A DNA stretch of 64,000 nucleotides, from positions 17,190-81,189 of the forward strand of contig JAFUKO010000045.1 in assembly GCA_017473555.1 (NCBI GenBank). The letters run 5' to 3'. The notes beneath the pieces are model-generated. The model ran no database searches, was not told where the DNA came from, and saw only the letters and a list, made by a program, of their open reading frames with translations. The stretch comes from Ruminococcus sp. Its GTDB lineage: Bacteria > Bacillota > Clostridia > Oscillospirales > Acutalibacteraceae. This document shows, piece after piece, positions 1-64,000 of this stretch (positions within the stretch are counted from its first letter, which is position 1; each line of letters starts with the position of its first letter). The translations under genes and the position numbers were made by a program.

Positions 1-1112
1 AAAGTCTTTGACTCGTTTTCAACCTTAACGCCCTCTTTAGCTTCAATAGCCTGATGCAGACCCTCGTTGTAACGTCTGCCGTACATCAGACGGCCTGTGA
101 ACTCGTCAACAATGATAACCTCGCCGTCTTTAACAACGTAGTTAACCTCGTTTTTCATACAGCCGTAAGCCTTGATAGCCTGATTGACGTGGTGAGCGAT
201 TGTGATATTATCAGGGTCGGTTAAGTTCTCAAGGTTGAAGAAATTCTCTGCCTTTTTAACACCGAGCTGAGTGAGAGTAGCACTCTTTGCTTTTTCATCA
301 ACAACGTAGTCAATGTTATTTTCAGCGTAGAATGACTCCATATCCTCTTTGTTGTCAATCTCAGTGAAAACGTGCTTTTTCATTGAGCGAGCAAGGGTGT
401 TCGCTCTCTCGTATAAATCAGATGCCTTGTCGCCCTGACCTGAAATAATAAGCGGAGTACGTGCCTCATCAATGAGGATAGAGTCAACCTCATCGACAAT
501 TGCGAATGCGTGTTCACGCTGAACTTTCTGCTCCTTGTACACTACCATATTATCTCTTAAGTAGTCAAAACCGAGCTCGTTATTTGTACCGTATGTAATG
601 TCAGCATTGTATGCCTGTCTTCTCTCTTCATTATCAAGACCGTGAACGATAAGACCAACACTTAAACCTAAGTAGCGGTACAACTTGCCCATCCACTCAG
701 AGTCACGCTTTGCAAGGTAATCGTTGACAGTAACGATGTGCACACCTCTGCCTGTTAAAGCATTGAGGTAAGCAGGTAGTGTCGCAACCAGTGTTTTACC
801 TTCACCTGTTTTCATTTCGGCAATTCTGCCCTGATGCAGTACGATACCACCGATAATCTGCACACGGAAATGCTTCATTTGTAGCACTCTCCACGATGCC
901 TCTCTGCACACAGCAAAAGCATCAGGTAAGATATCGTCGGTAGTTTCACCGTTACTTAATCTTTCTTTTAAAACAGCGGTCTGAGCCTTGAGCTCACTTT
1001 CGCTCATTTTAGCGTATTTATCCTCAAGAGCAAGCACCTTATCACATATAGGGTAGATGCGTTTAAGCTCTTTTTTTGAGTAATCACCAAACAGCGATTT
1101 CAAAAATCCCAT
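1..1112 (-). CDS. secA: Protein translocase ATPase SecA (5' part, runs off window)
   Basis: This is the N-terminal ~370 residues of SecA, the cytoplasmic ATPase that drives preproteins through SecYEG. The 3' part lies left of base 1. Visible landmarks are the start [10 protein letters not shown], Walker A MKTGEGKT near residue 100-107, Walker B DEVD near residue 207 followed by the typical [15 protein letters not shown] stretch, and the preprotein cross-linking domain after it. The ATG at 1112-1110 is preceded by GAAAGGAA at a suitable distance. It is divergent from trkA and is a housekeeping gene, with nothing in the visible part departing from the family. Identification is very secure. Confidence 0.97.
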
Positions 1113-1180
1113 AGTATTACTTCCTTTCAAAAGGGAAACCACGATGTTTTTTACTACCATAGTAACCCATACTAAATAAC

Positions 1181-1189
1181 AGTATACCA
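1181..1189 (-). promoter_or_regulatory. Possible extended -10 promoter for secA
   Basis: On the minus strand TATACT is preceded by TGG, which fits an extended -10 element, about 70 bases upstream of the secA start. No convincing -35 hexamer lies 16-18 bases further upstream, so this is tentative. Confidence 0.3.
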
Positions 1190-1263
1190 TATATATTAGG
1201 AAAAATAAAGAACATTCTGTAAACTATAGTACGACTTTATATGTCACTATTTTTTCAAATCTA

Positions 1264-1292
1264 TTGATTTTCAAGTTACATTGTAGTAGAAT
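1264..1292 (+). promoter_or_regulatory. Sigma-A type promoter for trkA-trkH
   Basis: TTGATT (1264-1269), a 17-base spacer and TAGAAT (1287-1292) match the vegetative consensus 5/6 and 5/6. Transcription would start near base 1299, about 30 bases before the trkA ATG. Confidence 0.7.
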
Positions 1293-1329
1293 TGTGGTCT
1301 AAAACACATCTGTTTTCGAGGTTTTCATT

Positions 1330-2688
1330 ATGGATATTATTATTGTTGGAAGCGGCAGAGTCGGCAGAACAATCGCCGACCATATGAACAACGAGGGACA
1401 CTCTATCACCATTATTGATGAAGATGTCCACGCTCTTGAAAAACTTTCTGACACTCAGAACATTATGACAATTGAAGGCAACGGTGCGACTTTGAGCGTA
1501 TTAAAAGAAGCAAACGTGTCAACCTGCGACTTGCTTATTGCGGTCACAGCGACAGACGAGCTCAACCTCTACACCTGCCTTATCGCTAAGAATGCAGGCG
1601 TAAAGCGTACAATCGCCAGAGTCCGCAACCCGTTATACACAAAGGACCTGCCATTTGTAAAAGACGACCTCAAGCTCTCGCTTGCGATAAATCCGGAGCT
1701 TTTGTGCTCCAGAGAGCTCACCAGAATGTTAAAATTCCCAGGTGTTGAAAGTATGGCATCCTTCGCACGTGGCCACATCGATATGATAAAAATCAAGGTA
1801 GATGAAAAATCTCCTCTCGCTGATAAAAAGATAGTACAAAGCTCCCATATGTTCAAAGACGGCGTGCGTTTCTGTACTGTCGAGCGTGACGGCGAGTGCT
1901 ACATCCCTAACGGTGATTTTGTTATTAAAGCAGGCGACCTGATTTCCTTTATCGCTCCGTCAAAAGCAGCCGCAAAGTTACTCAAAAGCCTCGGTATTGT
2001 TTCTAACCGTGGACGTTCCGTACTCTTGCTCGGTGGCTCAAGAATCGCCTTTTATCTCGCAAAAGATTTGTCTGAAGCAGGCATTTCCGTAAAAATCATC
2101 GACAACGACAAAGAGCGTTGCTTAGAACTCAGCGAAGCACTCGACGATGCTCTCATCATCTACGGTGACGCTATGGATCAAGACTTGCTCTTATCCGAGG
2201 GCATCGAGCACGTTGACGCTATTGTCACAATGATGAACACCGACGAAGAAAATCTCGTATCTTCACTTTATGCTAAACAGGTCAACCCTAAAGCTAAGGT
2301 AATCACTGAAATCGGTAACCTTAAAATAAGTAATGTGTTTGAAAATCTTCCGCTTGATACAATGTTCAACCCTAAGCGCATCGCAGGCGAGAACATTATG
2401 AGATATGTACGAGCTATGCACAACTCACGTGACAGCGAATTTGAATCTGTCCACCCTATCGCTGACTCAAAAGCAGAGGCGCTGGAATTTAGAGTGCTAA
2501 AGGACAATCTTGCCACAGGCATCTCGCTTTCAGGACTTGACTTAAAGGACGATTTACAGATTGCGTGTATCAGCCGTCAGGGCAAGATGATTATCCCTAA
2601 AGGCTCGGACACTATCGAAGTCGGCGACATCGTAATTGTTATCACCAAACACAAGGGTCTTACAGACCTTGAGGACATCCTGAGGTGA
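1330..2688 (+). CDS. trkA: Trk system K+ uptake regulatory protein TrkA
   Basis: This is a cytoplasmic peripheral NAD(H)/nucleotide-binding subunit that gates the TrkH K+ channel. At 452 residues it has the full two-unit architecture. The first Rossmann-type RCK unit starts with IIIVGSGRVGR (residues ~3-13) and ends with a TrkA_C domain around residues 140-220. The second unit starts at VLLLGGSRIAF (~232) and has its own TrkA_C at the C-terminus. Its stop lies four bases before the trkH start, so the two are co-transcribed and probably translationally coupled. Length and layout are normal for the family. Confidence 0.95.
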   Translation: MDIIIVGSGRVGRTIADHMNNEGHSITIIDEDVHALEKLSDTQNIMTIEGNGATLSVLKEANVSTCDLLIAVTATDELNLYTCLIAKNAGVKRTIARVRNPLYTKDLPFVKDDLKLSLAINPELLCSRELTRMLKFPGVESMASFARGHIDMIKIKVDEKSPLADKKIVQSSHMFKDGVRFCTVERDGECYIPNGDFVIKAGDLISFIAPSKAAAKLLKSLGIVSNRGRSVLLLGGSRIAFYLAKDLSEAGISVKIIDNDKERCLELSEALDDALIIYGDAMDQDLLLSEGIEHVDAIVTMMNTDEENLVSSLYAKQVNPKAKVITEIGNLKISNVFENLPLDTMFNPKRIAGENIMRYVRAMHNSRDSEFESVHPIADSKAEALEFRVLKDNLATGISLSGLDLKDDLQIACISRQGKMIIPKGSDTIEVGDIVIVITKHKGLTDLEDILR

Positions 2689-2692
2689 TAGT

Positions 2693-4138
2693 ATGAATAT
2701 TCGACTTATTTCTTATATCCTTGGCTGGGTGCTTGTTATTGAAGGCTTGTGTATGCAGCTTTCCACCTTAGTCGGACTTATCTACGGTGAAAGCAGTTTC
2801 ATCTACTTTCTTGTTATCGGCATTATTAGTGTAGTACTAGGTGCATTGTTAGTTATTAAAAAGCCAAAAAACCCGACTATGCATTTAAAAGACGGCTTTG
2901 CCAGCACTACCCTTTCGTGGATAGTTTTATCATTAGTAGGTGCTCTTCCGCTTTATTTTGGCAAAGCTATTCCAAGTTTCACAGACGCTTTCTTTGAAAC
3001 AGTTTCAGGCTTCACCACAACTGGTGCAACAATCCTCACAGATGTTGAAGCTCTGGATAAATGTATGCTGTTCTGGCGTTCTTTCAGTCACTTTTTAGGT
3101 GGTATGGGTGTAGTAGTGTTCCTACTTGCCATTATCCCGAAACTCGGTGGAAACCAGAGCATAAATCTTATGAAGGCTGAGTCAACCGGACCTTCTGTCG
3201 GCAAGAGTATGCCGAAACTCAGAACATACGCGGCTCTACTTTACTCTATTTACATTGGTCTGGCATTAATCGAGTTTATCCTGTTGCTACTTGGTGGAAT
3301 GAATGTATTCGATGCACTTACCACTGCCTTTTCAACCGCAGGTACAGGTGGTTTTTCTACCTACAACGCATCAATAGGACATTTCGAGAGCTATTATTTA
3401 CAGACAGTTGTAGCTGTATTTATGATGCTGTTCGGTGTTAACTTCTATGTTTACATTCTGATTCTAACAGGAAAGCTCAAACAGATTTTAAAAATGGAAG
3501 AGTTGTGGGTATATTTGGGAATAGTTTTTGTATCCACAATTGCTATCGCTGTAAACCTTTTAAGCTACTATGACACATTTAAAGAAGCAATTCATCAAAG
3601 CTTCTTCTATATTACGTCTATACTTTCCAGTACAGGATATGCTATCACTGACACAAATCCTTGGCCTGAGTTTTCTAAAGCTTTGATACTCATACTAACC
3701 TGCATTGGAGCAAGTGCCGGCTCAACAGGTGGCGGTTTCAAGGTTTCACGTATAATAATACTGTTAAAAGAAATCAAAAAAGAATTTTTACTTATCGTTC
3801 ATCCACGCAACATTTACACAGTTAAAAGTGAGGGCAAAAAAGTTTCACACGAGGTGGCACGAAGCGTCAGCGTATATCTGACACTTTATATTGTGATAAT
3901 TGCGGTTACAACCGTCCTGATTTCGTTCAACGGTTTTGATTTTACCACGAACTTCACAAGCGTTCTCGCAACCATCAACAACACAGGACCTGGTTTCTCA
4001 ATGGTCGGAAGTGCGGGCAATTACAGCGAGTTCTCAGTGTTCTCAAAAATTGTATTTTGCTTCAATATGCTTGCAGGACGACTTGAACTGTACCCTCTCG
4101 TACTTATCCTCATCCCATCCGCTTGGAAAAGAAACTAA
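2693..4138 (+). CDS. trkH: Trk/Ktr-type potassium transporter TrkH
   Basis: This is an integral membrane K+ translocation subunit that works with TrkA. The 481-residue protein contains the four pore-loop (selectivity-filter) motifs of the superfamily: SGFTTTGAT (~104-112), STAGTGGFS (~217-225), SSTGYAIT (~310) with ASAGSTGGGF (~341), and NNTGPGF (~428). It ends in the typical GRLELYPLVLI helix and a short tail. The ATG follows GAGGTGATAGT at the end of trkA. Cytoplasmic loops are rich in Lys/Arg as expected. A strong hairpin terminator lies right after the stop. Confidence 0.95.
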   Translation: MNIRLISYILGWVLVIEGLCMQLSTLVGLIYGESSFIYFLVIGIISVVLGALLVIKKPKNPTMHLKDGFASTTLSWIVLSLVGALPLYFGKAIPSFTDAFFETVSGFTTTGATILTDVEALDKCMLFWRSFSHFLGGMGVVVFLLAIIPKLGGNQSINLMKAESTGPSVGKSMPKLRTYAALLYSIYIGLALIEFILLLLGGMNVFDALTTAFSTAGTGGFSTYNASIGHFESYYLQTVVAVFMMLFGVNFYVYILILTGKLKQILKMEELWVYLGIVFVSTIAIAVNLLSYYDTFKEAIHQSFFYITSILSSTGYAITDTNPWPEFSKALILILTCIGASAGSTGGGFKVSRIIILLKEIKKEFLLIVHPRNIYTVKSEGKKVSHEVARSVSVYLTLYIVIIAVTTVLISFNGFDFTTNFTSVLATINNTGPGFSMVGSAGNYSEFSVFSKIVFCFNMLAGRLELYPLVLILIPSAWKRN

Positions 4139-4150
4139 ATATACACAAAA

Positions 4151-4187
4151 AATAGCGAGGCTGTTTTTCAGCCTCGCTTAGTTTTTA
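4151..4187. terminator. Bidirectional terminator between trkH and the RAYT gene
   Basis: A perfect 9-bp stem (GCGAGGCTG at 4155-4163 with CAGCCTCGC at 4169-4177) and a TTTTT loop is flanked by T-rich sequence on both strands. It can therefore stop trkAH from the left and the pbp/RAYT transcript from the right. Confidence 0.85.
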
Positions 4188-4191
4188 TCCA

Positions 4192-4662
4192 TTATTCACA
4201 TATCGCTTTGTACGGATTATTCTCGATGTAATTGAAATGTTCAATATAATCCTTTTCATTTCGAATTATGTGGTCAACAAAGGATTTTTGCCATATGCTA
4301 TAGCCAACCTGTTTTGAAACATATCCTTTCATCTGACTTATGACCGTCGAAATTGTAGGGGCGACCACTGGTCGCCCGTTCACATCACCCTCGATACTCA
4401 GCAAAAGGTGTATGTAATCTGACATCACAGCATAGTTGTCAATTTTAATTGTAGGATAATGGTTCGATATTTGGCGTATTGCGTCATCAACAATCTTTCC
4501 GTATTTTGACAGCCTCACCTGTTTATGGCGACCACTGGTCGCCCCTACATTATCCCACAACAACGATTTGCGGTCTTTTATACACACCGTTACAAAATAC
4601 ACACCCGGATTGCTATAATCGTAATCCTTTAAACGGATTCGTTTCCTCTTTCTTAAATCCAT
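4192..4662 (-). CDS. REP-associated tyrosine transposase (RAYT, Y1/IS200-like), HUH site altered
   Basis: This 156-residue protein has the Y1 transposase fold of single-strand HUH nucleases that mobilise REP palindromes. Visible features are YDYSNPGVYFVTVC (β1), KYGKIVDDAI, the region YAVMSDYIHLLL where the family has NHxH, WQKSFVDHIIRNEKDY, and YIENNPYKA with the presumed catalytic Tyr. The first His of the HUH pair is Tyr here (D-Y-I-H), so nuclease activity is doubtful. Two copies of a GGCGACCAcTGGTCGCC palindrome, in inverted orientation, lie inside the frame and encode the NVGATSGRH and NGRPVVAPT segments. The gene starts five bases after the stop of the upstream pbp gene and has no evident promoter of its own. 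Family assignment is secure; activity is not. Confidence 0.85.
   Translation of the reverse strand: MDLRKRKRIRLKDYDYSNPGVYFVTVCIKDRKSLLWDNVGATSGRHKQVRLSKYGKIVDDAIRQISNHYPTIKIDNYAVMSDYIHLLLSIEGDVNGRPVVAPTISTVISQMKGYVSKQVGYSIWQKSFVDHIIRNEKDYIEHFNYIENNPYKAICE
4355..4378. repeat. REP-like palindrome, copy 1 (inside RAYT)
   Basis: GTAGG is followed by a 9-bp perfect palindrome arm pair, GGGCGACCA and TGGTCGCCC, around a single C at 4368. It is the mirror partner of the copy at 4527-4548: 21 of 22 bases match in inverted orientation. Confidence 0.85.
4527..4548. repeat. REP-like palindrome, copy 2 (inside RAYT), inverted
   Basis: GGCGACCA and TGGTCGCC flank a single C at 4535, and CCTAC follows (the complement of the GTAGG tag of copy 1). 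The two copies thus form a BIME-like inverted pair bounding about 194 bases of coding sequence. Confidence 0.85.
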
Positions 4663-4666
4663 ATTA

Positions 4667-6055
4667 TCACGGATTATTTACCAATGAGCTTATAGCCGCC
4701 TGAGCGATAGGTGCTGCGGCAGATATACCGTAGCCACCCTCTTCAACAGCGACAGCAAACGCATACGGATGGTTCTCATCCTCTGTGTAACCGATAATCC
4801 ACGCAGTAGGCTCTTTACCCTCGCCTACCTCGGCAGTACCTGTTTTAGCACAGAAATTGAGTCCACCCATCGTAAGACCTCGTGCGTTATAGTAATAGTT
4901 CGCAGTAGCTCTCATAATGTCCTGAAGCTTTATCGCTGTGTCAGCACTGAGCATCTGCTCGCTGGTTTTAGCCTCGGTAAGACCGATTTTCTGTAACAGA
5001 GAAGAGTCAGATTCTAAAAGATAAGGTGTTACAGGAGTGCCGCCATTTGCAATAGCGCCGCACATCATCGCCATATGCATAGGATTAGCCAAATCTTCAA
5101 ACTGACCGATACCCGACCATCCGAGCTGGTTGTCGCCCAATGCGTTCTCAAGCGTATACACACTCTTTGAAAGTGTAATTCCACTGACTTCAAATGTTTT
5201 ATTAAAGCCCATCATCTCAGCGGTTTTTGTCATATTCTCTGAACCGATTTCAACCGCTATCTGAGCACACGCAATATTACACGACTGTGCAATTGCGTTT
5301 GTAAAATCAAGCGAACCGTGAGCGTATTCGCAGGTGATATTTTCACCGTCGATATCGTACGTACCGCTACACTCAAAGGTTCTATTATAAATATCAGGAA
5401 TGTTCTCGATAGCCGCCGCAGCTGTTACAACCTTGAAGATAGAACCAGGAGTGTAGCTTGACGATACAACATTGTCAAGGTAAACACCGTCATAGTCCTT
5501 CTCGTTTTCTTCGGTAATCTCAGGCGGATTCTGAGGGTCATAAGTCGGTGTGCTGACATCAACCAGCACCTCACCTGTTTTGTAGTTATAGACCACACAG
5601 GCACCCTTTTTATAACCCAGAGCTTCATACGCCGCCTTGCACGCATCGGCATCGACAGTAAGCTCGATTGAGTTGTTAGTCCTCAAAGACTTCGGTAGTC
5701 CGAGTCCGAACACAAACGAATATCCTGTGAGCTCGCCTCGGTACATACTTTGAACCGCAGTTGAAATATTCAGCGAATTATCGCCCACCACGTGCATCAA
5801 CGCACATCTTGTTGAGTAGTCCTCGTGGTAGATACGCTCCTCGTTCTCATTTGTATAAGCGAGTGTGACATCGTTTCTGTCGGTGATATTACCCGCCTGA
5901 GCAAGGCCGTTACTACTTGCCACGTGACCGTTATACGGCTGAGCGACCCACTGCTCATTCTGAGTCAAAAGTCTAAACGCAAGCAAGCAGATACCCGCAG
6001 CCATAGCGAGTGTCACAATGAGAACAATAAAGCTTCTCGACATAATTCTTTTCAT
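4667..6055 (-). CDS. Class B penicillin-binding protein (PbpA/FtsI-like transpeptidase)
   Basis: This is a membrane-anchored D,D-transpeptidase that cross-links peptidoglycan. The 462-residue protein has one N-terminal membrane helix (~8-28). The transpeptidase domain shows all three active-site motifs: SIFK (Ser205/Lys208), SCN (258-260) and KTGT (~404). It is shorter than FtsI or PBP2 because the N-terminal pedestal is reduced, as in the PbpA group that pairs with a dedicated RodA/FtsW protein. The SEDS gene 33 bases upstream supports that pairing, giving a glycosyltransferase plus transpeptidase unit for wall synthesis or division. The gene is leftward and shares the promoter at 7832-7860. 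Confidence 0.93.
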   Translation of the reverse strand: MKRIMSRSFIVLIVTLAMAAGICLLAFRLLTQNEQWVAQPYNGHVASSNGLAQAGNITDRNDVTLAYTNENEERIYHEDYSTRCALMHVVGDNSLNISTAVQSMYRGELTGYSFVFGLGLPKSLRTNNSIELTVDADACKAAYEALGYKKGACVVYNYKTGEVLVDVSTPTYDPQNPPEITEENEKDYDGVYLDNVVSSSYTPGSIFKVVTAAAAIENIPDIYNRTFECSGTYDIDGENITCEYAHGSLDFTNAIAQSCNIACAQIAVEIGSENMTKTAEMMGFNKTFEVSGITLSKSVYTLENALGDNQLGWSGIGQFEDLANPMHMAMMCGAIANGGTPVTPYLLESDSSLLQKIGLTEAKTSEQMLSADTAIKLQDIMRATANYYYNARGLTMGGLNFCAKTGTAEVGEGKEPTAWIIGYTEDENHPYAFAVAVEEGGYGISAAAPIAQAAISSLVNNP

Positions 6056-6088
6056 GCGTTCATCTCCTTTTTGGATTTATATAATCTG

Positions 6089-7783
6089 TTATCTCTCTTC
6101 TTTGTGTTTTGAAAGACGTTTTGCGGCGTAAGTACGCTCGTCAGCCGCCTTGATAAATGCCAGCAAGCCCCAACAAGCAATCATTGAAGAACCGCCTGCT
6201 GATACAAACGGGAATGTTACACCCGTCAGCGGTAAGATATCTGTTGCACCAAAGATGTTGAGTGATGTCTGCACTACCATAAGACCTGCCGCACAGCACG
6301 CAGAAATCGAGTAGAAAGCACTGCGGCTTCTTGTAGTGATAGCTCTTGCATAAAACGCAAGCATAACGATAGCAATAGCCAGAGCAAATGCAACGATAAC
6401 GCCCATCTCTTCAGCAAGAATACCAAACACCAAATCGCTCTCAGATGCAAAAATATATTTAAGGTATCCGTTACCTACACCAACACCAGACAGTCCGCCC
6501 GATGCTGTGTATGTCAGCACTCTCGCCTGCTGATAAGCAGTATCCTGTGCGTGCTCCCATACATGACCCCAGGCAGCAAAACGATTGGCAACGTAAGGTT
6601 TGAACTTGAGCACGATTGTTCCTGCAAATACAACAGAAACAAGTGCGAGCATAACCGTCTTGAAATCGCCCGAGCGCATAAATGCGATGAGCAAAAATGT
6701 CGCAAAGAATATGAGCGCTGTACCGAAGTCACCCATTAAAGCTAGTGCGCCGACGCATATAGCGGAAAATACGATGAATTCAAAGAAGTTACGCTTTGTC
6801 TGTAATTTATCAAGAGCAGCCGCACCGACAAAAATATACGCAACCTTAACAAACTCCGACGGCTGAACGGACACAGGGCCTATCTGAATCCAGTTCTGGG
6901 CACCGTGCTGTACCGAACCGAAAACAAGGTTAATCGCAAGCAATCCGACAGCACCAATCATAATCGCCATTCGCCAGCTGTCAACTCTGTCAGGGTTTTC
7001 GATAAATTTAACAAGGAAACAGAAAAGCACAATACCGACAGCTGCTGCGATAAGCTGAACATACGCTGAACGCATTTCCTGACGCACCAGCAGTATTACA
7101 CCAATACCCGTCATAAACGACGCCAGAGCCTCAAGCTCAAAGTTAATCCTCTTGAACGCTAAAGTAGAAATACAGAAAAATCCCCACAACAACGCTTCTA
7201 AAGCGAGAAACACCGAAAATGGTGTAAAATCCTGCACCTCATTTGTAAAGCACGCCTCCACCGTCATAAACAGGTGGAAGAACGTGATGAGCAACATCAG
7301 CTTGTACGGTTGCAGACTACCTTTATTTGACGCTTTTGAGAAAAACCACGATGGTCTGATTCTATCCTGAAACTCATCTCCTCGTTTTAATACAAAGGTA
7401 GTAGAACCAACAGAAATCTCATCGTCAATAAGCACCTGAGTTCTGTTCCTTACCTTCTTACCGTTAACATAGGTACCGCCCTTAGAGCCGATATCTGATA
7501 TGAGCCAGCCCTCCTGACGTCTTAAAAGCACACAGTGATCTCTTGAGACCGTCGGGTCATTGACACAGATGTCACTACCCTTGCTTCTGCCGATAGAATT
7601 TTCCCAGAACAGCACGGGTACCTGTTGACCTGTATCTTTAAGCTCTAATGTAACGAGTGGTTTTTCCGGTCGTCTGTGCCTACGCATTGATGCAAAGCAC
7701 TGATAAATAATAACAACAGCATAAAGCGGTAACAAAAATCTCAGTGCAACCACTGCTATATCAAGAAAAACCTGAAATCCCAT
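6089..7783 (-). CDS. FHA domain fused to a SEDS (FtsW/RodA/SpoVE) peptidoglycan polymerase
   Basis: This is a lipid II glycosyltransferase of the SEDS family with an N-terminal phosphothreonine-binding FHA domain. I start it at ATG 7783 (MGFQVFLDIAV) because GGAGGTGACTTGC lies directly in front, giving 564 residues; an upstream start would put the RBS inside the gene. One membrane helix (~8-25) is followed by the FHA domain (~45-135: GRSKGSD, SRDHC, GGTYVNG). About ten membrane segments follow with SEDS signatures VQPSEFVKVAYI, GDFGTAL and TDILPLTGVTFPFVSAGGSS. The fusion suggests control by a Ser/Thr kinase, as the separate FHA proteins near RodA/PbpA in Actinobacteria do. No kinase gene is in the window. 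Confidence 0.93.
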   Translation of the reverse strand: MGFQVFLDIAVVALRFLLPLYAVVIIYQCFASMRRHRRPEKPLVTLELKDTGQQVPVLFWENSIGRSKGSDICVNDPTVSRDHCVLLRRQEGWLISDIGSKGGTYVNGKKVRNRTQVLIDDEISVGSTTFVLKRGDEFQDRIRPSWFFSKASNKGSLQPYKLMLLITFFHLFMTVEACFTNEVQDFTPFSVFLALEALLWGFFCISTLAFKRINFELEALASFMTGIGVILLVRQEMRSAYVQLIAAAVGIVLFCFLVKFIENPDRVDSWRMAIMIGAVGLLAINLVFGSVQHGAQNWIQIGPVSVQPSEFVKVAYIFVGAAALDKLQTKRNFFEFIVFSAICVGALALMGDFGTALIFFATFLLIAFMRSGDFKTVMLALVSVVFAGTIVLKFKPYVANRFAAWGHVWEHAQDTAYQQARVLTYTASGGLSGVGVGNGYLKYIFASESDLVFGILAEEMGVIVAFALAIAIVMLAFYARAITTRSRSAFYSISACCAAGLMVVQTSLNIFGATDILPLTGVTFPFVSAGGSSMIACWGLLAFIKAADERTYAAKRLSKHKEER

Positions 7784-7831
7784 GCAAGTCACCTCCACAT
7801 AAGACAAAAAATCATATAAGTATACATTGTA

Positions 7832-7860
7832 ATTTTACTCCATATATATTTAAAAGTCAA
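7832..7860 (-). promoter_or_regulatory. Promoter for the SEDS-pbp-RAYT unit
   Basis: The minus strand has TTGACT (7860-7855), a 17-base spacer and TAAAAT (7837-7832). The start would be near 7825, about 42 bases before the SEDS start codon. Confidence 0.75.
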
Positions 7861-7902
7861 ATATATAGCATATCCCCACCGATGATTATCGCACAGTACT
7901 TA

Positions 7903-7931
7903 TTGACTAATTACCATATTTTTAGTATTAT
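7903..7931 (+). promoter_or_regulatory. Promoter for the sulfatase-like gene
   Basis: TTGACT (7903-7908), a 17-base spacer and TATTAT (7926-7931). It is divergent from the SEDS promoter, with the two -35 boxes about 42 bases apart. Confidence 0.65.
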
Positions 7932-7987
7932 ATACTATTATACTGACAGATAATATGAAGGCGTATGCCTTTGAAAAGGAAATCAAA

Positions 7988-10066
7988 ATGGAAAACAAAT
8001 ACGATAAGTTCGGTCACAGACTTTTGCTGTCGCTATCAGTAAGTGCTTTCTTTGTATACACATTCTTACTGTATGCACCGCTTAAGTTGTATATCGAAAA
8101 CAAAGACGTGCTGTGGTTCAACTTTGAATCAACGCTGTTTGTATCACTGATTATCTCAGCCGTAGCACTGATAATAATTACGCTGTTTGTTGCTATCCCC
8201 AAACGATTTATCCACGCAGGACTATGCTGTCTTTTGTTTGCTCTTGCTCTGGGACTGTTCATTCAGGGTAATTTTTTGAACATCAACTACGGCTCGGGTG
8301 TATTTGACGGTAGTGAAATTGCGTGGAAAGACTACACCACCTACGGTGCGATTAACTCGGCTGTATGGGCAGCGTGCCTTGCGATGCCTTTCGCATTTTT
8401 TATGGTATTCAGAAACGAGTGGCGTAAAATCCTGATGTTCTCGTCCTTAGGTCTTGTGCTGGTGCAGGTAGTCATCCTGTCATCTTTAGTGGTACAGAAC
8501 TCAGGCACTCTTGACAAAATCACATACGAGGTCACACGCTCGGGTATTTACGAGCTAAGCGTAGAAGACAACACTGTGGTCTTTGTTCTCGACTCATTTG
8601 ACGAAAGCTATCTCGACAAAATCAAAGAGGACTTCCCTGGTTACGAGAAAGAGCTCTCTGGTTTTACCGAATACGACAACACACTTGCCACAGGTTCAGG
8701 AGCATCTGTCGCTCTTCCATCTCTCTTAACAGGCGAGGTTTACACAAAGCAAACCTCATACAACAGCTACTTAAAGAGCATCTGGGGCGAAGATACTGTA
8801 TACTCTGTGCTATCCGAAAACGGTGTTGACACCAGAATCTATGCGCAGACCGAGTACTTCGGACCTCACGCAAAAGACGATATTCAGAACATCGTTGACT
8901 ATATGGATACTTATGGTGCCTATGCTTCGATGACAAAAACTATCTACAAGTATGCAGCGTACACCTACGCTCCGCACTACTTAAAGCAGTATTTCTGGCT
9001 TGACCTCGACACAATCTCAAGCTACAAGTCAAAAAACGCATACGCTTTAAACGATGCAAAATTCTACTCAGACTATGTGAGAGCCGGTGGTTTCAACTAC
9101 ACCGAAAGTTACGACAGTGCAGTAAGAATTTACAACTTAGACGGTGCACGCTCGCCATACACTCTTACAAAAAACACTATCAAAAGTATCAACGGCACTT
9201 CTTTAGACGAGCAGATTTACGGATGTTTCAACTGCCTTTTCACTATGCTTGACGATATGAGAGAGAACGGCATTTACGAAAACGCCACTATCATCATCAC
9301 CGCAAACATCGGTAACAAGGATATGACTCAGCATCCGCTGATGCTTGTCAAAGAAAAAGGCAAAACCGAGGGTTACGAGATAAACCACGCTCCGCTGTCG
9401 ATGTTCGACCTTGTTCCAACTCTTGCATCAGATTACACCGATGAATACGTAAACTTCGGTTCAGGCAAGACTTTCAACGAGTTTGAAAGCGACGCAAAGC
9501 GTACACGCTATTTCTACTTAAACACAGGCGAAAACGCTGACACAAGAATCGAGCAGTACTCAACCAGAGGTGACGCAAATGACGCTGAGAGTATGAGATT
9601 ACTCAACAGCTTCTACTCTACCAAAAAGGTTACTGACTACCGACTCGGCACATCGCTCACTTTTGCTATGGACGCCACCGCTAACATGTACTGTATTGAG
9701 GGCTTCTGCTCCACCACAGGTTGGCGTACACCGCTTGCAGGACCTCAGGCACAGATGGTCATTCCTATCGCATCGATTCCAAACGATGCACAGGACATCC
9801 ACGTATATTTTGAGCTCCACTCCGTTGACACAGCGAGTGACTGTATAATCTACGCTAACGGCAGACAAGTCTACTCAGGCAAAATCGATAAAAAGCTTGT
9901 CAGCGAAGGCTTAAACTTCACCGTTCCATGCTCACTGATCGGCAACAACAACGAGCTCAACTTAAGCTTCGACTTTACTGACATCAACAATTCCGAGTTT
10001 GACCTCGAACAAAACAAACGCACAAAAACCGTTTCGTTCAAGAGTTTCAAGATGTATACACAGTAA
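7988..10066 (+). CDS. Membrane-anchored sulfatase/alkaline-phosphatase-superfamily protein with degenerate metal site
   Basis: A protein of about 692 residues, started at ATG 7988 (MENKYDKFGH) because AAAAGGAAATC precedes it; the ORF opens 33 bases earlier. Four membrane helices (within ~20-180) precede an extracytoplasmic domain related to the sulfatase/LTA-synthase group. VVFVLDSFDE corresponds to the first metal-ligand strand and NTLATGSGASVALPSLLTGE to the nucleophile loop, with INHAPLSMFDLVPTLASDY near the end of the domain. The usual TADHG(E) motif reads TANIGNKD, so the Asp-His metal ligands are missing and the expected chemistry is uncertain. A C-terminal β-rich region (~570-692) resembles a carbohydrate-binding or jelly-roll module. 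It may modify or bind a surface glycan or polymer. It is a single-gene unit with its own promoter and terminator. Confidence 0.7.
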   Translation: MENKYDKFGHRLLLSLSVSAFFVYTFLLYAPLKLYIENKDVLWFNFESTLFVSLIISAVALIIITLFVAIPKRFIHAGLCCLLFALALGLFIQGNFLNINYGSGVFDGSEIAWKDYTTYGAINSAVWAACLAMPFAFFMVFRNEWRKILMFSSLGLVLVQVVILSSLVVQNSGTLDKITYEVTRSGIYELSVEDNTVVFVLDSFDESYLDKIKEDFPGYEKELSGFTEYDNTLATGSGASVALPSLLTGEVYTKQTSYNSYLKSIWGEDTVYSVLSENGVDTRIYAQTEYFGPHAKDDIQNIVDYMDTYGAYASMTKTIYKYAAYTYAPHYLKQYFWLDLDTISSYKSKNAYALNDAKFYSDYVRAGGFNYTESYDSAVRIYNLDGARSPYTLTKNTIKSINGTSLDEQIYGCFNCLFTMLDDMRENGIYENATIIITANIGNKDMTQHPLMLVKEKGKTEGYEINHAPLSMFDLVPTLASDYTDEYVNFGSGKTFNEFESDAKRTRYFYLNTGENADTRIEQYSTRGDANDAESMRLLNSFYSTKKVTDYRLGTSLTFAMDATANMYCIEGFCSTTGWRTPLAGPQAQMVIPIASIPNDAQDIHVYFELHSVDTASDCIIYANGRQVYSGKIDKKLVSEGLNFTVPCSLIGNNNELNLSFDFTDINNSEFDLEQNKRTKTVSFKSFKMYTQ

Positions 10067-10097
10067 ACTAAAAATAATATTTTTTCTTACACAAAAC

Positions 10098-10130
10098 AAC
10101 CCCGATTCATTACGAATCGGGGTTTGCTTT
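10098..10130. terminator. Bidirectional terminator: sulfatase-like gene / end of polysaccharide operon
   Basis: A perfect 11-bp stem (AACCCCGATTC 10098-10108, GAATCGGGGTT 10114-10124) with a 5-base loop. On the plus strand it is followed by T-rich sequence. On the minus strand TTGTTTTGTG follows, so it can also end the leftward polysaccharide operon. Confidence 0.85.
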
Positions 10131-10144
10131 TTATATACTGTTTT

Positions 10145-11341
10145 TTACACCGGATCAAAAAACGTATCAGGTCTGTTTGGGTCAAACTGCTCATTCGCCC
10201 ACATCACTGTCACAAGATTCTCGGTATCGGACAGATTGATAATGTTATGAGTCCAACCGTGGATCATATGAATAGCCTCAATCTTGTCGCCCGAAACCTC
10301 AAAAGACACCTTCTCATTTGTGTAGATGTTGCGTTCTTCAATCAGCGCTTTACCAGCCACAACAATGAAAAACTCCCACTTTGAGTTGTGCCAGTGCTGT
10401 CCTTTAGTGATACCAGGCTTTGAAATATTCACCGAGAACTGACCACAATCAACAGTCTTTAAAAGCTCGGTGAATGAGCCTCTGTCATCACAGTTCATCT
10501 TAAGCTCGAACTTGAACTTATCTGTCGGCAAGTAAGAAAGGTAAAGACTGTACAGCTTTTTAGCAAAGCTGTTGTCAGGGATATGCGGCATGATAAGAGT
10601 CTGTGGCTGTGCCTTAAAACTCTCGAGTAAATCCACAATTTCGCCGAGTGTCACCTTGTATGTAAGAGGAACATAACAGTACCTGCCGCTTTCACTCTCA
10701 ACAGGCTCAAGTCCGTCGTAGTCGCAGTGCTTTTCCTTGCCCTCTAATAAATCATACATACCCTCAACAAGGTCGTCGATATACAGAAGCTCAACCACAG
10801 CGTTTCTGTCATTAACTGTAAATGGCAGGTCATTTGCCACAGCATTACAGAAAGTTGACACAGCTGAGTTATAGTTAGGGCGTGAATGTCCCATAAGATT
10901 AGGGAAACGATAAACCGCAACCTTTACTCCTGTTTCCTTTGCATAATCAAAGAGCAGTTCCTCGCCTGCTAACTTGCTCTTGCCGTAATCAGACTCACCG
11001 TATCTGCCGATGAGTGTAGCCTGAATTGAGCTTGAAAGCATAACTGTAGCCTTGTTATTGTATTTTTTAAGAGTATCAAGAAGCTTTGAGCCAAAGCCGA
11101 AGTTACCCTGCATAAACTCTTCGTTATTCTTTGGGCGATTGATACCCGCAAGGTTGAACACAAAGTCAGCCTTACTGCAATATTCCTCAAGTTCTGCTTC
11201 AGTTGAATCTATATCATACTCAAAAATTTCTTCAATTGTAATATCAGGACGAGTACGATTCTTACCATCTCTGATATTTTTAAGATTAGCACAAAGGGCC
11301 TGTCCTACCATACCCTTAGCACCGGTAACCAGTATTTTCAT
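10145..11341 (-). CDS. capF: CapF/WbjC-like bifunctional NAD-epimerase/cupin, UDP-L-FucNAc pathway
   Basis: About 398 residues, started at ATG 11341 because AAGGTGAG lies 8 bases before it; the GTG two codons earlier sits too close to the SD. The N-terminal SDR domain has ILVTGAKGMVGQ (~2-13), SSSIQAT and the YGKSK active site (~117). The C-terminal cupin (~265-398) shows the metal-binding GQHWHNSKWEFF, then GKALIEERN. In S. aureus CapF the SDR domain reduces and the cupin domain epimerises the product of CapE, on the way to UDP-L-FucNAc. CapE and CapG homologues occur in the same operon (24211, 20095) but not adjacent. This is the last gene of the operon. Identification is strong. Confidence 0.92.
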   Translation of the reverse strand: MKILVTGAKGMVGQALCANLKNIRDGKNRTRPDITIEEIFEYDIDSTEAELEEYCSKADFVFNLAGINRPKNNEEFMQGNFGFGSKLLDTLKKYNNKATVMLSSSIQATLIGRYGESDYGKSKLAGEELLFDYAKETGVKVAVYRFPNLMGHSRPNYNSAVSTFCNAVANDLPFTVNDRNAVVELLYIDDLVEGMYDLLEGKEKHCDYDGLEPVESESGRYCYVPLTYKVTLGEIVDLLESFKAQPQTLIMPHIPDNSFAKKLYSLYLSYLPTDKFKFELKMNCDDRGSFTELLKTVDCGQFSVNISKPGITKGQHWHNSKWEFFIVVAGKALIEERNIYTNEKVSFEVSGDKIEAIHMIHGWTHNIINLSDTENLVTVMWANEQFDPNRPDTFFDPV

Positions 11342-11343
11342 TT

Positions 11344-12351
11344 TCACTCACCTTGCTTATTCTTAATTTTATCCATAATAATTGTAATAACAATCGCGAT
11401 AGTTATAGTCCCTAGATAATAGAGCACGAGTTGAATACGTGGATTATTAACAATGATTGAAATTACGCTTCCTATACCCCAATGAAATAAAAACATAGGT
11501 AAAGAAATCTTACCCAAATAATCCGCAAATGTTGAGTTGAGTTTGTTCGTGAAACTCTGTTCAGATAACATAATTGTGGTTGCCACTGTAAAAAGCAAGA
11601 TGATTATATTATTATCATAATTCATTGCACACAAAATGATAACAGCAAAGAACGATCCAACTTCCACTAAAGTCAGCATCACCCTAAAAAGACCCTTAAT
11701 CTCAATATTTTTAATTAACTTAACCATCAAATAAACAAAAGTGCCCAGCATCAGATAAGCAAAGGCTCTCAGTAAATCGTTTGGCCAATCTCTTACAGTA
11801 TTCACACCAAATCTACCCAAATATAGCAACGGTACCAACCACGACAATATGTACCAGAAATCATGCCACTTGACAAACAAATACGCAACTAAAGGTAAAA
11901 TAATGAATACTGCAGACAAATACCAAATCGGTGCAAGTTCGGCAGGAGCTACACCGAAAGACGTTAAAAAGAGTGCCTCATACGGCAATTTACTGAAAAC
12001 TATAAAAATAGATTTCAAATCATAATGATATACGAACAAATTGATAAAATACTGAAGCACAATAGCGATAATCGCAAGTACAAAATAACTCTTGAATTTC
12101 TTAATATTGTAAATCATTATATTTTTAGACAAGTTATCTTTATCATCTTGTCTATAGTTATCAAAGTGTTTTGCGGTATAGTAGCCTGTCAAAATAAAGA
12201 AAAACTCTACCCAAACCCAGCCTAATTTAAACAGGTATTCACCGGAAAAGCCCATCACATAAACGTGGTGGGCCATAATCATTAACATTCCGACAAACCT
12301 CATTATTTCGACGCTACCTAATCTATGGTTTTTTCTTTGTTTTAAACTCAT
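11344..12351 (-). CDS. Acyltransferase 3 family membrane protein (sugar O-acyltransferase)
   Basis: This is a 335-residue multi-spanning protein of the acyltransferase-3/OafA group, which O-acetylates or succinylates cell-surface sugars. The N-terminal motif VEIMRFVGMLMIMAHH carries the conserved R and the catalytic-type His pair, and WVEFFFILTGYYTAKHF follows in the second helix. About ten membrane helices run to the C-terminus (LPMFLFHWGIGSVISII). The stop overlaps the next gene by the GTGA/AAATG region, so the two are tightly coupled. Acceptor sugar and acyl donor cannot be read from sequence. It is one of two intact AT3 genes plus one remnant in the operon. Confidence 0.88.
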   Translation of the reverse strand: MSLKQRKNHRLGSVEIMRFVGMLMIMAHHVYVMGFSGEYLFKLGWVWVEFFFILTGYYTAKHFDNYRQDDKDNLSKNIMIYNIKKFKSYFVLAIIAIVLQYFINLFVYHYDLKSIFIVFSKLPYEALFLTSFGVAPAELAPIWYLSAVFIILPLVAYLFVKWHDFWYILSWLVPLLYLGRFGVNTVRDWPNDLLRAFAYLMLGTFVYLMVKLIKNIEIKGLFRVMLTLVEVGSFFAVIILCAMNYDNNIIILLFTVATTIMLSEQSFTNKLNSTFADYLGKISLPMFLFHWGIGSVISIIVNNPRIQLVLYYLGTITIAIVITIIMDKIKNKQGE

Positions 12352-12395
12352 AATAATAACCCATTTCTAAATAAAATAAATAGCAGTTGAGTACA

Positions 12396-13307
12396 TTAAA
12401 TATTTGCATTCAACAAATCAAATATGCTATCACTATCGAGTTTATTTGCTTTGAGAACCTGACTATGCGTTCCAAATCCGGTACCAAACGTATGCAATCC
12501 TATTTTAGTCAACTTCTTGTTGAGTCCAAATTCTGCAATAACATCGGCAATACTGCTGCCTAAACCTCCATTAACATTATGTTCCTCCAAAGAGAACACC
12601 TTGTCAAATTTCTCTATCTCAGAAGCAATTGCCATTTTGTTTAATGGTGCAATAGTATGCACATTAACAATTTTAATTGTTTTTCCTGATTCATTAAGCT
12701 TTTGTTTAGCTTCTAAAAGCTGAGAAACAATGCTTCCTGTAACAAAAACAATCGCATCTTCTCCATCAGCTATTACTTCATTTTTGCCTATTTCAAAGTC
12801 AATTTCACCATCATAAATCTCTTTTTCTGCACTCATTCCCATACGTATATATACAGGTGAATCAATCTCATATGCAGCATTCACAGCTGCAATAAGTTCC
12901 TTAGGACTTGCAGGAGTAATAACTGTCAGATTCGGCATATTTTTTAGTAACGCCAAATCTTCTGTTGCATGGTGAGTAGCACCCAATGTTGACCAAGAAA
13001 GTCCGCTACCCATACCAACTATTTTAACATTTCTGTTCTGCATACAAACATCATCTCTGATAAACTCATAAGAACGATAGGCCAGAAACGCACCTGTTGT
13101 ATACACAAACGGAATCTTTCCGACGGCAGCCATACCTGCCGCTGCGGTAACCTGGTTGTTTTCGCTAATACCAAAGTTAATCACTCTATCAGGAAACTCT
13201 CTTGCAATCAGCTCATCATAATCTGTTCCACTGTCCGACAAGCAAGATACTACTCTGTTATCTTTGCGTATCAATTCATATAATGCACTCATGTAAGCTC
13301 TTTGCAT
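12396..13307 (-). CDS. Transketolase, C-terminal half (Pyr and C-terminal domains)
   Basis: A 303-residue protein equivalent to the second half of transketolase or DXS-like enzymes. The pyrimidine-binding domain (ALYELIRKDNRVVSCLSDSGT; then FPDRVINFGISENNQVTAAAGMA with the conserved Glu that activates ThDP) is followed by the C-terminal domain (~180-303; VFVTGSIVSQLLEAKQKL). The start overlaps the N-terminal-half gene by 19 bases, with AGGAGG ahead of it, so the halves should be made in equal amounts. Split transketolases are known in primary and secondary metabolism. In a glycan operon it probably transfers a two-carbon ketol unit to build or shorten a special precursor. Substrate unknown. 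Confidence 0.88.
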   Translation of the reverse strand: MQRAYMSALYELIRKDNRVVSCLSDSGTDYDELIAREFPDRVINFGISENNQVTAAAGMAAVGKIPFVYTTGAFLAYRSYEFIRDDVCMQNRNVKIVGMGSGLSWSTLGATHHATEDLALLKNMPNLTVITPASPKELIAAVNAAYEIDSPVYIRMGMSAEKEIYDGEIDFEIGKNEVIADGEDAIVFVTGSIVSQLLEAKQKLNESGKTIKIVNVHTIAPLNKMAIASEIEKFDKVFSLEEHNVNGGLGSSIADVIAEFGLNKKLTKIGLHTFGTGFGTHSQVLKANKLDSDSIFDLLNANI

Positions 13308-14128
13308 ACCCTGATTTCCTCCTCACTTATATCTAATTCAGACATAAAATATTTGAGTTCTTTTTTCTTTGGTAATCTCCAGTGCCATTTAGGATTATTC
13401 TCCATAATAGAAACACCCTTACCTTTTACTGTATTAAGTAAGACAACCTTCACTTTATCTGTATTATTATCTTTTAACAAACACTCTCTGATACTATCTA
13501 TATCATGACCATCAACCTCAAAAACCTCGCATCCGAAAGCCTCAAAGTGAGGTCTGATAGACTCTATTCCCATAACAGCCTCAAGAGTATCCATTTTCTG
13601 AACTTTATTACAATCAACTAAAACAATAAGGTTGTCAAGCTTCATATGGTGCGCAAACATAATCGCTTCCCATGTTGAACCTTCCTCGCATTCACCATCA
13701 CCCAAAAGACAGTACACTTTCTCTTTTCTGTTGTCCATCTTTTTTGCCTTTGCTATACCAACTGCAAAACTCAGGCCGTGACCAAGCGAACCTGTAGAGC
13801 ACTCGACACCCGGAGTATTCGGATAGCATGGTTCGCCACCTAATATGCTTCCCGGTTTAGAAAAGCTCATAAGCACATCTTTGTCAAAAAAACCAACTCG
13901 AGAAAGCTCATTATACAAAGCAAGGCTTCCGTGACCTTTACTTAGAATAAAGTAATCTCTATCTGGATCTTGAGGGTTTTCAGGGTTATATCTCAATACT
14001 CCTTGTTCATACAAAACGTACATCGTTTCTACGATAGAAAAAGCAGATGCAATATGTGCAACGCTAGCACTGTAAGCCGTCAGAAAAATGTCTTTTCTGA
14101 TTTTTTTTGTTAACATACTATAATCCAT
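13289..14128 (-). CDS. Transketolase, N-terminal half (ThDP/PP-binding domain)
   Basis: A 279-residue partner of the following gene. It has the diphosphate-binding domain with SKGHGSLALYNELSRVGFF, CSTGSLGHGLSFAVG, and the ThDP motif GDGECEEGS...NLIVLVDCN (GDG-X~27-N, ~145-180). KGKGVSIMENNPKWH near the end matches the transketolase N-half loop. The protein is normal in length for split transketolases. It lies 22 bases after the aldo/keto reductase stop. No other pentose-phosphate gene is nearby, so a specialised role in making the polysaccharide's acyl or sugar substituent is more likely than central metabolism. Confidence 0.88.
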   Translation of the reverse strand: MDYSMLTKKIRKDIFLTAYSASVAHIASAFSIVETMYVLYEQGVLRYNPENPQDPDRDYFILSKGHGSLALYNELSRVGFFDKDVLMSFSKPGSILGGEPCYPNTPGVECSTGSLGHGLSFAVGIAKAKKMDNRKEKVYCLLGDGECEEGSTWEAIMFAHHMKLDNLIVLVDCNKVQKMDTLEAVMGIESIRPHFEAFGCEVFEVDGHDIDSIRECLLKDNNTDKVKVVLLNTVKGKGVSIMENNPKWHWRLPKKKELKYFMSELDISEEEIRVCKELT

Positions 14129-14150
14129 AATTTATCCTCTTATATAAATA

Positions 14151-14966
14151 TTAACCAAACAGAGTTAGTGTTTCCGAATCTAATCCTGATGAGCAAAGAT
14201 ACGGAAGATTATCTAAATACTTCATATCCTCTACACTAAGCTCAAAATCAAATATATCCAAGTTAGACGCCATACGTTCACTGTTTTTACTTTTAACAAT
14301 AGGAACCAGGTCATTCTGAATACACCATCTAAGACATATCTGAGCCGGCGATTTAAAATACTTTTCTGAAAGTATTTTAATCTCATCTTTTTTCAAAAGT
14401 CTACCTGAACCCAGTGGGCTCCACGCCTGCACCAAAATACCATTTTGCTTACAATAGTCAATAATACTCTTTTGCATAAATCCCGGATGGATTTCCACCT
14501 GATTAACAAATGGTTTTACCGTAGACTCTTTTAACAGTTCTTCTAACTGATTAGCTTTAAAGTTGCTGACTCCGATATGTTTTACAAGACCTTCTTCTAT
14601 TAATTCTTCCATCTGTTTCCATACACGATTGTTTATGTCTATCCAGTCATCGTGTACGGCTTTTGATGCAGGCCAGTGCATCAAATACAAATCTAAGTAC
14701 TCACAACCCAGATTCTGTATTGTGTTAAGACACGCTTGCCTTACATTATCTCTATCAGCATTCCACAACTTACCGGAAATAAACATATCATCTCTATCAC
14801 ACTGAGTATTCTTTATAGCCAGTCCAATAGACTCTTCGTTCATATACGCAGACGCAGTATCAAACATACGATAACCACAGCTAATCGCAGATTCAATTAT
14901 CTGTGTTGTATCAGCTGTATTTTTAAGTTTCCATGTTCCAAAACCAATCTTCGGCATATCATTCAT
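14151..14966 (-). CDS. Aldo/keto reductase
   Basis: A 271-residue NAD(P)H-dependent reductase of the AKR (TIM-barrel) superfamily. It shows PKIGFGTWKL, the catalytic Asp-Tyr region FDTASAYMNEESIG, the Lys in ISGKLWN, and the His in LYLMHWPASKA. The cofactor-binding C-terminal strand is IVPIVKSKNSERMASNLDIF. The start overlaps the end of the SGNH gene by eight bases (TGAATGATATG area). With the split transketolase downstream, a likely job is reduction of a keto or aldehyde precursor for the modification module. The substrate cannot be inferred from sequence. Confidence 0.9.
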   Translation of the reverse strand: MNDMPKIGFGTWKLKNTADTTQIIESAISCGYRMFDTASAYMNEESIGLAIKNTQCDRDDMFISGKLWNADRDNVRQACLNTIQNLGCEYLDLYLMHWPASKAVHDDWIDINNRVWKQMEELIEEGLVKHIGVSNFKANQLEELLKESTVKPFVNQVEIHPGFMQKSIIDYCKQNGILVQAWSPLGSGRLLKKDEIKILSEKYFKSPAQICLRWCIQNDLVPIVKSKNSERMASNLDIFDFELSVEDMKYLDNLPYLCSSGLDSETLTLFG

Positions 14967-16047
14967 TGCTGTTATCCTCTAAAATTTCACTTAATTTTTC
15001 TTTAGATGCATCGATATCTTTATGCCACTCATCAACATAATCATTCATAAATGCATATGCAGGATCATCCGATCTATCTGGCAGATCATAATTGTCTATC
15101 ATATATCTGCTTAAAAAATCGGTATATTTAGTAGCACCTAAAATATTAACATGTTTTTCATCATAAAAATCAGTGCTATAATCAATGCCCATTTCTTCGA
15201 TATAATCATTAGCATCTAAAAAATTGTAACCGTACTGCTTTATAATACCTTCAACATAGTTAAAGGTCTGTTTATGCTCCTCTTTTTCAAGGTATGGTGA
15301 TACCGTAAATAAAAATTCGCAATCGATTTGTTTAATATATTCAAGCAAATCAACCAACACCTTCTCGGTATCTTCGCTTACAGGTCTTTTATCTGTTGTA
15401 TTAAACTCACATTTTGTAAGTTCCTGGTTTTTAGCCTCTAAAAAGAAGCCGTTGTATTTTTCTTTATATATGCCAAGCATAAGCTTCATCTTATCCTTAT
15501 TCGGATAACCATGACCGTGGTATTTTATCAAATCAAGATAATACGAAAGCTTATCATCATCTTCGATACGTGTACCTACATTTTCATTGATGAAGCGGAT
15601 TTTATTCATTGACAATCTCATTCCGTCAAGTGTAGTGCGATATGTAAATTCTGAAGGTGGCTGACTACCATCGTTTTCAGCATCACGATACTGAAAGGCT
15701 CTTGCGTCAATGACGATAAGCTCAGGTGACTGAGTTTTAAGCACTTCCTCTATCATATGTTTATACAGCTCTGCTTGTACTCCGGCAGCTGCATAATCAT
15801 AGGACACAATTCCGTGGTTTTCCCATGCCTGAAGCGGTGCATAGTAAACAAATGTCGCACTACCACCAATATTCACTACATCTAAAGTGTTTTTCTTTTC
15901 TGCATACAATCCATAAATTCTGCTGGAATTACGAAGATCGCCCGGCTTTGATGTGTAGGTCAGAAAAACAAACACAAACGCAAATACAAGTATAAATGCA
16001 ACAATCCTAATTATCGGCTTTACGGATTTTTTTAATTTTTCTTTCAT
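14959..16047 (-). CDS. DltD/AlgJ-like SGNH-type membrane-anchored protein, MBOAT partner
   Basis: Start chosen at ATG 16047 (MKEKLKKSVK), four bases after the MBOAT stop, with GGAGGG upstream inside the MBOAT gene; this gives 362 residues. One N-terminal signal anchor (~13-33) is followed by an extracytoplasmic domain starting VVNIGGSATFVYYAPLQAW, the place of the GDSL-type block I nucleophile (GGSA), with a C-terminal DEKHVNILGATKYTDFL (Asp...His dyad). Such proteins accept the acyl group exported through the adjacent MBOAT channel and transfer it to a polymer (DltB-DltD, AlgI-AlgJ/X pairs). Its place directly after the MBOAT gene fits that role. Confidence 0.82.
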   Translation of the reverse strand: MKEKLKKSVKPIIRIVAFILVFAFVFVFLTYTSKPGDLRNSSRIYGLYAEKKNTLDVVNIGGSATFVYYAPLQAWENHGIVSYDYAAAGVQAELYKHMIEEVLKTQSPELIVIDARAFQYRDAENDGSQPPSEFTYRTTLDGMRLSMNKIRFINENVGTRIEDDDKLSYYLDLIKYHGHGYPNKDKMKLMLGIYKEKYNGFFLEAKNQELTKCEFNTTDKRPVSEDTEKVLVDLLEYIKQIDCEFLFTVSPYLEKEEHKQTFNYVEGIIKQYGYNFLDANDYIEEMGIDYSTDFYDEKHVNILGATKYTDFLSRYMIDNYDLPDRSDDPAYAFMNDYVDEWHKDIDASKEKLSEILEDNSNE

Positions 16048-16051
16048 TAGA

Positions 16052-17596
16052 TTAGAACCCTCCGTAAATAAAATCAGCTGGTACAAAACCAGGTCCATAT
16101 ACACCAAACATCAGTGTAACACCAATCATAGCAATCAGAAGAGCAAATCTGAATATATGATTACAACTATTGAACTTTTCTGCTACATCTACATTATTGT
16201 ATTTCAGGTAATCGACAATCGCAACACCAAGCATTGTAACAACTATAACTGCCCATTTAAAAAGCACAGCGTACAGCGTATGATCTCCCATTATCACTTC
16301 AGAAATAAAAGGATCAACTACAGTTGGATCAAACTTAAAAATATCAGCGATAAGAGCAAAGCTTTGAGTAAATGATGGTGCTAAAGCAAACAGCCACACG
16401 ATACACATCATAAACAATGTTCTCAAGGACTGGAAAATATGAAACCATTTTGACTCAACATTAATCTTTAATTTGTTTCTGAGCTTTACAAAGCTCTCCT
16501 CTAAAAGCTCACTTGATGTAAGATAAATCCAAGGCAGAATTCCGGCAGCAAATATGTACTTATATGAAGCTCCATGCCATATACCTATGATTACCCACAA
16601 TATCAGTATTGCGAGAAAAACAGGTATTTTCTTACCAAGTTTCTTTCCAAATTTCTTCTTCGACTTTTTATTAAGTTTCTGAAAAGCCTCGGATTTCAAA
16701 AGCGGATACATTATATAATCCTTGCCCCAGCTACCAAGTGTAATATGCCACCTACGCCAGAATTCAGACAGGTTTTTGGAGAAGAATGGACTCTCAAAGT
16801 TTTCAGGAAGTTTTACCCCATATAACTTAGAAGCACCAATAACTATGTCCATACAACCTGAAAAATCGCAATAAATCTGCAGAGCATAAAACACTACTCC
16901 GATAACAATGAATGGTCCCGAGTACACATCTGTATCTGCAAAAATTGCATTGACAATAATAGCAAGATTATCAGCAATTACCATCTTCTTGAGTAATCCA
17001 TAAACTACTCTGTGAAATCCCTTGAATATATTGTCCCATTCAAAATCGCCATTATCAAAAAACTCTGATTTCATCTGTGTATATCTGATGAAAGGGCCTG
17101 AAATCAGACAAGGATAATAGCACGAAAACAACATTACCTTAAAGAAGTTTTTCTCGGCAGGTATTGTTGTCCAATAAACGTCAACCAAATATGAAATCAT
17201 TGACAGGGTGTAGTAAGATATACCAATCGGTGCTATAAGATTAATAGTTCCTAGATGGAAGTCGATGTTGAACAATTCTCCAAACCCGTTGATCGTATTA
17301 GGAATGATATTAATGTATTTTAATAAGAAAAGCATTGCTATATTGAACGCCAATGCAATTACAATTGTTGCTTTTTTGGCTTTTTGTGTTGTCAGCTTTT
17401 CACCTATGAGTCTTGAACTTATGTATATCGTTGCAACTCCAAACACAAAATATCCTGCTACTTCTATGCTGGCAAGAGAAAAGAACGCTAAAGAAAAAAC
17501 TAACAGCGAAATCCATCTGTATTTTTTAGGAAACAAGTAATAAACTATTGTGGTCAATCCTAAAAACACAAAGAAATTTAGCGATGTAATGGTCAT
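16052..17596 (-). CDS. MBOAT family O-acyltransferase (DltB/AlgI-like)
   Basis: A 514-residue polytopic membrane protein of the AlgI/DltB MBOAT group. It opens with TSLNFFVFLGLTTIVYYLFP, has PIGISYYTLSMISYLVDVYW and the RYTQMKSEF/FFDNG region. The FFSKNLSEFWRRWHITLGSWGKDYI block (~265-290) and the catalytic-type His in LWVIIGIWHGASYKYI (~330-345) follow. The family takes acyl groups from a cytoplasmic thioester donor and passes them across the membrane to a surface polymer. An acyl carrier protein is encoded two genes upstream, as in dlt operons (DltC-DltB), but no DltA-like adenylation gene is present. The FkbH-like gene may replace it. Confidence 0.92.
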   Translation of the reverse strand: MTITSLNFFVFLGLTTIVYYLFPKKYRWISLLVFSLAFFSLASIEVAGYFVFGVATIYISSRLIGEKLTTQKAKKATIVIALAFNIAMLFLLKYINIIPNTINGFGELFNIDFHLGTINLIAPIGISYYTLSMISYLVDVYWTTIPAEKNFFKVMLFSCYYPCLISGPFIRYTQMKSEFFDNGDFEWDNIFKGFHRVVYGLLKKMVIADNLAIIVNAIFADTDVYSGPFIVIGVVFYALQIYCDFSGCMDIVIGASKLYGVKLPENFESPFFSKNLSEFWRRWHITLGSWGKDYIMYPLLKSEAFQKLNKKSKKKFGKKLGKKIPVFLAILILWVIIGIWHGASYKYIFAAGILPWIYLTSSELLEESFVKLRNKLKINVESKWFHIFQSLRTLFMMCIVWLFALAPSFTQSFALIADIFKFDPTVVDPFISEVIMGDHTLYAVLFKWAVIVVTMLGVAIVDYLKYNNVDVAEKFNSCNHIFRFALLIAMIGVTLMFGVYGPGFVPADFIYGGF

Positions 17597-17613
17597 ACCT
17601 TACCCCCGATAAT

Positions 17614-18045
17614 CTATTTTAAAACACCTATCTTCATTTTACTTTTACACACTTTTACTCCACTAGTGTCAAAAATATCTACTTTTAGAACGATATATCG
17701 AAATCTTTCGTCCTTGTCCTTTACTTTTGCAACAACACGTAGCGGACATTTTGATACAAAAACAGGAGCAGCAAAAGATGTTTCTATAGAATGAATCAGG
17801 CTATACTTACCCGGCATATATACACCGGCAAGTGTAGATAATACTGCTGCAGTTAACTGCCCATACACTACTTTTTCAGAGTAACCAAGCTCATTGGCAT
17901 AATCCAAATCATTATGCAAAGGGTTAGTGTCACCTGAGATTTCTCTAAACATCTGCATTTTGTTCTCATCTATATCGTACATAAACTCGACAACATGCCC
18001 TATTTGTATTTCGTCAAACAAATACTCATTCATAGACTTATCCAT
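17614..18045 (-). CDS. MaoC-like hot-dog fold protein ((R)-hydroxyacyl dehydratase family)
   Basis: A 143-residue single hot-dog domain. The hydratase signature is FREISGDTNPLHNDLDYANELGYSEKVVYGQ-like (~33-63), with the catalytic Asp (GDTNPLH) and His. The family acts on (R)-3-hydroxyacyl- or enoyl-CoA/ACP thioesters. The start overlaps the ACP gene by eight bases, which argues for a carrier-bound substrate. It could dehydrate or hydrate an acyl-ACP, or act as a thioesterase or a shaping subunit. No ketosynthase is encoded nearby, so a full fatty-acid cycle is unlikely. Confidence 0.85.
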   Translation of the reverse strand: MDKSMNEYLFDEIQIGHVVEFMYDIDENKMQMFREISGDTNPLHNDLDYANELGYSEKVVYGQLTAAVLSTLAGVYMPGKYSLIHSIETSFAAPVFVSKCPLRVVAKVKDKDERFRYIVLKVDIFDTSGVKVCKSKMKIGVLK

Positions 18046-18283
18046 TAACTCTGGCTAAAATAGTATGCACCATTTCACCAACATTTTTCATTTCAACAAC
18101 TTCGCCCATGTTAAATTTGATTCCAAACTTGTTTTCAACAGCAACTACCAAATTGATGTGCTCAAGGCTGTCCCAGTCCTCGATATCGTTAGCTGTAGTT
18201 TCTGGTTCTACATGGATATCCTCATCGTCAAATACATCCTGAAAAACCTCGTCAAGCATTTCGTAAATTCTTTCTTCTGTCAT
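18038..18283 (-). CDS. Acyl carrier protein
   Basis: An 81-residue acidic ACP. The phosphopantetheine site is DSLEHINLV (Ser near residue 38) in the usual four-helix context (IEDWDSLEHINLVVAVENKFGI). GGAGGAAT precedes the ATG. It sits between an FkbH-like gene (four bases upstream) and a MaoC-like gene (overlapping). It therefore probably carries the acyl group used by the MBOAT/SGNH pair rather than serving general fatty-acid synthesis. Confidence 0.93.
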   Translation of the reverse strand: MTEERIYEMLDEVFQDVFDDEDIHVEPETTANDIEDWDSLEHINLVVAVENKFGIKFNMGEVVEMKNVGEMVHTILARVNG

Positions 18284-18286
18284 TTT

Positions 18287-20068
18287 TTATTCCTCCACAT
18301 TAATATATTTGTTTTTATTTTCATAGTCGTTTACGACTAATTCCCACCTTGTGTTACCTTGTTCATCTTCACTGATTTTTTCAAAACCATGTAATGAATA
18401 AAACTCTTTTACCATTGAATTTTTAGAAGTTGGATAATAGTTACCGTAGACTTTTCTGATGTTATTCTCTTTTGCTTTATCGATAAGCATATCCATCATT
18501 GCAAATTCCATATCTCGTTTGAGAACTCTGCAACTCATAATCCACAGCTCTATATCAAGAGCATCACCTTCAATATGTCCGATTACTACCGATACAACAC
18601 CATTATCGCCGAATTTATCAGTAAGTTTGCCATATAGGGTAATATACTCATCGCTGTTTGCAACTTGCTCAATATCAGCCTGTGAGTATCTTTTGGTAGT
18701 CAGATTAAACTGATTACTCTTGTTTGTAAGCTGAGCGATTCTCTGCATATACATCGGTATAAAGCTCTCAATAGTAGCATTCATATTAAGAGAAAGAAGA
18801 TAATCACCATAATTCTCAAATGTAGCGAGCATTTGCTTACGCTGAGCATTTTGCTTGTACATATTGACTTTTTTCAAATCATCAGCAGAAATACTCACAC
18901 ACTCAAAATACCCAGAACGGTCGATAGCTCTAAGATAATATTCAGGTTTATTTCCGATATCAGGTGTGCTGACACTGCTGAATTCTTGGTTAACTATCTC
19001 ACGTTCTGCAGGATTATCGTCGACAAACACCAAACTATCTATACCTAGATTAAGCTCATTTGCAATCTCATACAGATTTTTTGATTTTGGCTCCCAGTTT
19101 GCCTTAATAACGATAAAGTCGTCTTTGCTAAGGACCGATTCAGGATGCGCCAAACCTGCAAGAGCATTTTCCATTTCATTCTTGCTGTTTACATTGAGAA
19201 GAATACCCAGGTCCTTATGTTCTTTAATATATTCCTGAAATTCTGTAAACGCCTCACTCTGTGCGGTTTCCTGTCCGATAGCGATATTTTCCACACCATC
19301 GTCGCCGATAATTCCTCCCCACAAAGTGTTATCCAAATCCAGTACCAACGCCTTTTTGTTCTTACCGTAAATCGCTTTAATAATATTAGAAACATTAAAA
19401 CTCAGGTAAGGGATTGCACGCAGACACAGTGCATATTTGTACATAAACCAATAGAATTCATCAGACCATTTTTCTAGTCCATACTGAGAAGCCTGATAGT
19501 TAATATCGTTTATGTAGAAATTATCATTTTCTTGTGCATATTGAGCGAATAACAGATTCAGTCTGGTCACAAAATTAACTTTACCGTGAATATCTGTTGC
19601 ATCTTTATTTCCCAGCAATCTATAGTGAGGATACTCGAAGTTGTTCTGAATAATAGTACAGTTATATCTGTTTCTTAACGCTGTCCACACCTGATTAAAT
19701 CTTGCAAATTCACTTTCTAACTTTGCATCAACATCTTCAGCTGTATCAGTGATTTTTGGCAGATTTATTATGTTTCTGAAAGATGTATGAATAAAAATTA
19801 CATCCGGTGCAAATGCATCCAATTCTTCATTGCCAAAAACAGCATCCTCATAAAACTTGTTATACTCTGACTCATAAAACTCAGGTTTTATTCCCTGATC
19901 AAGAAGGAACAGCTCGAGCACAAGTTTGATATCGTTTGTAGTAGATCCACCTAAAATTGCAATCTTTTTCTCTATAAAACCACAGCTTGACTCAAGTAAT
20001 CTCCTCTTGATTTTCTTCTTTTTCTGGATAATAAAATCAGGGTCAAAAGGGTATTTAAGTTCTCTCAT
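18287..20068 (-). CDS. FkbH-like HAD superfamily protein (acyl/glyceryl-ACP synthase type)
   Basis: A 593-residue protein with the three-part FkbH layout. An N-terminal SGNH-like region (~30-190; KIAILGGSTTNDI, VIFIHTSFRNI) is followed by a central HAD domain with KALVLDLDNTLWGG (DxDxT) near residue 242, then VFVDDNPAERE. A C-terminal GNAT-like domain (~440-580; ELWIMSCRVLKRDMEFA, FYSLHGFEKI) completes it. FkbH-type enzymes (FkbH, OzmB, Bryp-type) dephosphorylate 1,3-bisphosphoglycerate and load glycerate onto a carrier protein. The next gene is an ACP four bases away. By homology it would make glyceryl-S-ACP or a related acyl-ACP, but the exact acyl group is inference. Confidence 0.88.
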   Translation of the reverse strand: MRELKYPFDPDFIIQKKKKIKRRLLESSCGFIEKKIAILGGSTTNDIKLVLELFLLDQGIKPEFYESEYNKFYEDAVFGNEELDAFAPDVIFIHTSFRNIINLPKITDTAEDVDAKLESEFARFNQVWTALRNRYNCTIIQNNFEYPHYRLLGNKDATDIHGKVNFVTRLNLLFAQYAQENDNFYINDINYQASQYGLEKWSDEFYWFMYKYALCLRAIPYLSFNVSNIIKAIYGKNKKALVLDLDNTLWGGIIGDDGVENIAIGQETAQSEAFTEFQEYIKEHKDLGILLNVNSKNEMENALAGLAHPESVLSKDDFIVIKANWEPKSKNLYEIANELNLGIDSLVFVDDNPAEREIVNQEFSSVSTPDIGNKPEYYLRAIDRSGYFECVSISADDLKKVNMYKQNAQRKQMLATFENYGDYLLSLNMNATIESFIPMYMQRIAQLTNKSNQFNLTTKRYSQADIEQVANSDEYITLYGKLTDKFGDNGVVSVVIGHIEGDALDIELWIMSCRVLKRDMEFAMMDMLIDKAKENNIRKVYGNYYPTSKNSMVKEFYSLHGFEKISEDEQGNTRWELVVNDYENKNKYINVEE

Positions 20069-20094
20069 ATTATCTTATCCTTTTTGCTTTTATA

Positions 20095-21270
20095 TTAGTA
20101 TTTTCTCCAAACCATTTTATTTACAACGCCTGTGTAAGACTGAATAATCTTAATAACCTTATCAGACACATTCTCGTCCACATAATCAGGCACAGGGATA
20201 CCTAAATCACCGTTTTTGTTCATCTCAACAGCAACGTCAACTGCCTGTAAAAGACTCTTCTCGTCAATGCCTGCGAGCACAAAGCACGCTTTATCAAGTG
20301 CCTCAGGACGCTCGGTTGATGTACGGATACAAACGGCTGGGAACGGATGTCCTACTGATGTGAAGAACGAACTCTCCTCAGGCAGAGTACCCGAGTCAGA
20401 AACAACCGCAAATGCGTTCATCTGCAAGCAGTTGTAGTCGTGGAAACCTAAAGGTTCGTTACGGATAACACGTGGGTCAAGCTCAAAGTTGCTTGCCTCA
20501 AGTCTGTTTCTTGATCTTGGGTGACAAGAGTAAAGAATCGGCATATCGTACTTTTGAGCCATAGCGTTGATAGCGTTAAAGAGTGATAAGAAGTTCTTCT
20601 CTGTATCGATATTCTCCTCTCTGTGAGCAGAAAGCAGGATATACTTACCCTTCTCAAGTCCGAGTCTACTATGTACATCGGACGCCTCGATTTTATCTAA
20701 ATTATTATGGAGCACCTCAGCCATCGGCGAGCCTGTGACATAAGTTCTCTCTTTTGGAAGACCAGTGTCAGCAAGATAACGTCTTGCATGCTCGCTGTAT
20801 GCTAAGTTAACATCAGAGATAATATCAACGATTCTTCTGTTAGTTTCCTCAGGTAAGCACTCATCCTTACAACGGTTGCCTGCCTCCATATGGAAAATAG
20901 GAATATGAAGTCTCTTAGCACCGATAACTGAAAGACAAGAGTTAGTATCGCCAAGTACCAGCACAGCATCAGGCTTGATTTGTGCCATAAGCTGATATGA
21001 TTTAGCGATGATGTTACCCATAGTTTCGCCCAAATCATTACCAACAGCATCGAGGTAAACATCAGGATCTGAAAGCTCTAAATCCTTGAAGAACACTCCG
21101 TTTAAGTTGTAGTCATAGTTCTGACCTGTGTGTGCAAGGATAGTATCAAAATACTGTCTACTCTTATTGATAACCGCAGCAAGACGGATAATCTCAGGTC
21201 TTGTGCCAACGATAATCAGCAACTTAAGTTTACCGTTGTCCTTCCATTTTACATTAGAAAAATCGCTCAT
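20095..21270 (-). CDS. capG: UDP-HexNAc 2-epimerase (WecB/CapG/FnlC family)
   Basis: A 391-residue non-hydrolysing UDP-sugar 2-epimerase of GT-B fold. Motifs are VGTRPEIIRLAAVI (~22-35), HTGQNYD, GDTNSCLS, FHMEAGNRC, SAHREENID and SDSGTLPEESSFF near residue 285. The form GTLPEE, rather than GGIQEEA of WecB, fits the WbjD/FnlC/CapG branch that makes UDP-L-FucNAc from the CapE/CapF product. CapE (24211) and CapF (10145) homologues in the operon support this. A WecB-type role giving UDP-ManNAc is the alternative. The MBOAT module starts directly downstream. Confidence 0.85.
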   Translation of the reverse strand: MSDFSNVKWKDNGKLKLLIIVGTRPEIIRLAAVINKSRQYFDTILAHTGQNYDYNLNGVFFKDLELSDPDVYLDAVGNDLGETMGNIIAKSYQLMAQIKPDAVLVLGDTNSCLSVIGAKRLHIPIFHMEAGNRCKDECLPEETNRRIVDIISDVNLAYSEHARRYLADTGLPKERTYVTGSPMAEVLHNNLDKIEASDVHSRLGLEKGKYILLSAHREENIDTEKNFLSLFNAINAMAQKYDMPILYSCHPRSRNRLEASNFELDPRVIRNEPLGFHDYNCLQMNAFAVVSDSGTLPEESSFFTSVGHPFPAVCIRTSTERPEALDKACFVLAGIDEKSLLQAVDVAVEMNKNGDLGIPVPDYVDENVSDKVIKIIQSYTGVVNKMVWRKY

Positions 21271-21285
21271 TACCTATTTCTCCTT

Positions 21286-22413
21286 TTATCGTAATCCGCA
21301 TTCTTTATAAAACGCTTTCAATTCTTTTCCTTTATCAATATCGCCATTTTTAGCCTTTGAAAGTTGAGCTTTTACATTACCTCTCCTGTAAATAAGACTT
21401 TTGAAAGCTCTGTGTAACCACGCATAAGGCAAAAGATATCTTCTGCCATCCAGCCACAGATACATAGACTTCATATCTTCATATTCAGGGAAGCATGTCC
21501 TGAGCAAACCGGAAACCCTACCCTCACTGACGTAAAGAGCGGCTTTATTCTCTTTAGTTCCAAAAATCTCGTTTGATAGCACAAAGCTACTTAGTTTTTC
21601 TATCAACTCTGTACTTTCACCATTTGCAAACCAATATTCTGATAAAGCTGAAACATTCAGATAAAAATCATACAAATTCAGTTTCTTAAGTTCATTTTCA
21701 AAATAACCCCTGTCTATATCCAGATTATCGTAAACATAAACATCCATGATAAATCTGATTCCGACACCACCGTGTTTAAAGTGTTCTGCCAAATGAATTA
21801 TATTAAAAATGAACTCATCTTCTATTTTCATTTCATAGGTATGTTTACAGCCGTTTCTCAACAGACACCTATTCCATACATCCGAATAATAATCAAAGTA
21901 CTCTGACTCATTCGCAAGCAAGCTTCTATGAGCTTCTACACTGATAAACGGAGGCATATTGTAGGTGTCGTTTTTCCTACCCTCTCTGTAGTCGGTATAG
22001 CCCAGCGCAAACATAACCTTTTTGAACTCATTGTGCTGTTGTGTTTTATATAGAACATCAATATCGCTCATTGAACGCAAAAAAGGGTCACTATATCTTT
22101 TTTTAGTTACCGCACCTTTCACAACCAGTGTGTCAATCCCTGACGCTTCGCACTGTTTTTGAATACAGTCTACTGCGTAGAGTTGATTTTCCGAACGCAT
22201 ACTCTCCTGTAATAACACTTGTGAAAGATAATTGCAAAGGCGATTATCGCTCTTTTCTTCATCTATAGCATCGACAACCAATGCAACAAGATGTAGTAGC
22301 CCTTGTTTTTTTGCAACTTCTATCAAATCTTCCGAGTAATGATCACTATAAAAAGAGCCTATAGTTCCATTCAGTACATCCCGAGCTATACTTACCAAAA
22401 GGTTATCTGACAC
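21286..22413 (-). CDS. Putative nucleotidyltransferase (NTP_transf_5-like), role unknown
   Basis: About 375 residues. The ORF opens at a GTG at 22431, but AGGAGAG lies between it and a second GTG at 22413 with 8-base spacing, so 22413 is preferred. The protein resembles the uncharacterised nucleotidyltransferase family found in glycan clusters. VVKGAVTKKRYSDPFLRSMSDIDVLY (around 95-120) holds the K-G...R-x-x-x-D-I-D-V signature with two metal-binding Asp, and ISVEAHRSL and FNIIHLAEHF supply His. Substrate unknown. Its setting suggests transfer of a nucleotide or phospho-group to a sugar intermediate, but that is inference. Confidence 0.7.
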   Translation of the reverse strand: MSDNLLVSIARDVLNGTIGSFYSDHYSEDLIEVAKKQGLLHLVALVVDAIDEEKSDNRLCNYLSQVLLQESMRSENQLYAVDCIQKQCEASGIDTLVVKGAVTKKRYSDPFLRSMSDIDVLYKTQQHNEFKKVMFALGYTDYREGRKNDTYNMPPFISVEAHRSLLANESEYFDYYSDVWNRCLLRNGCKHTYEMKIEDEFIFNIIHLAEHFKHGGVGIRFIMDVYVYDNLDIDRGYFENELKKLNLYDFYLNVSALSEYWFANGESTELIEKLSSFVLSNEIFGTKENKAALYVSEGRVSGLLRTCFPEYEDMKSMYLWLDGRRYLLPYAWLHRAFKSLIYRRGNVKAQLSKAKNGDIDKGKELKAFYKECGLR

Positions 22414-22434
22414 TATTGAATCTCTCCTCACAAA

Positions 22435-22962
22435 CTATCTATTACTGATCCGATCCATGATATATCTGCTGGCGTTAATCAACAGTATACCTGCTATTCC
22501 TCCGAGAAAATTCGCAATAATATCAGAAACCTCAAACAATCCAACTCTACAATATAATTGCGTCATCTCTATACACAAAGACAAAACCAAAACTACCAAT
22601 AATGTTGTCACTACTGAATTTTTAAGTCTGAACAATATGCTAAACGGCACGAATAAAAGAACATTAAACCCAAAATCAATTAACGATTCTCCATCTCCAT
22701 TAATAATCATATTTACAGAATTGAATATATCACCTTGAATATTATTATTCGCTTGATCACGCATAATTGTAAACATAAGTATAACTGTAATGCTTGCTGA
22801 AAGCAACACAGAATAAATCAGGTTTTTTCGGAGGTTTTCTTTCTTAATAAAGTGAAAATATGCAAAAACTGTTCCTGAAATCAACAAAAAAGTTATTAAC
22901 GCTACATGCGGTAAAACATCTTTTAGAAACCAGTAAGTTTTATAATATATCTGATGAAACAT
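22435..22962 (-). CDS. VanZ-like membrane protein
   Basis: About 175 residues, started at ATG 22962 (MFHQIYYKTYW), four bases after the ugd stop. The longer reading would run inside ugd. Four to five predicted membrane helices. The VanZ-family core runs FGFNVLLFVPFSILF ... LSLCIEMTQLYCRVGLFEVSDIIANFLGG, with the conserved E-x-x-Q and D-I-x-x-N-x-x-G features. VanZ-like proteins are common in cell-envelope loci, and their molecular function is not firmly known. Confidence 0.85.
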   Translation of the reverse strand: MFHQIYYKTYWFLKDVLPHVALITFLLISGTVFAYFHFIKKENLRKNLIYSVLLSASITVILMFTIMRDQANNNIQGDIFNSVNMIINGDGESLIDFGFNVLLFVPFSILFRLKNSVVTTLLVVLVLSLCIEMTQLYCRVGLFEVSDIIANFLGGIAGILLINASRYIMDRISNR

Positions 22963-22966
22963 ACTG

Positions 22967-24184
22967 TTAATCTCTTCTAAATAAATCTCGAGTATAAACC
23001 TTTTCTGCCACATCGCTCAGACATTCATCATATCTATTGGCAATAATTACGTTAGAAAGCAATTTAAACTTTTCTATATCATTGATTACTTCAGAATCAA
23101 AGAAAGTACTGCCATCTTCCAGGGTAGGCTCGTATATAACAATAGTAGCACCTTTAGCTATAATACGTTTCATAACGCCCTGAATTGAACTGTGTCGGAA
23201 ATTGTCAGAATTACTTTTCATCGTCAGACGATACACTCCGACTATGCAGCTATTGTTATTATCTGTGCTTCCATTATATCCTGCCATATCAAGCACTCTA
23301 TCAGCTATAAAATCCTTTCTTGTACGATTGGAATCAACTATAGCGGTTATCATGTTCTGTGGAACATCGTCATAATTAGCTAATAACTGTTTTGTATCCT
23401 TTGGTAAACAATATCCTCCATAGCCAAATGACGGGTTGTTGTAATGCTTACCTATACGAGGGTCCAGGCATACGCCTTCTATTATTTTTTGGGTATCTAA
23501 GCCTTTAAGTTCAGCATATGTATCCAGCTCGTTAAAGTAAGATACACGAAGTGCTAAATACGTATTAGAAAACAGTTTAACAGCCTCTGCCTCTGTAAAG
23601 CCCATAAATAGAGTATCTATTGTATCTTTTTCGGCTCCCTGTTTCAGTAGTTCCGCAAAAACATGCGCTGCATCAGTAAGCTTTTCATCACTTTCGTCTG
23701 TACTGACAATAATTCTCGATGGATAAAGATTGTCATACAGCGCCTTTGACTCTCTTAAAAACTCAGGTGAAAAAATAATATTATTACTGCCTGTTTTCTT
23801 TCTTATGTATTCAGTGTATCCAACAGGAATAGTACTTTTTATAACCATTATTGCATTAGGATTATACTTCAAAACCAAATCAATAACTGATTCCACATCA
23901 GAAGTATCAAAAAAGTTTTTTTCACTATCATAATTGGTTGGTGCGGCAATAACAACAAAATCTGCATCGCTATATGCTTCTTCTGCATCTAGTGTTGCAC
24001 GTAAATCAAGCTTCTTTTCCTGTAAATACTTTTCTATATATTCATCTTGAATAGGAGAAATTCTATTATTGATTAAATCTACTTTCTCTTTTACTATATC
24101 AACTGCCACTACCTGATTGTGTTGTGAAAGTAATACTGCGATGGATAGTCCAACATATCCTGTTCCTGCAACTGCAATTTTCAT
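22967..24184 (-). CDS. ugd: UDP-glucose/UDP-sugar 6-dehydrogenase
   Basis: A 405-residue NAD-dependent dehydrogenase that oxidises UDP-glucose to UDP-glucuronate. It has [19 protein letters not shown] (Rossmann, 1-19), [36 protein letters not shown], and the catalytic Cys in [15 protein letters not shown] (~250-265). The short form and the sequence [21 protein letters not shown] match the Ugd group of polysaccharide operons. It supplies an acidic sugar (UDP-GlcA or UDP-GalA) for the repeat unit. Confidence 0.94.
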
Positions 24185-24210
24185 ATCATAAACCTCTAAA
24201 AGTTAACTCT

Positions 24211-25248
24211 TCAGTTTTTTAGTAACTGTTCTTTCACATAATCAGTCGTCATTAACTTAGCGACTGTACCATCAACATCAAGTAAATTGGTGTTGTGGCT
24301 TGTGTATGATTCGTCAGCCTCAGTATGAACACTACCATTAACAACAAACTTGTCATAGTTTAAATCACGACTATCTGCCGCTACTCTGTAGTAGTCGCCC
24401 ATATCCTCAGCACGCAAGCATTCTTCACGAGTCATAAGTGTTTCATAGAGCTTTTCACCATGACGTGTACCGATAATTTGTGTTCCTGTTTCTCCAAAAA
24501 GCTTCTGTACAGCCTGAGCTAATACACCAATTGTAGATGCATCAGCTTTCTGAATAAACAGATCTCCCGGATTTGCGTGTGTAAAAGCAAACTTAACCAG
24601 CTCAACAGCCTCATCCAGATTCATAAGAAAACGAGTCATATTAGGATCTGTGATAGTAATAGGTTTTCCGGCTTTGATCTGATCAATAAACAACGGTATA
24701 ACAGAACCACGACTGCACATTACGTTACCATAACGGGTACAGCAAATAACGGTTCCGCCACGCTCTGCTGCAACACGTGCATTAGCAAAAATAACATGTT
24801 CCATCATAGCTTTTGAAATACCCATAGCATTGATAGGATAGGCAGCCTTATCAGTAGACAGGCATACCACGCGCTTTACACCACAGTCAATTGCGGCGTG
24901 AAGCATATTGTCAGTACCTATAACATTAGTACGAACAGCTTCCATCGGGAAAAACTCGCAAGAAGGAACCTGCTTAAGTGCTGCTGCATGGAACACATAG
25001 TCAACACCCCACATAGCATCCTTAATAGATTGGGCATTTCTTATATCTCCAACATAAAATTTCACTTTAGATGCGTACTCAGGGAACTTCGCCTGAAGGT
25101 CATGACGCATATCATCCTGTTTTTTCTCATCACGAGAGAATATACGAATCTCACCAATATCAGTTGTTAAAAAGTGCTTAAGTACAGTATTACCAAACGA
25201 GCCTGTACCTCCTGTAATCATCAATGTAGATCCTTTAAACTCAGACAT
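24211..25248 (-). CDS. capE: UDP-GlcNAc 4,6-dehydratase/5-epimerase, CapE/WbjB/FnlA type
   Basis: About 345 residues, started at ATG 25248 (MSEFKGSTL) because GGAGTTGATAAAT precedes it; the longer frame adds five residues containing the SD. It is an SDR with LMITGGTGSFGN (~8-19), HAAALKQVPSCEF, STDKAAYPINAMGISK and TRYGNVMCSRGSVIP. The active site reads MGISK, not YxxxK, which is characteristic of the CapE lineage. The enzyme starts UDP-L-FucNAc synthesis from UDP-GlcNAc, with CapF (10145) and CapG (20095) completing it. The three genes are scattered here rather than adjacent as in cap5/8 or fnl clusters. Confidence 0.92.
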   Translation of the reverse strand: MSEFKGSTLMITGGTGSFGNTVLKHFLTTDIGEIRIFSRDEKKQDDMRHDLQAKFPEYASKVKFYVGDIRNAQSIKDAMWGVDYVFHAAALKQVPSCEFFPMEAVRTNVIGTDNMLHAAIDCGVKRVVCLSTDKAAYPINAMGISKAMMEHVIFANARVAAERGGTVICCTRYGNVMCSRGSVIPLFIDQIKAGKPITITDPNMTRFLMNLDEAVELVKFAFTHANPGDLFIQKADASTIGVLAQAVQKLFGETGTQIIGTRHGEKLYETLMTREECLRAEDMGDYYRVAADSRDLNYDKFVVNGSVHTEADESYTSHNTNLLDVDGTVAKLMTTDYVKEQLLKN

Positions 25249-25271
25249 ATTTATCAACTCCATTCTAAAAC

Positions 25272-26291
25272 TCAGCGATTACCGTACATCTTGTCATAAT
25301 AATTCTGGTAATCTCCGGAAATGATATTTTCCCACCAAGAACGATTCTCCAGATACCAGTTAATTGTCTTTTTTATACCATCTTCAAATTTTGTTTCAGG
25401 TAGCCAGCCAAGTTCATTGTGTATCTTTGTAGGATCAATAGCATATCTCATATCATGACCTTTGCGGTCTTTAACATAAGAAATTAAACTCTCAGGTTTA
25501 TTCAGTTCCTTACAAATAATCTTAACAATCTCTATATTCTGTTTTTCATTGTGGCCACCAACATTATATACCTCACCGATCTTACCATTATGAATTATCA
25601 AATCGATAGCTTTACAATGATCTTCAACATATAACCAGTCACGTACATTCTTACCTTCTCCATAGACCGGTAACTGTTTGTCATTAAGTGCATTGGCAAT
25701 CATTAACGGAATCAGCTTCTCCGGAAAGTGATACGGACCATAGTTATTGGAACAACGGGAAATTGTAACCGGAAGTCCATAAGTACGATGATAAGCAAGC
25801 ACCAACAAATCTGCAGAAGCCTTTGAAGAAGAATACGGACTTGATGTATGCAAAGGTGTAGTCTCTGTAAAAAACATATCAGGTCTGTCCAGCGGTAAAT
25901 CACCGTAAACCTCATCTGTAGAAACCTGATGATAACGCTTGATACCATACTTTCTGCATGCGTCCATTAATACAGCAGTACCCAGAATATTAGTTCTCAA
26001 AAAGACTTCTGGATCCTCTATACTACGATCAACATGGCTCTCAGCTGCAAAATTCACCACTATATCAGGACGCTCTTCTTCAAACAGGTTGTAAACAGCC
26101 TCTCTATCACAAATATCAGCCTTCACAAATCTAAACCTTGGATTATCCATTACAGGTTCAAGTGTAGATAAATTGCCAGCATATGTAAGCTTATCCAAAC
26201 AAATTATGCGATAATCGTCATGGTGTTTCAACATATGAAACACGAAGTTAGCACCAATAAAACCGGCACCTCCGGTAACTATTATAGTCAT
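25272..26291 (-). CDS. rfbB: dTDP-glucose 4,6-dehydratase
   Basis: This 339-residue SDR converts dTDP-glucose to dTDP-4-keto-6-deoxyglucose. Signatures are [39 protein letters not shown] (catalytic Tyr/Lys near 160-164), [15 protein letters not shown] and [13 protein letters not shown]. Its start overlaps the rfbA stop by four bases. RmlC and RmlD are not encoded in the window. The 4-keto product probably goes to the RffA-type aminotransferase at 31009 rather than to rhamnose, unless rmlCD lie elsewhere. Confidence 0.95.
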
Positions 26292-27166
26292 TCCTCTAAA
26301 GCCTCCTCAGCTATCGAAATAATATATTTTCCATAATCAGTAGTATGCAATTCCTGACCCAATGCCAGTAACTGCTCAGCAGTAATGAAACCTCTTCGAT
26401 AAGCGATTTCTTCAATACAAGATATGTAAAATCCCTGTCTTGCCTGCACAGCTTCCACGTACTCAGCTGCTTTCAGCAATCCCTGTGGAGTACCTGTATC
26501 AAGCCACGCAATGCCACGACCCAATAAGCTGACCTTAAGCTTTCCTTTACCAAGGTACTCATTATTCACAGCTGTGATTTCAATTTCACCTCTGGCAGAA
26601 GGCTTAACGTTTTTTGCAATTTCTACAACATTATTATCATAAAAATACAGGCCAGGTACAACAAAATTTGATTTTGGCTTCTCAGGCTTTTCCTCAATAG
26701 AGATAACGTTGTTATCTTTATCAAATTCAACAACACCAAAAGCCGTAGGGTTCTTAACAGGATAACCGAATATAGTCGCTCCATCCAGTTTTTCAATAGC
26801 ATTGTTTAATATGCCGGTCATATTTTGTCCGTAGAATATGTTATCGCCAAGAATCAAACACACACTATCATCACCGATAAAATCAGCACCTAGTATAAAT
26901 GCATCTGCAAGTCCACGAGGGGTATCCTGAATCTTGTATGAAATGGAAATTCCGATACGCTTGCCGTCACCAAGCAGTTTATCGTACACACAAGTATCCT
27001 CCGGTGTAGAAATAACCAGAATATCCTTGATGCCTGCAAGTAAAAGTATAGACAAAGGATAATAAATCATCGGCTTGTCATATACAGGCATTAACTGTTT
27101 AGATAATGCTACGGTCATCGGATAAAGTCGTGTTCCGTGCCCACCGGCTAAAATAATACCTTTCAT
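26288..27166 (-). CDS. rfbA: Glucose-1-phosphate thymidylyltransferase
   Basis: This 292-residue enzyme makes dTDP-glucose from dTTP and glucose-1-phosphate. ATG 27166 is preferred to the preceding TTG; AAAGGGGTG lies upstream. Motifs are [17 protein letters not shown] (pyrophosphorylase loop, ~2-18), [37 protein letters not shown] and [11 protein letters not shown]. It supplies RfbB, whose gene follows with a four-base overlap. Confidence 0.96.
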
Positions 27167-27169
27167 CAA

Positions 27170-28285
27170 TTACACCCCTTTGAATTTCTTTATGTAACAG
27201 CCTGCCCTGTTGGAGCTGTCTGTTGTTGTACCTATTTTATCTACAGAAAGATCCGCAATTCTAATCAAAGAATCCGGTTCTTCCGCTTTTATCCTCTCAA
27301 GTTCCATAAGGTCTTCTTTGCTGAAAATAAATACGCTCTCAACACTCTGAGGTTCGCATACTTTTTCAAAACTAGGCGGTATATCACACGCTACTTCAAT
27401 TACCATTCTCACAAAATCATATCCGGTAGAACAAGGCACCAGATCGCTGCCTATACAGTCGCCACCCATTCTTCCGCCGATTTCTATCAGCTTTATTTTG
27501 CCATCGTCATCGATTTTAATCTCCGAGTGTGATGCGCCATTTTCAAGTGACAGTGTATCCAGTGCATGCGAAATCACTCTCTTGATTCTGTCTTCGGTGT
27601 CCTTATCAATGGGTGCGGGCTGTCTATGCCCTGTTTCGATAAAATTTGGAGCACCTGTCGTATATTTCAGCGTTGTCGTCAGATAGTGATGCTGACCCTT
27701 ATATGAGATAAACTCAACACTATACTCTGTACCCTGCACAAACTCTTCCACAAGTGCCTTCTTCTCAAAGCTGCACTCGATCGCGTGTCTGACAGCAGCA
27801 CTCAGCTGTTCTCTGCTTTCAGCCTTAAAAATTCCTCTGCTACCACTTCTGTCAGTCGGTTTAACTATGACCGGAAACTCTATTTCGAGATTATCAACGT
27901 CAGAATTCTCATCTACCAGCACGCTCTTCGGGCTTGGGTCATTTCGTTCTTCAAATGCTTTTCGCATGAGATGTTTATTGGTGCTTACTTTTGTTGCTTC
28001 AACAGAGTTTGAGTTTAGTCCCAGACTCTGTGCAACATAGTTCACAGTAACCATAGCCAGATCTGAAGCAATTGAACAGATACCGCAGATACCGATTTCT
28101 TCACATTTTTTCAAAATCTCTTCTTTTTCAATGATGCTAATAGGATAAAAATAGTCAGCAACTGACTCGCCTACGTCGTTAGCCGCCCAAGCAAAAACGT
28201 GAGTTATATATCCCATTTCTTTAGCTTTTTCAATCAACGGGAGCTGAAAGTAACTAGCACCGATAATAGCAAGATTTTTTTGCAT
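27170..28285 (-). CDS. ATP-grasp ligase, carbamoyl-phosphate-synthase-like
   Basis: A 371-residue ATP-grasp protein. A pre-ATP-grasp domain (KNLAIIGASYFQLPLIEKAKEMGY) is followed by the nucleotide-binding loop FPVIVKPTDRSGSRGIF (~130-147), ALVEEFVQGTEYSVEF, and the metal-binding stretch SEIKIDDDGKIKLIEIGGRMGG (~245-267). Such enzymes activate a carboxylate as acyl-phosphate and join it to an amine, often an amino acid or amino sugar. In this operon, with amino-sugar genes, amide decoration of a 4-amino sugar is a reasonable inference. A second, divergent ATP-grasp gene lies at 34230. Confidence 0.85.
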   Translation of the reverse strand: MQKNLAIIGASYFQLPLIEKAKEMGYITHVFAWAANDVGESVADYFYPISIIEKEEILKKCEEIGICGICSIASDLAMVTVNYVAQSLGLNSNSVEATKVSTNKHLMRKAFEERNDPSPKSVLVDENSDVDNLEIEFPVIVKPTDRSGSRGIFKAESREQLSAAVRHAIECSFEKKALVEEFVQGTEYSVEFISYKGQHHYLTTTLKYTTGAPNFIETGHRQPAPIDKDTEDRIKRVISHALDTLSLENGASHSEIKIDDDGKIKLIEIGGRMGGDCIGSDLVPCSTGYDFVRMVIEVACDIPPSFEKVCEPQSVESVFIFSKEDLMELERIKAEEPDSLIRIADLSVDKIGTTTDSSNRAGCYIKKFKGV

Positions 28286-28289
28286 AATT

Positions 28290-29231
28290 TTATTGATCCT
28301 TTCGGCTTTTCGCCTCTTTGTTAAGTACTGTTCTCACTACATAAAGTGGTCTTTCTTTAACCTGCATGAAAATATTACCAATATAAATGCCAGTAATTCC
28401 TATAGAAGTAATAATAAGTCCACCCATAAACGAAATCAAAGAAACTAAACTGGAGTATCCAGGAGTAATCTGTAAAACAAAATGCCTAACTATTGTGAAA
28501 ATAACCATAATAAATGAGACCGCAGTAATGACCAGACCGATTTTTGCCATAAGCTTCAACAATTTATCAGATTGAGATGTCAGGATGTCGGTCGCCATTT
28601 TCATTCGCTTTTTAAAGTCATATCCCGACTTACCTTCAAAACGCTCATTATGCTCAACATCTATAACTGCCTGCTTAAATCCAAGCCACTTTATGTACAT
28701 TACAAAAGCTCTGTGTGTTTCAGTCATACTACAGTAGCTATCAACCACTTGCCTTTTAGAAATACTGAAATTACATAATGCCGGATCATAATCTAAATCT
28801 GTAGCAACAGAATACAGCTTATAGAACATATTTGACACCAAAACTTTAAGAAAACCGTCTTTACGCTGTTTTCTTCTGGCAAACACTACGTCATACCCTT
28901 CCTGAGCCTTGTTGTATAGGTTAAGTATCTCTTCTGGTCTATCCTGAAGATCGCAATCCATAACTACTACCCAGTCACCACAACTATGCTCAAGACCTGC
29001 AGCAATCGCTTTAATTTGTCCAAAATTTCTGGACAGCTCAATACCAATTACTCTCTCATCACTATCACACAACTGCGTTATCTCTTGCCACGAGCCCTTT
29101 GGACACGCATCGTTAACCAGAATAATTTCAAATTCATCTGTTATCTGCTCCAATGTGTCAGTCAATCTTTTGTGTAGCTCTGGCAATGCCGCAGGGCAAC
29201 CATATACAGGTACTACGACTGAAATATCCAT
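28290..29231 (-). CDS. GT2 polyprenyl-phosphate glycosyltransferase (GtrB/DPM1-like)
   Basis: A 313-residue GT-A glycosyltransferase with two C-terminal membrane helices (~230-255, ~265-290), the layout of GtrB/ArnC-type enzymes. These load a sugar on undecaprenyl phosphate for use outside the membrane. Motifs are ISVVVPVYGCPAALPEL, VIGIELSRNFGQIKAIAAGLEHS, VVVMDCDLQDRPEEI (DxD) and FARRKQRKDG. Two small EmrE-like genes follow directly, as the flippase does in gtr/arn modules, and a GT-C protein lies at 36969. Confidence 0.92.
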   Translation of the reverse strand: MDISVVVPVYGCPAALPELHKRLTDTLEQITDEFEIILVNDACPKGSWQEITQLCDSDERVIGIELSRNFGQIKAIAAGLEHSCGDWVVVMDCDLQDRPEEILNLYNKAQEGYDVVFARRKQRKDGFLKVLVSNMFYKLYSVATDLDYDPALCNFSISKRQVVDSYCSMTETHRAFVMYIKWLGFKQAVIDVEHNERFEGKSGYDFKKRMKMATDILTSQSDKLLKLMAKIGLVITAVSFIMVIFTIVRHFVLQITPGYSSLVSLISFMGGLIITSIGITGIYIGNIFMQVKERPLYVVRTVLNKEAKSRKDQ

Positions 29232-29247
29232 ATGTATCCTCCACTAA

Positions 29248-29583
29248 CTAAATATAAAAAACTATAACCCCAACCAATATCAATACATTACCTAGTGTTT
29301 TTTTCCAAGTGATTTTTTCCTGAAAAAATACAAAACTCAAAATTAGAACTAAAATATAACCTAACGATTCAATGATAGGACCATTTTTATACTCAATCCC
29401 TCTAAACGCCAGAACAGTTAAGATGGTAGACAATACCATCATTGAGTATCCGATAATAACCCAAGGATTAAGATACTCTTTGATAATAGAATCGTACTGC
29501 TTTTTTGCACTGACTTTAAGCAAAATCTGAGAAAAAGCTGCGACCACTACAGACGCAATCATAAACCAATAATAATTATTCAT
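29248..29583 (-). CDS. Small EmrE/ArnE-like membrane protein (putative flippase half)
   Basis: A 111-residue, four-helix protein of the small multidrug resistance/DMT fold. It contains YWFMIASVVVAAFSQILLK, the conserved ES in PIIESLGYILVLILSFVFFQEKITWKK, and GNVLILVGVIVFYI. ArnE/ArnF are a pair of such proteins that flip undecaprenyl-phosphate-aminosugar. The neighbouring gene encodes a second, unlike copy overlapping by eight bases, so a heterodimeric flippase for the product of the GtrB-like enzyme is likely. Confidence 0.82.
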   Translation of the reverse strand: MNNYYWFMIASVVVAAFSQILLKVSAKKQYDSIIKEYLNPWVIIGYSMMVLSTILTVLAFRGIEYKNGPIIESLGYILVLILSFVFFQEKITWKKTLGNVLILVGVIVFYI

Positions 29584-29932
29584 GCTGTTCTCCGTTCACA
29601 ATAATTGTACCTATTATTATAATTATTCCGCCTATTACATTAGTCAATGTTACCTGTTCATTAAAAAGCACTACCGCCCACAACAAAGACCAGATAATCG
29701 CTACTGCACGATTGGCATAGGCTATTGATAAATCAATCCGTTTTATCACTTGTTGCCACAAAATAGCGTACACTCCAAGTATAGCAATCTCTACACCATA
29801 AAGAGCTAAAAACTGTAACGAAAACAGCTCCTGTTGTGCCGCAAATTTACCCGCAACTCCGGCAAATGTATATATAACTATTATAATCTGGAGAACAAGT
29901 ATCTGCTTAATTATTTGATTTTTCTTTGACAA
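29576..29932 (-). CDS. Small EmrE/ArnF-like membrane protein (second flippase half)
   Basis: A 118-residue four-helix protein read from a TTG start (29932) with GAGGAATTGTT before it. The SMR-like signature is DLSIAYANRAVAIIWSLLWAVVLFNEQVTLTNVIGGIIIIIGTIIV. It overlaps the next gene by eight bases. Sequence identity to its partner is low, as in ArnE/ArnF, which argues for a heterodimer rather than a recent duplication. Its cargo would be the lipid-linked sugar made by the GtrB-like protein. Confidence 0.82.
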   Translation of the reverse strand: MSKKNQIIKQILVLQIIIVIYTFAGVAGKFAAQQELFSLQFLALYGVEIAILGVYAILWQQVIKRIDLSIAYANRAVAIIWSLLWAVVLFNEQVTLTNVIGGIIIIIGTIIVNGEQHE

Positions 29933-29945
29933 AACAATTCCTCTT

Positions 29946-30998
29946 TTACTGTTCTTTTTTTCTGCTGTTTACCAGCTCGTCCCATTTTCCACTTTCGAGT
30001 TCATCTTTGTAATCCTTCATCATATCTATATATGAAGTGTACTGTGGTACAAATCCAAAGTCTTCCTTAGCTTTGCTCATATCAAACAAAAACGATGGTG
30101 TGTTGTTTGGTTTATCAGGACGATAAACTATACTGGAACGATTATCTGGATCACCGAAAACCTCAATTATAGCTTTAACCTGGTCTTCCAAATCAAGCTC
30201 TGTTCCCGATGTCATATTATACAGACCTCTGGTCTTATCGCTGTCAAGTGCCATACAATACGCCTTAGCTACATCTTTAACATAAATAATATCTCTTGTA
30301 ATATGTGGATCGCCCCATATCTCAATATCATTACCCTGTTGTGCATTCTCTATGAAAGTCTGTACGCCGCTCTTATAATATTTACCATTCACATAAATAA
30401 CCGAATGAGGTCCGACTCCATACACAGGAGGAAATCTGAACCACGCACACTGCATATTATGTTGCTGATTATAATACTCCATCACGTCACATGCTGCGTT
30501 CTTTGAAATAACATAAACAGCGTGATCACCGGTAAAGTGAAAATCGCGAGGTTCAGTCTCTTTGATTGCATAACCTTTTCTCCACGCACCCGCAACATCC
30601 GAATAAGATGAATTGGAAATCAGTTTCTTGATTTTGTTCTTTCTACAAAACTCAAGTACTTTAATCGTACCAATTACGTTAACCTCAAAGTAATCCGCAG
30701 CGTTTTCGTTTTCCTCAAGATCTGCTGTTGCATTAGCCGGCAACAATCCTGCCAGGAGAATAACACCATCGATATTTTCTGTCGGAAGTTTTTCGTAATC
30801 TTTCTCGCAAGTTATATCAAGTTCAATAAACTCAGCACCCATATCTTCAAGAACAGCACCGAGCTGTTTGTTTCTGCCTGTTGCATATACCTTTCGCCCT
30901 TCAGCTATCAGTTGTCTTATAGTGTACATACCGATAAACCCAGTTGCACCAATAACAATTATGCCACCTTTTTTACATGAGGTTTTTTCACAACTCAT
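29946..30998 (-). CDS. NAD-dependent epimerase/dehydratase (extended SDR)
   Basis: A 350-residue SDR with GIIVIGATGFIGMYTIRQL (~11-29), DGVILLAGLLPANATADL, ISNSSYSDVAGAWRKGY, YVISKNAACDVMEYY (YxxxK) and IWGDPHITRDIIYVKDVAKAY. An N-terminal Cys/Lys-rich extension (MSCEKTSCKKGG) is unusual but short. It lies between the RffA-type aminotransferase and the flippase pair. It could reduce or epimerise a nucleotide-linked sugar; the exact substrate is not readable. Confidence 0.88.
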   Translation of the reverse strand: MSCEKTSCKKGGIIVIGATGFIGMYTIRQLIAEGRKVYATGRNKQLGAVLEDMGAEFIELDITCEKDYEKLPTENIDGVILLAGLLPANATADLEENENAADYFEVNVIGTIKVLEFCRKNKIKKLISNSSYSDVAGAWRKGYAIKETEPRDFHFTGDHAVYVISKNAACDVMEYYNQQHNMQCAWFRFPPVYGVGPHSVIYVNGKYYKSGVQTFIENAQQGNDIEIWGDPHITRDIIYVKDVAKAYCMALDSDKTRGLYNMTSGTELDLEDQVKAIIEVFGDPDNRSSIVYRPDKPNNTPSFLFDMSKAKEDFGFVPQYTSYIDMMKDYKDELESGKWDELVNSRKKEQ

Positions 30999-31008
30999 AT
31001 TTTCCTCC

Positions 31009-32142
31009 TTAGATATCCTTAAAAAAAACTTTTATACATTCACAAACCTTTTTCCTGAACTCATGCGGTATATTGTAATACAACGGGAATCTCACAAGTC
31101 GTTCACTCTCTACAGTTGTGTACTCATCTTCTCCATCAAATCTGCCGAACTTCAATCCGGCTGGTGCAGAATGAAGCGGTACATAATGGAAAACACACTG
31201 CACGCCATTATCTCTCATAAACGAGATAAACTCTGTTCTTTGCTGTAAATCCTTGCACTTTATATAAAACATATGTGCATTATGTACGCAACCTTCTGGT
31301 ATTACAGGAAGTTCGATTTTTCCCAGCTCAGAAAGCGGTAATAACTGATCATAATAAAAGTGCCATGTATCTAATCTGTCATTGTTAATTACTTCTGCCT
31401 TTTGAAGCTGTGCCCAAAGGAAAGCTGCGTTCATATCACTAGGTAGGAAACTATCTCCGAAATCTACCCATGTATACTTATCAACTTGTCCTCTGAAAAA
31501 CTTAGCACGATTGGTACCTTTTTCACGAAGTATCTCTGCTTTTTCGTTATATTCAGGATTGTTTATCAGGATGGCTCCGCCTTCACCCATAGAATAGTTC
31601 TTTGTTTCATGGAAAGAATAGCACCCGAAATCACCGATTGTACCCAATGCTTTTCCTTTGTATGTACTCATAACACCCTGTGCTGCATCTTCAACTACCA
31701 TAAGGCTATACTTTTTAGCAATATCCATAATGGTGTCCATTTCACATGCTACACCAGCATAATGAACTGGTACAATAACCTTTGTTTTATCAGTGATAGC
31801 TGCTTCTATTTTTGTTTCATCGATATTCATCGTATCAGGTCTGATATCAACAAATACAAGTTTAGCTCCTGCTAATACAAAAGCCGTTGCAGTACTGGAG
31901 AAAGTATAACTTGGCAAAATAACTTCGTCACCCGGTTTCAGGTCACACATAAGTGCAGCCATATCAAGTGCAGACGTGCCGCTGGTGGTGAGTAAAACCT
32001 TTTGTGCATCAAACTTTTCTTCCATCCACGCGTTACATTTTTTAGTAAATTGACCATCACCACAAATTTTCTGTGAATCAATCGCTTGCTTTATATACTC
32101 AAGCTCATCTCCTACAAACGGAGGCGTATTGAAATTAATCAT
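31009..32142 (-). CDS. wecE: dTDP-4-amino-4,6-dideoxygalactose transaminase (RffA/WecE)
   Basis: A 377-residue PLP aminotransferase of the DegT/DnrJ/EryC1/StrS family, very close to RffA/WecE. It has INFNTPPFVGDELEYI, TTSGTSALDMAAL, VILPSYTFSSTATAFVLAGA, VVEDAAQGV, FHETKNYSMGEGGA (PLP Lys) and the family-specific ILREKGTNRAKFFRGQVDKY. It converts the RfbB product dTDP-4-keto-6-deoxyglucose, plus glutamate, to dTDP-4-amino-4,6-dideoxygalactose. RfbA and RfbB are in the same operon. No WecD-type N-acetyltransferase was seen, so the amine may receive another acyl group. Confidence 0.93.
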   Translation of the reverse strand: MINFNTPPFVGDELEYIKQAIDSQKICGDGQFTKKCNAWMEEKFDAQKVLLTTSGTSALDMAALMCDLKPGDEVILPSYTFSSTATAFVLAGAKLVFVDIRPDTMNIDETKIEAAITDKTKVIVPVHYAGVACEMDTIMDIAKKYSLMVVEDAAQGVMSTYKGKALGTIGDFGCYSFHETKNYSMGEGGAILINNPEYNEKAEILREKGTNRAKFFRGQVDKYTWVDFGDSFLPSDMNAAFLWAQLQKAEVINNDRLDTWHFYYDQLLPLSELGKIELPVIPEGCVHNAHMFYIKCKDLQQRTEFISFMRDNGVQCVFHYVPLHSAPAGLKFGRFDGEDEYTTVESERLVRFPLYYNIPHEFRKKVCECIKVFFKDI

Positions 32143-32155
32143 TTATGTTTCCTCC

Positions 32156-33256
32156 TCAGTTTAAAATAATATCACATATTCTGTCGATAGTTTCATCTGA
32201 AAGTTCTGGATAAATTGGCAGTGTCAGCACATTCTTAGCAATTATTCGTGCAACAGACAAATCGTGGCAATCAGAATAACCACACTCAGAATAACACTCA
32301 AAGTCAGAAGTAAGCGGGTAAAAATACTTTCTGGAATTTATTCCTGCTTCTTTGAGTTTGTCATAAATATCATCACGACTATACTTATAGGAATCAAAAA
32401 CTACAGGAAAATAAGCAAAATTAGACTTTAAGTTTTCCTGAATCAAAGGCAATTTAACACCTTTTACACCTGATAAATTTTTTATGTATCTTAGATATAC
32501 CCTTTTTCTATCCTCAATCCAGCTATCAATATGACGCAAGTTACATATGCCCATCGCTGCCTGAAATTCATTCATTTTAGCGTTACCGCCCACATACATG
32601 CAACTCTCCTGGCCCCTGATACCAAAATTTTTCATATCATTCAGGACCTGTTTATACTCTTCGTTATTAAAACACAGTGCTCCACCTTCAATGGTGTTGT
32701 ACACCTTAGTCGCATGAAAGCTAAACATACTCATATCACCAAAAGAAGCAACTCCTTTACCCATATAGCTTTCGCCAAAAGCGTGTGCTGCATCATAAAT
32801 AACCTTTAGTCCATATTTATTTGCTATTTTTTCTATTTTGTCAACATCACAAATATTACCATATACGTGCACTGGTAGAATTGCAACCGTTTTCTCTGTA
32901 ATCAATTCTTCGATTTTATCCGCATTAATTGTATAATCAGCTTCGTTTATATCACAAAAAACAGGTGTAAAACCAAGCCTTACAATTGCGTGGGTAGTTG
33001 AAGCAAAAGTAAATGGTGTGGTGATAATCTCTCCACCCTTTTTCATATTAAGTGCTGCTAAAGCTCCCTCAAGTGCCAAATGTCCGTTAGTATAAAGTGC
33101 AACATTATCAACATCAAGATATTTTTCGAGCTGAGTCTGAAGCATCTGATGTTTTTCACCCATATTAGTAATCCAATGGCTATCCCATAATGTTTTTATC
33201 TCTTCACAATACTCCTCATAAGGAGGCATTGAAGACCTTGTAACGTTAATCTGCAT
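32156..33256 (-). CDS. DegT/DnrJ/EryC1/StrS sugar aminotransferase (VioA/QdtB/FdtB-like)
   Basis: A 366-residue PLP-dependent sugar aminotransferase. Visible are RSSMPPYEEYCEEIKTLWDSHWITNMG, LYTNGHLALEGALAAL, IITTPFTFASTTHAIVRLGF, IYDAAHAFGE and SFHATKVYNTIEGGAL with the PLP Lys. The opening resembles VioA-type dTDP-4-keto-6-deoxyglucose aminotransferases that give the gluco (Qui4N) epimer. It may therefore compete with or complement RffA for the same substrate. It follows the ketopantoate-reductase-like gene by 16 bases, with GGAGATATC before the ATG. Confidence 0.88.
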   Translation of the reverse strand: MQINVTRSSMPPYEEYCEEIKTLWDSHWITNMGEKHQMLQTQLEKYLDVDNVALYTNGHLALEGALAALNMKKGGEIITTPFTFASTTHAIVRLGFTPVFCDINEADYTINADKIEELITEKTVAILPVHVYGNICDVDKIEKIANKYGLKVIYDAAHAFGESYMGKGVASFGDMSMFSFHATKVYNTIEGGALCFNNEEYKQVLNDMKNFGIRGQESCMYVGGNAKMNEFQAAMGICNLRHIDSWIEDRKRVYLRYIKNLSGVKGVKLPLIQENLKSNFAYFPVVFDSYKYSRDDIYDKLKEAGINSRKYFYPLTSDFECYSECGYSDCHDLSVARIIAKNVLTLPIYPELSDETIDRICDIILN

Positions 33257-33272
33257 AAGATATCTCCTAAAA

Positions 33273-34208
33273 TTATACTAACTTACCAAGATATACATCC
33301 TCTTTTACCTTCATCAAAGAATATAACAACTCGATGTATGGTGTACTCAAATTGTATTTTTGAGCAAGGCTGAAAATATATCCCGCAATATACTCATTTT
33401 CTGTTTCTCTTTTATTTAAAACGTCTTCAAGCATTGAAGTATGCTTGGATTCACCATAGTTTATGAAATAGGTCATAACTTCTTCTATATCATCCTGAGT
33501 TATTTCTATTCCCTCTTTTGACGCAACCGCCACATACTCATCCATAATCAATCTACATATTTTCTGGGCGTCCGGTGATTTCTTAAACATTGAGTAATCC
33601 AGCTCTGTAAGGGCTGTAAGAGCATTACCGGCCACATTTAACATCATTTTCTGCCAAATTGCATGCCTGATATTTTCATCAAAAATGCACGGCACATCCG
33701 CATCAACTAAAATAGTATGTACATCTTGCGCATAACTCTTGTAATCGCTATGATTCTTTCCGATGTGATATACTCCGGGATTCTGATATACAATATTGTT
33801 TTCAAAAATCCTTGTATTTGGACCTTGAGCATAACCCTCAAGAATCACGTTATTTGAAAATTTCTTCCTGAAGAAATCGTATGAAAACACACCATTCTGT
33901 AGTGGTAGGATAACCGTTTTGTCGCTAATAAACGGAAAAATGGTATCAATTGCACCATCAAGGCTATAGTTTTTAACGCACACAAAAAGCACCTGAAGTG
34001 GCTTGTCTAACGTGTGGCTTGGTGTAACAATACGAGGATCAAAACGCTGTCCATTAATATACAACGGCTGTTTAATAAGGTCTTTTTTTATTTCTTCACT
34101 TGATAAAAGAATAAACCTGTCTCCGTATTTTTGGTATAGCAAATGAGCCAACGGTGAACCAATTGCACCTAGCCCGATTAAAGCTATATAGCCGTTATCT
34201 TTGTTCAT
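33273..34208 (-). CDS. Ketopantoate reductase (PanE/ApbA)-like 2-oxoacid reductase
   Basis: About 311 residues, started at ATG 34208 (GAGGTGAAGAAT upstream) rather than the GTG three codons before. It has an NADPH-binding IALIGLGAIGSPLAHLLYQ, LQVLFVCVKNYSLDGAI and LPLQNGV. The active-site helix IWQKMMLNVAGNALTALTELDY carries the catalytic Lys and Asn, and KRETENEYIAGYI follows. Family members reduce 2-oxo acids to (R)-2-hydroxy acids. Within a glycan operon it is more likely to make a hydroxy acid for decoration than pantoate. The ATP-grasp gene directly upstream supports a ligase/reductase pair. Confidence 0.85.
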   Translation of the reverse strand: MNKDNGYIALIGLGAIGSPLAHLLYQKYGDRFILLSSEEIKKDLIKQPLYINGQRFDPRIVTPSHTLDKPLQVLFVCVKNYSLDGAIDTIFPFISDKTVILPLQNGVFSYDFFRKKFSNNVILEGYAQGPNTRIFENNIVYQNPGVYHIGKNHSDYKSYAQDVHTILVDADVPCIFDENIRHAIWQKMMLNVAGNALTALTELDYSMFKKSPDAQKICRLIMDEYVAVASKEGIEITQDDIEEVMTYFINYGESKHTSMLEDVLNKRETENEYIAGYIFSLAQKYNLSTPYIELLYSLMKVKEDVYLGKLV

Positions 34209-34229
34209 ATTCTTCACCTCGTTTAATTA

Positions 34230-35513
34230 TCAAGTGTAATCATTAATAATAATATCCGTATCGAACGGTGTTAAAAGCATTGAGTTGTTGTCTGTATCTA
34301 TGACATCATACAACTCCATTAATCGGTCGATTCTGCTTTTTAATTCTTCTTTTGTATCAGCAACTATAAAAAATCTACAAGCAATCTGCTTCAAAGTACC
34401 ATAACCTGTAACAGTGTCCATATTTCTATAACTTGGGTTAACGGAAACCACGCCCTGTATCTGAGCAATTTCATCTAACCCTTTAAGCTCTTTTATCTGT
34501 CCTAGTTTAACAAGCGGAGATAATTTACAGCCGTACTTACCAGTTAACGGATCAGCTTTCTTTGACAAATCCTCTTCACTCATTTTACCTGTTAACGCAA
34601 AGTTTATCATAAGTTCTTTAGCATCAATGCCTGAAAACTCCTTTACGATGTAATGCTCCTGTGCACCATTCAATCTATAGCCCGGTTCGTAAAAACGAAC
34701 GCCACCATCTTCATCAATAAACGACTGAATAAACATAACTCCATTTTTTACACCGGTCTTAATGAACATATTCTTAACTTTTTCATCATTATCTTTTAGA
34801 TATTGCTTCGTGTGTTTAGAAGGAAATATATATGATGTAGGGAGCTGCGCAACACCATACTGTTCCTTATTTGTATATCTATCACACATACCTACACAGG
34901 TAGGCTGTCCATCCTGAAATACGTAATACACTACAACTTCTTGTCCGGTCATATATTTTTCAATGAGCAAACATTTACTTTTAGAAAACGACAGAGCTTT
35001 GTCAATACCTTCTCTAAGCTCATCAAAAGTCTTACAAACAGATATCCCCTTTGAACTGCAACTATCTACCGGCTTTACAACAACCGGAAGTGGTATTTCT
35101 TTCAACTCACTGGTGGAGTAATAATCACTAACAACATACTCATCTACTACCGGGACATCAAATTCTCTGCACATCTGCTTAAAATTCTTTTTGTCTGCAA
35201 AAAGCTCGAATAGTTTTTTATCACCGTAACAAGGAAAATTCATATCAGAACAAATTCTTTCGTATGACGGCATAAGTGCTTCAGCTACTCCAAGTAAAAC
35301 TGCATCTACGTTCTGTTCTTTTATTAATTCTTCAAGTTCCTCAACATTTGATGCATCAATATTACATGGTTGTGCAGCATATTGCTTAGCGTATGAATTT
35401 GGATCATAGTCGGTTACAATTGTATGTAATCCCATTTTATTTGCAGTTTTCACCAGACCTGCAGTTTCCGGATTAGCACCTAACACTAACACACTTTTCT
35501 TACCATTAATCAT
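34230..35513 (-). CDS. ATP-grasp ligase, second copy in operon
   Basis: A 427-residue ATP-grasp protein. It has KSVLVLGANPETAGLVKTANKMGL, a pre-grasp domain to ~110, ATP loop LPVVVKPVDSCSSKGISV (~146-163), LLIEKYMTGQEVVVYYV, and FIDEDGGVRFYEPGYRLNGAQEH with the metal ligands. A C-terminal β-domain (~330-427) resembles that of biotin carboxylase or PurK-like ligases. It is only distantly like the ATP-grasp at 27170, so it probably uses a different acid or acceptor. Its start overlaps the flippase gene by eight bases. Confidence 0.83.
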   Translation of the reverse strand: MINGKKSVLVLGANPETAGLVKTANKMGLHTIVTDYDPNSYAKQYAAQPCNIDASNVEELEELIKEQNVDAVLLGVAEALMPSYERICSDMNFPCYGDKKLFELFADKKNFKQMCREFDVPVVDEYVVSDYYSTSELKEIPLPVVVKPVDSCSSKGISVCKTFDELREGIDKALSFSKSKCLLIEKYMTGQEVVVYYVFQDGQPTCVGMCDRYTNKEQYGVAQLPTSYIFPSKHTKQYLKDNDEKVKNMFIKTGVKNGVMFIQSFIDEDGGVRFYEPGYRLNGAQEHYIVKEFSGIDAKELMINFALTGKMSEEDLSKKADPLTGKYGCKLSPLVKLGQIKELKGLDEIAQIQGVVSVNPSYRNMDTVTGYGTLKQIACRFFIVADTKEELKSRIDRLMELYDVIDTDNNSMLLTPFDTDIIINDYT

Positions 35514-36960
35514 TCTCTTTTTCCTTTCTTGCGGAAAACAACTTTCCGTTCAAAGACTTAAAATAATTGAAACTTTCAAGTTTGAATATAATCGAACCTA
35601 AGATATAAATCGCTACTCCAGCTACAAACTGAATTATCAGAGTAAGAATGTCATTAAGTCCTAAGTAACTAACAAAATATACGCTTGCACCCATGAAAAC
35701 AGCTAATCCCAGAGTCGGAATTATATCTTTGAGCTGCTCAAGATAACCGTATTTTAACAGCTTTTTATTTGGCCAGCTGTTGATAATCTGTGATAAAACA
35801 CTTTGCACTATCATACTCAGTGCTATAGCTTTTACACCAAACCACATTGATGCAAATAACAAAGCCATACCAACAACTTTCTTAGCAATCTCCAGTTTTA
35901 GGAACAAGTCACTTCTGCCAATAGCTTTTATAGCATTAAGATTTGCTGTATGTATCGGATAGAACATATATGTTACGCAGAATACTCTGAGATAAAATAC
36001 GCTTGGAAGCCATTTTTCCGTCAAGATAAGCCTGATTAACGGCTCAGCACAAAACGCCATTCCCATCATCAACGGAGCCAAAGCGTATGTGCTTGTCTTA
36101 ATAGCACGACGTGCCATACTCTTGACATGATCTATATTAGACTGCTCTTTTGACATCGAAGGAAACAGCACGCTGTCAATAGAGTCGTTAATTTTGTTCG
36201 TAATAAGATTTGGAAATTGCTTACCTTTGTTGTAGTATGCAAGGTCAGATGTTGAATACTTTTTACCAATAATAAGTGAACGAAGTTCGTTGTATACAGT
36301 GTCAAGAAGTCTGGAAACCAGTAACTTCCAGCCATATTTCAAAAGCCCCTTAAGTCTTTCCCACGAAAACATCAACTTAGGTCGCCATTTTACAGTAAGC
36401 CATAAAATCAAAGTACCTACAGCCAAATTGAAAAGGTTCTGTGCAACTAAAGCCCAAACTCCAAAGCCGGCATAAGCCATCCATATTCCCACAACCGCAG
36501 CACCTATTGTACCGCCAATAGTAGAAAAGAAAAACTTTTTAAAAAGCATATTTCGTGACACATAAGCCTGCTGGATATTTTTGACGCCTGAAATAATCAA
36601 CGTAAGGCTGATAACTCTGATAATAGCAGTTAACTCTTCAATTCCATAAAAAGTTGCTATTAACGGAGCCAAAAAAAACATCAATAAATAGAGCAGAACA
36701 CATACTGCAAAATTGAAGTAAAATACCGAAGAAAAGTCCAGGTCATCAGCATCTTTTTTCTGAATAAGAGCATTACCAAGACCACTATCAACAAAAACCT
36801 GAAGTATAGTGGTAAATACGGTAACAAGTGCTAGAACTCCGTAAACATCAGGATCGAGTATTCGAGCAAGAACAATAGAAACCACAAGGGTAACTGCCTG
36901 TGCCCCACAGCGTTCAAAAAAACGCCATAAAAAATTGATAAAAACTTTTAAACTACTCAT
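35506..36960 (-). CDS. Wzx-type repeat-unit flippase (MOP superfamily, WzxC-like)
   Basis: A 484-residue protein with about 12-14 membrane helices. The signature for the polysaccharide-transporter family is RFFERCGAQAVTLVVSIVLARILDPDVYGVLALV near the N-terminus, with SGLGNALIQKKDADDLDFSSVF and YYNKGKQFPNLI. It flips undecaprenyl-diphosphate-linked repeat units to the outer face of the membrane. With the Wzy-type gene at 40870 it defines the operon as a Wzx/Wzy system. Confidence 0.93.
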   Translation of the reverse strand: MSSLKVFINFLWRFFERCGAQAVTLVVSIVLARILDPDVYGVLALVTVFTTILQVFVDSGLGNALIQKKDADDLDFSSVFYFNFAVCVLLYLLMFFLAPLIATFYGIEELTAIIRVISLTLIISGVKNIQQAYVSRNMLFKKFFFSTIGGTIGAAVVGIWMAYAGFGVWALVAQNLFNLAVGTLILWLTVKWRPKLMFSWERLKGLLKYGWKLLVSRLLDTVYNELRSLIIGKKYSTSDLAYYNKGKQFPNLITNKINDSIDSVLFPSMSKEQSNIDHVKSMARRAIKTSTYALAPLMMGMAFCAEPLIRLILTEKWLPSVFYLRVFCVTYMFYPIHTANLNAIKAIGRSDLFLKLEIAKKVVGMALLFASMWFGVKAIALSMIVQSVLSQIINSWPNKKLLKYGYLEQLKDIIPTLGLAVFMGASVYFVSYLGLNDILTLIIQFVAGVAIYILGSIIFKLESFNYFKSLNGKLFSARKEKEND

Positions 36961-36968
36961 ATTCTCAT

Positions 36969-38789
36969 CTATTGTTGAATTAATCTACTTGGAACATAGA
37001 TCAAGAAATTCTCATCATCAAGATAAACTTCGTAATCTGTAAGAGTCAGCATATAATCAATAACCGCTAATTTTGCATCTGAGGTATCATGATCGTCGCC
37101 GCGTTGAATTTTGTTTATATGCGAAAGGACAATAATTGGATATATGCCCTCCTCTTTCTTCTTCTCAATCTCAGACAATAGGGATACCACGCTGACAGCA
37201 GGATAATCCACACACGGTTGTACATTTTCAAAGTAGTCGTGCTGAGGACCGATTACATATCCCAACGGAAAATATCCAAAAATAGCAACCTGAGCATCTG
37301 CAAACTGACTCTTTGACATTACTTCATAATACTCATTAAGCTGACTAGCTCTATTTTCTGTTGTTTTCATTCCATTGAGCACTGTAATTCTTTTATCTGT
37401 TCGGCTATTCATATCAGAATATTTTCCATCCATAAACGCTGACTGTGTATTTACAGTAACACCAGTAACCAGTTCACATATTATTATCAGAACTACACTG
37501 AAACAAAGTATATTTTTACACACAAAACCGACTTTCTGGTGTTTCAAATTAAGAAGTTCATAGTGTATGATATCTGACACCGCCATAAGCATTGTCAGAA
37601 CAATCATTCCCTGTAAAATGTTAATTCTGTTTAAACCCAAATCACTACCAAATATGCTACATAATGCAAGTAAAAATACTACCAGATATATGGTCCTGTG
37701 CTCAGGATTTTTACCTTTGAGCATAAAAATCATAAATAGTGATAAAAGCACCAGCGCCAGAGCGCTCACATACATCAAATTAACACGCATCTGTGTTCTG
37801 AACACAAATACAAACGCTACCTCTATCACAAAAAAAGCACAAACGCAAATCACTCTTCCGATATGTGAACTTCTGTTTCCGATGATAGTGCACAAAAACG
37901 CTATCAAAAGCATTGGAACTCCAAAAATACAAATATCCTTTACGGCTTTGAGAGTCTGCACTATGAGTGTTTTTATTATTCCCATTACCGAATGACCGCT
38001 CACTTCCTCTATTCCAAGAAAGTTTTCAATCTCCACTGATGATTTACCCAACAACAGATTAACATAAGACATGAAGCTCTCAATAACCTTATCAAAACCC
38101 ATATATATAATCATACAGATGAGTACAATAATCACTCCGATTACTGCACCGAAAAAGTAGTTAATCGATTGTTTAACGATAGTTTTTCTATCGTTCTTTG
38201 TCCATACCCCATAAGCTATTATTCCAAAAATCATTATACAGAACAAAATATTAGGCAAACGGACAAATGTATTCACACCACATAGAATGCCACTGACAAA
38301 TACCAGTGCGCATTTTTTCTTATAAATTCCCTTAATCAACAACAGTATCGATATAAGCAGTATCAGTTTAGTAAGTGGATAGTAGCTAAACAACGACTCT
38401 CCGCCAAGTGAGAAATAGCTGTGTGCAATTAAGGCGCCCAGTACAACAGCTGGTTTAACATACTCTTTAAAAATCAAGTACGCACACACATCAGTAGCAA
38501 CACACATCAACCAATATACCACCCTGAAAACCAGCAACTGATGAGACGGTAAGACTTCATATGCTATTCCACCGATAAGATTAGTCAGAAATGTGCCGAT
38601 ACCATTGATACCTAATCCACCGAAAACCTCCATATAATTTGTCAGGTTAAAACCGGTATCGGTATAATCTATACCTTTATTTACAAAAGGAAGTCTCAAC
38701 AGCACGAGTATCAGCCAAAGCACTGCAAGCAGTGCTTTGTTGTCTGCGAATTTATTCAGTTTTTGCGACAGACCAATAGTCTTTGTCAT
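36969..38789 (-). CDS. GT-C type membrane glycosyltransferase (candidate)
   Basis: A 606-residue protein with 10-12 membrane helices and an extracytoplasmic C-terminal part (~470-606). The first external loop after the first helix has the acidic GIDYTDTGFNLTNYMEVF, where GT-C enzymes place the metal/acid Asp. LRLPFVNKG and TFVRLPNILF lie in loops. Such proteins transfer a sugar from polyprenyl-phosphate outside the membrane. The operon contains a GtrB-like loader (28290) and an ArnE/F-like pair, so it could be the third part of that module. An unrelated membrane role cannot be excluded. Confidence 0.7.
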   Translation of the reverse strand: MTKTIGLSQKLNKFADNKALLAVLWLILVLLRLPFVNKGIDYTDTGFNLTNYMEVFGGLGINGIGTFLTNLIGGIAYEVLPSHQLLVFRVVYWLMCVATDVCAYLIFKEYVKPAVVLGALIAHSYFSLGGESLFSYYPLTKLILLISILLLIKGIYKKKCALVFVSGILCGVNTFVRLPNILFCIMIFGIIAYGVWTKNDRKTIVKQSINYFFGAVIGVIIVLICMIIYMGFDKVIESFMSYVNLLLGKSSVEIENFLGIEEVSGHSVMGIIKTLIVQTLKAVKDICIFGVPMLLIAFLCTIIGNRSSHIGRVICVCAFFVIEVAFVFVFRTQMRVNLMYVSALALVLLSLFMIFMLKGKNPEHRTIYLVVFLLALCSIFGSDLGLNRINILQGMIVLTMLMAVSDIIHYELLNLKHQKVGFVCKNILCFSVVLIIICELVTGVTVNTQSAFMDGKYSDMNSRTDKRITVLNGMKTTENRASQLNEYYEVMSKSQFADAQVAIFGYFPLGYVIGPQHDYFENVQPCVDYPAVSVVSLLSEIEKKKEEGIYPIIVLSHINKIQRGDDHDTSDAKLAVIDYMLTLTDYEVYLDDENFLIYVPSRLIQQ

Positions 38790-38827
38790 TGTTAATTCCT
38801 CTCATTTCCTGACAATCAGTTTATATC

Positions 38828-39781
38828 TTAGCCCCGCTGTTGCAAACGATAGACTAGTTTTGGGAATATACACCCTGCATATATACCAATTCTACGTTTG
38901 AAAGAAGACTGCCTGAAACACCTTGCCTTCTTTGCATCCTTATAACGTCCCTCGTATATCGCAATCTCGAAACTACGGAATTCAATTTCTCGCTCTATAA
39001 TCTCATCATACTTTTTATTAGTGTAATCATTGTACTCTCTAAGGAAACCGATTTTTTCTTTTCTGTGTTTAAGAAACTTTTCCTTATCCAATCCAACTCT
39101 TACAGTCCACGAATTTTCAGTAAATCTACGATAGCAGGACATATTCTTTTTTAGGTAGTAAATATCCTTTTGTGCTGCACAATACAAACGAATTATCATA
39201 TCCGAACAGCTCAACCCTAAAAAGCTTCGTTCAAAACCGGATAAACACTCAGCTCTTGCCATCATAGTCGCGTAATGAGGTACTTCAAGCTGATTGCCTA
39301 TCAGCTTTTCCATTGGTACAATGCCGTCACTATTAAGATCGTATCTATCTTCAAGTGTTTTGCCGTTTTTATCTACCATACTGTACGCATGACAACAGAT
39401 ACTATACTGGGGATTAGCCTGCATAAAATCATATTGTATCTGCAGTTTACACTTATCTGTCCAATAGTCATCGCCCTCACAAAAAGCAATGTACTCGCCT
39501 TGTGCTCTTTTAAGCTGAATCTCAGGAGTAATACTCACTCCCTGAGAATACTGATTGTTTTTCTGACAAATAGGTTTGATGATATCAGGGTACTTTTTCT
39601 CATACTCCCTGATTATTTCAGCTGTTGTGTCAGTAGATGCATCATCATGTACAAGTATCTCAAAAGGTACATTTACTTCCTGCATCAGAAAACTATCCAA
39701 CGCTTCAGCAATATATTTTTCATGATTAAAAGCGTTACATATTATGCTGATCTTTGGTTTTTGTGTTGCACTAGTGTTCAT
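38828..39781 (-). CDS. GT2 family glycosyltransferase
   Basis: A 317-residue cytoplasmic GT-A enzyme. It has KISIICNAFNHEKYIAEALDSFL (~9-31), ILVHDDASTDTTAEII, and the metal-binding EGDDYWTDKCKLQ (~100) that is typical of polysaccharide GT2 enzymes. A C-terminal basic helix region follows (KKARCFRQSSFKRRIGIY). It should add one sugar to the lipid-linked repeat unit. Donor unknown. Confidence 0.92.
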   Translation of the reverse strand: MNTSATQKPKISIICNAFNHEKYIAEALDSFLMQEVNVPFEILVHDDASTDTTAEIIREYEKKYPDIIKPICQKNNQYSQGVSITPEIQLKRAQGEYIAFCEGDDYWTDKCKLQIQYDFMQANPQYSICCHAYSMVDKNGKTLEDRYDLNSDGIVPMEKLIGNQLEVPHYATMMARAECLSGFERSFLGLSCSDMIIRLYCAAQKDIYYLKKNMSCYRRFTENSWTVRVGLDKEKFLKHRKEKIGFLREYNDYTNKKYDEIIEREIEFRSFEIAIYEGRYKDAKKARCFRQSSFKRRIGIYAGCIFPKLVYRLQQRG

Positions 39782-39789
39782 AATTCTTC

Positions 39790-40851
39790 TTACTTTCTTA
39801 GTTTAGAATAAACTCCATCCATATTGTTTCTAATAAAAAACAGTGTTGAATATGTTGCGACAGCTAATTTCGGACTTCTCATCTGATACAGCCTTTTAAA
39901 AATTTTCTGCAATTTATCCTGAGGAGAATATCCCTCCATATACCTGCTTAGCCCCTCGTCTTTAAAAACAACCTTCATCTGCTCGATTTTCTCTTTTTTA
40001 GAAAGATTAGAATTCTTTCTGAACATATTAGGTATACAAGAATGTACGTACTCGATATGGGTTTTAGCATATAACTCCATATATTCTTCATCGCCATCCA
40101 TGCCTAAGCTGCAGAATAACTCATATCTTCTTCTGGATAATTCTGTTACTATGCTGTATAAGCCCTTTTTATATCTCGAGCACAAAGACCCAACCCCATC
40201 TTTATAATAATTGTAAAGTGGTCGGTTAGTAACAGCAACATTCTTAACATAGTAGTAATACTTAATGACAAAATCCAGATCTTGTCCTGTTATAAACTGT
40301 TTTTCAAAGCGAATGTTATTTTTCTCAATAATGCTCCTGATGAAAATCTTGTTCCACAAATAGCAGAAACTTCTTGTTTGTTCCATCACATACAGCGCCC
40401 TGCTTCTATCTGATGTTATCCAAACTTCTTCTTCGATAGCCATTCTCTCATTATTGATTCTGCTACCGTCACTTGCAAACTCTATATAGTGATTGCAACA
40501 TACCATATCAATATCATCATTGCCTTTAATAAGCCCGAGCAACTCATCTAGCATCTCAGGCACGATTGTATCGTCTGCATCTACAAAAATAATATACTCA
40601 CCGGTAGCTACATCGAGACCCGCATTACGTGTTTCGCCGGCACCACTATTCTCTTTATCAATTACTCTGACGCGGGCATCTTTTGAGGCATACTCTTTGC
40701 AAACAGCAAGGCTATTATCTGTAGAACCATCATTAACAAGTATGAGTTCAAAATCGTCATTCGTTTGTACAAGAATACTCTCAATGCATGTTTTTAAACG
40801 TTCCTCTGCGTTATACACCGGAACAATTACAGAAACTTTCGGACTACTCAT
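39790..40851 (-). CDS. GT2 family glycosyltransferase
   Basis: A 353-residue GT-A enzyme, read from ATG 40851 with AAAGGTGTGTTT before it; a GTG two codons earlier is possible. N-terminal motifs are VSVIVPVYNAEERLKTCIESIL, LILVNDGSTDNSLAVC, NSGAGETRNAGLDVATGEYIIF and VDADDTIV (DxD near 90-95). The C-terminal third is helical and basic. It should build the repeat unit together with the other GT2 and GT4 enzymes of the operon. Confidence 0.93.
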   Translation of the reverse strand: MSSPKVSVIVPVYNAEERLKTCIESILVQTNDDFELILVNDGSTDNSLAVCKEYASKDARVRVIDKENSGAGETRNAGLDVATGEYIIFVDADDTIVPEMLDELLGLIKGNDDIDMVCCNHYIEFASDGSRINNERMAIEEEVWITSDRSRALYVMEQTRSFCYLWNKIFIRSIIEKNNIRFEKQFITGQDLDFVIKYYYYVKNVAVTNRPLYNYYKDGVGSLCSRYKKGLYSIVTELSRRRYELFCSLGMDGDEEYMELYAKTHIEYVHSCIPNMFRKNSNLSKKEKIEQMKVVFKDEGLSRYMEGYSPQDKLQKIFKRLYQMRSPKLAVATYSTLFFIRNNMDGVYSKLRK

Positions 40852-40869
40852 AAACACACCTTTACTCCA

Positions 40870-42090
40870 TTATTGCTTATCTAAATTCATATTTTTCTCG
40901 TATATGTATGAATCCCTCAACCCTAATGATATCCATAAGTAAAACGCTGATGCTCCAGGTCCGAGGGGAGGATAACCTTCCATAACAGAAATTACTACAA
41001 AAAACAGCGACAAATATTTCGCTAGTTCAAATAGAACATATCTAACATCATCTTTTTCTATGTCAGTTGTATTCTTTTTAAAACCAAAAATTACTGAAAA
41101 TAACTTTCCATAGGCATAAGGTATAATAAATACTCCCAAAAGTAATCCACCTGATCTTAATACATTAATTGGGAAACAATCAATGTATGCCCATGCACCT
41201 AAGCCAATCAGCGGATGCTCTAAAAAGTCTTTTATAGACTCCACATAAAGGCTTGGTCGTCCACTCAAAATAATATCCGCATCAGTGATTTCAACTGAAG
41301 TATATCGATGGTCACCTATAATAAACTCTTGGAATAGTTCATATCCTTTTTCCGTTGTGGTAACAAACATAAAGACGATATATACAGAGAGTGCAAATAT
41401 CAAATATACATAAAAAGGCCTTTTTTTCTGAAAAATTGCAAATACTAAAACAACGATAATTGCAATAAAAGGTGTTCGTGAGTGTAAATCAAACAGCGTA
41501 AATATTGCAAAAACAGCAAATATATAACCAAGTACTCTTATTATTAAGTTCTTTGTTATCCTAGGTACAATCAGTATTTCCAGCAGAATACCAAGACCCA
41601 TAATCTGTCCTGACATGTTTTTAGTTTCAGATCTTGTATCCTGCAATAAAACATAAAGAGATAAAGTAAAAATTATATGTGCAACTATATACGAAATTAT
41701 CATACCGTAAACAATATTTTTCTTCCTGTTACACGGAAGATTGTAACCGATAAAATAAAAAACTACACAATATAATAAATATCCAGCTACGCCCATACCG
41801 TTAGTCCTATATAGTCCACTTAAATACAAGACCTTGATTAGTATGTATGCATATAAATACACAGCTAACATATACAGGAGTGTATAATTGATCCTCATGT
41901 CACTGGTCATAAATAACAGTACAGCCAACACTGCCCAGAGTCCATACATAACCATTGTACATAAATTTGCTATGCTCTGATTTGAACAAAAGGATAGTGC
42001 TGAAACTATAATCGCTAAATAAAAAACAATATCTCTTAGTGTCAATCCACCGAATATTAACCTATCCTCGTGCTTAGTTAACGTGTCCAT
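40870..42090 (-). CDS. Wzy-type O-antigen/polysaccharide polymerase
   Basis: A 406-residue protein with about 11-12 membrane helices and one large external loop around residues 245-300. That loop has TTTEKGYELFQEF and SGRPSLYVESIKDFLEHPLIGLGAWAY; the HPLIGLG motif is characteristic of Wzy/WaaL-type proteins. It polymerises flipped repeat units at the outer face of the membrane. It lies in the middle of the glycosyltransferase genes, as is usual. Confidence 0.88.
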   Translation of the reverse strand: MDTLTKHEDRLIFGGLTLRDIVFYLAIIVSALSFCSNQSIANLCTMVMYGLWAVLAVLLFMTSDMRINYTLLYMLAVYLYAYILIKVLYLSGLYRTNGMGVAGYLLYCVVFYFIGYNLPCNRKKNIVYGMIISYIVAHIIFTLSLYVLLQDTRSETKNMSGQIMGLGILLEILIVPRITKNLIIRVLGYIFAVFAIFTLFDLHSRTPFIAIIVVLVFAIFQKKRPFYVYLIFALSVYIVFMFVTTTEKGYELFQEFIIGDHRYTSVEITDADIILSGRPSLYVESIKDFLEHPLIGLGAWAYIDCFPINVLRSGGLLLGVFIIPYAYGKLFSVIFGFKKNTTDIEKDDVRYVLFELAKYLSLFFVVISVMEGYPPLGPGASAFYLWISLGLRDSYIYEKNMNLDKQ

Positions 42091-42109
42091 TTTTCACCCT
42101 ACACTTGAC

Positions 42110-43210
42110 TTAACCTATTTTTTGCTTAATAACTTCCAAATGTGATTTTACTACACTTTCGATAGTCCAGGAGCTAATCTTATCAAGATTGTTAATTGCC
42201 ATTTTTGTTCTCAGTTCTTCATTGTCCAACAAATGTGACAATTTAGCTCCCAGCTCTTCGACAGACTCAGTTTTAACTATATAACCGTTTATATCATTAT
42301 CTATCAGTTCTAATCCTGCTACACAATTATCGGTTGTAATTACCGGTAATCCATTCGCCATTGCTTCATTGATGACTAGTCCCCATATATCTTCTCTTGT
42401 AGGCAAAACAAAAATATCAGATGCCTTATAGTACTTAAAGATAGTCTCTTTATTTTTAAAACCAATAATTGATATTCCTTTTATATTGTGTTCTGAAATA
42501 TACTCTAGATAGCTCTGTTCTTCATACCCGCCACCAATCAGTAATAATGTGGCTTTATCCCCAATCTCTTTCCAAGCTTTAACTAAAATATCAAAGCCCT
42601 TTCTAGGAATAAACTGTCCTATAGATAAAACAACTAATCCATCAGGTATGCATAACTCATCGCGTAATTCTGCTTTCTCTTTTTCAGATACAATTTCTGA
42701 TAAAATATCATGGTCAGACAATGATGTAAAATTATGCTTAAATATTCTTTCTTTCTTAACACCGTAACTGCTGAAATACTCAACACCCTGCTCACCACTT
42801 GCAAAGCAGGCACAGGCTCCTTTAAAGATAAATCTCTTGATCATATCTTTAACCAAGTGTTTTTTACGAATAGCTCCATCACAGTTAACGAAATACGGAA
42901 CACCTTTCATTCTACAAGCAATCTCTGCTTTAAGCGCAGGTGTTGTTAACGGATCATAGGATACAACAAATTTATATTTCTTGATATTCTTGAGAGCGTG
43001 CTTAAACTTCTTGTTCGACTCCTCCGAATTCAATACATCAAATGCTATATCTCCGCTTGTTCCAAACCACTCTTTATTTCTGTCCTCGTTTTTATTAGTA
43101 TCAAAGAAAATATCCAGATCATATTCTTCTGCGAGACCTCTGAAAACTGCAATTCTATACGGAGCCGGATATGATCCTAATACCAATACTCTATACTTAC
43201 TCTTGCTCAA
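42110..43210 (-). CDS. GT4 family glycosyltransferase
   Basis: A 366-residue GT-B enzyme starting at TTG 43210, supported by AAAGGG at 8 bases. The N-domain opens YRVLVLGSYPAPYRIAVFRGLAEEY. The C-domain has VVLSIGQFIPRKGFDILVKAW (~195), LLIGGGYEEQSYLEYI, and the EX7E motif in VLPTREDIWGLVINEAMANGLPVITTD (~280-306). It is a retaining glycosyltransferase acting in the cytoplasm on the growing repeat unit. Confidence 0.93.
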   Translation of the reverse strand: MSKSKYRVLVLGSYPAPYRIAVFRGLAEEYDLDIFFDTNKNEDRNKEWFGTSGDIAFDVLNSEESNKKFKHALKNIKKYKFVVSYDPLTTPALKAEIACRMKGVPYFVNCDGAIRKKHLVKDMIKRFIFKGACACFASGEQGVEYFSSYGVKKERIFKHNFTSLSDHDILSEIVSEKEKAELRDELCIPDGLVVLSIGQFIPRKGFDILVKAWKEIGDKATLLLIGGGYEEQSYLEYISEHNIKGISIIGFKNKETIFKYYKASDIFVLPTREDIWGLVINEAMANGLPVITTDNCVAGLELIDNDINGYIVKTESVEELGAKLSHLLDNEELRTKMAINNLDKISSWTIESVVKSHLEVIKQKIG

Positions 43211-43244
43211 ACTAGCAACCCTTTCGTTTTAAAAATCAAAGTAG

Positions 43245-43895
43245 TTATACACTGTTATTTTGTTTCACTATACTTAAGAACGCCTCGACATCTGTAAAGC
43301 TGTCAGCAAGACGACTGATCTCATCATCCGACTTTTCCCACCATTTACTGGAAACCAGCTCTTCGATTACATCATCATCAAAACGCTTTTTAATCAATCT
43401 AGCCGGGTTACCTGCCCATACTTCATAAGGGCCGATATTTTTAGTAAGTACTGAGCCCATACCCAAAACCGCACCATCAGCGATTGTAACTCCAGCCTTT
43501 ATCTTACAGCCTTCGCCAATCCACACATCGTTTCCGATATATGTTTCGTTGAAAGCTTCAAATTCGTGTCGGGAAAAATTCTTCTTCAATATATTATCCA
43601 TACCATGGAATACAGAAGAAGTTGAAACCCAATTTATAGGGTGAGAAGAGCCTCCTACGTAACAATTACCCGCAATAGATGTAAAATTACCTATATGTGC
43701 GTTTGTAACAAAGGTCTTTCTTCCAATGTAAGAATATTTTCCTATCTCGCTTCTATAAAACTTAGCCCCACCACAGATAGCAGCATGCTTATCCACCTTA
43801 CTGTCTTGAAGTGCTACAGAAAGTGCTATCTTTGTAAACAAAAATCTATATGGCAGAGAAATAAGGTTCTTAATAAAAACAATAAATCTTCTCAT
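43245..43895 (-). CDS. CatB/NodL-like hexapeptide-repeat acyltransferase
   Basis: A 216-residue left-handed β-helix acetyltransferase. Hexapeptide turns run through IGKYSYIGRKTFVTNAHIGNFTSIAGNCYVG-type repeats, then VWIGEGCKIKAGVTIADGAVLGMGSVL. The probable catalytic His is in GGSSHPINWVSTSSVFHG (~83-100). NIGPYEVWAGNPARLIKKRF closes the helix as in CatB. It probably transfers acetyl from acetyl-CoA to a sugar hydroxyl or amine. It starts by TAATG overlap with the upstream GT2 gene. Confidence 0.9.
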   Translation of the reverse strand: MRRFIVFIKNLISLPYRFLFTKIALSVALQDSKVDKHAAICGGAKFYRSEIGKYSYIGRKTFVTNAHIGNFTSIAGNCYVGGSSHPINWVSTSSVFHGMDNILKKNFSRHEFEAFNETYIGNDVWIGEGCKIKAGVTIADGAVLGMGSVLTKNIGPYEVWAGNPARLIKKRFDDDVIEELVSSKWWEKSDDEISRLADSFTDVEAFLSIVKQNNSV

Positions 43896-44728
43896 TATTT
43901 TCTTCCCCTATATTCATGAATTTTAGCATCAACAAGAAATCTATACCAATATGCTTGTAAAAAGGCAAAAATCTTACCCTCTTTGCCATCCAGAAATCCT
44001 AGTTTGAAATATAAACGATACAAATAATACAGATGTGCTCTTAATCCCATCGGTAATTTATAGTACACGTTAAACTTTATGAAACGCTTGATTTTTGCGG
44101 TTCTGTTCAACTTTGTTACATCCGTTTTTTTCTGCTGGCTCTCTATATAGTCAAGAACTTCTCGGCTTGAATATTTATTATGCTTATCAATCCATGCATA
44201 TAGATCTTTATAGTCATGATGTATTGAGTCGTTTTTTAGTTCTACACTCATGCCACTTTTCAGAATTATATGCTCATCCATATTACGTTCTTCCATATAT
44301 CCGATGTCTTTTTTGTATATCAACAATTTTTTAAATGGATAGATACCGCCATGTTTAAGCTCTTTGCCCATAAAAGACACCTTAAATCTAACAACAATTC
44401 CGTTTACATCAGTATCTTCATTTTCCTCACAAATTTTCTCTATTTCTTCTGCAGCCTCTTTAGTTACTATTTCGTCTGCATCAATTCTGAATATCCATCG
44501 AGTTGTTACATGAGCGTTTTCCACACCCCAAATATATTGTTTTGAGTAATTCTCCCATTTGTGATACAGCACCTCAGCCCCTAACTCTTTTGCTATATTT
44601 ACTGTGTTGTCGGTGCTTCCACTATCTATAACCACAATTCTTTTTGCAAGATTTTTGATAGAGTTGATACACTGTGGTATATTCTTTTCTTCGTTGCATG
44701 CTAAAATTATAGCTGTTAAATCAATCAT
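43895..44728 (-). CDS. GT2 glycosyltransferase, WaaE/KdtX-like
   Basis: A 277-residue GT-A enzyme of the WaaE/LgtF type. It has LTAIILACNEEKNIPQCINSI, RIVVIDSGSTDNTVNIAKELGAEVLYHKWENY and the DxD in WIFRIDADEIVTKEAAEEI (~85-103). The C-terminal half (YKLPMGLRAHLYYLYRLYFKLGFLDGKEG) matches the family's tail. Overlaps with both neighbours (ATGA upstream, TAATG downstream) suggest coupled translation. Confidence 0.92.
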   Translation of the reverse strand: MIDLTAIILACNEEKNIPQCINSIKNLAKRIVVIDSGSTDNTVNIAKELGAEVLYHKWENYSKQYIWGVENAHVTTRWIFRIDADEIVTKEAAEEIEKICEENEDTDVNGIVVRFKVSFMGKELKHGGIYPFKKLLIYKKDIGYMEERNMDEHIILKSGMSVELKNDSIHHDYKDLYAWIDKHNKYSSREVLDYIESQQKKTDVTKLNRTAKIKRFIKFNVYYKLPMGLRAHLYYLYRLYFKLGFLDGKEGKIFAFLQAYWYRFLVDAKIHEYRGRK

Positions 44729-45783
44729 ACTTTTCTCCTTCTTTTTGATCTACCAAGTACCCATGGAAACCATCGGTTTACTATATAAACAAACGGAATA
44801 TCAATTAACACTACTGACACAAATAATATAAGTGAACCTAAAACGGAACCAACCGAATGCAGACTCGCCATCAATCCCCCTAACGGGAATGTGAAACAAT
44901 TAAGGATAATAGGATGAACAAGCATAATGCACAGCGAATTTTGTCCAAGATAATTCAGACATTTTCCAACGGAACCCGTTAATCGATTTTCAACCGAGAA
45001 AGTCAGGAACACTATGCCCACTGAGCACAAAACACTTATCGCAATCGAAGAAACAGGTCTTAAAAACTCACCTGTAAAAAAACTGAATTGCGCTGGATAT
45101 ATCAAAGCAATCACTGTTCCAATAACAAAGAAGAAGAATCCCAGATAAAAAGTGCTCTTTTTTCCCATCTTAACCAGCAAGTCAGTAAAAATCCATCCGA
45201 CTAAATAATATCCTGTTCCTGATAATATCCTTTCTGCCACTATTAACAAAGCTCTGCCTTGCGGCAACAAATATGGCAACAACAAACAAATCACAGCCAA
45301 AAACAGCCGTGCGATATATCTATCAGCAAACACAAGTTTTCTATATAGAAAAATCACTACTTCTACTGCAAATAAGGTTAATAAAAACCACACTGTACCA
45401 TTACCTGTTATGAGCAATTCTTTCATCTCTGCAGAAAAAGTATCGAAACTCAAAGCAGACTTCAGGCATAATACAGTAAGCTTTATTACGGAATTTATTA
45501 CAGAAAAAACAACATACGGAATAAGCAACGATTTAGCGCGTTTAGAAAAGAATGTTTTAAAAGACACTCCGTCGTAATCTTTGTAATACCCCAAACATCC
45601 CGATATCACAAAAAACAGCGGAACATGAAACCCTATGACGTACTCGTTTACTTTGCTAATAGCTGAAAACCATTGAATACAATGTGCAAAAACAATTAGA
45701 AGTATCCCAACAGCTTTGGTATAGTCGATATACATCATACGTTCATTCTTTGTTGTATTGCCTTCATTTCTGTATCGTTGCAT
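44725..45783 (-). CDS. Acyltransferase 3 family membrane protein (second intact copy)
   Basis: This is a 352-residue polytopic O-acyltransferase of the fucose-4-O-acetyltransferase-like group. It has YIDYTKAVGILLIVFAHCIQW (catalytic-type His, ~18-38), FHVPLFFVISGCLGYY, and about ten helices ending KCLNYLGQNSLCIMLVHPIIL. It starts at ATG 45783 with GAGG seven bases upstream. It lies next to a C-terminal remnant of a related gene (45818-46060) and could have replaced it. Confidence 0.88.
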   Translation of the reverse strand: MQRYRNEGNTTKNERMMYIDYTKAVGILLIVFAHCIQWFSAISKVNEYVIGFHVPLFFVISGCLGYYKDYDGVSFKTFFSKRAKSLLIPYVVFSVINSVIKLTVLCLKSALSFDTFSAEMKELLITGNGTVWFLLTLFAVEVVIFLYRKLVFADRYIARLFLAVICLLLPYLLPQGRALLIVAERILSGTGYYLVGWIFTDLLVKMGKKSTFYLGFFFFVIGTVIALIYPAQFSFFTGEFLRPVSSIAISVLCSVGIVFLTFSVENRLTGSVGKCLNYLGQNSLCIMLVHPIILNCFTFPLGGLMASLHSVGSVLGSLILFVSVVLIDIPFVYIVNRWFPWVLGRSKRRRKV

Positions 45784-45817
45784 AATACAACCTCACAAAA
45801 CCAATAATATTTGAAAA

Positions 45818-46060
45818 CTACACTTTGTAGGTCATCTTTTTCTTTAATACTCTGTCCGTAACACTATTTGAAACAATATGTAATACACAGAATAAAACTA
45901 CTGTGCTAACAAACACAAACAATTCTATTATTGATGCTCCTTGGATTAAAAAAAGCATATATCCATGTACCAAATACAGTTCAATGGAAATCTCAGCTAC
46001 ATACTTCAGTGCATAATTCATCAAGTATTTAAAGCGATACTCTAAACCGATACTTGCAAT
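45818..46060 (-). pseudogene. Remnant of an acyltransferase-3 gene (C-terminal piece)
   Basis: Only ~75-80 codons remain. The reading contains LKYVAEISIELYLVHGYMLFLI, which corresponds to the penultimate membrane helices of AT3 proteins (compare LGQNSLCIMLVHPIIL in the neighbour). The frame continues upstream without a start as far as an in-frame TAG near 46060 (…IGLEYRFKYL…). About 250 N-terminal residues are missing, and the preceding gene ends 40 bases away. A 68-residue product from the TTG at 46024 is possible but has no clear RBS. I read it as a decayed gene. Confidence 0.7.
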
Positions 46061-46099
46061 CGAACAAGTAGAATACTACATTTACTATAACTCTACCAC

Positions 46100-47296
46100 T
46101 TACTTTTTAAAATACACATCCAGTCCATCCATAATAGAATGTTTCTCAAAATGCTTTTCATAATAAGCTCGACTATTTTCAGCCATAGCAGACAAATCTT
46201 CATTCTTCAGTTTCAGAATCTGCTGCGCAAGCGCTTGTTTGTCACCTATAGGTGCACACAATCCGCATTCTGCTTCCTCAATAACACGCTGTGTTTCTCC
46301 AAAAGCCGACGCAATTATCGGCATACCACACGCCATATAGCTCTGAAGCTTAGCCGGAATGGTCATCGTCCATAGCTGTGCATTCTGGAAAGAAATGAAT
46401 GCTGCATCACAAGCAGCCAGCAGCTTCGGAATATATTCAGCAGGCTGTCGCTCTACCAGGACAAACATATCCGAAACTCCACACTGTGAAATTTCTTTCT
46501 CAAACTCTTCTCGATATCTTCCGTCGCCTACTATAACAAATTCAATATTTTCATCTCTTAAAAGTTGGGCAGTTTTCGGTAGTATATCAAGCCCCTGTGC
46601 CTGACCGATATTACCCGTAAAAATAATTTTAAACTTATCATTCTGAGGTATTTCAGGAACAATTTGTCTTGTCACAGGTACATAAAATTCTTCTGCATAC
46701 TGTGGCAGATAATGTACCTTCTCTTTGTCTTCTACTCTCTTTTGAATCTCTTTTACAAAACTCGGAGAAGTAGCAAAAATATCGGTGCAATTCTTATATA
46801 TGTAGTTAACCATACTGCTAATAGGTTTAATTACAATCGGAGAAGTGATTCCCGTAATTATTTCTACATTCTCAGGCCACAAATCCTGAACATACAAGTA
46901 ATTTGGCACCTTGTGTTTTTTTGTATACCATACACCGATCAACGCCTGTGTCATCGGTGAAACCTCGAAAGTAAAAACGTAATCCGCCTTTAGTTTCGTG
47001 CGTAATTTCCAGAAGTATCCTGAAACCACAAACGAGATATAATTCAAAAATAATTTTATCGAGCTATGACCTCGTGGGATAAGTGGAATTCTTATGATGT
47101 CTATACCGTTCCAGTTTTCAGATCGTCTGTCTTTTATGCTGTATCCATCATAAAATTCACCTTGCGGGTAATTCGGTATACCGGTTAACACTGTGACCTT
47201 ATACCCACGTTTCACCCACTCTATACACATATCGTTGATGCGGAACGATTCAGGATAAAAATACTGAGTTATCACAAGGATATGTTTTTTACTCAT
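46100..47296 (-). CDS. GT4 glycosyltransferase, WbuB-like (candidate L-FucNAc transferase)
   Basis: About 398 residues, started at ATG 47296 (GGAGG seven bases upstream; TGATG overlap with the preceding stop). The protein strongly resembles WbuB: HILVITQYFYPESFRINDM, GIPNYPQGEFYDGYS, FTFEVSPMTQALIGVW, YVQDLWPENVEIITGI, ATSPSFVKEIQKR, and C-domain IIFTGNIGQAQGLDILPKTA. WbuB of E. coli O26-type clusters transfers L-FucNAc and is found with fnlABC, whose homologues are in this operon. As the first GT after the initiating transferase, it may add L-FucNAc to the first sugar. Confidence 0.9.
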   Translation of the reverse strand: MSKKHILVITQYFYPESFRINDMCIEWVKRGYKVTVLTGIPNYPQGEFYDGYSIKDRRSENWNGIDIIRIPLIPRGHSSIKLFLNYISFVVSGYFWKLRTKLKADYVFTFEVSPMTQALIGVWYTKKHKVPNYLYVQDLWPENVEIITGITSPIVIKPISSMVNYIYKNCTDIFATSPSFVKEIQKRVEDKEKVHYLPQYAEEFYVPVTRQIVPEIPQNDKFKIIFTGNIGQAQGLDILPKTAQLLRDENIEFVIVGDGRYREEFEKEISQCGVSDMFVLVERQPAEYIPKLLAACDAAFISFQNAQLWTMTIPAKLQSYMACGMPIIASAFGETQRVIEEAECGLCAPIGDKQALAQQILKLKNEDLSAMAENSRAYYEKHFEKHSIMDGLDVYFKK

Positions 47297-48168
47297 CACT
47301 GAACCTCCGTTTTTTCTATACTTTCTTTCAGCGAATACTTTCTATAATTACATTTGTACTCACTAAGTTCCATATCATAAGTAAGATTTCCAAAAGCCTT
47401 ATTAACCAGATCTGTAAACTTACTCATTATCTTGAGCGCCCACGAAAAGCCTTTAACAATTATAATTTTTTTGTTATGAACCTGACTGATTGATTTTACA
47501 AGCTCAGATGTATTAGCATACTCAGCATTTTGTGGAAAGAAAACACCATCCTCATTGTTGTCAATCATCAGTTTGATAAACTCAGTCAAATTACCGACAT
47601 AAAGCATCGAACGCTCATTTTGGACATATGGAAAAATCGGAAGCTTCTTAGCAAACTTAGAAAGTGTCGGATAATTACCCTTACAATTCTCTCCGTAAAT
47701 CATCGGAGGTCTCAAAACAACAACCATAAAGCTATTGTCTTTAAGCAACTGCAAACCTTTTTCGGCTTGCATCTTACTATCTCCATAACAATTTGAAGGA
47801 GATAGTTGTGTATCTTTTGTGATAAGCTTGTTTATACCCATTGGAGCACTATCTCCATAAACACTGGCACTGGACATAAACACAAACTGTTTAACGCCCT
47901 CTGCTTTTGCTTTTTCGGCAGTTTCAATAGCAAGGTCTGTGTTAACTTTGTAGTATATAGATTTTCTCTCTTCACTGACTTTTCCAAAATCTGAGTGTGC
48001 AATTCCGGCAACGTGGAACACAACGTCATACTGAGCAAAACTCATATTCCGCCAGCTGCCATCAATCATATCAACCGTTTCAACGCTATAACCATCAAAC
48101 TGTCTGATATAGTTTTCAAAAGATACGCCGATATAGCTATCCTTGCCGGTAATCAATATCTTTTTCAT
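47296..48168 (-). CDS. UDP-4-keto-6-deoxy-HexNAc reductase/epimerase (WbpV/FnlX-like SDR)
   Basis: A 290-residue extended SDR. It has KKILITGKDSYIGVSFENYI, FHVAGIAHSDFGKVSEERK, FMSSASVYGDSAPMG, CYGDSKMQAEKGL (YxxxK) and RPPMIYGENCKGNYPTL. This set is typical of reductases that follow a CapD/WbpM-type dehydratase to give UDP-QuiNAc or UDP-D-FucNAc. Such a dehydratase gene is at 50089. It overlaps the phosphoglycosyl transferase gene by four bases (ATGA), matching WbpV-WbpL or FnlX-type pairs. Substrate assignment is inferred. Confidence 0.85.
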   Translation of the reverse strand: MKKILITGKDSYIGVSFENYIRQFDGYSVETVDMIDGSWRNMSFAQYDVVFHVAGIAHSDFGKVSEERKSIYYKVNTDLAIETAEKAKAEGVKQFVFMSSASVYGDSAPMGINKLITKDTQLSPSNCYGDSKMQAEKGLQLLKDNSFMVVVLRPPMIYGENCKGNYPTLSKFAKKLPIFPYVQNERSMLYVGNLTEFIKLMIDNNEDGVFFPQNAEYANTSELVKSISQVHNKKIIIVKGFSWALKIMSKFTDLVNKAFGNLTYDMELSEYKCNYRKYSLKESIEKTEVQ

Positions 48169-48788
48169 CGCTTTTTCGCTTCCTCTTTTTTAGTAAGTTC
48201 TCCTGTACCACCTTCGACAACACCATCGCTTTTAAACACACTGACGATAGACAGGAAGAAGCATTTTACATCAAAACCGAAACTGAGATTTTTAGCATAA
48301 TCTCCATCAAGCTTAGCTTTCACAGGGATCTCAAGCTCATCTCGACCATTAATCTGAGCCCATCCGGTAAGCCCTGGCACAACATCATTAGCACCGTACT
48401 TATCTCGCTCTGCAATCAGGTCGTCCTGATTCCACAGTGCCGGTCGTGGACCGATGATACTCATATTGCCTACAAAAATATCCCAGATTTGTGGAAGCTC
48501 ATCAAGACTTGATTTTCTTAAAAACTTTCCGACTTTCGTAATATATTGTTCAGGATTCTCAAGCTGGTGTGTAGGCACATCATGCGGAGTACTCATTTTC
48601 ATTGAGCGGAATTTATGTAACTTGAAGTAGGTTTTATTAACACCCACTCTTTTCTGCGTAAAAAAAGCAGGACCCGGGTCATCAATCTTAATTGCGATTA
48701 TTAACCCCAAGAACAGCCATGATAGAAATACAAGTGCTAAAAATGACAATACAATATCCAACAGTCTTTTGAAAAATTTTGCGTACAT
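48165..48788 (-). CDS. Initiating phosphoglycosyl transferase (PglC/WcaJ catalytic-domain type)
   Basis: A 207-residue monotopic sugar-phosphate transferase that starts repeat-unit synthesis on undecaprenyl phosphate. One re-entrant N-terminal helix (RLLDIVLSFLALVFLSW) is followed by DDPGPAFFTQKRVGVN, FKLHKFRSMK, the SSLDELPQIWDIFVGNMSIIGPRPA block with the catalytic Asp-Glu pair (~93-115), and VVPGLTGWAQINGRDEL. The minimal length matches PglC rather than the long WbaP/WcaJ forms. A Lys/Glu-rich tail ends the protein. It is the first gene of the 38.6-kb operon. Confidence 0.94.
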   Translation of the reverse strand: MYAKFFKRLLDIVLSFLALVFLSWLFLGLIIAIKIDDPGPAFFTQKRVGVNKTYFKLHKFRSMKMSTPHDVPTHQLENPEQYITKVGKFLRKSSLDELPQIWDIFVGNMSIIGPRPALWNQDDLIAERDKYGANDVVPGLTGWAQINGRDELEIPVKAKLDGDYAKNLSFGFDVKCFFLSIVSVFKSDGVVEGGTGELTKKEEAKKR

Positions 48789-48802
48789 AATTAACCCCTC
48801 AA

Positions 48803-48828
48803 AGTATGTGGGAACATACTACCCCACA
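48803..48828 (-). promoter_or_regulatory. Leader with two mutually exclusive hairpins, polysaccharide operon
   Basis: In the leader RNA (minus strand), TGTGGG (48828-48823) can pair with CCCACA (48812-48807). Alternatively AGTATGT (48820-48814) can pair with ACATACT (48809-48803) around a TCCC loop. The stems share bases, so only one can form. The second ends two bases before the GAGGGG ribosome-binding site at 48800-48795. It may be a translational or antitermination switch; no ligand is suggested. Confidence 0.45.
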
Positions 48829-48847
48829 ATCCCATTTTATCTTTAAT

Positions 48848-48876
48848 ATTCTACTATAAAACATATATAATGTCAA
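48848..48876 (-). promoter_or_regulatory. Promoter of the polysaccharide operon
   Basis: On the minus strand TTGACA (48876-48871, 6/6), a 17-base spacer and TAGAAT (48853-48848, 5/6). The start site would be near 48841, giving a ~53-base leader before the first ATG. It is the only strong promoter I see for the block down to 10145. Confidence 0.85.
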
Positions 48877-48963
48877 TTTAATTACACTTTTTATCAATAC
48901 TAACATTACTACTCTAAAACGGCTGATTTATGCGGTTTTATGACACTTTTCGTCAAACAATAC

Positions 48964-48992
48964 AAAAAGCCCTCGGAAATTTCTCCGAGGGC
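48964..48992 (-). terminator. Terminator of the galE unit
   Basis: A 9-bp stem (GCCCTCGGA 48969-48977, TCCGAGGGC 48984-48992) around a 6-base loop is followed on the minus strand by CTTTTTG. It separates galE from the polysaccharide operon promoter about 90 bases further on. Confidence 0.8.
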
Positions 48993-49056
48993 GTTAAAAT
49001 TTTATCAATTTGTAAAAATCCGAGCACTTGATTTTATGCAAATAGTCAAATATTTC

Positions 49057-50073
49057 TTAATTATCATAACCATTTGGATTATTTTTCTGCCAGTTCCAGG
49101 AGTCACGGCACATCTCATCAAGACCTCGCAAAGCTTCCCATTTCAACAGTTCATTGGCTTTGCTAGGATCAGCCTCAAGAATAGTCACATCACCAGGTCT
49201 TCTGTCGAGTATATCGTATGGTATCTCCACTTCGTTTACTCTGGAGAATGTATTAACAATATCCAAAACGCTGTAACCGGTACCTGTACCGAGGTTAAAA
49301 ATCTCAGCACCCTTATGGCCGTTATTGATATACTCAAGAGCTTTGAGATGACCATTTGCAAGGTCAACAACGTGGATATAATCACGCACACCGGTACCGT
49401 CGTGGGTATCGTAATCGTTGCCGAAAACGCCTAATCTCTCACGTTTACCAACGGCAACCTGAGTAATATAAGGCATAAGGTTGTTCGGTATACCATTAGG
49501 ACTTTCGCCGATAAGACCGCTCTCGTGTGCACCGATAGGGTTAAAATATCTAAGGAGCACTACCGACAATTCCTTATCAGCAACAGTTGCATCTGTGAGA
49601 ATCTGCTCATTAAAAAGCTTTGTCCAGCCATAAGGGTTGGTGCATGAAGTAGGCATACCCTCTTTAAGTGGTACAACCTTTGGCACACCATATACTGTTG
49701 CAGATGAGCTGAAAACGATTTTCTTCACATTAAACTCGCTCATTACTTCAAGCAGAGTAAGTGTAGTATCGATGTTGTTTCTGTAATACATAATCGGCTT
49801 TGCCACACTTTCGCCTACAGCCTTGTAGCCTGCAAAGTGGATTACAGCCTCAATATCACACTTTGAGAAAAGCTCACGCAGTGCCTCTTTGTCTGCAACA
49901 TCAATTTTATAAACTTCAACAGTTTTGCCTGTAATCTGCTTAATGCGGTCAATAACCTTTTCACTTGCGTTATCAAAGTTGTCAGCGATTACCACCTCAT
50001 AGCCGTTGTTTAAAAGCTCAACGCAGGTGTGACTTCCGATATATCCGGCACCGCCGGTAAGAAGAACTTTCAT
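49057..50073 (-). CDS. galE: UDP-glucose/UDP-GlcNAc 4-epimerase
   Basis: This 338-residue extended SDR interconverts UDP-Glc and UDP-Gal (and possibly the N-acetyl forms). Motifs are KVLLTGGAGYIGSHTCVELL, HFAGYKAVGESV, FSSSATVYG, NPYGWTKLFNEQIL (YxxxK), LRYFNPIGAHESG and GVRDYIHVVDLANGHL. The gene lies 15 bases after the capD-like gene and is co-transcribed with it. It ends at its own terminator, so it is regulated separately from the large operon. Confidence 0.95.
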   Translation of the reverse strand: MKVLLTGGAGYIGSHTCVELLNNGYEVVIADNFDNASEKVIDRIKQITGKTVEVYKIDVADKEALRELFSKCDIEAVIHFAGYKAVGESVAKPIMYYRNNIDTTLTLLEVMSEFNVKKIVFSSSATVYGVPKVVPLKEGMPTSCTNPYGWTKLFNEQILTDATVADKELSVVLLRYFNPIGAHESGLIGESPNGIPNNLMPYITQVAVGKRERLGVFGNDYDTHDGTGVRDYIHVVDLANGHLKALEYINNGHKGAEIFNLGTGTGYSVLDIVNTFSRVNEVEIPYDILDRRPGDVTILEADPSKANELLKWEALRGLDEMCRDSWNWQKNNPNGYDN

Positions 50074-50088
50074 AGTTTTTCTCCTGAA

Positions 50089-51981
50089 TTAACGATTAAT
50101 TTTATGGTTGAAAGTAGGGACAATCTGAGAGAGCATATCAACAGTCTTGTCACTGTCATTTTGTTCAGCGTAACCACGCAAAGTGTCAAGCTTTGATAGA
50201 AGCTCATCAGGGTTGATATCAATCTGGTTACCAATAAAAATCTTCTTATTTTCAGTAGATTTCAAGCCCTCTTCATCCATCAAAAGCTCTTCAAAAAGCT
50301 TCTCACCAGGTCTGAGTCCTGTAAATCTGATTTCAACATCTTTGTATGGTACCTTGCCGTACATTCTGATGAGATTTTCAGCGAGAGTTGTAATCTTGAC
50401 AGGGTCACCCTTATCAAGGACAAAAATCTCACCACCGCTTGCCATAGCACCAGCCTGAAGTACAAGCGATACAGCTTCAGGAATAGTCATAAAGTAACGG
50501 ATAATGTCAGGGTGAGTAACAGTAACCGGCTTTCCTGCCTCAATCTGACGTCTAAACAGCGGAATAACAGAACCGTTAGAGCCAAGAACATTACCGAATC
50601 GTGTGGTAACAAACTCGGTTTTTGAGCCACTCTGCGACTTATACTGAACAATCATCTCACAGCAACGCTTTGTAGCACCCATAACATTAGTAGGGTTAAC
50701 AGCCTTGTCGGTAGAAATCATAACAAACTTTTCGACGCCGTATTTCTCGGCAACAGTAACCATATTCCATGTGCCAAAAATGTTGTTTTTAACAGCCTCA
50801 GCTGGGGAAGTTTCCATAAGCGGAACGTGCTTATGAGCTGCTGCGTGGAATACAATCTGAGGCTTATACTCCTTGAAAATAGCATCCATTTTGTCGTAAT
50901 CTCGAACTGACGCAATAAGTGTAACAAGGTTAAGTGCATCGTCATATTCAAGCTTAAGCTCCTGCTGGATATCATAAGCATTGTTCTCGTAAATATCGAC
51001 AATAATAACCTGTTTAGGAGCGTATTTTGCAATCTGTCTTACAAGCTCGGAGCCGATTGAACCGCCACCGCCTGTAACCATACAGACCTTGTTTTCAATA
51101 AATCTTCTGATTTCGGTCTTATCAAAAGTGATTGGATCTCTGCCTAAAAGGTCCTCAATTTTGATATCCTTAACCTGACTTAACAGCTGAGGATTATTGT
51201 CATCAAATAAAAGCTGGCTTAAATACGGAACCATTTTAATCTGGCACTCTGTCTGGGAACACAGCTCCATAATTTCCTTACGCTCCTCCTGAGTACAGGA
51301 AGGAATAGCAAAGAGAATCAGCTTGATTTTATACTCTTTACAGATTTTCGGAATATCCCTTGTAGTGCCGACAACCTCAACGCCCATCAGTTTAGTGTCA
51401 CGTTTTTTAGGGTCATCATCTACAAGACAAACAGGTAGTATGTTTCGGGATGGATTATTAGGGTCAGCGTTTACATTTGAAATATCGGTAAGAATCATTC
51501 TTGCCGCCTGACCTGCACCTACTATAAGAGTACGCTCGTAGTTTTCACTTCGGCCGACTTCAGTAAGGTCGATAAAGGTACGCTTGAACAAAAATCTGAA
51601 CAGCGTGATAACAGAAACAGTGATAACAAAGTTTACCACATAAAACATCGGGTTACCCTGTTTCTCAGCAAGAGAAGCGAAAAATCCGCTCATCAGCAAG
51701 CCTGCCGCTACGCCCACTGAACAGTAAAGGTAGTCTTTCTTGTTAAAATCTCGCCAGACTTTGGTATAAGCTCCACAGATAAACAATGAGAAAAAGCAGA
51801 ACAAAGCATTCAAAAATACTATCCATGTGAGTCTGACTTCGTTTACAACAAATTTATCCATTGGCAACTTGAAGACAACGCACATCAACGACACAGCAAG
51901 GTTTGAAACCAATGCAGACAAAGCTACCAGTATCACATCTACTATCATCAGCAGATTTTTTCTGAAATTGAACCTCTTCAT
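50089..51981 (-). CDS. Membrane UDP-GlcNAc 4,6-dehydratase (PglF/WbpM/CapD-like)
   Basis: A 630-residue protein with four N-terminal membrane helices (~8-145), a CoA-binding-like Rossmann domain (ERTLIVGAGQAARMIL), and a C-terminal SDR domain (~290-600). The SDR domain has VCMVTGGGGSIGSELVRQI, HAAAHKHVPLMET, STDKAVNPTNVMGATKR (MxxxK form), TRFGNVLGSNGSVIPLF and GLRPGEKLFEELL. It makes UDP-2-acetamido-2,6-dideoxy-4-keto-hexose. The product can be reduced by the gene at 47296 or aminated by the gene at 52591. The promoter is at 52025-52053. Confidence 0.93.
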   Translation of the reverse strand: MKRFNFRKNLLMIVDVILVALSALVSNLAVSLMCVVFKLPMDKFVVNEVRLTWIVFLNALFCFFSLFICGAYTKVWRDFNKKDYLYCSVGVAAGLLMSGFFASLAEKQGNPMFYVVNFVITVSVITLFRFLFKRTFIDLTEVGRSENYERTLIVGAGQAARMILTDISNVNADPNNPSRNILPVCLVDDDPKKRDTKLMGVEVVGTTRDIPKICKEYKIKLILFAIPSCTQEERKEIMELCSQTECQIKMVPYLSQLLFDDNNPQLLSQVKDIKIEDLLGRDPITFDKTEIRRFIENKVCMVTGGGGSIGSELVRQIAKYAPKQVIIVDIYENNAYDIQQELKLEYDDALNLVTLIASVRDYDKMDAIFKEYKPQIVFHAAAHKHVPLMETSPAEAVKNNIFGTWNMVTVAEKYGVEKFVMISTDKAVNPTNVMGATKRCCEMIVQYKSQSGSKTEFVTTRFGNVLGSNGSVIPLFRRQIEAGKPVTVTHPDIIRYFMTIPEAVSLVLQAGAMASGGEIFVLDKGDPVKITTLAENLIRMYGKVPYKDVEIRFTGLRPGEKLFEELLMDEEGLKSTENKKIFIGNQIDINPDELLSKLDTLRGYAEQNDSDKTVDMLSQIVPTFNHKINR

Positions 51982-52024
51982 AAAATCATCCTCTTAGCGA
52001 AAAAACGCATAATTACATATAATA

Positions 52025-52053
52025 AGTATATACTTATCCTACAACGATGTCAA
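52025..52053 (-). promoter_or_regulatory. Promoter for the dehydratase-galE unit
   Basis: On the minus strand TTGACA (52053-52048), a 17-base spacer and TATACT (52030-52025). The start would be near 52018, ~37 bases before the ATG. Confidence 0.8.
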
Positions 52054-52082
52054 TAAAAACCTATATTTCGACACGTCTAAGA

Positions 52083-52092
52083 TTGAACAGTT
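52083..52092 (+). promoter_or_regulatory. Candidate SpoIIID binding site
   Basis: TTGAACAGTT fits the SpoIIID consensus WWRRACARNY at every position. It lies between the divergent promoters of spoIIID and the dehydratase gene. A match of this degeneracy has roughly a one-in-ten chance of occurring in a region this short, so it is suggestive only. Confidence 0.4.
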
Positions 52093-52109
52093 TTCATAAA
52101 TTTCAACGG

Positions 52110-52140
52110 GCATAAATAAAGAATATCTTTCATATACATT
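52110..52140 (+). promoter_or_regulatory. Possible sigma-E type promoter for spoIIID
   Basis: GCATAAA (52110-52116) and TATACATT (52133-52140) resemble the mother-cell sigma-E -35 and -10 elements. The -10 matches CATACATT at 7/8, but the 16-base spacing is slightly long. No good sigma-A promoter is seen for this gene, and B. subtilis spoIIID is sigma-E dependent. Confidence 0.35.
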
Positions 52141-52164
52141 ACCACAATAACACGGAGGTTACTT

Positions 52165-52425
52165 ATGAAAGATAACGTCGAAGAACGTGCCGTACAGCTC
52201 GGAGAATACATAGCAAAAAACAACGCAACCGTACGACTCACAGCAAAGAAATACAACGTCAGCAAAAGCACCGTGCACAAGGACGTAAGCGAAAGGCTCA
52301 AGACGATAAATATGTCACTGTATAAGCAGGTGCGACAGGTGCTTGACAAAAACAAACAGGAGCGTCACATCAGAGGTGGCAAAGCAACAAAGGAAAAATA
52401 CAGAAAAATCGCACAAAGTGAATAA
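52165..52425 (+). CDS. spoIIID: Sporulation transcription factor SpoIIID
   Basis: This 86-residue DNA-binding protein acts in the mother cell during sporulation. The helix-turn-helix is ATVRLTAKKYNVSKSTVHKDVSERL (~25-50), followed by the basic second helix region VLDKNKQERHIRGGKATKEKYRK that SpoIIID uses for extra DNA contacts. GGAGG lies 7 bases before the ATG. The length and the GGKATKEKY motif are diagnostic. It shows the organism carries sporulation genes. A hairpin terminator follows. Confidence 0.95.
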   Translation: MKDNVEERAVQLGEYIAKNNATVRLTAKKYNVSKSTVHKDVSERLKTINMSLYKQVRQVLDKNKQERHIRGGKATKEKYRKIAQSE

Positions 52426-52440
52426 TCAAAAAACTCTCAG

Positions 52441-52476
52441 GCAGGCGAAAGGTACACACTTTTCGTCTGCTTTTTT
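52441..52476 (+). terminator. Terminator after spoIIID
   Basis: GCAGGCGAAA (52441-52450) pairs with TTTCGTCTGC (52461-52470, one G-U) and is followed by TTTTTT. Confidence 0.8.
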
Positions 52477-52514
52477 CAGTTACAAAGCACCTGATTTAAA
52501 AACTCAACTACCTC

Positions 52515-52543
52515 TTTACTTTACGGATAAAAAGTAGTATAAT
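52515..52543 (+). promoter_or_regulatory. Promoter for the aminotransferase gene
   Basis: TTTACT (52515-52520), a 17-base spacer and a perfect TATAAT (52538-52543). The start lies near 52550, ~40 bases before the ATG. Confidence 0.65.
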
Positions 52544-52590
52544 CACCGTGGTATGTAATGTAATTTGTGTTCACACAAGGAGATATTGCT

Positions 52591-53799
52591 ATGATGAACA
52601 TTCCGTTTTCACCGCCTGACATTACTCAGGCTGAGATTGATCAGGTAGTAGAAGTATTAAAAACAGGATGGATAACAACAGGACCTAAAACAAAGCTTTT
52701 TGAGCAGAAAATTGCTAAAATGTGCAATACTCAGAAAGCAGTATGTCTTTCTTCTCAGACCGCCTGTGCCGAAATGACACTTCGTATCTTAGGCATCGGT
52801 CCGGGAGATGAGGTCATTGTGCCATCCTACACATATACAGCATCCGCTTCCGTAATCTGTCACGTGGGAGCTACTCCTGTGCTCGTTGATTGTGCAAAGG
52901 ACAGCTACGAGATGGACTACGACAAGATGGAAGAAGCTATCACTGAAAGGACAAAAGCTATCATCGCAGTTGACTTAGCAGGTATCGTGTGCGATTATGA
53001 CAGGATTTTTGCAGCTGTAGAGAGAAATCGTTCGCTTTTCAAACCGTCAGACAATCCTATCCAGTACGCTATCGGCAGAGTTATCGTAATGAGTGACGCA
53101 GCCCACGCTTTTGGTGCTCAGTGGCACGGCAAAATGTGCGGCGAAATCGCTGACTTTACAAACTTCAGCTTCCACGCTGTTAAGAATATGACAACAGCTG
53201 AGGGCGGTGCCGCTACATGGAAAGAGATTCCGGGCATTGACTCAAACGAAATATACAAGAAATTTATGCTTATGACTCTACACGGTCAGACAAAAGACGC
53301 CTTTGCTAAAAACAAGGGAACATCGTGGGAGTACGACGTTGTTGATACCCAGTACAAGTGCAATATGCCTGATATTTTATCGGCATTGGGTCTGGCTCAG
53401 CTTGACCGCTATGACGATATGCTCACACGTCGTCACGAGCTCATAGAACGTTATAACAACGCATTTAAGGGACTTCCTATTGAGGTGTTGAACCACTGTG
53501 ACCACACCCACCGCTCCAGCGGACACCTTTACTTTGTCCGTTTTATCGGCAAGGATGCTAAGTACAGAAACACTTTTTACGACAAAATGAAGGCAAAGGG
53601 TATTATGTGCAACGTGCACTTCAAGCCTCTGCCTATGCTCACTGCGTACAAACTCAAGGGCTTTGACATCAAAGATTTCCCTAACTCATATGACCAGCAT
53701 AAAAACCAGCTCACCCTACCGATGAACACCGTAATCACCGACGAAGAGGCAGATTACGTAATCAAGTGTTTTATCGAAATTTTAAAGGAAATGGGCTAA
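52591..53799 (+). CDS. DegT/DnrJ/EryC1/StrS aminotransferase (PglE/ArnB-like)
   Basis: A 402-residue PLP-dependent sugar aminotransferase, started at ATG 52591 because AAGGAGATATTGCT lies directly before it. It has MNIPFSPPDITQAEIDQVVEVL, TTGPKTKLFEQKIA, CLSSQTACAEMTL, VPSYTYTASASVICHVGA, MSDAAHAFGAQWHG and FHAVKNMTTAEGGAA with the PLP Lys. It probably aminates the C4 of a 4-keto-6-deoxy sugar such as the PglF-type product made by the gene at 50089. It is a monocistronic unit with its own promoter and terminator, on the other side of spoIIID from the glycan genes. Confidence 0.9.
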   Translation: MMNIPFSPPDITQAEIDQVVEVLKTGWITTGPKTKLFEQKIAKMCNTQKAVCLSSQTACAEMTLRILGIGPGDEVIVPSYTYTASASVICHVGATPVLVDCAKDSYEMDYDKMEEAITERTKAIIAVDLAGIVCDYDRIFAAVERNRSLFKPSDNPIQYAIGRVIVMSDAAHAFGAQWHGKMCGEIADFTNFSFHAVKNMTTAEGGAATWKEIPGIDSNEIYKKFMLMTLHGQTKDAFAKNKGTSWEYDVVDTQYKCNMPDILSALGLAQLDRYDDMLTRRHELIERYNNAFKGLPIEVLNHCDHTHRSSGHLYFVRFIGKDAKYRNTFYDKMKAKGIMCNVHFKPLPMLTAYKLKGFDIKDFPNSYDQHKNQLTLPMNTVITDEEADYVIKCFIEILKEMG

Positions 53800-53831
53800 A
53801 CGGCTCATAGCAGCCTTAAACTGTGTCGCAA

Positions 53832-53863
53832 AAAGGCTGTCCATCTCGGACAGCCTTTAATTT
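53832..53863 (+). terminator. Terminator after the aminotransferase gene
   Basis: AAAGGCTGTCC pairs with GGACAGCCTTT (53832-53842, 53848-53858) around a short loop, followed by AATTTT. Confidence 0.8.
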
Positions 53864-53971
53864 TCAGAATTCCTACACTCTTTGTTTTTAGTTTATTCAT
53901 TTTTGTGGAAAAATTTATACTATAATTATTGTGAACAATATTGAACCTATATATGACAACGGAGGGTTATT

Positions 53972-54661
53972 ATGAACAACGGAAAAATTCTTATTGTAGA
54001 TGACGATACTAATATATGCGAACTGTTACGCCTGTACATAGAAAAGGAAGGTTTCTCGACAGCTATTGCTAACGACGGAGTACAGGCTCTTGAGGTTTTC
54101 AACAAAGAACAGCCTAACCTTGTACTTTTAGATATTATGATGCCAAAGCTTGACGGTTGGCAGGTATGCAGAGAAATCCGCAAAACCTCTGACTGCCCTA
54201 TCATTATGATTACAGCAAAGGGTGAGGTTTTCGACAAAATCTTAGGTCTTGAGCTTGGTGCTGACGACTACGTCGTAAAACCATTTGAGGCAAAAGAAGT
54301 TGTAGCAAGAGTAAGAGCGGTATTAAGACGAACAGGTGTTTCAGAAGAAGAACCTGTCAAAGAGGTCAACTGGGATAAGCTCTCAATCAACCTCACTAAC
54401 TACGAGCTCAGAGTAAACGGCGAGCAGATTGACACTCCGCCTAAGGAGCTCGAGCTTTTATATCATCTCGCCAGCAATCCTAACAAGGTATTCACCCGTG
54501 ACCAGCTACTGGACCAGGTGTGGGGCTTTGAATACTACGGTGACAGCCGTACAATCGATGTACACGTAAAACGAATCAGAGAAAAAATAGACGGTGTTTC
54601 CGACAAATGGGAACTGAGAACTGTCTGGAGAGTAGGCTATAAATTTGAAGTCAAGGGTTAA
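53972..54661 (+). CDS. OmpR/PhoB-family response regulator
   Basis: This 229-residue two-component regulator has a receiver domain with ILIVDDDTNICELL (acidic pocket), LVLLDIMMPKLDGW (phospho-Asp ~54), MITAKGE and DDYVVKPFEAKEVVARV (Lys ~104). A winged-helix DNA-binding domain follows (~130-229; TPPKELELLYHLASNPNKVFTRDQLLDQVWG, GDSRTIDVHVKRIREKI, TVWRVGYKFE). Its end overlaps the histidine kinase start. A TATAAT at 53921-53926 may be its -10 box, but no good -35 is seen. The adjoining HtrA gene suggests an envelope-stress (CssRS-like) role. Confidence 0.95.
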   Translation: MNNGKILIVDDDTNICELLRLYIEKEGFSTAIANDGVQALEVFNKEQPNLVLLDIMMPKLDGWQVCREIRKTSDCPIIMITAKGEVFDKILGLELGADDYVVKPFEAKEVVARVRAVLRRTGVSEEEPVKEVNWDKLSINLTNYELRVNGEQIDTPPKELELLYHLASNPNKVFTRDQLLDQVWGFEYYGDSRTIDVHVKRIREKIDGVSDKWELRTVWRVGYKFEVKG

Positions 54662-56189
54662 GAAACCGACGAGCTTTTTTCGTCGCTCAATCTTAATTAA
54701 ATATCTTACCGTCAGTCTGTCGATGATTCTCCTTTGTATGATAGCTATGGGTATTACTATGCTCTTTTTCGTAGCGGATTACTGGGAAAAGGATAAACAG
54801 GACAGTCTGATAGAAAACGCTAATCAGGTTGCGTCAGTAATAACCGCCGCGTCGAATTTCGACAGCGTTAACAACGCTATCATTATCGAAGACCCCGATT
54901 TCTTCAACATCACCATTTCGACTATGGCACAAAGTCTGGATGCCAATATTTTTATAGTCAATACTAAAGGTGAGTTTTTGTTCTGCTCAGAGCACGGACT
55001 ATCACACCACGTCGGGTCTACGATACCATCCGAAATTCTTGCAAAAACCGCTTTCGATACCTTCTTTGAGTGTGGCACACTCGACGGCTTTTATGAAAAC
55101 ACATATTACACCGCCGGTGTTCCAATCAGAGTGGTAGACAAGGGCGAGCAGGAAATCGCAGCTTTCTGTTATGTTTCGACTAAATCAGCCTTTGTATCAG
55201 GATTGACAATGGCTACGATGAGAACTTTCGTTACTGCTGCGATTATTACCGTGTTGCTTTCACTGGTATTCATATATATATTAAGCTATAATTTATCAAG
55301 ACCACTTCGACAAATGTCAAATGCAGCAAAGAAATTTGCTGTCGGAGATTTCTCCGCACGAGTCAACGTTTCAAGCGAGGACGAAGTCGGTGAGCTTGCG
55401 CTTGCGTTCAACCAGATGGCTGATTCGCTCACAGCAAGTGAGGGTATGCGACGCAGCTTTATCGCTAACGTCTCCCACGAGCTCAAAACTCCTATGACAA
55501 CAATCGCAGGCTTTGTTGACGGTATGCTCGACGGGACTATCCCTCCTGAGCGCCACCGCCATTATATGAATATCGTATCACTTGAAGTAAAGCGTCTGTC
55601 ACGACTTGTACAGTCCATGCTCTCGCTTTCACGTATTGACAACGGCGAGCTCAAGCTCAATTGTCAGGAATTCGAGCTGTTCTCGGTTCTTATCAACGTG
55701 CTTGCAGGCTTTGAGCAAAAAATCAGTGAAAAGAACATAGACATCAGAGGTCTTGAGGACTTTGTTTCTCTTAAAGTCAACGCTGACCCTGATTTAATGC
55801 ATCAGGTTATATATAACCTTATAGAAAACGCCGTAAAATTCACTAACGAAAACGGCTACATCTCTTTCTCGGCAATAGAAACCAAGTACGATATCTCTGT
55901 CGCTATCGAAAACAGCGGAGCAGGTATCCCACCTGAAGATATCAGGTATATATTTGACCGTTTCTATAAAACCGACAAGTCCAGAAGTGTCGACAAAAAA
56001 GGTATGGGACTCGGACTTTTTATCACAAAATCCATTATGCGACTTCACGGTGGCTATATATACGTTGAGTCTGAACCTGACAAATACTGTCGTTTCACAT
56101 TCAAGCTTCCGCTTATTGCAAAGCAGTACGAAAAGCCGTCAAACAACAAATATATAGACACCACAGCAAACACTAAAACGGAGGAATAA
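54645..56189 (+). CDS. Membrane sensor histidine kinase
   Basis: 514 residues from a TTG at 54645 that overlaps the regulator gene by 17 bases; another start within the first 15 codons is possible. The first membrane helix (~15-42) and second (~188-210) enclose a ~145-residue extracytoplasmic sensor domain. HAMP (~212-265), HisKA with the phospho-His in NVSHELKTPMTTIAGFVDGML (~285), and HATPase_c (NLIENAVKFTNENGY; GMGLGLFITKSI) follow. It works with the upstream regulator. The htrA-like gene two bases downstream is probably both operon member and target. Confidence 0.93.
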   Translation: MKSRVKKPTSFFRRSILIKYLTVSLSMILLCMIAMGITMLFFVADYWEKDKQDSLIENANQVASVITAASNFDSVNNAIIIEDPDFFNITISTMAQSLDANIFIVNTKGEFLFCSEHGLSHHVGSTIPSEILAKTAFDTFFECGTLDGFYENTYYTAGVPIRVVDKGEQEIAAFCYVSTKSAFVSGLTMATMRTFVTAAIITVLLSLVFIYILSYNLSRPLRQMSNAAKKFAVGDFSARVNVSSEDEVGELALAFNQMADSLTASEGMRRSFIANVSHELKTPMTTIAGFVDGMLDGTIPPERHRHYMNIVSLEVKRLSRLVQSMLSLSRIDNGELKLNCQEFELFSVLINVLAGFEQKISEKNIDIRGLEDFVSLKVNADPDLMHQVIYNLIENAVKFTNENGYISFSAIETKYDISVAIENSGAGIPPEDIRYIFDRFYKTDKSRSVDKKGMGLGLFITKSIMRLHGGYIYVESEPDKYCRFTFKLPLIAKQYEKPSNNKYIDTTANTKTEE

Positions 56190-56190
56190 T

Positions 56191-58047
56191 ATGGACGAAT
56201 TTAATCGTGAATTTGACCCCACAAATGAATATATGTCATTAGACGACGAGAGCAGCAACACTGATGTTACTTTAAACAATACTGATGATGTAGATACAGC
56301 ACAGGACTTGCAAGAGCCTGTACAGGTAGAAACTGTTGAGGACGACGTATTTGAAGCTTTTGAAAAAGCTACCAATACCCCTTCCCCATACGAAAATCCT
56401 ATCCCTCAGCCTACACCACAGCCATATGCTGAGCCTGTTTCCTATCCTGCACAGCAGAATGTACAGCACTATGCACCACCTACTGTACCATATAGCCAGC
56501 CGATAAATACTCAGGTTAATCAACCACAGTATACTCCACCTCAGTATATGCCGCCTCAGTACACCCAGCCTGTAAGACAGTACCAGCCACCGATGTACAA
56601 TGGTCAGTACAATGCACCGAATCCACCGGTAGGTCAGTATAACGGTGCTCCTACACAGCCTAATCCTGTACCATCACAGTACAATCCTTATCAGCAACAG
56701 CAAGGTGCTAACATACCTGCTCAGAATTTAAACCCATACGGCGCCCCTGCTGTAGCTAAAAAAGAGAAAACACCGAAGAAAACTAAAGTCTTAATCGGTG
56801 TGCTTATCGCATTACTTGTTGTTTTTGCAGTAGGATTTTTAATAAGCTGTATCTCAATTATTGCTAACAACACTCCTGAAGACCCGTTTAAATCCGACAA
56901 TCCGCTTGCTCAGTATGGTACAGAGCCTGAAGAATACAGCTTTGACGAATTTTTCGGCGAAGATTTTAACGGTGATTTCGGCGATTTTGGTGGCGGATTC
57001 AACATCACTCCTCAGTATGAGGGTGACTATTTTGACGAAAAAATCACTCTCAAGGCTGACGAAGGTCAGACCCAGCAGGGTGAAAACGATAAAAACACCT
57101 ACGCTCCGAATAAGGACGCTAAAGGCATAGAAATCAAAGGACTTCCAAAAGACAAGGATAACAGCAAGTACACAGCAAAATCAGCATACAACGCTGTAAC
57201 CGACTCTGTTGTTTCTATCCTATGCTATGAGGACAAAATCACCGACAACGCAGAGGACATTGTCGGCGAAGGCACAGGTACTATTATTTCAAGCGACGGC
57301 TATATTGTAACAAACAGCCACGTTATCGGCGATACAAAGGCATATACAATCAACGTTGTATTAAACAACGCCAAAGAGTACAAAGCAAAGGTTGTCGGCT
57401 TTGACACGAGAACCGACCTTGCAGTTTTAAAAATCGAAGCAAAAGACCTCTCATATGCCAAGTTTTCTGATTCTTCACTTGTAGAAGTCGGTCAGGACAT
57501 CGTTGCAATCGGCAACCCTGGTGGTCAGAGCTTCCAGAACTCTTTGACAAAAGGCATCATTTCAGCCGTTGACAGAGAGCTCACATTAAACTCTAACGTA
57601 AGCTACATCCAGCTTGACGCTGCAATCAACCCTGGTAACTCAGGCGGTCCTCTGTGCAACCTCTACGGTCAGGTAATTGGTATCAACACAGCAAAAATTG
57701 CCTCTGAAGAATACGAGGGTATGGGTTTTGCGATACCTGCAAACACAGTAGCAGAAATTGCTAACGACCTTATCCACTACGGTTATGTCAAAGACAGAGT
57801 AATGCTTGGTTTAGTCGGTATGCAGGTAGACGAAGAAATGGTTTACAGCTACGATGTACCACACGGTATCCTCATCACAACTATTTCAGAGGGCGGACCT
57901 CTTGACAACACAGACATCACTGAGTACGATATTTTAACCGCAATCAACGATGTTGAGGTTAAGACTTTCCAGGACGTTTACAAAGAGCTCTCTAAATACA
58001 AGCCGGGTGACAAGGTGACTTTAACCCTATACAGACTTGAATCTTAA
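56191..58047 (+). CDS. HtrA/DegP-like trypsin-family serine protease with P/Q/Y-rich cytoplasmic region
   Basis: A 618-residue membrane-anchored protease. Residues ~1-60 are acidic. About 65-190 is a low-complexity Pro/Gln/Tyr/Asn-rich stretch with QYxPP-type repeats. A membrane helix follows (~197-225), then an acidic Phe/Gly stretch (FGEDFNGDFGDFGGGF). The protease domain (~335-510) shows the triad: His in NSHVIGD, Asp in RTDLAVLKIE, and Ser in NPGNSGGPLCN. A PDZ domain (~520-618; GILITTISEGGPLDN) ends the protein. HtrA proteases degrade or refold damaged envelope proteins. The long P/Q/Y region is the odd part. Confidence 0.93.
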   Translation: MDEFNREFDPTNEYMSLDDESSNTDVTLNNTDDVDTAQDLQEPVQVETVEDDVFEAFEKATNTPSPYENPIPQPTPQPYAEPVSYPAQQNVQHYAPPTVPYSQPINTQVNQPQYTPPQYMPPQYTQPVRQYQPPMYNGQYNAPNPPVGQYNGAPTQPNPVPSQYNPYQQQQGANIPAQNLNPYGAPAVAKKEKTPKKTKVLIGVLIALLVVFAVGFLISCISIIANNTPEDPFKSDNPLAQYGTEPEEYSFDEFFGEDFNGDFGDFGGGFNITPQYEGDYFDEKITLKADEGQTQQGENDKNTYAPNKDAKGIEIKGLPKDKDNSKYTAKSAYNAVTDSVVSILCYEDKITDNAEDIVGEGTGTIISSDGYIVTNSHVIGDTKAYTINVVLNNAKEYKAKVVGFDTRTDLAVLKIEAKDLSYAKFSDSSLVEVGQDIVAIGNPGGQSFQNSLTKGIISAVDRELTLNSNVSYIQLDAAINPGNSGGPLCNLYGQVIGINTAKIASEEYEGMGFAIPANTVAEIANDLIHYGYVKDRVMLGLVGMQVDEEMVYSYDVPHGILITTISEGGPLDNTDITEYDILTAINDVEVKTFQDVYKELSKYKPGDKVTLTLYRLES

Positions 58048-58059
58048 TTTCATATCAAA

Positions 58060-58093
58060 AAGGAACTGCTGTGACAAGCAGTTCTTTTTTATT
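58060..58093 (+). terminator. Terminator after htrA-like gene
   Basis: GAACTGCT and AGCAGTTC form a stem around GTGACA, followed by TTTTTT (58084-58090). Confidence 0.8.
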
Positions 58094-58144
58094 TTCACAA
58101 CATAAGTTGCACTTCTATTGCCTATATATAAAAACATCTACAAA

Positions 58145-58174
58145 CAAAAAAAGGTTGCCCGATATCGGACAACC
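58145..58174 (-). terminator. Second (distal) terminator for the 5S rRNA gene
   Basis: On the minus strand GGTTGTCCGATATCGGGCAACC folds into a near-perfect hairpin and runs into seven Ts. It lies ~60 bases beyond the first 5S terminator and makes a tandem stop. Confidence 0.75.
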
Positions 58175-58223
58175 CTGTTCAATATGAATATTATGTGCAA
58201 TACTGATACTGCATAAATTTTTG

Positions 58224-58252
58224 CAAAAAAAAACGACCACCCTATTGGGTGG
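58224..58252 (-). terminator. First terminator of the 5S rRNA gene
   Basis: On the minus strand CCACCC-AATA-GGGTGG (58252-58237) is followed by TCG and a run of nine Ts. Confidence 0.85.
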
Positions 58253-58265
58253 AAGCTCTCTTTTG

Positions 58266-58382
<117 letters not shown>

Positions 58383-58392
58383 TATTATTTTG

Positions 58393-58410
58393 TGTCGCTC
58401 TCTCAAGCGA
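58393..58410 (-). promoter_or_regulatory. Hairpin in the 5S precursor leader
   Basis: GTCGCT and AGCGAC pair across a 6-base loop just downstream of the promoter and ~10 bases before mature 5S. It is probably a processing signal. Confidence 0.5.
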
Positions 58411-58417
58411 CTTCGTT

Positions 58418-58446
58418 ATTATAGCACCTTGTTTTCAAAAAATCAA
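58418..58446 (-). promoter_or_regulatory. Promoter of the 5S rRNA gene
   Basis: On the minus strand TTGATT (58446-58441), a 17-base spacer ending TGC, and TATAAT (58423-58418): near-consensus with an extended -10. The next ~45 bases upstream form an A/T-tract UP element. Confidence 0.85.
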
Positions 58447-58492
58447 GTCTTTTTTTATATTTTTTTAAAATTTTTTTATTTTTTTAAAAAAG
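58447..58492 (-). promoter_or_regulatory. A-tract UP element upstream of the 5S promoter
   Basis: About 45 bases of phased A/T runs (only two G/C positions) directly upstream of the -35 box, as in rRNA promoters that bind the RNA polymerase alpha C-terminal domain. Confidence 0.6.
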
Positions 58493-58513
58493 CGTAAACT
58501 TTTGCACTTTTAT

Positions 58514-58542
58514 TTGACTATACGCTACAAATTTTGTAGAAT
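58514..58542 (+). promoter_or_regulatory. Promoter for the lipoprotein gene
   Basis: TTGACT (58514-58519), a 17-base spacer and TAGAAT (58537-58542). It is divergent from the 5S promoter, 68 bases between -35 boxes, so both may share the A-tract. Confidence 0.75.
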
Positions 58543-58573
58543 AATAACACATAATACTTTGGAGGTTATAGAA

Positions 58574-59584
58574 ATGTATAAAAGAATTATTTCTATTTTG
58601 CTTTGCCTGCTGATGGTATTCGGTATGGCACTCTGCCTTTGCTCATGTAAAGACGATAACAGCGACGAGTATCCTGTAACTGTCGCAAATGTTACTATAC
58701 AAAGCGAGCCTGAAAACATCACAGTGCTTTCTGACTGTCTTGCTGACATTATCTCATATATGGGTTACGATGTCAAAATGGTCGGCAGAAGCGCTGAAGT
58801 TGACCAGGAGTTTTTGTCTGTTGTACCTACTGTCGGCACAGCAGCAAGTCCTGACGTTGACGCTATCATCAATAACGAAACAGACCTCGTTATCACAGAA
58901 ACCGCTTTACCTGACAACGTAACAACTGCACTTTCAGACGCCTCGATTCCTGTGCTCACATTATCAAGAGCTAAGTCATTTGACGAATTAGAAGCTCTTT
59001 ACGTAAATCTCGGTACAGCTTTAGGCGGTAATGTTACAGGCAGAAAGCAGGGACAGGATTCATACACAAGCCTTACTAAAACTCTTGGCGATTTCAAAAA
59101 CGCTATTCCTAAAGATACCGTAAAAACAGCGTGCTATCTTTATTTAAACGAAAACAACGAGCTGTGCACTTTAACAAAAGGCTCAATTGAGTACGAGCTG
59201 TTCTCATACAACGGAGCTATCAACGTTTTCTCATCTCAGGAAACACCTTTGGTTGACCTTAGTGTTTTAAAAATCAGCACACCATCATTCATCTTCTACA
59301 ATGACCAGGCAGTTCTTGATTATCTCAAGAATGACACAGAGCTTTCTACAATGGGTGCTTTAAACAACGACAAAACATACCAGGTTAAGCTTGTTGACTT
59401 CGGTCGTCAGGGCACAACATATGAAGAGATAGCTTATCGTATGCTCGAGTTTATGTTCATCACAAGTGCGGCTACTCCTGATGAGGCTACACCGGATGAA
59501 GTAACATCCGCTACTGAAAGCGAAACACAGACAGCTTCAGAAGAAGAAACAGTTGTCGGCTTTATCTCAGATGTCGAAGAATAA
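58574..59584 (+). CDS. Periplasmic-binding-protein-like lipoprotein (BtuF/FhuD fold)
   Basis: 336 residues from ATG 58574 with GGAGG eight bases before. A lipoprotein signal peptide (MYKRIISILLCLLMVFGM) ends in the lipobox LCSC (Cys ~24). The mature part has the two-lobe pattern of ABC-transporter binding proteins for metals, haem or cobalamin: VLSDCLADIISYMGYDVKMVGRS, GTAASPDVDAIINNETDLVIT, FDELEALYVNLGTALGG. A Thr/Glu/Ala-rich tail follows (~315-336). No permease or ATPase genes are nearby, so the ligand is open. A structural role like the orphan binding proteins of Clostridia is possible. Confidence 0.75.
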   Translation: MYKRIISILLCLLMVFGMALCLCSCKDDNSDEYPVTVANVTIQSEPENITVLSDCLADIISYMGYDVKMVGRSAEVDQEFLSVVPTVGTAASPDVDAIINNETDLVITETALPDNVTTALSDASIPVLTLSRAKSFDELEALYVNLGTALGGNVTGRKQGQDSYTSLTKTLGDFKNAIPKDTVKTACYLYLNENNELCTLTKGSIEYELFSYNGAINVFSSQETPLVDLSVLKISTPSFIFYNDQAVLDYLKNDTELSTMGALNNDKTYQVKLVDFGRQGTTYEEIAYRMLEFMFITSAATPDEATPDEVTSATESETQTASEEETVVGFISDVEE

Positions 59585-59608
59585 CACAGATTAAATAACT
59601 CACATAAA

Positions 59609-59645
59609 AAACGTTCCCTGCTGAAATTCAGCAGGGAATTTTTAC
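59609..59645. terminator. Bidirectional terminator between lipoprotein and L,D-transpeptidase genes
   Basis: TTCCCTGCTGAA and TTCAGCAGGGAA form a 12-bp stem (59614-59638), with T-runs on both strands. Confidence 0.85.
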
Positions 59646-59647
59646 TT

Positions 59648-60949
59648 TTATTCAACTGTAACAGTAACAGATTTCTCGGCTTTTTTGCCCAGATCATCTG
59701 TAACCCTGTAAGTAACCTTGTATGTACCCTTTTTAGAAGTGATAACATTACCGATTACCTGAATTTTGTCGGTGATATCCTGTGAGCAGGAGTCAACAGC
59801 AGTAACTTTAGAATCAAAATCGCTGTTTTTCTCTATCGTTACATCCTGAGCACCGCTTATTACAGGTAGCTTGCTGTTATACGGGTTATTCTTATGAGGA
59901 TCAGTAGGGTCCCAACCGACAGAGGTATCTACCTTTACTGTAGGCGGAGTACCCAATGGGTCAGCCTTTGAATCATCATCGATTACGATAACCTCAGTAT
60001 ACATATCAAGGTTATCATACACCCACTTGGCATCAGATATCATAAGTCTAACACAGCCCTGTGACGCATTTGTACCGAGCTTATTGAACTCGTCAGCCTT
60101 TAACGTATATGACTCCGTATTTGTATACGGCACCGAGTGGAACAGATAGTGTCCCGAAAATCCTGTTACATACTTGCCGTAAACATCACCGAACAGTGCG
60201 TGCCAGTAGTTTTTGAAATACACCGAATACTCGCCCACAGGAGTGATATTCTCCTGAGTCATCTCACCGCACGAGCACACCATCGCTCTTACAGGCACAA
60301 CGTAGTCGCCGTTTTCGTCGTAGGTATATACGGTTACGGTGTTAGTTCTACGGTTTATTTTGACGCTGTAGAGATTTTGTGAGCCGTCTTTTTTGTTGTT
60401 CTCGACAATGTCGAGATTTGCAACATACGCTGTGGTGTACTCAGAAGGAGTCTTTACCTTCTCAGCCTTTTCAACAGTAACGGTACACGTTCCTGAAAAA
60501 TCCTTGCCCTGTGCTGTAACAGTAGCTTGTCCTTCCTTCAACGCGTCAATTCTACCTCCGCTGTCAACACTGACCACCTCAGGGTCGCTCGATAAAAACT
60601 CGACCTTTTCCATAGCCTTATCATCGACAGGAACGGTAAAAACATGAACCTCACCGGCTTTTATTATTAAAGATGTACTTTGTCCGTTTTCGATAACGCA
60701 CGGCTCGGTAGCTAAAGGTGTTGTCGGCAAATAGTTTTGCGGTTTGTTTTCCAAAAACCTGAAACAAAGCGTGCACACACCGAAAACCAGCACCACTGCA
60801 CAGAAAGTCATAGCTATCAGCAAAGCGGTTCTGTTATTACGCCTTTGGCTGTTATTACCACTGTACGGGTAACTGTATCTGCCGTTGTAGCTGATAGGAT
60901 AACTTCCGCCTCTTCGCCTGCGTCTTCGTATTACTTTCATTTCTTTCAT
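59648..60949 (-). CDS. L,D-transpeptidase (YkuD) with Ig-like domains
   Basis: 433 residues from ATG 60949 (an ATG at 60940 is an alternative start). An Arg-rich cytoplasmic start (VIRRRRRRGG) precedes a membrane helix (~43-66). A BIG2/Ig-like domain (~90-160; VVSVDSGGRIDALKEGQATVTAQG), the YkuD catalytic domain (~170-325) with HYLFHSVPYTN and SQGCVRLMISDAKWV (catalytic Cys and Arg), and a C-terminal Ig-like domain (~360-433; SKKGTYKVTYRVTDDLGKKAEKSVTV) follow. It forms or edits 3-3 cross-links or attaches proteins to peptidoglycan. The -10 box of its promoter lies only seven bases before the first ATG. Confidence 0.9.
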   Translation of the reverse strand: MKEMKVIRRRRRRGGSYPISYNGRYSYPYSGNNSQRRNNRTALLIAMTFCAVVLVFGVCTLCFRFLENKPQNYLPTTPLATEPCVIENGQSTSLIIKAGEVHVFTVPVDDKAMEKVEFLSSDPEVVSVDSGGRIDALKEGQATVTAQGKDFSGTCTVTVEKAEKVKTPSEYTTAYVANLDIVENNKKDGSQNLYSVKINRRTNTVTVYTYDENGDYVVPVRAMVCSCGEMTQENITPVGEYSVYFKNYWHALFGDVYGKYVTGFSGHYLFHSVPYTNTESYTLKADEFNKLGTNASQGCVRLMISDAKWVYDNLDMYTEVIVIDDDSKADPLGTPPTVKVDTSVGWDPTDPHKNNPYNSKLPVISGAQDVTIEKNSDFDSKVTAVDSCSQDITDKIQVIGNVITSKKGTYKVTYRVTDDLGKKAEKSVTVTVE

Positions 60950-60955
60950 AACCTA

Positions 60956-60984
60956 ATTATATAGTCACAAAGGGTAATTATCAA
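60956..60984 (-). promoter_or_regulatory. Promoter of the L,D-transpeptidase gene
   Basis: On the minus strand TTGATA (60984-60979), a 17-base spacer and TATAAT (60961-60956). The predicted start, near 60949, coincides with the first ATG. Confidence 0.7.
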
Positions 60985-61002
60985 GTCATATTTTCTGCAA
61001 AT

Positions 61003-61031
61003 TGCAAAAGTAGTATAATATATGTTAGAAT
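61003..61031 (+). promoter_or_regulatory. Possible promoter for the RNA methyltransferase gene
   Basis: TTGCAA (61003-61008), a 17-base spacer and TAGAAT (61026-61031). An overlapping TATAAT at 61014-61019 has no good -35 and is the alternative. Confidence 0.45.
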
Positions 61032-61071
61032 ATATAAGTAACAATCACATTATTTATGGAGCAGGTAATTT

Positions 61072-62220
61072 ATGGACTTTAATCTCAATTGTAACGTTGC
61101 TAAAAAATGCAACTCGTGCCAGCTTAATAACCTTACATACAACGAACAGCTCAAGTACAAGCAGAACAGGTGTATCAGATACCTAGGCTCATTTTGCAGA
61201 ATTTGTGACATAATCGGTATGGAAACACCGTTTTCATACCGAAACAAGGCTCAGGCTGTCTTTAAGCGCGAGCGTGACAAAAGCATCAGCTGGGGACTTT
61301 ACAAATCCACCACTAACACCTTGGTTAGAACTAAGGAATGTAAGCTCCACACAAAGCACTCTAACGAAATTTTTAACACTCTGTGTGCACTTTTCAAGAG
61401 CTTCAAGATTCCCCCATACGACCCGTTCAAGGGCACAGGTTTTGTAAAAAGCGTTGTAATAAGAGAGGGTTTCACTTTTGGCGAAGTTATGGTAATCATC
61501 AACGGAGCTGACTCACTTTTTCCTGCTAAGAAAACCTTTGTATCAGCACTGCTAAAAAAACACCCGTACATCACAACCGTTGTCACAACCGTCAACAAAG
61601 ACAGACGCAAGCTCTTTATCGGCAAAACATCAAGTGTACTCTACGGCGACGGCTACATCAAAGATACTCTTTGTGGCAAAACCTTTATAATCTCGCCGCA
61701 GTCATTTTACCAGATAAACCCGATTCAGACTGATAAGCTCTACTCAAAAGCAATCGAACTTGCAGAACTAGACGGCACCCAGACCGTACTCGACAGCTAC
61801 TGCGGAGTAGGTACAATCGGTATCTGTGCGTCGGATAAGGCAAAAAAGGTGTACTCTGTTGAGTCGGTCAAGGACGCAATAATTGACGCCAAGAAAAACG
61901 CAAAGCTCAACGCTATAAACAACATCGAATTTGCCTGCGCAGATGCAAAAGACTACATCGCCTACCTCAAAGACGAGGGGATTAAAATCGACGTCGCCTT
62001 TGTTGACCCACCAAGAGCAGGATGCAGCAAAGAGTTTTTGCAGTCAATCATTGATATGGGTATAAAAACCGTCGTCTATATTTCCTGCAACATCGAAACC
62101 CAGAGCCGTGATTTGCGACTATTAAAGCAAAACGGCTACAAGGTAGAAACAATCCAACCGGTTGATATGTTCCCGCATACAAATCACGTAGAATCAATCG
62201 CAAAATTAGTTCTATCCTAA
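61072..62220 (+). CDS. TrmA/RlmD-family RNA (uracil-5-)-methyltransferase without TRAM domain
   Basis: A 382-residue SAM-dependent m5U methyltransferase. Cys residues CNVAKKCNSC near the N-terminus, with KECKLH at ~90, are the usual 4Fe-4S ligands. The SAM site is VLDSYCGVGTIGICAS (~240). VDPPRAGCSKEF (~305) and the catalytic Cys in VYISCNIETQSRDL (~330) follow. The N-terminal TRAM domain found in RlmD is absent, as in many Clostridial homologues. The rRNA position (m5U747/1939 type) cannot be told from sequence. Confidence 0.92.
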   Translation: MDFNLNCNVAKKCNSCQLNNLTYNEQLKYKQNRCIRYLGSFCRICDIIGMETPFSYRNKAQAVFKRERDKSISWGLYKSTTNTLVRTKECKLHTKHSNEIFNTLCALFKSFKIPPYDPFKGTGFVKSVVIREGFTFGEVMVIINGADSLFPAKKTFVSALLKKHPYITTVVTTVNKDRRKLFIGKTSSVLYGDGYIKDTLCGKTFIISPQSFYQINPIQTDKLYSKAIELAELDGTQTVLDSYCGVGTIGICASDKAKKVYSVESVKDAIIDAKKNAKLNAINNIEFACADAKDYIAYLKDEGIKIDVAFVDPPRAGCSKEFLQSIIDMGIKTVVYISCNIETQSRDLRLLKQNGYKVETIQPVDMFPHTNHVESIAKLVLS

Positions 62221-62300
62221 TTTACTAAGAGAATAAAATGAGTCACTGTATACGCAAATACTGCGTATTTGAAAGACCACCTGCATAAAAAGGACTGTAT

Positions 62301-63110
62301 ATGAAAACACTTTACATTTCTGATTTAGACGGCACTTTGCTTGACAATACGCCAAAAACAAGTGAATACACAAATAGTAAACTAAACGAACTGCTGAACA
62401 ATGGGCTGATATTCTCATTTGCTACAGCACGCTCGTACACTACCGCAAAAAAGGTGATAACAGGACTTTCTATGAAATATCCTGCGGTTGTTCACAACGG
62501 TACTTTTATTGTTGATAAAGATGGAGTTATTATAGCTAAAAACACTTTCAGTAAAGAGGATTCAAAAAGCATCATCGACACACTTTTAGACAGTGGCGTA
62601 AACCCTGTTGTGTATTCGCTGATTAACGGCAAAGAGCAGTTTTCCTATATAAGAGAAAGACTAAACAGCGAAACGCTTGAATTTTTAAGCAGCAGAGAAG
62701 ATGACCCGAGAAACAGAGAGGTTTTTATAACCGACCGACTTTACGACGGCGAGGTCTACTACTTCACTCTTATCGGCGATGAGGATAAAACAAAGCCTCT
62801 GTACGATTATTACAAAGACAAATTCCAGTGCTTTTTTCAGCAGGATATCTACTCAAACGACTATTGGCTCGAAATTCTGCCTAAAGGTGCGACAAAAGCA
62901 AACGCCGTAAAACAGCTAGCAGAGCTTTTAGAGTGTGACCACATCGTATCCTTCGGTGATGGTATAAACGATATAGATATGTTCAAAGCGTCCGACGAGT
63001 GTTACGCTGTCGAAAATGCTACCGAAAGCTTAAAGCAAATTGCTACAAAAGTCATCGGCAAAAACACCGACAATGGTGTAGTTTCATGGATTTTAAAAAA
63101 TTACAAATAA
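62301..63110 (+). CDS. Cof-type HAD-superfamily phosphatase
   Basis: A 269-residue HAD hydrolase of the Cof/YbiV group. It has LYISDLDGTLLDN (nucleophile Asp, ~4-16), ATARSYTTAKKVI, a C2b cap domain (~80-185), and the late motif VSFGDGINDIDMFKASDECYAVENA (~215-240) with metal ligands. Members dephosphorylate sugar phosphates or cofactors such as pyridoxal phosphate or FMN. The gene follows the methyltransferase by 80 bases with AAAAGGAC before the ATG. No pathway partner is evident. Confidence 0.93.
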   Translation: MKTLYISDLDGTLLDNTPKTSEYTNSKLNELLNNGLIFSFATARSYTTAKKVITGLSMKYPAVVHNGTFIVDKDGVIIAKNTFSKEDSKSIIDTLLDSGVNPVVYSLINGKEQFSYIRERLNSETLEFLSSREDDPRNREVFITDRLYDGEVYYFTLIGDEDKTKPLYDYYKDKFQCFFQQDIYSNDYWLEILPKGATKANAVKQLAELLECDHIVSFGDGINDIDMFKASDECYAVENATESLKQIATKVIGKNTDNGVVSWILKNYK

Positions 63111-63114
63111 CCCC

Positions 63115-63143
63115 TTGTATCTTGTATTTTTATGTTGTATAAT
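63115..63143 (+). promoter_or_regulatory. Possible promoter for the small lipoprotein gene
   Basis: TTGTAT (63115-63120), a 17-base spacer and a perfect TATAAT (63138-63143). The leader of ~90 bases before the ATG is otherwise featureless. Confidence 0.5.
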
Positions 63144-63240
63144 GTGCTCGTTTTTATGATACCCCTTGCAAAAACTCATCTATACAAAAGCACACATAAC
63201 GCTTTTTGCACATAAATCAAACTTCAAGGAGGAACTAAAA

Positions 63241-63813
63241 ATGAAAAAAACAATCGTTACTCTCATTTCAGCTATTATGGTTATCGCTATGGTATTTGCA
63301 CTCGCAGGTTGCAACTCATCAGACGATAAAACTGCTGAAACAAAGGCAACAACAGCTACACAGGCACAGACAGAAAAAACAACTGATGCTCCTACTCAGG
63401 CACAGACAGAGGAAGAAACACAAGCACCAACTGAGGCTATGACAGAAGCCGAAAACTCTATTGTTCTTCCTGATGTAACAGGCACATGGAAGCACGAGAA
63501 TTACCCACAGGGATGTTCAATTGAAGTAACTGCACAGGATGGTAACACTTTAAGCTTTACTATCTATGCTATCAGAGGCAACGGTGCTCAGATTGCTTCC
63601 TGCGATAAAACAGTGACATTGGATGTTGAAATGGATGGTTCTTTTGTTCGTGGAAGTGCTCACTTTGACTACACCGACTCTTTCTTAAACGAAGGTACAT
63701 GTACGCTTTCAGTTACAGAGAACGTAATCACACTGGTTGTTAATCAGGAGGTTGACGGTGGTGCCGGCTGGAGTATGGCTCACGCTACAGGCGATTATAT
63801 TTTTGCAGGCTGA
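63241..63813 (+). CDS. Small lipoprotein with Thr/Glu/Gln-rich linker, function unknown
   Basis: 190 residues from ATG 63241, with a strong AAGGAGGAAC before it; an in-frame ATG 75 bases earlier lacks one. A lipoprotein signal peptide ends in LAGC (Cys ~23). Residues ~30-70 form a TQAQTE/APTEA low-complexity linker, typical of surface lipoproteins in gut Clostridia. The C-terminal ~110 residues look β-rich: VTGTWKHENYPQGCSIEV, LDVEMDGSFVRGSAHFDY, WSMAHATGDYIFAG. They resemble lipocalin-like or calycin-like small domains. I do not recognise a specific family. Confidence 0.85.
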   Translation: MKKTIVTLISAIMVIAMVFALAGCNSSDDKTAETKATTATQAQTEKTTDAPTQAQTEEETQAPTEAMTEAENSIVLPDVTGTWKHENYPQGCSIEVTAQDGNTLSFTIYAIRGNGAQIASCDKTVTLDVEMDGSFVRGSAHFDYTDSFLNEGTCTLSVTENVITLVVNQEVDGGAGWSMAHATGDYIFAG

Positions 63814-63828
63814 TATTTATAAACTAAC

Positions 63829-63865
63829 AAAGGTTGTTTCGCAATTGCGGAGCAACCTTTTTTGT
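63829..63865 (+). terminator. Terminator after the small lipoprotein gene
   Basis: An imperfect stem AAAGGTTG ... CAACCTTT (with inner GCAATTGC) is followed by TTTTTTG. Confidence 0.8.
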
Positions 63866-63870
63866 TGTTA

Positions 63871-63899
63871 AACGAAAACCCCCGATTGTATCGGGGGTT
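63871..63899 (-). terminator. Strong hairpin, possible leftward terminator or element end
   Basis: AACCCCCGAT and ATCGGGGGTT form a perfect 10-bp stem with a 3-base loop (63877-63899). The T-run (TTTTCGTTT) is on the minus strand only, so it would stop leftward transcription or shield the next unit. Confidence 0.6.
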
Positions 63900-63929
63900 C
63901 AAAAGAGCTTTAGCGATAAACAAAAACAG

Positions 63930-63988
63930 CTCCTTCTGATATAATGAAAGTGCGGTCTGGCAACTGCACAACAAAAACAGAAGGAGGT
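63930..63988 (+). promoter_or_regulatory. Promoter and SD-sequestering inverted repeat before the last gene
   Basis: CTCCTTCTG (63930-63938) is the exact complement of CAGAAGGAG (63979-63987), which holds the ribosome-binding site of the next gene. A TATAAT (63940-63945, weak -35 TAAACA at 63917-63922) lies between them. The gene's own transcript would lack the anti-SD arm, while read-through RNA would fold and hide the SD. Confidence 0.55.
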
Positions 63989-63994
63989 CATAAA

Positions 63995-64000
63995 ATGAAT
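63995..64000 (+). CDS. Start of an unidentified gene (cut by window end)
   Basis: ATGAAT at the very end follows AAGGAGGTCATAAA, an excellent ribosome-binding site. Only Met-Asn is visible, so no product can be named. The leader arrangement is of the kind used by insertion-sequence transposase genes to block translation of read-through RNA, which makes a mobile element a fair guess, no more. Confidence 0.6.

Follow-up and report, generated by a model that had tools for sequence, protein, structure and literature searches.

The window analysed here, a 64,000-nt stretch of DNA from a gut bacterium, contains a probable acylation module inside a polysaccharide (sugar-coat) gene cluster. The best explanation of the whole, to which we give a probability of roughly 0.7, is O-acylation of the same cluster's polysaccharide by a pathway fed from a carrier protein. 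Export acylation fed by an FkbH-like protein and an acyl carrier protein (ACP) is the most probable component, and glycerate is likely the starting group. A glyceryl group or a derivative of it would be the moiety transferred onto the polysaccharide.

Organization of the module

The genes of the module all lie on the minus strand:

18287..20068, minus strand: FkbH-like HAD-IIIC and GNAT protein, 593 aa (TIGR01686, PF21211)
18038..18283, minus strand: ACP with a DSL phosphopantetheine site (PF00550, over cut-off)
17614..18045, minus strand: MaoC hot-dog hydratase/dehydratase, proposed tailoring enzyme (PF01575, over cut-off)
16052..17596, minus strand: DltB-like MBOAT with its own C-terminal FIYGGF, the predicted acyl-shuttle motif (PF03062)
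14959..16107 as called, likely start 16047, minus strand: membrane-anchored SGNH protein, putatively DltD/PatB-like (AF2 fold match)
14151..14966, minus strand: aldo-keto reductase, AKR (PF00248)
13289..14128, minus strand: transketolase N-terminal half, TKN (PF00456)
12396..13307, minus strand: transketolase C-terminal half, TKC (PF02779 and PF02780, over cut-off)

Packing is tight: FkbH and ACP are 3 bases apart, ACP and MaoC overlap by 8, and gaps of 17 and 4 bases, the latter counted from the likely SGNH start, separate MaoC from MBOAT and MBOAT from SGNH. The five adjacent genes named in a preliminary description, FkbH to SGNH, are all present as open reading frames at 14959..20068. As a limit of the unit, that span falls short: it omits AKR, TKN and TKC, and the unit runs past it because the SGNH stop overlaps the AKR start by 8 bases and the split transketolase then lies downstream. 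These three genes are therefore linked to the acylation operon of the window.

FkbH and the carrier protein

The FkbH-like protein scores 278.7 bits against TIGR01686 (cut-off 146.65), also passes the PF21211 cut-off, and by sequence matches 3slr alone in the PDB (E 8e-53). D244, D246, T248, S295, K328, D350, D351 and C513 fall in columns at least 97% conserved among 100 FkbH proteins. The AF2 model, for which nine sequences were used, has a badly predicted central section (pLDDT 64.7), and only its C-terminal part, a GNAT fold, was used. Together, the family match, 3slr, the conserved columns and this fold bear out the earlier statement that the HAD and GNAT parts are intact. The ACP, likewise as described, carries a DSL site and passes its Pfam cut-off; a DS[LMIV] motif is present in all 91 ACP reading frames from the mapped loci. 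It is not DltC at the curated level (16.6 bits against NF003464, cut-off 68). No second ACP was found in the window's genome with the ACP query, which is probably insensitive to a divergent AcpP, so that absence is not implied.

Passages of PMC7489565 and PMC4979870 propose that FkbH with a free-standing ACP forms glyceryl-ACP from 1,3-bisphosphoglycerate in tetronate and methoxymalonyl pathways, as with the pairs Mad7/Mad8 and Mad14/Mad12 (PMC7489565). On this basis FkbH is proposed to place D-glyceryl from 1,3-bisphosphoglycerate on the ACP of the module. In the Mad systems glyceryl-ACP goes on to polyketides, whereas here membrane acyltransferases come next. FkbH could instead supply a methoxymalonyl- or tetronate-type product while MBOAT-SGNH merely acetylates. 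This reading has the known setting of FkbH-ACP behind it (PMC7489565, in the same passages), and one plasmid record (L207) is such a polyketide case. The unit, however, has neither a ketosynthase nor an O-methyltransferase, and MBOAT occurs with FkbH-ACP in two phyla; with its partner genes missing from the unit, this reading was rejected as the main one and is highly improbable.

Profile searches found no DltA-like gene in the unit. The DltA model TIGR01734 passes its cut-off in none of 20 FkbH-bearing genomes, 18 of which have an MBOAT in the mapped span, and in 2 of 14 controls; weaker adenylation-domain matches occur in 19 of the 20. The idea that FkbH takes the place of DltA is consistent with the absence of a match over cut-off in these genomes.

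The MBOAT and SGNH pair

The MBOAT passes the PF03062 cut-off and its sole NCBIfam match is DltB, at 140.8 bits against the curated model TIGR04091, below the cut-off of 375. Homology to solved DltB is clear (6bug, E 9e-19; 8jem, E 3e-18). By eye, RWH and WHG line up with DltB, and the catalytic histidine is aligned. The protein ends in FIYGGF, and FXYXXF ends 69 of 74 related reading frames; this is the acyl-tyrosine shuttle motif, with its function predicted. In PatA, the tyrosine of the C-terminal FXYXXF motif is acetylated, according to passages of PMC12148441. The same passages say that MBOATs with a fused hexapeptide use acyl-CoA, and assignment of the ACP as donor here therefore rests on gene order.

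The SGNH reading frame was called from a TTG; a methionine at 16047 is kept in 35 of 40 homologues, giving a likely protein of 362 aa. It has no match in Pfam or NCBIfam at E 0.01, and its fold assignment comes from an AF2 model (pLDDT 84.0). The top PDB match of the model is DltD 6pfx (probability 1.00, E 1.3e-4, TM-score 0.33, 12% identity), with other SGNH esterases close behind; generic SGNH esterases lie between it and PatB 7tjb at rank 32. S83 is kept in 39 of 40 homologues and H319 in all 40. The earlier assignments of a DltB/AlgI-type MBOAT and an SGNH protein are in keeping with these results, and the latter may be of the DltD type.

Recurrence across genomes

Of 108 mapped loci, the 95 with an FkbH identity of at least 45% (L032-L046, L060-L139) were counted, and 13 below 45% (L047-L059) were left out; the set was chosen by FkbH, and many loci come from related genomes. 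Near FkbH, an ACP is found in 91/95, an MBOAT in 74/95 and an MBOAT with an SGNH/DHHW partner in 69/95. MBOAT is absent from the examined span in 21/95, some on short contigs. ACP, MaoC, MBOAT and SGNH occur all together in 19/95, in answer to the co-occurrence search called for in the preliminary description. Because the grouping recurs in many loci, it is not due to chance.

MaoC is present in 27/95 loci, making it an optional tailoring gene and refining the earlier five-gene set; FkbH-MBOAT occurs more often without it. An SDR accompanies MaoC in 18/95 (adjacent in 17), leaving 9 of the 27 MaoC loci without SDR in the span. A VOC gene is present in 10/95, in the order ACP-VOC-MBOAT in 8 of these.

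Among 398 phylum genomes, an independent MaoC query (E <=1e-20) matched the window's own and no other; among 94 relatives of the genome of locus L067 it matched 3, one of which is that genome. All four matches adjoin FkbH and ACP, and two are new, since the others belong to the window's and L067's genomes.

FkbH matches were also obtained in 114 and 117 plasmid records, of which 8 were opened and 7 analysed (L204, unannotated, was left out). MBOAT lies beside FkbH in L202, L203 and L205 and not in L200, L201, L206 or L207; L200 is FkbH-ACP-MaoC-SDR without an adjacent MBOAT. FkbH-ACP-MBOAT is found on plasmids of two alphaproteobacterial species, in the orders VOC-MBOAT-409 aa-ACP-FkbH (S. meliloti) and ACP-FkbH-MBOAT-358 aa-VOC (Rhodobacteraceae), extending the association to a second phylum.

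Exchangeable cassettes and the acyl group

L083 and L086 are near-twins (FkbH 99.2%, ACP 97.5% and MBOAT 92% identical), yet one carries VOC and the other MaoC and SDR. An FkbH tree of a quick kind, with a long-branch warning, has 95 rows, 12 of them without a cassette label; besides the window it includes all but one of the 95 loci, the exception falling below 540 aa. Its starred branches give at least seven changes for VOC and seven for MaoC+SDR. The identity of the acyl group is probably determined by exchangeable cassettes: none, VOC, MaoC+SDR, or the window's MaoC, AKR and split transketolase. The idea that VOC and MaoC+SDR strictly exclude each other was rejected: none of the 95 loci has both VOC and MaoC, yet L211 has both cassettes.

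The VOC protein matches methylmalonyl-CoA epimerase weakly in NCBIfam (33.8 bits, cut-off 114.95) and the glyoxalase-like 2qh0 and 3hdp in the PDB; either an epimerase or a glyoxalase-type activity is possible for it. The MaoC-like hot-dog protein, confirmed by PF01575, has the motif GDTNPLH, and its Asp-His pair aligns with the PhaJ-type chains 5cpg, 3ir3 and 1iq6. GDxNPxH is found in 23 of 28 relatives' MaoC reading frames and the other five retain D-x-N-x-x-H by eye, so the pair is present in 28/28. Some relatives have an (AC)n tract in MaoC.

The final group could be plain glyceryl (D, or L after epimerisation by VOC), with MaoC acting elsewhere or as an accessory. Neither MaoC nor VOC is in the span of 58/95 loci, where the product would be unmodified glyceryl if the FkbH reading holds, and L-glycerate esters are described on gellan in passages of PMC9104527 and PMC4392319. 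This reading is nonetheless rather unlikely: the Asp-His pair is intact throughout, SDR accompanies MaoC in 18 of 27 loci, and the two new MaoC relatives, found without selection for FkbH, adjoin FkbH-ACP. Lactyl is the favoured final group where MaoC and SDR occur, with about an even chance, and is doubtful in the window. Transfer of a short 3-hydroxyacyl group, with MaoC and SDR/AKR in fatty-acid-type chemistry (e.g. 3-hydroxybutyryl-ACP) and FkbH separate, would suit an R-hydratase-like MaoC and the SDR, which is FabG-like though below the FabG cut-offs. The adjacent genes lack a ketosynthase, the unit has one ACP gene and FkbH-MBOAT is commoner without MaoC, all of which make such transfer decidedly improbable.

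The AKR (PF00248, 185 bits; nearest NCBIfam DkgA, below cut-off) is a candidate for reducing either a keto-acyl-ACP or a transketolase product. The TKN (PF00456, 137 bits) and TKC halves hold the ThDP and pyrimidine domains of a predicted transketolase. Other transketolases dominate the result when TKN is used as a genome query (388 of 398 family genomes match); outside the window's genome, G016 alone has a close copy, at 74%, the next being 47%. The order FkbH-ACP-MaoC-MBOAT-SGNH-AKR-TKN-TKC is kept in L032, the sole close copy found. Transketolases normally transfer two-carbon units between sugars. It is an evenly balanced question whether AKR and transketolase serve sugar synthesis, for instance by attaching a two-carbon branch to an NDP-keto-sugar that AKR then reduces, and owe their downstream place only to operon structure; such a role is compatible with the acylation pathway. 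This would fit the usual transketolase role and the cluster's translations, which we take to be RmlA/RmlB-like, PglF-like and two DegT-like proteins. Against it stand the AKR-SGNH overlap and the eight-gene order in L032, whose sugar genes are not comparable because the contig stops at FkbH.

Proposed pathway

Gene content, residues, folds, recurrence and near-twin differences were seen in sequence or models; the chemical steps are proposed. For the carrier-fed acylation pathway, the first step would transfer glycerate from 1,3-bisphosphoglycerate to FkbH, probably on a conserved cysteine (C513 likely), and on to the ACP. Next, glyceryl-ACP would lose water through MaoC, forming 2-hydroxyacryloyl-ACP that tautomerises to pyruvoyl-ACP, from which a reductase would yield lactyl-ACP; this enzyme would be the SDR of most MaoC relatives and, in the window, probably AKR. 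The acyl group would then cross the membrane via the DltB-like MBOAT to the tyrosine of its own FIYGGF. Finally, the serine of the DltD-like SGNH protein would receive it and esterify the exported glycan. The loading, export and esterification steps are drawn from the named families, the MaoC and reductase steps from chemistry and polyketide precedent. Bryostatin and tartrolon loading modules use FkbH, DH and KR to make a D-lactyl starter; the proposed glyceryl-to-lactyl conversion on a carrier resembles this, with separate MaoC and SDR/AKR proteins here in contrast to a fused PKS module. No FkbH-lactyl precedent was found in the open-licence full texts searched.

A bolder, joint reading is improbable as a whole. 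It combines the FkbH-ACP core, the cassettes (VOC giving L-glyceryl, MaoC+SDR lactyl, the window's set a larger branched acyl) and a second carrier-fed MBOAT-SGNH exporter into modular, slippage-switchable hydroxyacyl codes on glycans. The (AC)n tract would let the acyl group switch by slippage. In its boldest part, the window's transketolase pair would add a two-carbon ketol to pyruvoyl-ACP and AKR would reduce the product.

Discussion

Like Dlt D-alanylation (DltA, DltC, DltB, DltD, DltX), the module has a carrier, a DltB-like MBOAT, an SGNH protein that may be DltD-like and an acyl-tyrosine motif, and is predicted to carry out export acylation of an envelope polymer. Dlt differs in using an adenylating DltA and an amino acid rather than FkbH and what would be a glycolytic hydroxyacyl group, and in having the shuttle motif on DltX rather than at the MBOAT end; the module also has tailoring enzymes and a capsule-type locus. 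PatA/PatB, AlgI/AlgJ/AlgX and Wss-type O-acetylation share an MBOAT with C-terminal FXYXXF and an SGNH partner but have no carrier; passages of PMC12148441 give acyl-CoA as their donor, with PatA as the case in which this was shown, and its discussion calls Dlt the sole MBOAT-SGNH system using a carrier protein. Native (high-acyl) gellan is a bacterial polysaccharide with L-glyceryl esters, and the passages of PMC9104527 describing it name no gene for that group. The open-licence full texts searched yielded no FkbH-ACP-MBOAT-SGNH glycan acylation system, in agreement with the preliminary description, which knew of no surface-glycan system with this gene set.

The module is probably a Dlt counterpart with different chemistry, in which a three-carbon glycolytic piece is remodelled on a carrier and attached outside the cell. 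If so, it would be a second carrier-using MBOAT-SGNH system, fed by glycolysis and equipped with exchangeable tailoring enzymes. It would be a candidate route to the kind of glycerate ester known from gellan, and suggests a role for genes annotated as 'HAD-IIIC phosphatase' in glycan clusters. It would also indicate a way in which the surfaces of gut Bacillota and of some Alphaproteobacteria may come to carry esters of the glyceryl or lactyl type.

Genes of the proposed acylation unit

Five putative acylation genes lie on the minus strand of a long cluster, identified as a polysaccharide cluster from a reading of its translations, in a draft genome of 1.98 Mb and 137 contigs. The genes and the basis of their assignment are:

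18287-20068, minus strand, FkbH, Pfam/NCBIfam family match
18038-18283, minus strand, ACP, Pfam/NCBIfam family match
17614-18045, minus strand, MaoC, Pfam/NCBIfam family match
16052-17596, minus strand, MBOAT, Pfam/NCBIfam family match
14959-16107 (from TTG; conserved Met start at 16047), minus strand, SGNH, predicted fold

The SGNH protein has no family match in Pfam or NCBIfam. The preliminary description placed gaps or overlaps of under 20 bases between neighbors, which is correct if translation of SGNH begins at the conserved Met (16047) rather than at the TTG before it. An acyltransferase-3 protein (PF01757) is encoded at 11344-12351, downstream of the transketolase pair; given this gene, there may be acetylation besides carrier-fed acylation. 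A small minus-strand ORF at 4192-4662, recognized by eye, resembles a REP-associated tyrosine transposase.

Against the FkbH family model, the window's FkbH reaches 278.7 bits (cut-off 146.65). In an alignment of 100 sequences, the window's included, conservation is 97% or higher in 57 columns; these include D244, D246, T248, S295, K328, D350, D351 and S512-C513-R514. In the predicted model, GNAT enzymes are the match for the C-terminal part and 3slr for the first part, and the middle is poorly modelled. The conserved columns and these two structural matches bear out the earlier claim that the HAD and GNAT parts are intact. MaoC keeps GDTNPLH and aligns to R-specific hydratases.

When the MBOAT is aligned to solved DltB, RWH and WHG are in register; the active residues of DltB are named as His289 and His336 in an excerpt of PMC11035591. 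The C-terminal end of the window's MBOAT is FIYGGF, and FXYXXF ends 69 of 74 MBOAT ORFs (at least 380 aa; the set includes L047 and L056, two stretches outside the loci counted below). According to excerpts of PMC12148441, the Tyr of this motif carries the acyl group in PatA, and in Dlt the motif is located on DltX. The SGNH model (mean pLDDT 84.0) shows, besides an SGNH-like core, a long helix at the N-terminus. Its top PDB match is DltD (E 1.3e-4, TM 0.33), followed by generic SGNH esterases, with PatB at rank 32.

We file the system with the MBOAT-SGNH kind. It resembles Dlt in its way of working but stands outside Dlt membership, because none of its genes reaches the curated level for DltA, DltB or DltC.

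Recurrence of the gene set

We mapped 108 stretches around FkbH: 28 from family genomes and 80 from a species-wide scan. FkbH matches occur in 28/200 family genomes, the window's own included, and the 27 others supplied the 28 stretches, one genome giving two. The scan applied six peptide patterns to one genome per species (84,980 species), which detects close relatives only, and the best 80 of its 122 confirmed matches were used. Removal of 13 stretches with FkbH below 45% identity left 95 loci, each counted from five genes before to eight after FkbH. These are not 95 independent events, because they were picked for FkbH, several contigs stop a short way from it, and related gut genomes supply many of them.

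An ACP lies near FkbH in 91/95 loci and an MBOAT in 74/95, with an SGNH or DHHW protein accompanying the MBOAT in 69/95. MaoC is present in 27/95, MaoC with SDR in 18/95 and a VOC protein in 10/95. MaoC and SDR are adjacent in 17 of the 18; in L081 they are non-adjacent and the SDR is of another type. The co-occurrence search suggested in the preliminary description found ACP, MaoC, MBOAT and SGNH all near FkbH in 19/95 loci. Searches with MaoC only (E ≤1e-20) matched 1/398 and 3/94 genomes, two of the four being query genomes, and FkbH and ACP adjoin MaoC in all four. Such MBOATs are often present where FkbH is not: 338/394 order genomes have an MBOAT match, versus 28/200 family genomes for FkbH.

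Eight stretches were opened in a plasmid survey. Sinorhizobium meliloti ml66 has a VOC gene, 382 bases, then MBOAT-409 aa protein-ACP-FkbH, with capsule-type genes ~4 kb further; RCAM1750 has the same order from MBOAT onward, its record beginning just before. On a Rhodobacteraceae plasmid the order is ACP-FkbH-MBOAT-358 aa protein-VOC. In both alphaproteobacteria the MBOAT carries FXYXXF at its C-terminal end. From their gene position, we take the 409-aa and 358-aa proteins to be SGNH proteins; neither matched the SGNH references by BLAST, and the former is annotated as a TonB-dependent receptor. Against the Bacillota VOC, the ml66 protein is a weak relative (25.6%, E 2e-9, small reference set) and the Rhodobacteraceae protein gave no BLAST match. 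Counter-examples are: FkbH-ACP-MaoC-SDR on a Subdoligranulum plasmid, with no MBOAT match in 15.7 kb; FkbH-ACP-WcbI in Niveispirillum; FkbH-ACP within a polyketide cluster in Methylosinus; and FkbH with sugar genes in Maritalea. In S. meliloti 1021 (NC_003078.1, 631214-632895), unlike strain 2011, the FkbH match falls in two BLAST pieces, possibly a frameshift.

FkbH with MBOAT-SGNH in glycan acylation is undescribed among the listed matches in open-licence full text, with subscription journals mostly outside. The same text gave no match for FkbH with capsule or HAD-IIIC with polysaccharide, and its matches for FkbH with MBOAT are aeruginosin-family papers. Its matches for FkbH with polysaccharide include one on the C. 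jejuni flagellar glycan locus, in which an FkbH-domain gene, cj1302, is named (excerpt of PMC7099621).

Exchange of putative tailoring genes

Four arrangements were observed: no tailoring gene, often as MBOAT-DHHW-FkbH-ACP, notably in Ruminococcus; ACP-VOC-MBOAT; ACP-MaoC-SDR-MBOAT; and the window's MaoC with AKR and split transketolase, otherwise seen only in L032, a contig of genome G016. For the transketolase N half, identity between G016 and the window is 74%; the second-best value among 398 family genomes is 47%. An FkbH tree of 95 rows, built by a quick method and with long branches flagged, places the window and L032 on one branch. Its well-supported branches require a minimum of 7 changes for VOC and of 7 for MaoC with SDR. 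The near twins L083 and L086 (FkbH 99.2%, ACP 97.5%, MBOAT 92%) differ in their tailoring genes: L086 has MaoC and a full SDR (244 aa) without VOC, whereas L083 has VOC, no MaoC and an SDR-like ORF of only 169 aa (92% to the L086 SDR), probably a remnant. A simple either-or rule for VOC versus MaoC with SDR is ruled out by L211, where VOC, MaoC and SDR stand in a row.

Three kinds of gene carry a dinucleotide tract at the 5' end of the coding sequence: AC in MaoC, AC or AT in SGNH and AG in an AT3-type gene. The tracts lie at:

L067, 12083
L071, 14720
L086, 14751
L093, 15894
L074, 9305 and 10367
L079, 6891

This suggests slippage switching of acylation genes. In the L067 genome the MaoC tract is the single (AC)9 run. 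The L071 genome has six overlapping tract matches, as expected from one tract, and there the nearest ATG does not share the reading frame of MaoC. Four other genomes have many tract matches; a search of the window's genome found none.

Stand-alone MBOAT-DHHW-FkbH-ACP operons occur in Ruminococcus (L109, L114-L116, L123, L125, L127, L128, L130 and others), followed in L115 by a phosphoesterase and an RlmB-like methyltransferase. This operon looks like a core envelope pathway rather than a capsule locus. In five Erysipelotrichaceae-type loci (L064, L076, L078, L084, L089), FkbH-ACP-MaoC without SDR lies behind sialic-acid-type genes, namely NeuB plus one resembling NeuC/WecB; the check for a NeuA-type gene covered L078 alone. 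Of the five, only L078 has SGNH-MBOAT in the span. At the far end of the L032 contig, which holds the only close copy of the eight-gene unit, a MobL relaxase-like ORF (3-1061) hints that the unit is mobile.

Proposed mechanism

The preliminary description had FkbH replacing DltA. Among 20 chosen FkbH-bearing genomes, several of them drafts, none has DltA at the curated cut-off, and 19 have weaker adenylation-domain matches. With DltA absent at this cut-off, FkbH can be viewed as the charging step in its place. MaoC-type dehydration would then convert glyceryl-ACP to pyruvoyl-ACP, which a reductase could convert to lactyl-ACP. The loading modules of the bryostatin and tartrolon polyketides would provide a precedent for a glyceryl-to-lactyl route. 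VOC could invert C2 to give L-glyceryl, or have a glyoxalase-type role; L-glycerate esters are present on gellan, a bacterial polysaccharide (excerpts of PMC9104527 and PMC4392319). The MBOAT and SGNH steps, modelled on PatA/PatB and Dlt, would complete the transfer. The AKR and transketolase pair may build a branched acyl group on the ACP, or may make an unusual sugar. The acceptor is presumably the polysaccharide made by the cluster itself.
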